Positions 1 to 9,339 of a stretch of DNA of 9,339 nt are shown one piece after another. Within the stretch, counting starts at the first letter, position 1. The number at the start of each line of letters is the position of its first letter. The notes below the pieces were generated by a model. That model was not told the DNA's origin and made no database searches. It saw only the letters and a list, made by a program, of their open reading frames with translations. Source of the DNA: Nitrospinota bacterium (GTDB lineage: Bacteria > Tectomicrobia > Entotheonellia > J063); the NCBI GenBank assembly GCA_003696125.1, contig RFHZ01000357.1, positions 1-9,339 of the forward strand, given 5' to 3'. Position numbers and translations under genes: made by a program.

Positions 1-303
1 CAGGTACTCCATGAACTTGTGCTTCTCTCCACTCGCCTCGCACAGCTCGATGGTCACCTTGGGGATATGCCGGCCATCACAGCAGGCCTGGGCCAGGTGA
101 GGGCTCGATTTGTCCAGCACCTTCATGATGGAGAAGTCGGACATGCTGACCCGCTCCGCGGTGCGTCCCCCGGTACCACTGGCGATGGATGAGGGCTGGC
201 TCATCGCATGGCTATAGGAGAGGATCTCGATCCAGCTTTTGTGCTTCTCATCGGTACTCTCACCATCGATACCATCGATCTTTAAGAAGGCATCAACAGC
301 CAT
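1..303 (-). CDS. hcp: Hcp, T6SS inner-tube protein (N-terminal 101 residues, 3' end outside window)
   Basis: Hcp forms hexameric rings that stack into the inner tube of the type VI secretion apparatus. The tube is propelled out of the cell when the sheath contracts, and it also chaperones some effectors. The frame reads from ATG at 303 to the window edge without a stop. It begins MAVDAFLKIDGIDGES and continues with EILSYSHAMSQPSS, VSMSDFSIMKVLDKSSPHL and a CCDGRHIPKVTIELC stretch. This follows the start and strand order of the Hcp1 family (about 160-170 residues), so roughly the last 60 residues lie outside. A strong Shine-Dalgarno, AAAGGAGGA (309-317), sits 5 nt upstream of the ATG, as expected for a highly expressed structural protein. 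It is the last visible gene of the operon, 91 nt after tssC. The family assignment is secure. Whether this copy is only the tube or also carries an effector extension cannot be seen. Confidence 0.96.
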   Translation of the reverse strand, partial: MAVDAFLKIDGIDGESTDEKHKSWIEILSYSHAMSQPSSIASGTGGRTAERVSMSDFSIMKVLDKSSPHLAQACCDGRHIPKVTIELCEASGEKHKFMEYL

Positions 304-394
304 GACACTCCTCCTTTCCTGTGACTACTTTCTCCCCCTCTGGAGGAGACTGTCCTGTGACTCCATCCTCCTTTGCCTGATCTACGGCGTGCTC
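304..394 (-). promoter_or_regulatory. hcp leader (tssC-hcp intergenic) with anti-Shine-Dalgarno and direct repeats
   Basis: This is the only sizeable gap inside the operon. Reading on the minus strand, the decamer AGTCACAGGA occurs twice (plus 353-362 and 317-326). The nonamer AAAGGAGGA also occurs twice (366-374, and 309-317 where it is the hcp ribosome-binding site). A CTCCTCC element (348-342) can pair perfectly with GGAGGAG of the hcp ribosome-binding site (314-308). It can also pair locally with GGGGGAG (338-332) as a 7-bp stem containing one G-T wobble and a 3-nt loop. The two pairings exclude each other, so the leader could gate hcp translation. I saw no convincing separate -35/-10 promoter here and no terminator. 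The repeats and complementarity are read directly; the regulatory role is inference. Confidence 0.4.
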
Positions 395-1885
395 TTACCC
401 CCCTGCCGGTGGTGGCAGTTCGGCTACCAGGCGCAGGGAGACGGTGAGTTCGTCCAACTGGAAGTGGGGACGGAGAAAGGCGACTGCCCGGTACACACCC
501 GGTTTACCCGGGACTTCGGCCACGTCGATGCGGGCTTCCCGCAAGGGATAGCGTGCCTTCATCTCCTGTCCGGCATCATCGGAGCCGACCACGTAGTTGT
601 TGATCCAGCGATTGAGGAAGCTCTCACACTCGCTGCGGGACATGAAGCTACCGACCTTATCGCGCATGATCGCCTTGAGGTAGTGGGCAAAGCGTGAGGT
701 AGCCATGATGTACTGCAGTTGGGTGGAGAGACGGGCATTGGCGTTGGCCGCATCGGTATCGTATTTCTTCGGCTTCTGGCAGGTCTGGGTGCCGAAAAAG
801 GCGGCGTAATCGGTTCCCTTGCAATGCACCAGCGGGATGAATCCCAGATCGGAGAGCTCCTTTTCCCGACGATCGGTGATGGCGATCTCGGTGGGACACT
901 TGAGGGCCACATCCCCTTCATCGGTTCTGAAGGTGTGTGTGGGCAGGCCTTCGACCAGTCCTCCCCCTTCCACCCCGCGAATGGCCACACACCAGCCGTA
1001 CTTGGCAAAGGCATCGGTGAGACGGGTACCCAGGGCAAAAGCGGCATTGCCCCAGAGGTACTTGCTGTGATCGGTGCCATCCACATCCTCTTCAAAGTTG
1101 AACGCTTCTACCGGCACCGTCTCCTGTCCATACGGTAACCGCATCAGGATATGGGGCAAGGTCAGGGCCACATAGCGCGAATCTTCTGATTCACGGAACG
1201 ATTTCCACTTGGCATATTCGACCGAATCGAAGATCTTGGAGAGATCGCGGGGCACCCCCAGTTCGGTGAAGCTGTCCAGGTTAAAGAGTTGGGGGCTGGC
1301 AGCAGCGATAAAGGGGGCATGGGCGGCAGCAGCCACATGGGAGATCTTCTCCAGGAGGGCGATATCTTGCGGATGCCGTCCGAACTCGTAGTCCCCGATG
1401 AGGGCGGCATAGGGGGCTCCACCAAAGGTCCCATACTCCTCCTCATAGACCTTCTTAAACAGGGCACTCTGGTCGAACTCGGGCGCGCGCTCCAGGTCTT
1501 TGAGCAGGTCCTGCTTGGACACATTCAGGACCCGGATCTTGAGCATGGGACTGGTTTCGCTCTGGTGGACCAGGTAGTGGAGTCCCCGCCAGGTTGCCTC
1601 GAGCTTTTGAAATTCCGGGGCATGCATGATCTCGTTCAACTGCCGGGTCAACAGGGTATCGATCTCCGCGATCCGGGCATTGATGGTGCTCTCAATATCC
1701 TTGGAAACACGGACAACCCCTCTCATCACCTCTTCGACCAGGGTGGCAATCTGGCGGCGTGACTGTTCCCGCTGTTCCTCATCCCGGCCGATACGCCCCT
1801 CATCGATGATGGTCTCCAACAAACTTTTTTCCTGGGTTTCGGTAACCTCTTCGGGTTGTGCCTGTTCCATGCGTTCTTCACTCAT
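395..1885 (-). CDS. tssC: TssC (VipB/ImpC), T6SS sheath large subunit
   Basis: TssC and TssB form the contractile sheath around the Hcp tube. In studied systems the TssC N-terminal region is exposed on contraction and recognised by the ClpV unfoldase for recycling. The protein is 496 residues, normal for the family. Family-typical segments are IIDEGRIGRD (26-35), INARIAEIDTLL (68-79), EIMHAPEFQKLEATWRGL (85-102), LKIRVLNVSK (115-124), EFDQSALFKKVYEEEYGTFGG (136-156, continuing to the GDYEF motif near 165), and a C-terminal FQLDELTVSLRLVAELP. I chose ATG at 1885 over the longest frame (1915) because it follows GAGGAG by 7 nt and begins MSEERMEQ. The extra upstream residues (MRRHLQRRRP) lie wholly inside tssB and look non-family. 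The start overlaps the tssB stop by 8 nt (1878-1885), indicating translational coupling and balanced synthesis of the two sheath subunits. Confidence 0.97.
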   Translation of the reverse strand: MSEERMEQAQPEEVTETQEKSLLETIIDEGRIGRDEEQREQSRRQIATLVEEVMRGVVRVSKDIESTINARIAEIDTLLTRQLNEIMHAPEFQKLEATWRGLHYLVHQSETSPMLKIRVLNVSKQDLLKDLERAPEFDQSALFKKVYEEEYGTFGGAPYAALIGDYEFGRHPQDIALLEKISHVAAAAHAPFIAAASPQLFNLDSFTELGVPRDLSKIFDSVEYAKWKSFRESEDSRYVALTLPHILMRLPYGQETVPVEAFNFEEDVDGTDHSKYLWGNAAFALGTRLTDAFAKYGWCVAIRGVEGGGLVEGLPTHTFRTDEGDVALKCPTEIAITDRREKELSDLGFIPLVHCKGTDYAAFFGTQTCQKPKKYDTDAANANARLSTQLQYIMATSRFAHYLKAIMRDKVGSFMSRSECESFLNRWINNYVVGSDDAGQEMKARYPLREARIDVAEVPGKPGVYRAVAFLRPHFQLDELTVSLRLVAELPPPAGG

Positions 1886-2420
1886 TGGCCTTCTCCTCTG
1901 AAGATGTCTCCTCACCTTCGGGGTTAATCCCAGCTTCTTCGCTCAGTTTTTGCAATAATTCGGTATTGCTGATAATCTCCTGCAGGCGCTCGCTGAGCTG
2001 GTCATTTCCATCGGTCTTGGCCAGGAGAGAGGCGAGTTGCCGGCGTGTCTCCAGCAGCTTGCGAAGCGGTTCCACCTGTTGCACGATCCGTTCCGGTTCG
2101 AAATCCTCCATGCTATTGAAACGCAACTCTATCCCCAGCTTGGTATCGTCGTCGGTGAGCTTGTTGTCAACCCGGAAAGCCAGACGGGGTTTCATCCCTC
2201 GCAGGACCGAATTAAAGTTATCCCGATCGATCTCGACAAACTTGCGATCCTTGAGCCGGGGCAGGGGTTCATCCGGTTTGCCAGAAAGGTCGGCCAAAAC
2301 CCCCATGACAAAAGGGAGTTCCTTCATCTCGATCGCATCACCGATCTGCACATCATAGGTGATGTGCACACGGGGAGGACGAACCCGGTCGAGTTTATGT
2401 TGCGTACTTTCTCTAGCCAT
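1878..2420 (-). CDS. tssB: TssB (VipA/ImpB), T6SS sheath small subunit
   Basis: TssB is the small sheath subunit that interlocks with TssC in the cytoplasm to form the extended, contractible sheath. The predicted protein has 180 residues. It carries the family hallmarks KELPFVMGVLADLSG (33-47), KFVEIDRDNFNSVL (60-73), MKPRLAFRVDNKL (76-88), LGIELRFNSMEDFEPERI (95-112) and a helical C-terminal half (113-165), followed by an acidic tail. The start is ATG at 2420, preceded by AGGAGGG (2428-2434) at 7 nt. A GTG one codon upstream (2423) is less well spaced. The gene follows tssA after 27 nt and overlaps tssC by 8 nt. In systems with TagJ, the TssB N-terminal helix is the TagJ docking site, so the pairing with the upstream tagJ is functionally coherent. 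Confidence 0.97.
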   Translation of the reverse strand: MARESTQHKLDRVRPPRVHITYDVQIGDAIEMKELPFVMGVLADLSGKPDEPLPRLKDRKFVEIDRDNFNSVLRGMKPRLAFRVDNKLTDDDTKLGIELRFNSMEDFEPERIVQQVEPLRKLLETRRQLASLLAKTDGNDQLSERLQEIISNTELLQKLSEEAGINPEGEETSSEEKANE

Positions 2421-2447
2421 CACTTTTCCCTCCTATGTATATGACGC

Positions 2448-3569
2448 TCATGTATCACCCGTCTCGGTATCCTGCAACCCGAGAGTCTCACGCAAGTAGT
2501 TCAGTACACTCTCATCATGGATGACATCCTGCAACCACTGCTCCAGAGGCATCTCTCCCCACCGCACCGCTCGCTGTACCAGGTAAGAGACCGGGCTGTG
2601 CGGCTCGGTCCTGCGGAAATATTCGGCCACGGCCGCCAGCCGACGCAGGGCATCGGCCCGACTCTGCGGTTCCAGGGAGACCATCCCGGTCTGAGAAGGA
2701 GGAGAAGGCATGGGAGGCTGGGCAGTGACAACATCAGATCCCGGGGGCGACTCTGCCTCTGAAGGAGGCGGTTCAGCCGGCTGCTCCGGTTCCAGTCCCC
2801 CTTTCTTTTTGATAATGTCGGCAACCAGGGTATGATAATCTTCGATGGCCGCTTTGATCCCGGAGAGGCTGGGCGCATCTCGTCCGAACTTCTCCTCCAC
2901 CACCTGGTCAAGTCGTGCATACTCCTCTGCACTCTCCTGCAAATCGGCAAAGAGGGTCTGGTAAAAGGGGAGAGGCGTTGCATCCACCGCCTTATCAAAC
3001 TGCTCGCCACTGATCTTCCCCTCGGCCAGGGCGGCGGCCATGGCTTCCTGATCCCGACGCCCCAGGTTGTCCACCTCACGGGATTCCTTCCAGTGCAACC
3101 AGCTGTAATCATCCCCCCCCATCATCTGGGTGACCGGGATCTGCCGGATAGAGATGGGGAGCTTGTCGTTTAACCAGACGAGCGGTGCAGCCCGAAACTC
3201 CAGATCCTCCTCTTCCATCTCCGGGTACAGCGATTCCCAGAAACGTTCCTGGAGTTCCCAGAGGAGGTGGAGCCCATCCCGCAATCCCGGAATCCCATGC
3301 TGCTTGACCAGCGCTTCCACCAGCCAGGCGGCAATCTGCAGATCCTTACTCCTGGTAGCGAGTGCCTCCGTGGCTATCGCTATCACCGCCTGCCAGTCAG
3401 CGACCTTAACCTCCCGCACCCATTCTCCCTGGTCCAGGGCATCATCAGAACGACGCGCCTCCTGGATCTCATCGTAGGGACCGGCATAGCGAAGCAGCTC
3501 TCCACCAGGATTCTCTCCGGGAATAGGAGCAAGTAAGGCCTCAAAATCGAGAAGCGGTGGTGATCCCAT
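2448..3569 (-). CDS. tssA: TssA (ImpA family), T6SS cap/assembly protein
   Basis: TssA proteins act at the baseplate or at the distal end of the growing tail, where they prime or coordinate tube and sheath polymerisation. This 373-residue protein has an N-terminal ImpA_N domain: LLAPIPGENPGGELLRY (12-28), a conserved KVADWQAVIAIATEAL segment (55-70), the GLRDGLHLLWELQERFWESLYP region (95-116) and APLVWLNDKLPISIRQIPVT (128-147). A helical middle follows to about 255, then a proline-rich linker (260-295). The C-terminal segment is ADALRRLAAVAEYFRRTEPHSP (305-326) and SYLVQRAVRWGEMPLEQWL (328-346), the motif typical of the compact TssA class. It lacks the long C-terminal domain of dodecameric star-shaped TssA. 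ATG at 3569 is preferred over TTG at 3572, with AAGGGG just upstream. A run of eight G on the coding strand (plus 3113-3120) spans Met150-Gly-Gly-Asp and is a possible slippage site. Confidence 0.95.
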   Translation of the reverse strand: MGSPPLLDFEALLAPIPGENPGGELLRYAGPYDEIQEARRSDDALDQGEWVREVKVADWQAVIAIATEALATRSKDLQIAAWLVEALVKQHGIPGLRDGLHLLWELQERFWESLYPEMEEEDLEFRAAPLVWLNDKLPISIRQIPVTQMMGGDDYSWLHWKESREVDNLGRRDQEAMAAALAEGKISGEQFDKAVDATPLPFYQTLFADLQESAEEYARLDQVVEEKFGRDAPSLSGIKAAIEDYHTLVADIIKKKGGLEPEQPAEPPPSEAESPPGSDVVTAQPPMPSPPSQTGMVSLEPQSRADALRRLAAVAEYFRRTEPHSPVSYLVQRAVRWGEMPLEQWLQDVIHDESVLNYLRETLGLQDTETGDT

Positions 3570-3585
3570 CAATCCCCTTCCCCTT

Positions 3586-4380
3586 TCAGGTCACGGCTTC
3601 AAACTTGATTTCGCGTACTTCCAGCATGGCCCGGTCCTGGTCATCGATGAGGAATAACCTCTGCCCCACACCGAGGACCGGTCCCCCTTCCGTTACCTTC
3701 CAGTCGGTCATGCGGCCGAGCCGGACTCGATCGTCTGCATGATCGCATGAGCCGGCGTACAGGACGGGAAGGAACACCTCTCCGATCGGAGCAGGATGCG
3801 TTTCCAGCGTCGCCGGAATCCACAACAGGTCACGCAGGCGTTTGGGGGGAGAGATCTGTAGATGCTTGATCTGTTCAAAAGGCAGCCAGATATAGCGGTC
3901 ATGTACTATCACTTCGAGCAAAGGGGCCATCAGATCATCACCATCCCGGAAATCCTGGAAGGGGGTTCCGTCCACCTCCCCTCGCAAGGGGGGACGAGCC
4001 TGTTCTGCCTGGTCCAGTAACGCTTTGGCCTCTGCGGGTTGCTGCTCTCGTAAGCGATTGATCGCTGCGAGGTGTAAGGAGAGATAGGGAGGCGGGTCGA
4101 AGAGGAGGTGTGGCTGGAGTCCATCGGAAAACAGGCGGCGGCGGGCCTCTTCGGCCACGAGGATGTTGCGGTATACCTGGACACCCACAGCAGCACCGGT
4201 GCTCTGATGAGCAATGACCTCGAGATGACGGATGGCTCGCTGATACTCTCCGGCAAAACAGAGCAACTCAAACAGGAAGGTCCGCCTCTGCGTATCGGTC
4301 GGATGCGATTTCACCTCTCCTGTCAACTGCTCGATAGCCGCGGAGAGTTGTCCAGCATCAAGGAACTCTTTGGCTTTCAT
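3586..4380 (-). CDS. tagJ: TagJ / ImpE family T6SS accessory protein
   Basis: TagJ (HsiE1 in Pseudomonas aeruginosa; ImpE/SciE family) is a cytoplasmic accessory protein that binds the N-terminal helix of the TssB sheath subunit and assists sheath dynamics. The protein has 264 residues, the usual size. Residues 1-130 form a helical, TPR-like N-terminal half (AKEFLDAGQLSAAIEQLTGEV; ELLCFAGEYQRAIRHLEV). The diagnostic C-terminal half contains FQDFRDGDDLMAPLLEV (141-157), YIWLPFEQIKHL (163-174), PKRLRDLLWIPA (179-190), GEVFLPVLYAGS (200-211) and VRLGRMTDWK (219-228). ATG at 4380 is preceded by AAAGGA at 8 nt. A longer in-frame start at 4473 would add 31 residues that do not resemble the family, so I rejected it. 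It is the first gene of the operon. Its leader is about 160 nt and includes a small frame whose TGA overlaps this ATG. Confidence 0.93.
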   Translation of the reverse strand: MKAKEFLDAGQLSAAIEQLTGEVKSHPTDTQRRTFLFELLCFAGEYQRAIRHLEVIAHQSTGAAVGVQVYRNILVAEEARRRLFSDGLQPHLLFDPPPYLSLHLAAINRLREQQPAEAKALLDQAEQARPPLRGEVDGTPFQDFRDGDDLMAPLLEVIVHDRYIWLPFEQIKHLQISPPKRLRDLLWIPATLETHPAPIGEVFLPVLYAGSCDHADDRVRLGRMTDWKVTEGGPVLGVGQRLFLIDDQDRAMLEVREIKFEAVT

Positions 4381-4511
4381 GGTGGCAGTCCTTTCTCGGC
4401 AGGGAAACCACCCATTAGCGGAGGAGGGTAAAGTGAGGTGCAGCACACCGGTGGCGGGAAAAGACAAAAGCACAGAGAGGAGAGTCGTTCCTTACCCATC
4501 CACCACACCAC

Positions 4512-4531
4512 GGGCATGGAAAACCATGCCC
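4512..4531. promoter_or_regulatory. Perfect inverted repeat at the 5' end of the predicted T6SS transcript
   Basis: The arms GGGCATGG (4512-4519) and CCATGCCC (4524-4531) are perfect 8-bp complements around AAAA. Relative to the predicted minus-strand start at about 4540 the element spans +10 to +29. It could be an operator for a dimeric repressor, or a 5' stem-loop (loop UUUU in the T6SS mRNA) that affects stability. On the plus strand it is followed by CCTTTT and resembles a terminator, but there is no plus-strand gene upstream to terminate. Confidence 0.5.
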
Positions 4532-4546
4532 CCTTTTCGTTGGGCA

Positions 4547-4575
4547 ACTATACCATACCATAAAAGGAAAGTCAA
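4547..4575 (-). promoter_or_regulatory. Sigma70-type promoter of the T6SS operon
   Basis: On the minus strand, TTGACT (plus 4575-4570, 5 of 6 consensus positions) is followed after exactly 17 nt by TATAGT (plus 4552-4547, 5 of 6). The predicted start is an A at about 4540, giving a leader of about 160 nt to the tagJ ATG at 4380. No other comparably good -35/-10 pair was seen on this strand upstream of tagJ. The three CRP-type boxes lie 113 to 204 nt upstream, farther than usual for direct activation. If they act on this promoter it would be through looping or repression rather than class I/II contacts. Confidence 0.7.
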
Positions 4576-4645
4576 CATTATCGCTGGCTTTTTCCGTGTT
4601 TCCTCTGCTCTTGCCTCTACCCTAAACGGTTTGATTAAGCAAGGC

Positions 4646-4661
4646 TGTGAGCTATATCACA
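4646..4661. promoter_or_regulatory. CRP-type box 1 (perfect TGTGA-N6-TCACA)
   Basis: TGTGA (4646-4650), spacer GCTATA, TCACA (4657-4661) match the CRP/Vfr half-site consensus at all 10 positions with the correct 6-nt spacer. The centre (4653.5) is about 113 nt upstream of the predicted T6SS operon start and about 132 nt upstream of the predicted ompA-like start. A separate 6-bp inverted repeat, CACCTG...CAGGTG (4660-4678), overlaps its right end. Confidence 0.65.
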
Positions 4662-4713
4662 CCTGTAACGAGCAGGTGGCAAAAAAGCAGAGGCCGAACC
4701 TGTGGACCCCACC

Positions 4714-4729
4714 TGTGAGCCGCCTCACA
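4714..4729. promoter_or_regulatory. CRP-type box 2 (perfect TGTGA-N6-TCACA)
   Basis: TGTGA (4714-4718), spacer GCCGCC, TCACA (4725-4729) match the consensus at all 10 half-site positions. The centre is 4721.5, which is 23 nt from box 3 and about -64.5 relative to the predicted rightward start. That is close to, but not exactly at, a classical class I position (-61.5). Confidence 0.65.
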
Positions 4730-4736
4730 TTCCGGT

Positions 4737-4752
4737 TGTGACGAATCGCACA
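4737..4752. promoter_or_regulatory. CRP-type box 3 (9 of 10), at the class II position
   Basis: TGTGA (4737-4741), spacer CGAATC, GCACA (4748-4752) match 9 of 10 half-site positions. The centre is 4744.5. The downstream TATACT hexamer at 4774-4779 puts the start at about 4786, and the box is then centred at -41.5. This is the class II geometry in which CRP overlaps and substitutes for a poor -35 element. No recognisable -35 hexamer is present at 4750-4757. Confidence 0.6.
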
Positions 4753-4786
4753 GCAGAGTTCCCCACCATCCTGTATACTGCTGCTC
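4737..4786 (+). promoter_or_regulatory. Candidate class II CRP-dependent promoter for the ompA-like gene
   Basis: TATACT (4774-4779) matches the -10 consensus at 5 of 6 positions. The -35 region is poor but is occupied by CRP-type box 3 centred at -41.5. The predicted start near 4786 gives a leader of about 140 nt to the ATG at 4926, and this leader includes the stem-loop at 4799-4839. Element positions are read directly; dependence on a CRP-family activator is inferred from geometry. Confidence 0.55.
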
Positions 4787-4798
4787 CAGAGAAAGAGA

Positions 4799-4839
4799 CC
4801 AGGAGTCAGGAAGGAGCGCAAAAGCTCCACTGACTCCGG
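4799..4839 (+). other. Strong stem-loop in the ompA-like leader (possible attenuator)
   Basis: GGAGTCAG (4802-4809) pairs with CTGACTCC (4830-4837), and inside it GGAGC (4813-4817) pairs with GCTCC (4824-4828) around GCAAAA. CC (4799-4800) can extend the stem with GG (4838-4839) past a bulged A. The stem is followed by a pyrimidine-rich GTTTCTCTCTT without an uninterrupted T run, so intrinsic termination would be weak. If transcription starts at about 4786, the structure forms immediately after initiation. It could be an attenuator, an mRNA-stabilising element or a block to upstream read-through. Confidence 0.5.
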
Positions 4840-4854
4840 CCAGCCGTTTCTCTC

Positions 4855-4881
4855 TTGACGAGAGGACGGCAATGAGATAAG
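4855..4881 (+). promoter_or_regulatory. Second possible promoter for the ompA-like gene
   Basis: TTGACG (4855-4860, 5 of 6 for -35) is followed by GATAAG (4876-4881) at 15 nt, or TAAGGT (4878-4883) at 17 nt. Neither -10 is strong. It lies downstream of the stem-loop and would give a short leader of about 35-40 nt. Confidence 0.3.
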
Positions 4882-4925
4882 GTAGCATCCAGAGACGGTA
4901 TATCCCAAAAGAGGAGGAGGGAACC

Positions 4926-5495
4926 ATGCGACGAGAGATCATCACCAGGATCGTAACCGTAGTCGGGATGATAGGGATTGTGCTCTTTCCCGTCATCCTC
5001 TCTGCCCAGGAACGGCATTTCACCGACTTCCGCGGGCAGGATTACACGGCGGAGGACCTCGGTGCCGCCCTTTTCCCAACAGGACCAGAGGTCGGTACCC
5101 GCGGTATCGCCCCCCAACAGGCTCCCCAGGCGTCGGTCCCCAAGGCTTCTGTGGCGCTGAACGTCTTCTTCGAGTTCAACTCGGATAAGGTGCTCCCGCA
5201 GTACTATCCTGACCTGGATAAGCTGGGCCAGGTGCTGACCAATCCGCGGTATGCCGACTACCGGGTGCAGATCGAAGGGCATACGGATAGCATCGGGTCT
5301 GACCGGTACAACCAGGCTCTTTCGGAAAGACGGGCCATGAGTGTGAAGCGGTACCTGATCCAGAACTTTCCCATCGATCCATCCCGCCTGGTGGTCAAGG
5401 GCTATGGAGAGAGGAGACCCATTGCCTCGAACGATACCCCGGAGGGGAGGAGCAGGAACCGGCGGGTTGAGGTGGTCAACCTGGGGAGAGAATAA
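4926..5495 (+). CDS. OmpA-C domain peptidoglycan-binding protein, exported
   Basis: This 189-residue protein has an N-terminal signal peptide (MRRE, a hydrophobic stretch 9-25, cleavage likely after LSA at 27). A short linker follows (about 28-75, including DYTAEDLGAALFP at 39-51), then a complete OmpA-C/MotB-type domain. The domain contains VFFEFNSDKVLP (80-91), IEGHTDSIGSDRYN (116-129), ALSERRAMSVKRYL (131-144), VVKGYGERRPIASN (156-169) and the closing SRNRRVEV (176-183). Asp121 and Arg136 are spaced 15 apart, like the diaminopimelate-contacting Asp271 and Arg286 of Escherichia coli OmpA. There is no lipobox cysteine and no beta-barrel, so it is a soluble periplasmic protein. Many T6SS clusters carry separate OmpA-like anchors (TagL, TagN, TagP), and its position divergent from tagJ suggests a similar role, but this is inference. 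A very strong Shine-Dalgarno, GGAGGAGG, precedes the ATG by about 5 nt. Confidence 0.88.
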   Translation: MRREIITRIVTVVGMIGIVLFPVILSAQERHFTDFRGQDYTAEDLGAALFPTGPEVGTRGIAPQQAPQASVPKASVALNVFFEFNSDKVLPQYYPDLDKLGQVLTNPRYADYRVQIEGHTDSIGSDRYNQALSERRAMSVKRYLIQNFPIDPSRLVVKGYGERRPIASNDTPEGRSRNRRVEVVNLGRE

Positions 5496-5504
5496 AAAGG
5501 ATTG

Positions 5505-5519
5505 AGGGGAGAAGCCCCT
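5505..5519. terminator. Small stem-loop between convergent genes, possible bidirectional terminator
   Basis: AGGGG (5505-5509) pairs with CCCCT (5515-5519) around AGAAG. On the minus strand the stem is followed after six nt by TTTTT, and on the plus strand by TGTTATT. It lies in the 25-nt gap between the ompA-like stop (5495) and the ankyrin gene stop (5521), where both genes need an end. The stem is only 5 bp, so its efficiency is uncertain. Confidence 0.45.
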
Positions 5520-5520
5520 G

Positions 5521-6672
5521 TTATTCGGTGACTCCAGCCTGCTTGAGGATCTCTACGATGTCCTGATGGCCCTCCTGCCGGGCAATGGTGAGCGCGGTAC
5601 GCCCCTGCCGATCACGCAGGGAGGCATCGGCACCATTTTCCAGCAGGGTCCTCACCACAGGGGCATGCCCGGCATTGGCCGCGATCATCAACGCGGTCCA
5701 CCCGCTCTTGTGCTGGGCATTGATGGCAGCACCGTGCCTTAACAGAGCCTGTACCACATCGGCATGACCGTTGGCTGCTGCCAGCATCAAGACGGTAAAC
5801 CCACTCCGGTCCTGAGCATTGACATCTGCTCCCCGGGCCAGCAAGGTCTCGACCGTGTCGCGGTGTCCCTGTCCGGCTGCCCACATGAGCGCGGTGTTGC
5901 CGCTACTCTTGTGCCGCACATGAAGATCGGCGCCATGGTCCAGCAAGGCCTGGACCATGGCGGTGTGACCATGAGCGGCTGCCCGCATCAGAGGGGTCAT
6001 CCCCTGCTTATCCCTGACGCTCAGGTCGGCGCCGTAAGTCAGCAGCACCTTGACCACCGGCGTATGCCCCTGCTCCACCGCCAGCAGCAGCGGCGTGGCC
6101 CCGGTGTTGTCCACACGATTGACCGCAGCCCCCTGGGCCAGCAAGGCCTCGACAACGGCCGCATGCCCGTTGAGTGCCGCCAGGTGCAGGGCGGTGCGTC
6201 CCTGTTCCGCCTCTCGCTCCTCTACCTCGGCTCCCCGGCTCAGCAGGGCCTGGACCATGGAGGTATAGCCACGTGCCGCTGCCAGTAACAGAGGAGTCCT
6301 CCCCTTGTTGTCCTTGATGTTCACATCGGCACCATGGGCTAAAAGCAGCGTGACCGTATCGGTATGGCCATTGGTGATGGCCAGATGCAGGGCAGTTCTC
6401 CCCTGCTTGGGTTCCTGCACATGTACATCAGCCCCGCTGGCCAGCAGGACCCGGACCAGTTCGGTTTTTCCCTCTTCTGCGGCGAGCATCAAGGCGGTAA
6501 AACCTCTTGCATCGGTCTCGTTGATATCTGCTCCCTTCTCCAGCACGGCCTTGATGTCACCGACCTGGCCTTTCAGGGCCACCGGGAGGAAAGGAGGGGG
6601 TTTCTGGGCACAGGCGACGAGGAGCAAGGACAGGCTAAGCAGAGGTACCATTCTCCATCTTACGCGTGACAT
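5521..6672 (-). CDS. Ankyrin-repeat lipoprotein
   Basis: This 383-residue protein starts with a lipoprotein signal: Arg-rich MSRVRWR, a leucine-rich core (11-18) and the lipobox L18-V19-A20-C21. It is therefore predicted to be membrane-tethered and facing the periplasm. Residues from about 31 to the end are ankyrin repeats: a degenerate N-cap, nine full 33-34-residue repeats of the G-x-T-x-L-x-x-A-x-x-x-G-H type, and a C-cap ending IVEILKQAGVTE. The third and fourth units (GRTALHLA..., GRTPLLLA...) are echoed by the next two, so a two-repeat block seems to have been duplicated. The start at 6672 has GGAGGAGG just upstream. Ankyrin proteins bind other proteins. Near T6SS genes, some ankyrin lipoproteins act as immunity proteins or partners of lipase effectors, but no effector gene is visible here, so the partner is unknown. 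There is no sign of truncation. Confidence 0.9.
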   Translation of the reverse strand: MSRVRWRMVPLLSLSLLLVACAQKPPPFLPVALKGQVGDIKAVLEKGADINETDARGFTALMLAAEEGKTELVRVLLASGADVHVQEPKQGRTALHLAITNGHTDTVTLLLAHGADVNIKDNKGRTPLLLAAARGYTSMVQALLSRGAEVEEREAEQGRTALHLAALNGHAAVVEALLAQGAAVNRVDNTGATPLLLAVEQGHTPVVKVLLTYGADLSVRDKQGMTPLMRAAAHGHTAMVQALLDHGADLHVRHKSSGNTALMWAAGQGHRDTVETLLARGADVNAQDRSGFTVLMLAAANGHADVVQALLRHGAAINAQHKSGWTALMIAANAGHAPVVRTLLENGADASLRDRQGRTALTIARQEGHQDIVEILKQAGVTE

Positions 6673-6727
6673 CTTTCCTCCTCCGTACCTCTCTGGACCA
6701 AAGGAACAGGTAAGCTACTCCAGCTCG

Positions 6728-6756
6728 TTGCTACCATACTCTTGCTCGGGTGTCAA
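6728..6756 (-). promoter_or_regulatory. Candidate promoter of the ankyrin lipoprotein gene
   Basis: On the minus strand a perfect -35 hexamer TTGACA (plus 6756-6751) is followed after 17 nt by TAGCAA (plus 6733-6728), which matches the -10 consensus at only 3 positions. It would give a leader of about 50 nt. The strong -35 with weak -10 suggests an activator or a modest basal level. Confidence 0.35.
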
Positions 6757-6775
6757 CAGAAAAGCAGGCCAGGTC

Positions 6776-6789
6776 TGAGAAGCTTCTCA
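6776..6789. promoter_or_regulatory. 14-bp perfect palindrome between divergent promoters (candidate operator)
   Basis: TGAGAAG-CTTCTCA is self-complementary over all 14 bases. Its centre (6782.5) lies nearly equidistant, about 26 nt, from the putative minus-strand -35 (6756) and the putative plus-strand -35 (6808). This placement suits one dimeric regulator controlling both the ankyrin and TPR genes. A looser TGCAA-N9-TTGCA repeat lies just to its right (6794-6812). Confidence 0.4.
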
Positions 6790-6807
6790 ATGATGCAAAC
6801 ATTTGGC

Positions 6808-6836
6808 TTGCAATTTCGATGAGGGTAACCAATAAT
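6808..6836 (+). promoter_or_regulatory. Candidate promoter of the TPR gene
   Basis: TTGCAA (6808-6813, 4 of 6 for -35) is followed after exactly 17 nt by AATAAT (6831-6836, 5 of 6 for -10). The start would be near 6843, giving a leader of about 55 nt to the ATG at 6899. Confidence 0.5.
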
Positions 6837-6850
6837 GGAGACCCAGAGGC

Positions 6851-6866
6851 TTTGCCCTGGGGCAAA
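6851..6866. promoter_or_regulatory. Perfect inverted repeat just downstream of the TPR gene start site
   Basis: TTTGCCC (6851-6857) and GGGCAAA (6860-6866) are perfect complements separated by TG. The element spans about +9 to +24 of the predicted TPR transcript and ends 32 nt before the start codon. It suits a repressor operator better than a terminator, because no T run follows and the loop is tight. Confidence 0.4.
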
Positions 6867-6898
6867 ATACAGTAAAGATAAGTTTGAGGAAGCTGCCT

Positions 6899-8827
6899 AT
6901 GAGAACGCTCTTTTTTATCGTCTGTATGACTCTCCTGCTGCCGTATTTCTCTCTGGCAGCAGGGACACCGGTAGAGGCTGATCTCCATGCGAATCTCGGG
7001 ATAAACTATTTCCAGCGCGGAGAGTACGAAGCAGCCGCAGCCGAGTTCCAGCAGGCCCTCCAGCTCAATCCCCAGCTCAAGGGGTTACACGGATTCCTGG
7101 GGCTTGCCTGGTATCACCTGCAGCGCTACGATGCCGCACTCAAGGCCTTGCAGGACGCGGTAGATCTCGATCCGGATACGGCAGAAAATCACTACAACCT
7201 GGGCCTGGTCTACGTGCAAAAGGGGATGCGGGATGAAGCCATCCAGGCCTTGGAGCAAGCGGTAGGACTCTCCTCCTCCCTTGCCCAGGCGCATAGCCTG
7301 CTCGGCTACCTCTACAGCGAGCAGAAAAGTTACGACCAGGCCATTCAACACTATCAGCAGGCGATAGCCCTCGGCCTGAAAGCAGCAGAGGATTTCTATA
7401 ATCTCGGGTTGGCCTACTACAACACCAACCGGATAGAGGACGCGATCGCCGCCTACCAGCAGGCCATAACCCTGAAGGAGGATTTTCCAGAGGCCTATAG
7501 CGCCCTGGGAGCAGCCTATCAGAGGAAAGGATCGCCGCAAGAGGCCATAACCATGTACCGGCAGGCGATCACCCTTGATCCCAAGGCGGTAGAGGGCCAT
7601 TATCAACTCGGTACCATCTATCAACAACAGGGAAAACTGGAGCAGGCTATCACCGAGTATCAACGAGTGATCCAGCTTGATCCTCAACATGCTCTTGCCC
7701 ATACCGGGTTGGGGACGGTCTATTTCCAGCAGGGGTTGTACGATGAGGCGATCCTGGCCTATCAAAAGGCGCTGGCCATCCAACCCGGCCTGGCAGAAGC
7801 CCGGATCAACCTCGGTATTGTGCTCCAAAGAAAGGGGTTAGCAGACCAGGCATTGGCCCAACTCCAAAGCGCCGCACAAACGGCGGATATCCCGCTCCTC
7901 CACTATAACCTCGCCACCCTCTATCAAAGCCAGGAACGCTATGAGCAGGCCATCGCCGCCTATCGAAAAGCCCTGGCCCTCGATCCCCGCCTGGCCGAAG
8001 CCTACTATAACCTCGGGGTCATCTACGATGCCCAGGCCCTCCCTGACCAGGCAATAGCGAACTACCAGAAGGCCATCGAGATCAAGCCCGACTTTGTCGA
8101 TGCTTACTACAATCTGGGGATGGCATACCAGCGTTTAGGCCTGGATGAAAAAGCGATCACCACCCTGGAAAAAGCGGTACAGATCAAACCCGATTTTGCC
8201 CAGGGACTCTTTACCCTGGGGGTGTTGTACGGGCAGCGAGGAGCGCCCGAGCAAGCCATAGCCAGGTACAAGGCGGCGTTGCAGGCGAACCCTGACCAGG
8301 CAGAAACGCATAACAACCTGGGGGTCCTCTACGAAAAACAGCAACAGTACGATCAGGCCATCGCCGAGTACCAGGCAGCCCTCAAGAGCAACCCGAACTA
8401 TGCCCAGGCTCACTACAACCTGGGGGGGGCATATGAAGCGAAAGGACTCTATGATCAGGCCATTGCCGAGTACCAGGCAGCCCTCGCTCTCCAACCCGAC
8501 TATGTAAATGCCTATGCCAGGCTGGGATGGCTCTACGAACAGCAGGGGCAGTACGACCAGGCTATTCAGGCCTATATGCACTCCCTGCAACTCAAGCCGG
8601 AAAACTGGGAGGTCCAGAATAATCTCGGTGTGGTCTATTACAAGCAAGAGCGCTATGACCAGGCCATCACCTCCTTTCAGGAGGCGATTCGTTTAAAACC
8701 AGACTTTGCCGAAGCCTATTATAACCTGGGGAACGCCTATACCCAGAGTGCGCAACCCGAAAAGGCGATTGAGGCGTATAAGCAGTATGAGAAACTTCAC
8801 CAGACGCAGCAGAGAACAGGCCAGTGA
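6899..8827 (+). CDS. Exported protein of 18 tandem TPRs
   Basis: This 642-residue protein has a signal peptide (MRTLFF, a hydrophobic core to about 19, probable cleavage near SLAA at 18-21) followed by 18 tetratricopeptide repeats that fill the rest. Each is 34 residues except the ninth, which is 33. The consensus is A-x-A-x-Y-N-L-G-x-x-Y-x-x-x-G-x-x-x-x-A-I-x-x-Y-x-x-A-L-x-L-x-P. There is no other domain and only a short polar tail (QTQQRTGQ). Such an array forms a long superhelical scaffold that binds peptides or proteins, here in the periplasm or at the surface. I chose ATG at 6899 over TTG at 6884 because GAGGA lies 8 nt before the ATG and the signal peptide then starts at Met. Its 3' end overlaps the next gene, so the two probably work together. 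A run of eight G lies at 8422-8429. The name of the pathway cannot be read from the sequence. Confidence 0.9.
   Translation: MRTLFFIVCMTLLLPYFSLAAGTPVEADLHANLGINYFQRGEYEAAAAEFQQALQLNPQLKGLHGFLGLAWYHLQRYDAALKALQDAVDLDPDTAENHYNLGLVYVQKGMRDEAIQALEQAVGLSSSLAQAHSLLGYLYSEQKSYDQAIQHYQQAIALGLKAAEDFYNLGLAYYNTNRIEDAIAAYQQAITLKEDFPEAYSALGAAYQRKGSPQEAITMYRQAITLDPKAVEGHYQLGTIYQQQGKLEQAITEYQRVIQLDPQHALAHTGLGTVYFQQGLYDEAILAYQKALAIQPGLAEARINLGIVLQRKGLADQALAQLQSAAQTADIPLLHYNLATLYQSQERYEQAIAAYRKALALDPRLAEAYYNLGVIYDAQALPDQAIANYQKAIEIKPDFVDAYYNLGMAYQRLGLDEKAITTLEKAVQIKPDFAQGLFTLGVLYGQRGAPEQAIARYKAALQANPDQAETHNNLGVLYEKQQQYDQAIAEYQAALKSNPNYAQAHYNLGGAYEAKGLYDQAIAEYQAALALQPDYVNAYARLGWLYEQQGQYDQAIQAYMHSLQLKPENWEVQNNLGVVYYKQERYDQAITSFQEAIRLKPDFAEAYYNLGNAYTQSAQPEKAIEAYKQYEKLHQTQQRTGQ
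8351..8485 (+). repeat. 33-bp near-identical direct repeat between TPR 14 and TPR 15
   Basis: The 33 bases at 8351-8383 recur at 8453-8485 with a single C/T difference, spaced exactly 102 bp (34 codons) apart. Both encode the helix DQAIAEYQAAL. Most neighbouring TPRs are similar only at protein level, so this pair points to a recent internal duplication or gene conversion and offers a substrate for slipped-strand repeat loss or gain. Confidence 0.75.
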
Positions 8828-9339
8828 TGCCCTGACCAATCCACTGCGCAGGATGCCCAAGCTGGGGAAGTTCATCATTCTGGCTCTCCTCATTCACGTG
8901 ATAGCCATCTCCCTCTTCTACCTCCTCCCCTGGCAACAGCAGAAGAAGCAAAAACCGGTCAAGGTGAAACCACCCAAAGTAGAGCTGCTCTATCCTCCTC
9001 GACCGGCAGGCAGCAGGACTTCCTCCCTCCAGGGCCGTCCCTTCTCTCCCCTTAAACCGATTCTCTCTCCCCCTTCCCCTCTCCCTCTCCGTCCTCATGC
9101 ACGAACGGAAAGCCCTGAGACCCCTCCCCTTCCCCACCTGCAACCGCAGATGCTCTCGACTCTCCAGCGCACATCAGCGAAGAGAACGAGTAAAGAAAAG
9201 GAACCACGAAAACAGGCCGGAATGCGAATCGTCTCACTGACAAGACCCCATACCGCTCCTCCCCCGGCCTCTCCCCAGCCACCGCTCCCCCTGCGCCCAG
9301 CCCAGTTTCCTGCTCCCGCTCTGGCCCGTTCTCCTGCTC
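8787..9339 (+). CDS. TonB-like energy-transducer protein, N-terminal part (3' end outside window)
   Basis: An open frame runs from ATG at 8787 to the window edge (184 codons, no stop). It begins with a basic cytoplasmic segment (about 1-28, including RRMPKLGK), then a single transmembrane helix (about 29-48) with a histidine at 37 in LALLIHVIAI, reminiscent of the TonB helix that contacts ExbB/ExbD. A long, proline-rich, positively charged periplasmic stretch follows (KPVKVKPPKVELLYPPRP and several PxPxP runs). This is the N-terminal architecture of TonB/TolA-type proteins, which pass proton-motive energy to the outer membrane. The defining C-terminal domain would lie outside, so the family call is provisional. 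The start is uncertain: ATG at 8787 has GAGG 12 nt upstream and overlaps the TPR gene by 41 nt, while ATG at 8853 would start right at the helix but lacks a well-spaced Shine-Dalgarno. Either way it is co-transcribed with the TPR gene. Confidence 0.65.
   Translation, partial: MRNFTRRSREQASDALTNPLRRMPKLGKFIILALLIHVIAISLFYLLPWQQQKKQKPVKVKPPKVELLYPPRPAGSRTSSLQGRPFSPLKPILSPPSPLPLRPHARTESPETPPLPHLQPQMLSTLQRTSAKRTSKEKEPRKQAGMRIVSLTRPHTAPPPASPQPPLPLRPAQFPAPALARSPA
9061..9090 (+). repeat. 30-nt uninterrupted polypyrimidine tract within the TonB-like gene
   Basis: All bases from 9061 to 9090 are C or T on the plus strand (purine-only on the other), in short TC and TCCC units. It encodes part of the proline/leucine-rich spacer. 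Such tracts can slip or form triplex structures; here it may simply reflect codon choice for Pro, Ser and Leu. Confidence 0.6.

Follow-up and report, generated by a model that had tools for sequence, protein, structure and literature searches.

Genes and CRP boxes of the divergent region

The window, the whole stretch of 9,339 nucleotides analysed here, comes from a Nitrospinota bacterium. It contains T6SS genes on the minus strand and an ompA-like gene on the plus strand, which diverge from a 545-bp gap between the ATG of impE (4380) and that of the ompA-like gene (4926). All three CRP boxes are found in this gap. The features are the following:

395-1915, minus strand: tssC, large sheath protein (TIGR03355)
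1878-2423, minus strand: tssB, small sheath protein (TIGR03358)
2448-3572, minus strand: tssA (TIGR03363)
3586-4380, minus strand: impE/tagJ-like gene, first of the T6SS operon (Pfam PF07024), putative ATG 4380 with a Shine-Dalgarno sequence
4512-4531: perfect 8-bp inverted repeat, GGGCATGG-AAAA-CCATGCCC, closely following the predicted T6SS start (at most 30 bp)
4547-4575, minus strand: predicted sigma-70 type promoter toward the T6SS operon, TTGACT-17-TATAGT with TG before the -10, start about 4540
4646-4661: CRP box 1, TGTGAGCTATATCACA, 0 mismatches, centre 4653.5
4714-4729: CRP box 2, TGTGAGCCGCCTCACA, 0 mismatches
4737-4752: CRP box 3, TGTGACGAATCGCACA, 1 mismatch (9/10), in class II position 21 bp before TATACT
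4774-4779, plus strand: -10 hexamer TATACT of the ompA-like promoter, without a -35
4786-4925, plus strand: predicted 5' leader of the ompA-like mRNA, with two strong hairpins
4926-5495, plus strand: ompA-like gene, with a C-terminal OmpA domain (Pfam PF00691) and a signal peptide recognized by eye

No lipobox cysteine is seen in the ompA-like protein. Folding of the predicted leader is much stronger than that of shuffled sequence (z = -3.7). Its hairpins suggested a riboswitch by eye, a candidate that was rejected, as an Rfam scan of the leader gave no family. An ankyrin-repeat lipoprotein-like gene (5521-6672) and a gene for a long TPR protein (6884-8827) adjoin the ompA-like gene. On the T6SS side, the inverted repeat may serve as an operator or, for the plus strand, as a weak terminator.

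The original prediction described three sites, hard to attribute to chance: Two match TGTGA-N6-TCACA perfectly and the third at 9/10 positions. The three sites are indeed present, and both simulations and genome-wide counts bear out their rarity. Only six perfect sites are found in the whole 4.18-Mb assembly by pattern search, and two of them are those in the gap, 68 bp apart. When one mismatch is allowed, the count by the same kind of search rises to 39 sites assembly-wide, while the reversed control pattern gives 22, none of them perfect. Among 200,000 Markov-1 simulations of the gap, one perfect site appears in 0.05%; neither two perfect sites nor three sites with at most one mismatch appear in any. 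TGTGA-type palindromes do arise by chance: most one-mismatch sites elsewhere in the genome fall within ORFs, and these are probably chance matches. Nevertheless, we can give hardly any credence to the boxes being chance matches or members of a repeat family. Two of the six perfect sites in the genome lie within 68 bp, the geometry is conserved, and the boxes are not a dispersed repeat. At the level of sequence statistics, a chance origin is refuted.

The proposed promoter of the ompA-like gene

The position where a -35 hexamer should precede TATACT (4751-4756) reads CAGCAG instead of TTGACA, as originally claimed, and the plus strand has no sigma-70 match. Box 3 had been placed at exactly -41.5, the class II position. 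Its class II geometry holds within 2-3 bp, but the word exact does not, since the start at C4786 is an assumption. C4786 is a pyrimidine, not a purine, so the value of -41.5 is good only to about 3 bp. The nearest purines, G4783 and A4788, place the centre of box 3 at about -38.5 to -43.5. Counting from this predicted start (+/-3 bp), box 2 is found at about -64.5 and box 1 at about -132.5. Box 2 lies 23 bp upstream of box 3, on nearly the same face of the DNA.

We have found only one orthologue of the ompA-like gene in the phylum. It has 48% identity and belongs to a genome (G004) from another family of the same class. Upstream of it there is a single CRP box (9/10), TGTGATACACATCACT, located 22 bp before an identical TATACT, compared with 21 bp in the window; the -10 region common to both is CATCCTG..TATACTGC. 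The probability of finding a box at this spacing by chance is about 3e-4. Comparison with related genomes had been proposed as a check, and the arrangement of box 3 is kept in the one orthologue available. The leader of the G004 gene shows no folding excess like that in the window (z = -1.1).

The surroundings of the two genes are different. The G004 orthologue (in L062:3390-7615) is flanked by a BON/DUF4384 gene and by a CHAT/TPR gene; the latter, not a T6SS gene, is its divergent neighbour. The T6SS of this genome is found elsewhere, and the 19.9 kb of its region that were scanned contain neither a perfect box nor one with a single mismatch. The box thus travels with the ompA-like gene, not with the T6SS.

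The same geometry, a box followed by a -10-like hexamer, is also found ahead of four other genes in the genome which contains the window:

Sugar transferase, bacterial, exopolysaccharide-type: box with TTTACT 21 bp downstream
Nitronate-monooxygenase-type gene: box with TTTACT 22 bp downstream
Sigma-54 response regulator: box with TATCTT 21 bp downstream
ORF without a Pfam match: box with TATAGT 23 bp downstream

A fifth box, with TAGAGT at 21 bp, is weaker. The profile of -10 scores over offsets 4-49 peaks at offsets 21-23 for the 11 noncoding boxes, classified by hand, which comprise ten from this genome and the one from G004. Four of these 11 lack a -10-like hexamer. When gaps from 10 to 36 bp were scanned, there were two matches, one at 22 bp and the other at 21 bp; the reversed control gave none.

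We consider it quite likely that the gap holds a CRP-dependent class II promoter which drives the ompA-like gene. According to this model, cAMP-bound CRP would occupy box 3, substituting for the absent -35 element, and would recruit RNA polymerase to TATACT, so that the ompA-like protein would be made once cyclase activity raises cAMP. A second CRP on box 2 would probably alter the cAMP threshold or the strength of the promoter. Box 1 may influence either promoter or serve as an additional anchor. The mechanism is an ordinary one, with no departure from known class II CRP promoters.

We infer activation rather than repression. CRP might instead be mainly a repressor: Boxes 2 and 3 would block the polymerase, or CRP on box 1 would limit the T6SS promoter. 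Boxes that stand side by side in tandem can cause repression or accommodate a co-repressor, for instance CytR (PMC4581735). This is improbable, as the ompA-like promoter lacks a -35, which is expected if it is activated, and box 3 sits in an activating position and is the only one conserved in G004.

The candidate regulator and the cyclases

A CRP-type DNA-binding domain (HTH_Crp) occurs in two proteins of the genome, C687 and C746. The C687 protein matches PDB structures of CRP from Mycobacterium tuberculosis, E. coli and others. A crp homologue with the consensus recognition helix had been proposed as a check, and C687 has it: Its helix SRETVTR (SRETV-x-R) keeps R180, E181 and R185 of E. coli CRP. 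In the same alignment, four of the five residues of the cAMP pocket are also kept (E72, R82, S83 and T127), while S128 is Asp, so the ligand of C687 could differ. The protein scores below the NCBIfam cut-off for the CRP equivalog (139 vs 266 bits). These conserved residues suggest that C687 is a CRP able to read TGTGA. Its gene lies on a different contig from the boxes, with matching composition, in an assembly of 990 contigs with about 8% contamination. No box was noticed by eye in the upstream regions of the crp genes, where autoregulation would suppose one.

Another protein of the CRP/FNR family could bind the boxes, for example the FNR/FtrB-like C746, the one HTH_Crp protein found in the genome besides C687. 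We regard this as very unlikely. The helix of C746, APETFSRIL, lacks R180 and resembles the E-x-x-S-R helices of FNR type which read TTGAT; the CRP helix belongs to C687.

Class III cyclase domains are abundant, with 14 in this genome. Full-length CRP of the C687 type is found in three of the five genomes compared (G000, which contains the window, G003 and G004), the counts of cyclase domains in these three being 14, 15 and 17. In the two others, G001 and G002, no CRP match was found and there is one cyclase domain each. This co-occurrence among five genomes, where two of the CRP-bearing ones share a family, is consistent with cAMP signalling. The proposed control of the ompA-like gene by a CRP-type regulator through box 3 in class II geometry is supported by the conservation in the orthologue, the genomic boxes with the same geometry, the matching CRP and the many cyclases.

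The T6SS operon and comparison with known systems

The same support does not extend to the T6SS operon, for which CRP control had also been suggested. This operon has a near-consensus promoter of its own, and CRP boxes are absent from the standard positions: The nearest, box 1, is centred at about -113.5 when counted from the predicted T6SS start, and no CRP site is found at an activating position. The suggested link between secretion and metabolic state is thus not supported either. T6SS control by CRP is possible, but not supported.

The T6SS regions of two relatives were seen: The one scanned has no boxes, and the other lacks a divergent ompA gene. A search with the ImpE protein for orthologous divergent regions gave only an Acidobacteria locus, where impE is within the T6SS operon and no ompA gene diverges from it. 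The T6SS operon of G004 begins with a gene for a periplasmic OmpA-like paralogue (L096:14913-15536, 35% identity), which suggests that this OmpA subfamily may be functionally tied to the T6SS.

Could secretion and the ompA-like gene be co-regulated, with the same CRP acting from box 1 on the divergent T6SS operon as well? Box 1 is perfect, -113.5 is near whole helical turns from -61.5, both genes have one control region in common, and the G004 paralogue heads a T6SS operon. On the other hand, with its good -35 and -10 hexamers the T6SS promoter can do without an activator, -113.5 lies beyond the usual class I positions, and the 19.9-kb T6SS region of G004 is devoid of boxes with one mismatch or none. 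We find this co-regulation doubtful. A broader scheme is more speculative still, and we consider it unlikely: Three CRP dimers would form a cAMP-sensitive switch that puts the ompA-like envelope protein and the T6SS either into the same state or into opposite ones, and the members of this lineage rich in class III cyclases would also retain a CRP-type regulator in charge of envelope and surface-sugar genes.

E. coli ompA is influenced by CRP and has a structured 5' leader. The gene in the window resembles it in coding for an OmpA-domain protein, with a CRP box upstream and a long hairpin-rich leader, but it is not an orthologue: There is no beta-barrel, only the periplasmic OmpA_C domain. Class II CRP promoters are well known; an example worked out recently is the promoter of mchA in enteroaggregative E. 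coli (PMC12360894). In this promoter and in the synthetic CC(-41.5), as in the window, the CRP box overlaps an absent -35, a TATA-type -10 is located about 21-22 bp past the box, and the CRP recognition residues are the same. The differences are that our predicted promoter belongs to another lineage, has two extra perfect boxes upstream and would have a regulator with Asp in place of S128. Regulation of the T6SS linked to CRP or Vfr is found in Vibrio and Pseudomonas, also with CRP-type boxes near T6SS genes; in V. cholerae, CytR and TfoX input reaches the T6SS through QstR (PMC4581735). Here, unlike those cases, the gene with the box is ompA-like, and the relative which was scanned, G004, has no box at its T6SS. 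Control of a T6SS should not be read from boxes that are owned by the opposite gene of a divergent region.

In summary, the regulatory site is, as judged from its letters, real and well placed, in a poorly known lineage, and for box 3 the class II reading has good support. It provides evidence at the sequence level that a little-sampled phylum, where five genomes were compared, uses class II geometry and a CRP code of the E. coli type. The ompA-like gene, the exopolysaccharide-type sugar transferase, the sigma-54 response regulator and the nitronate-monooxygenase-type gene are candidates for the first members of the regulon.
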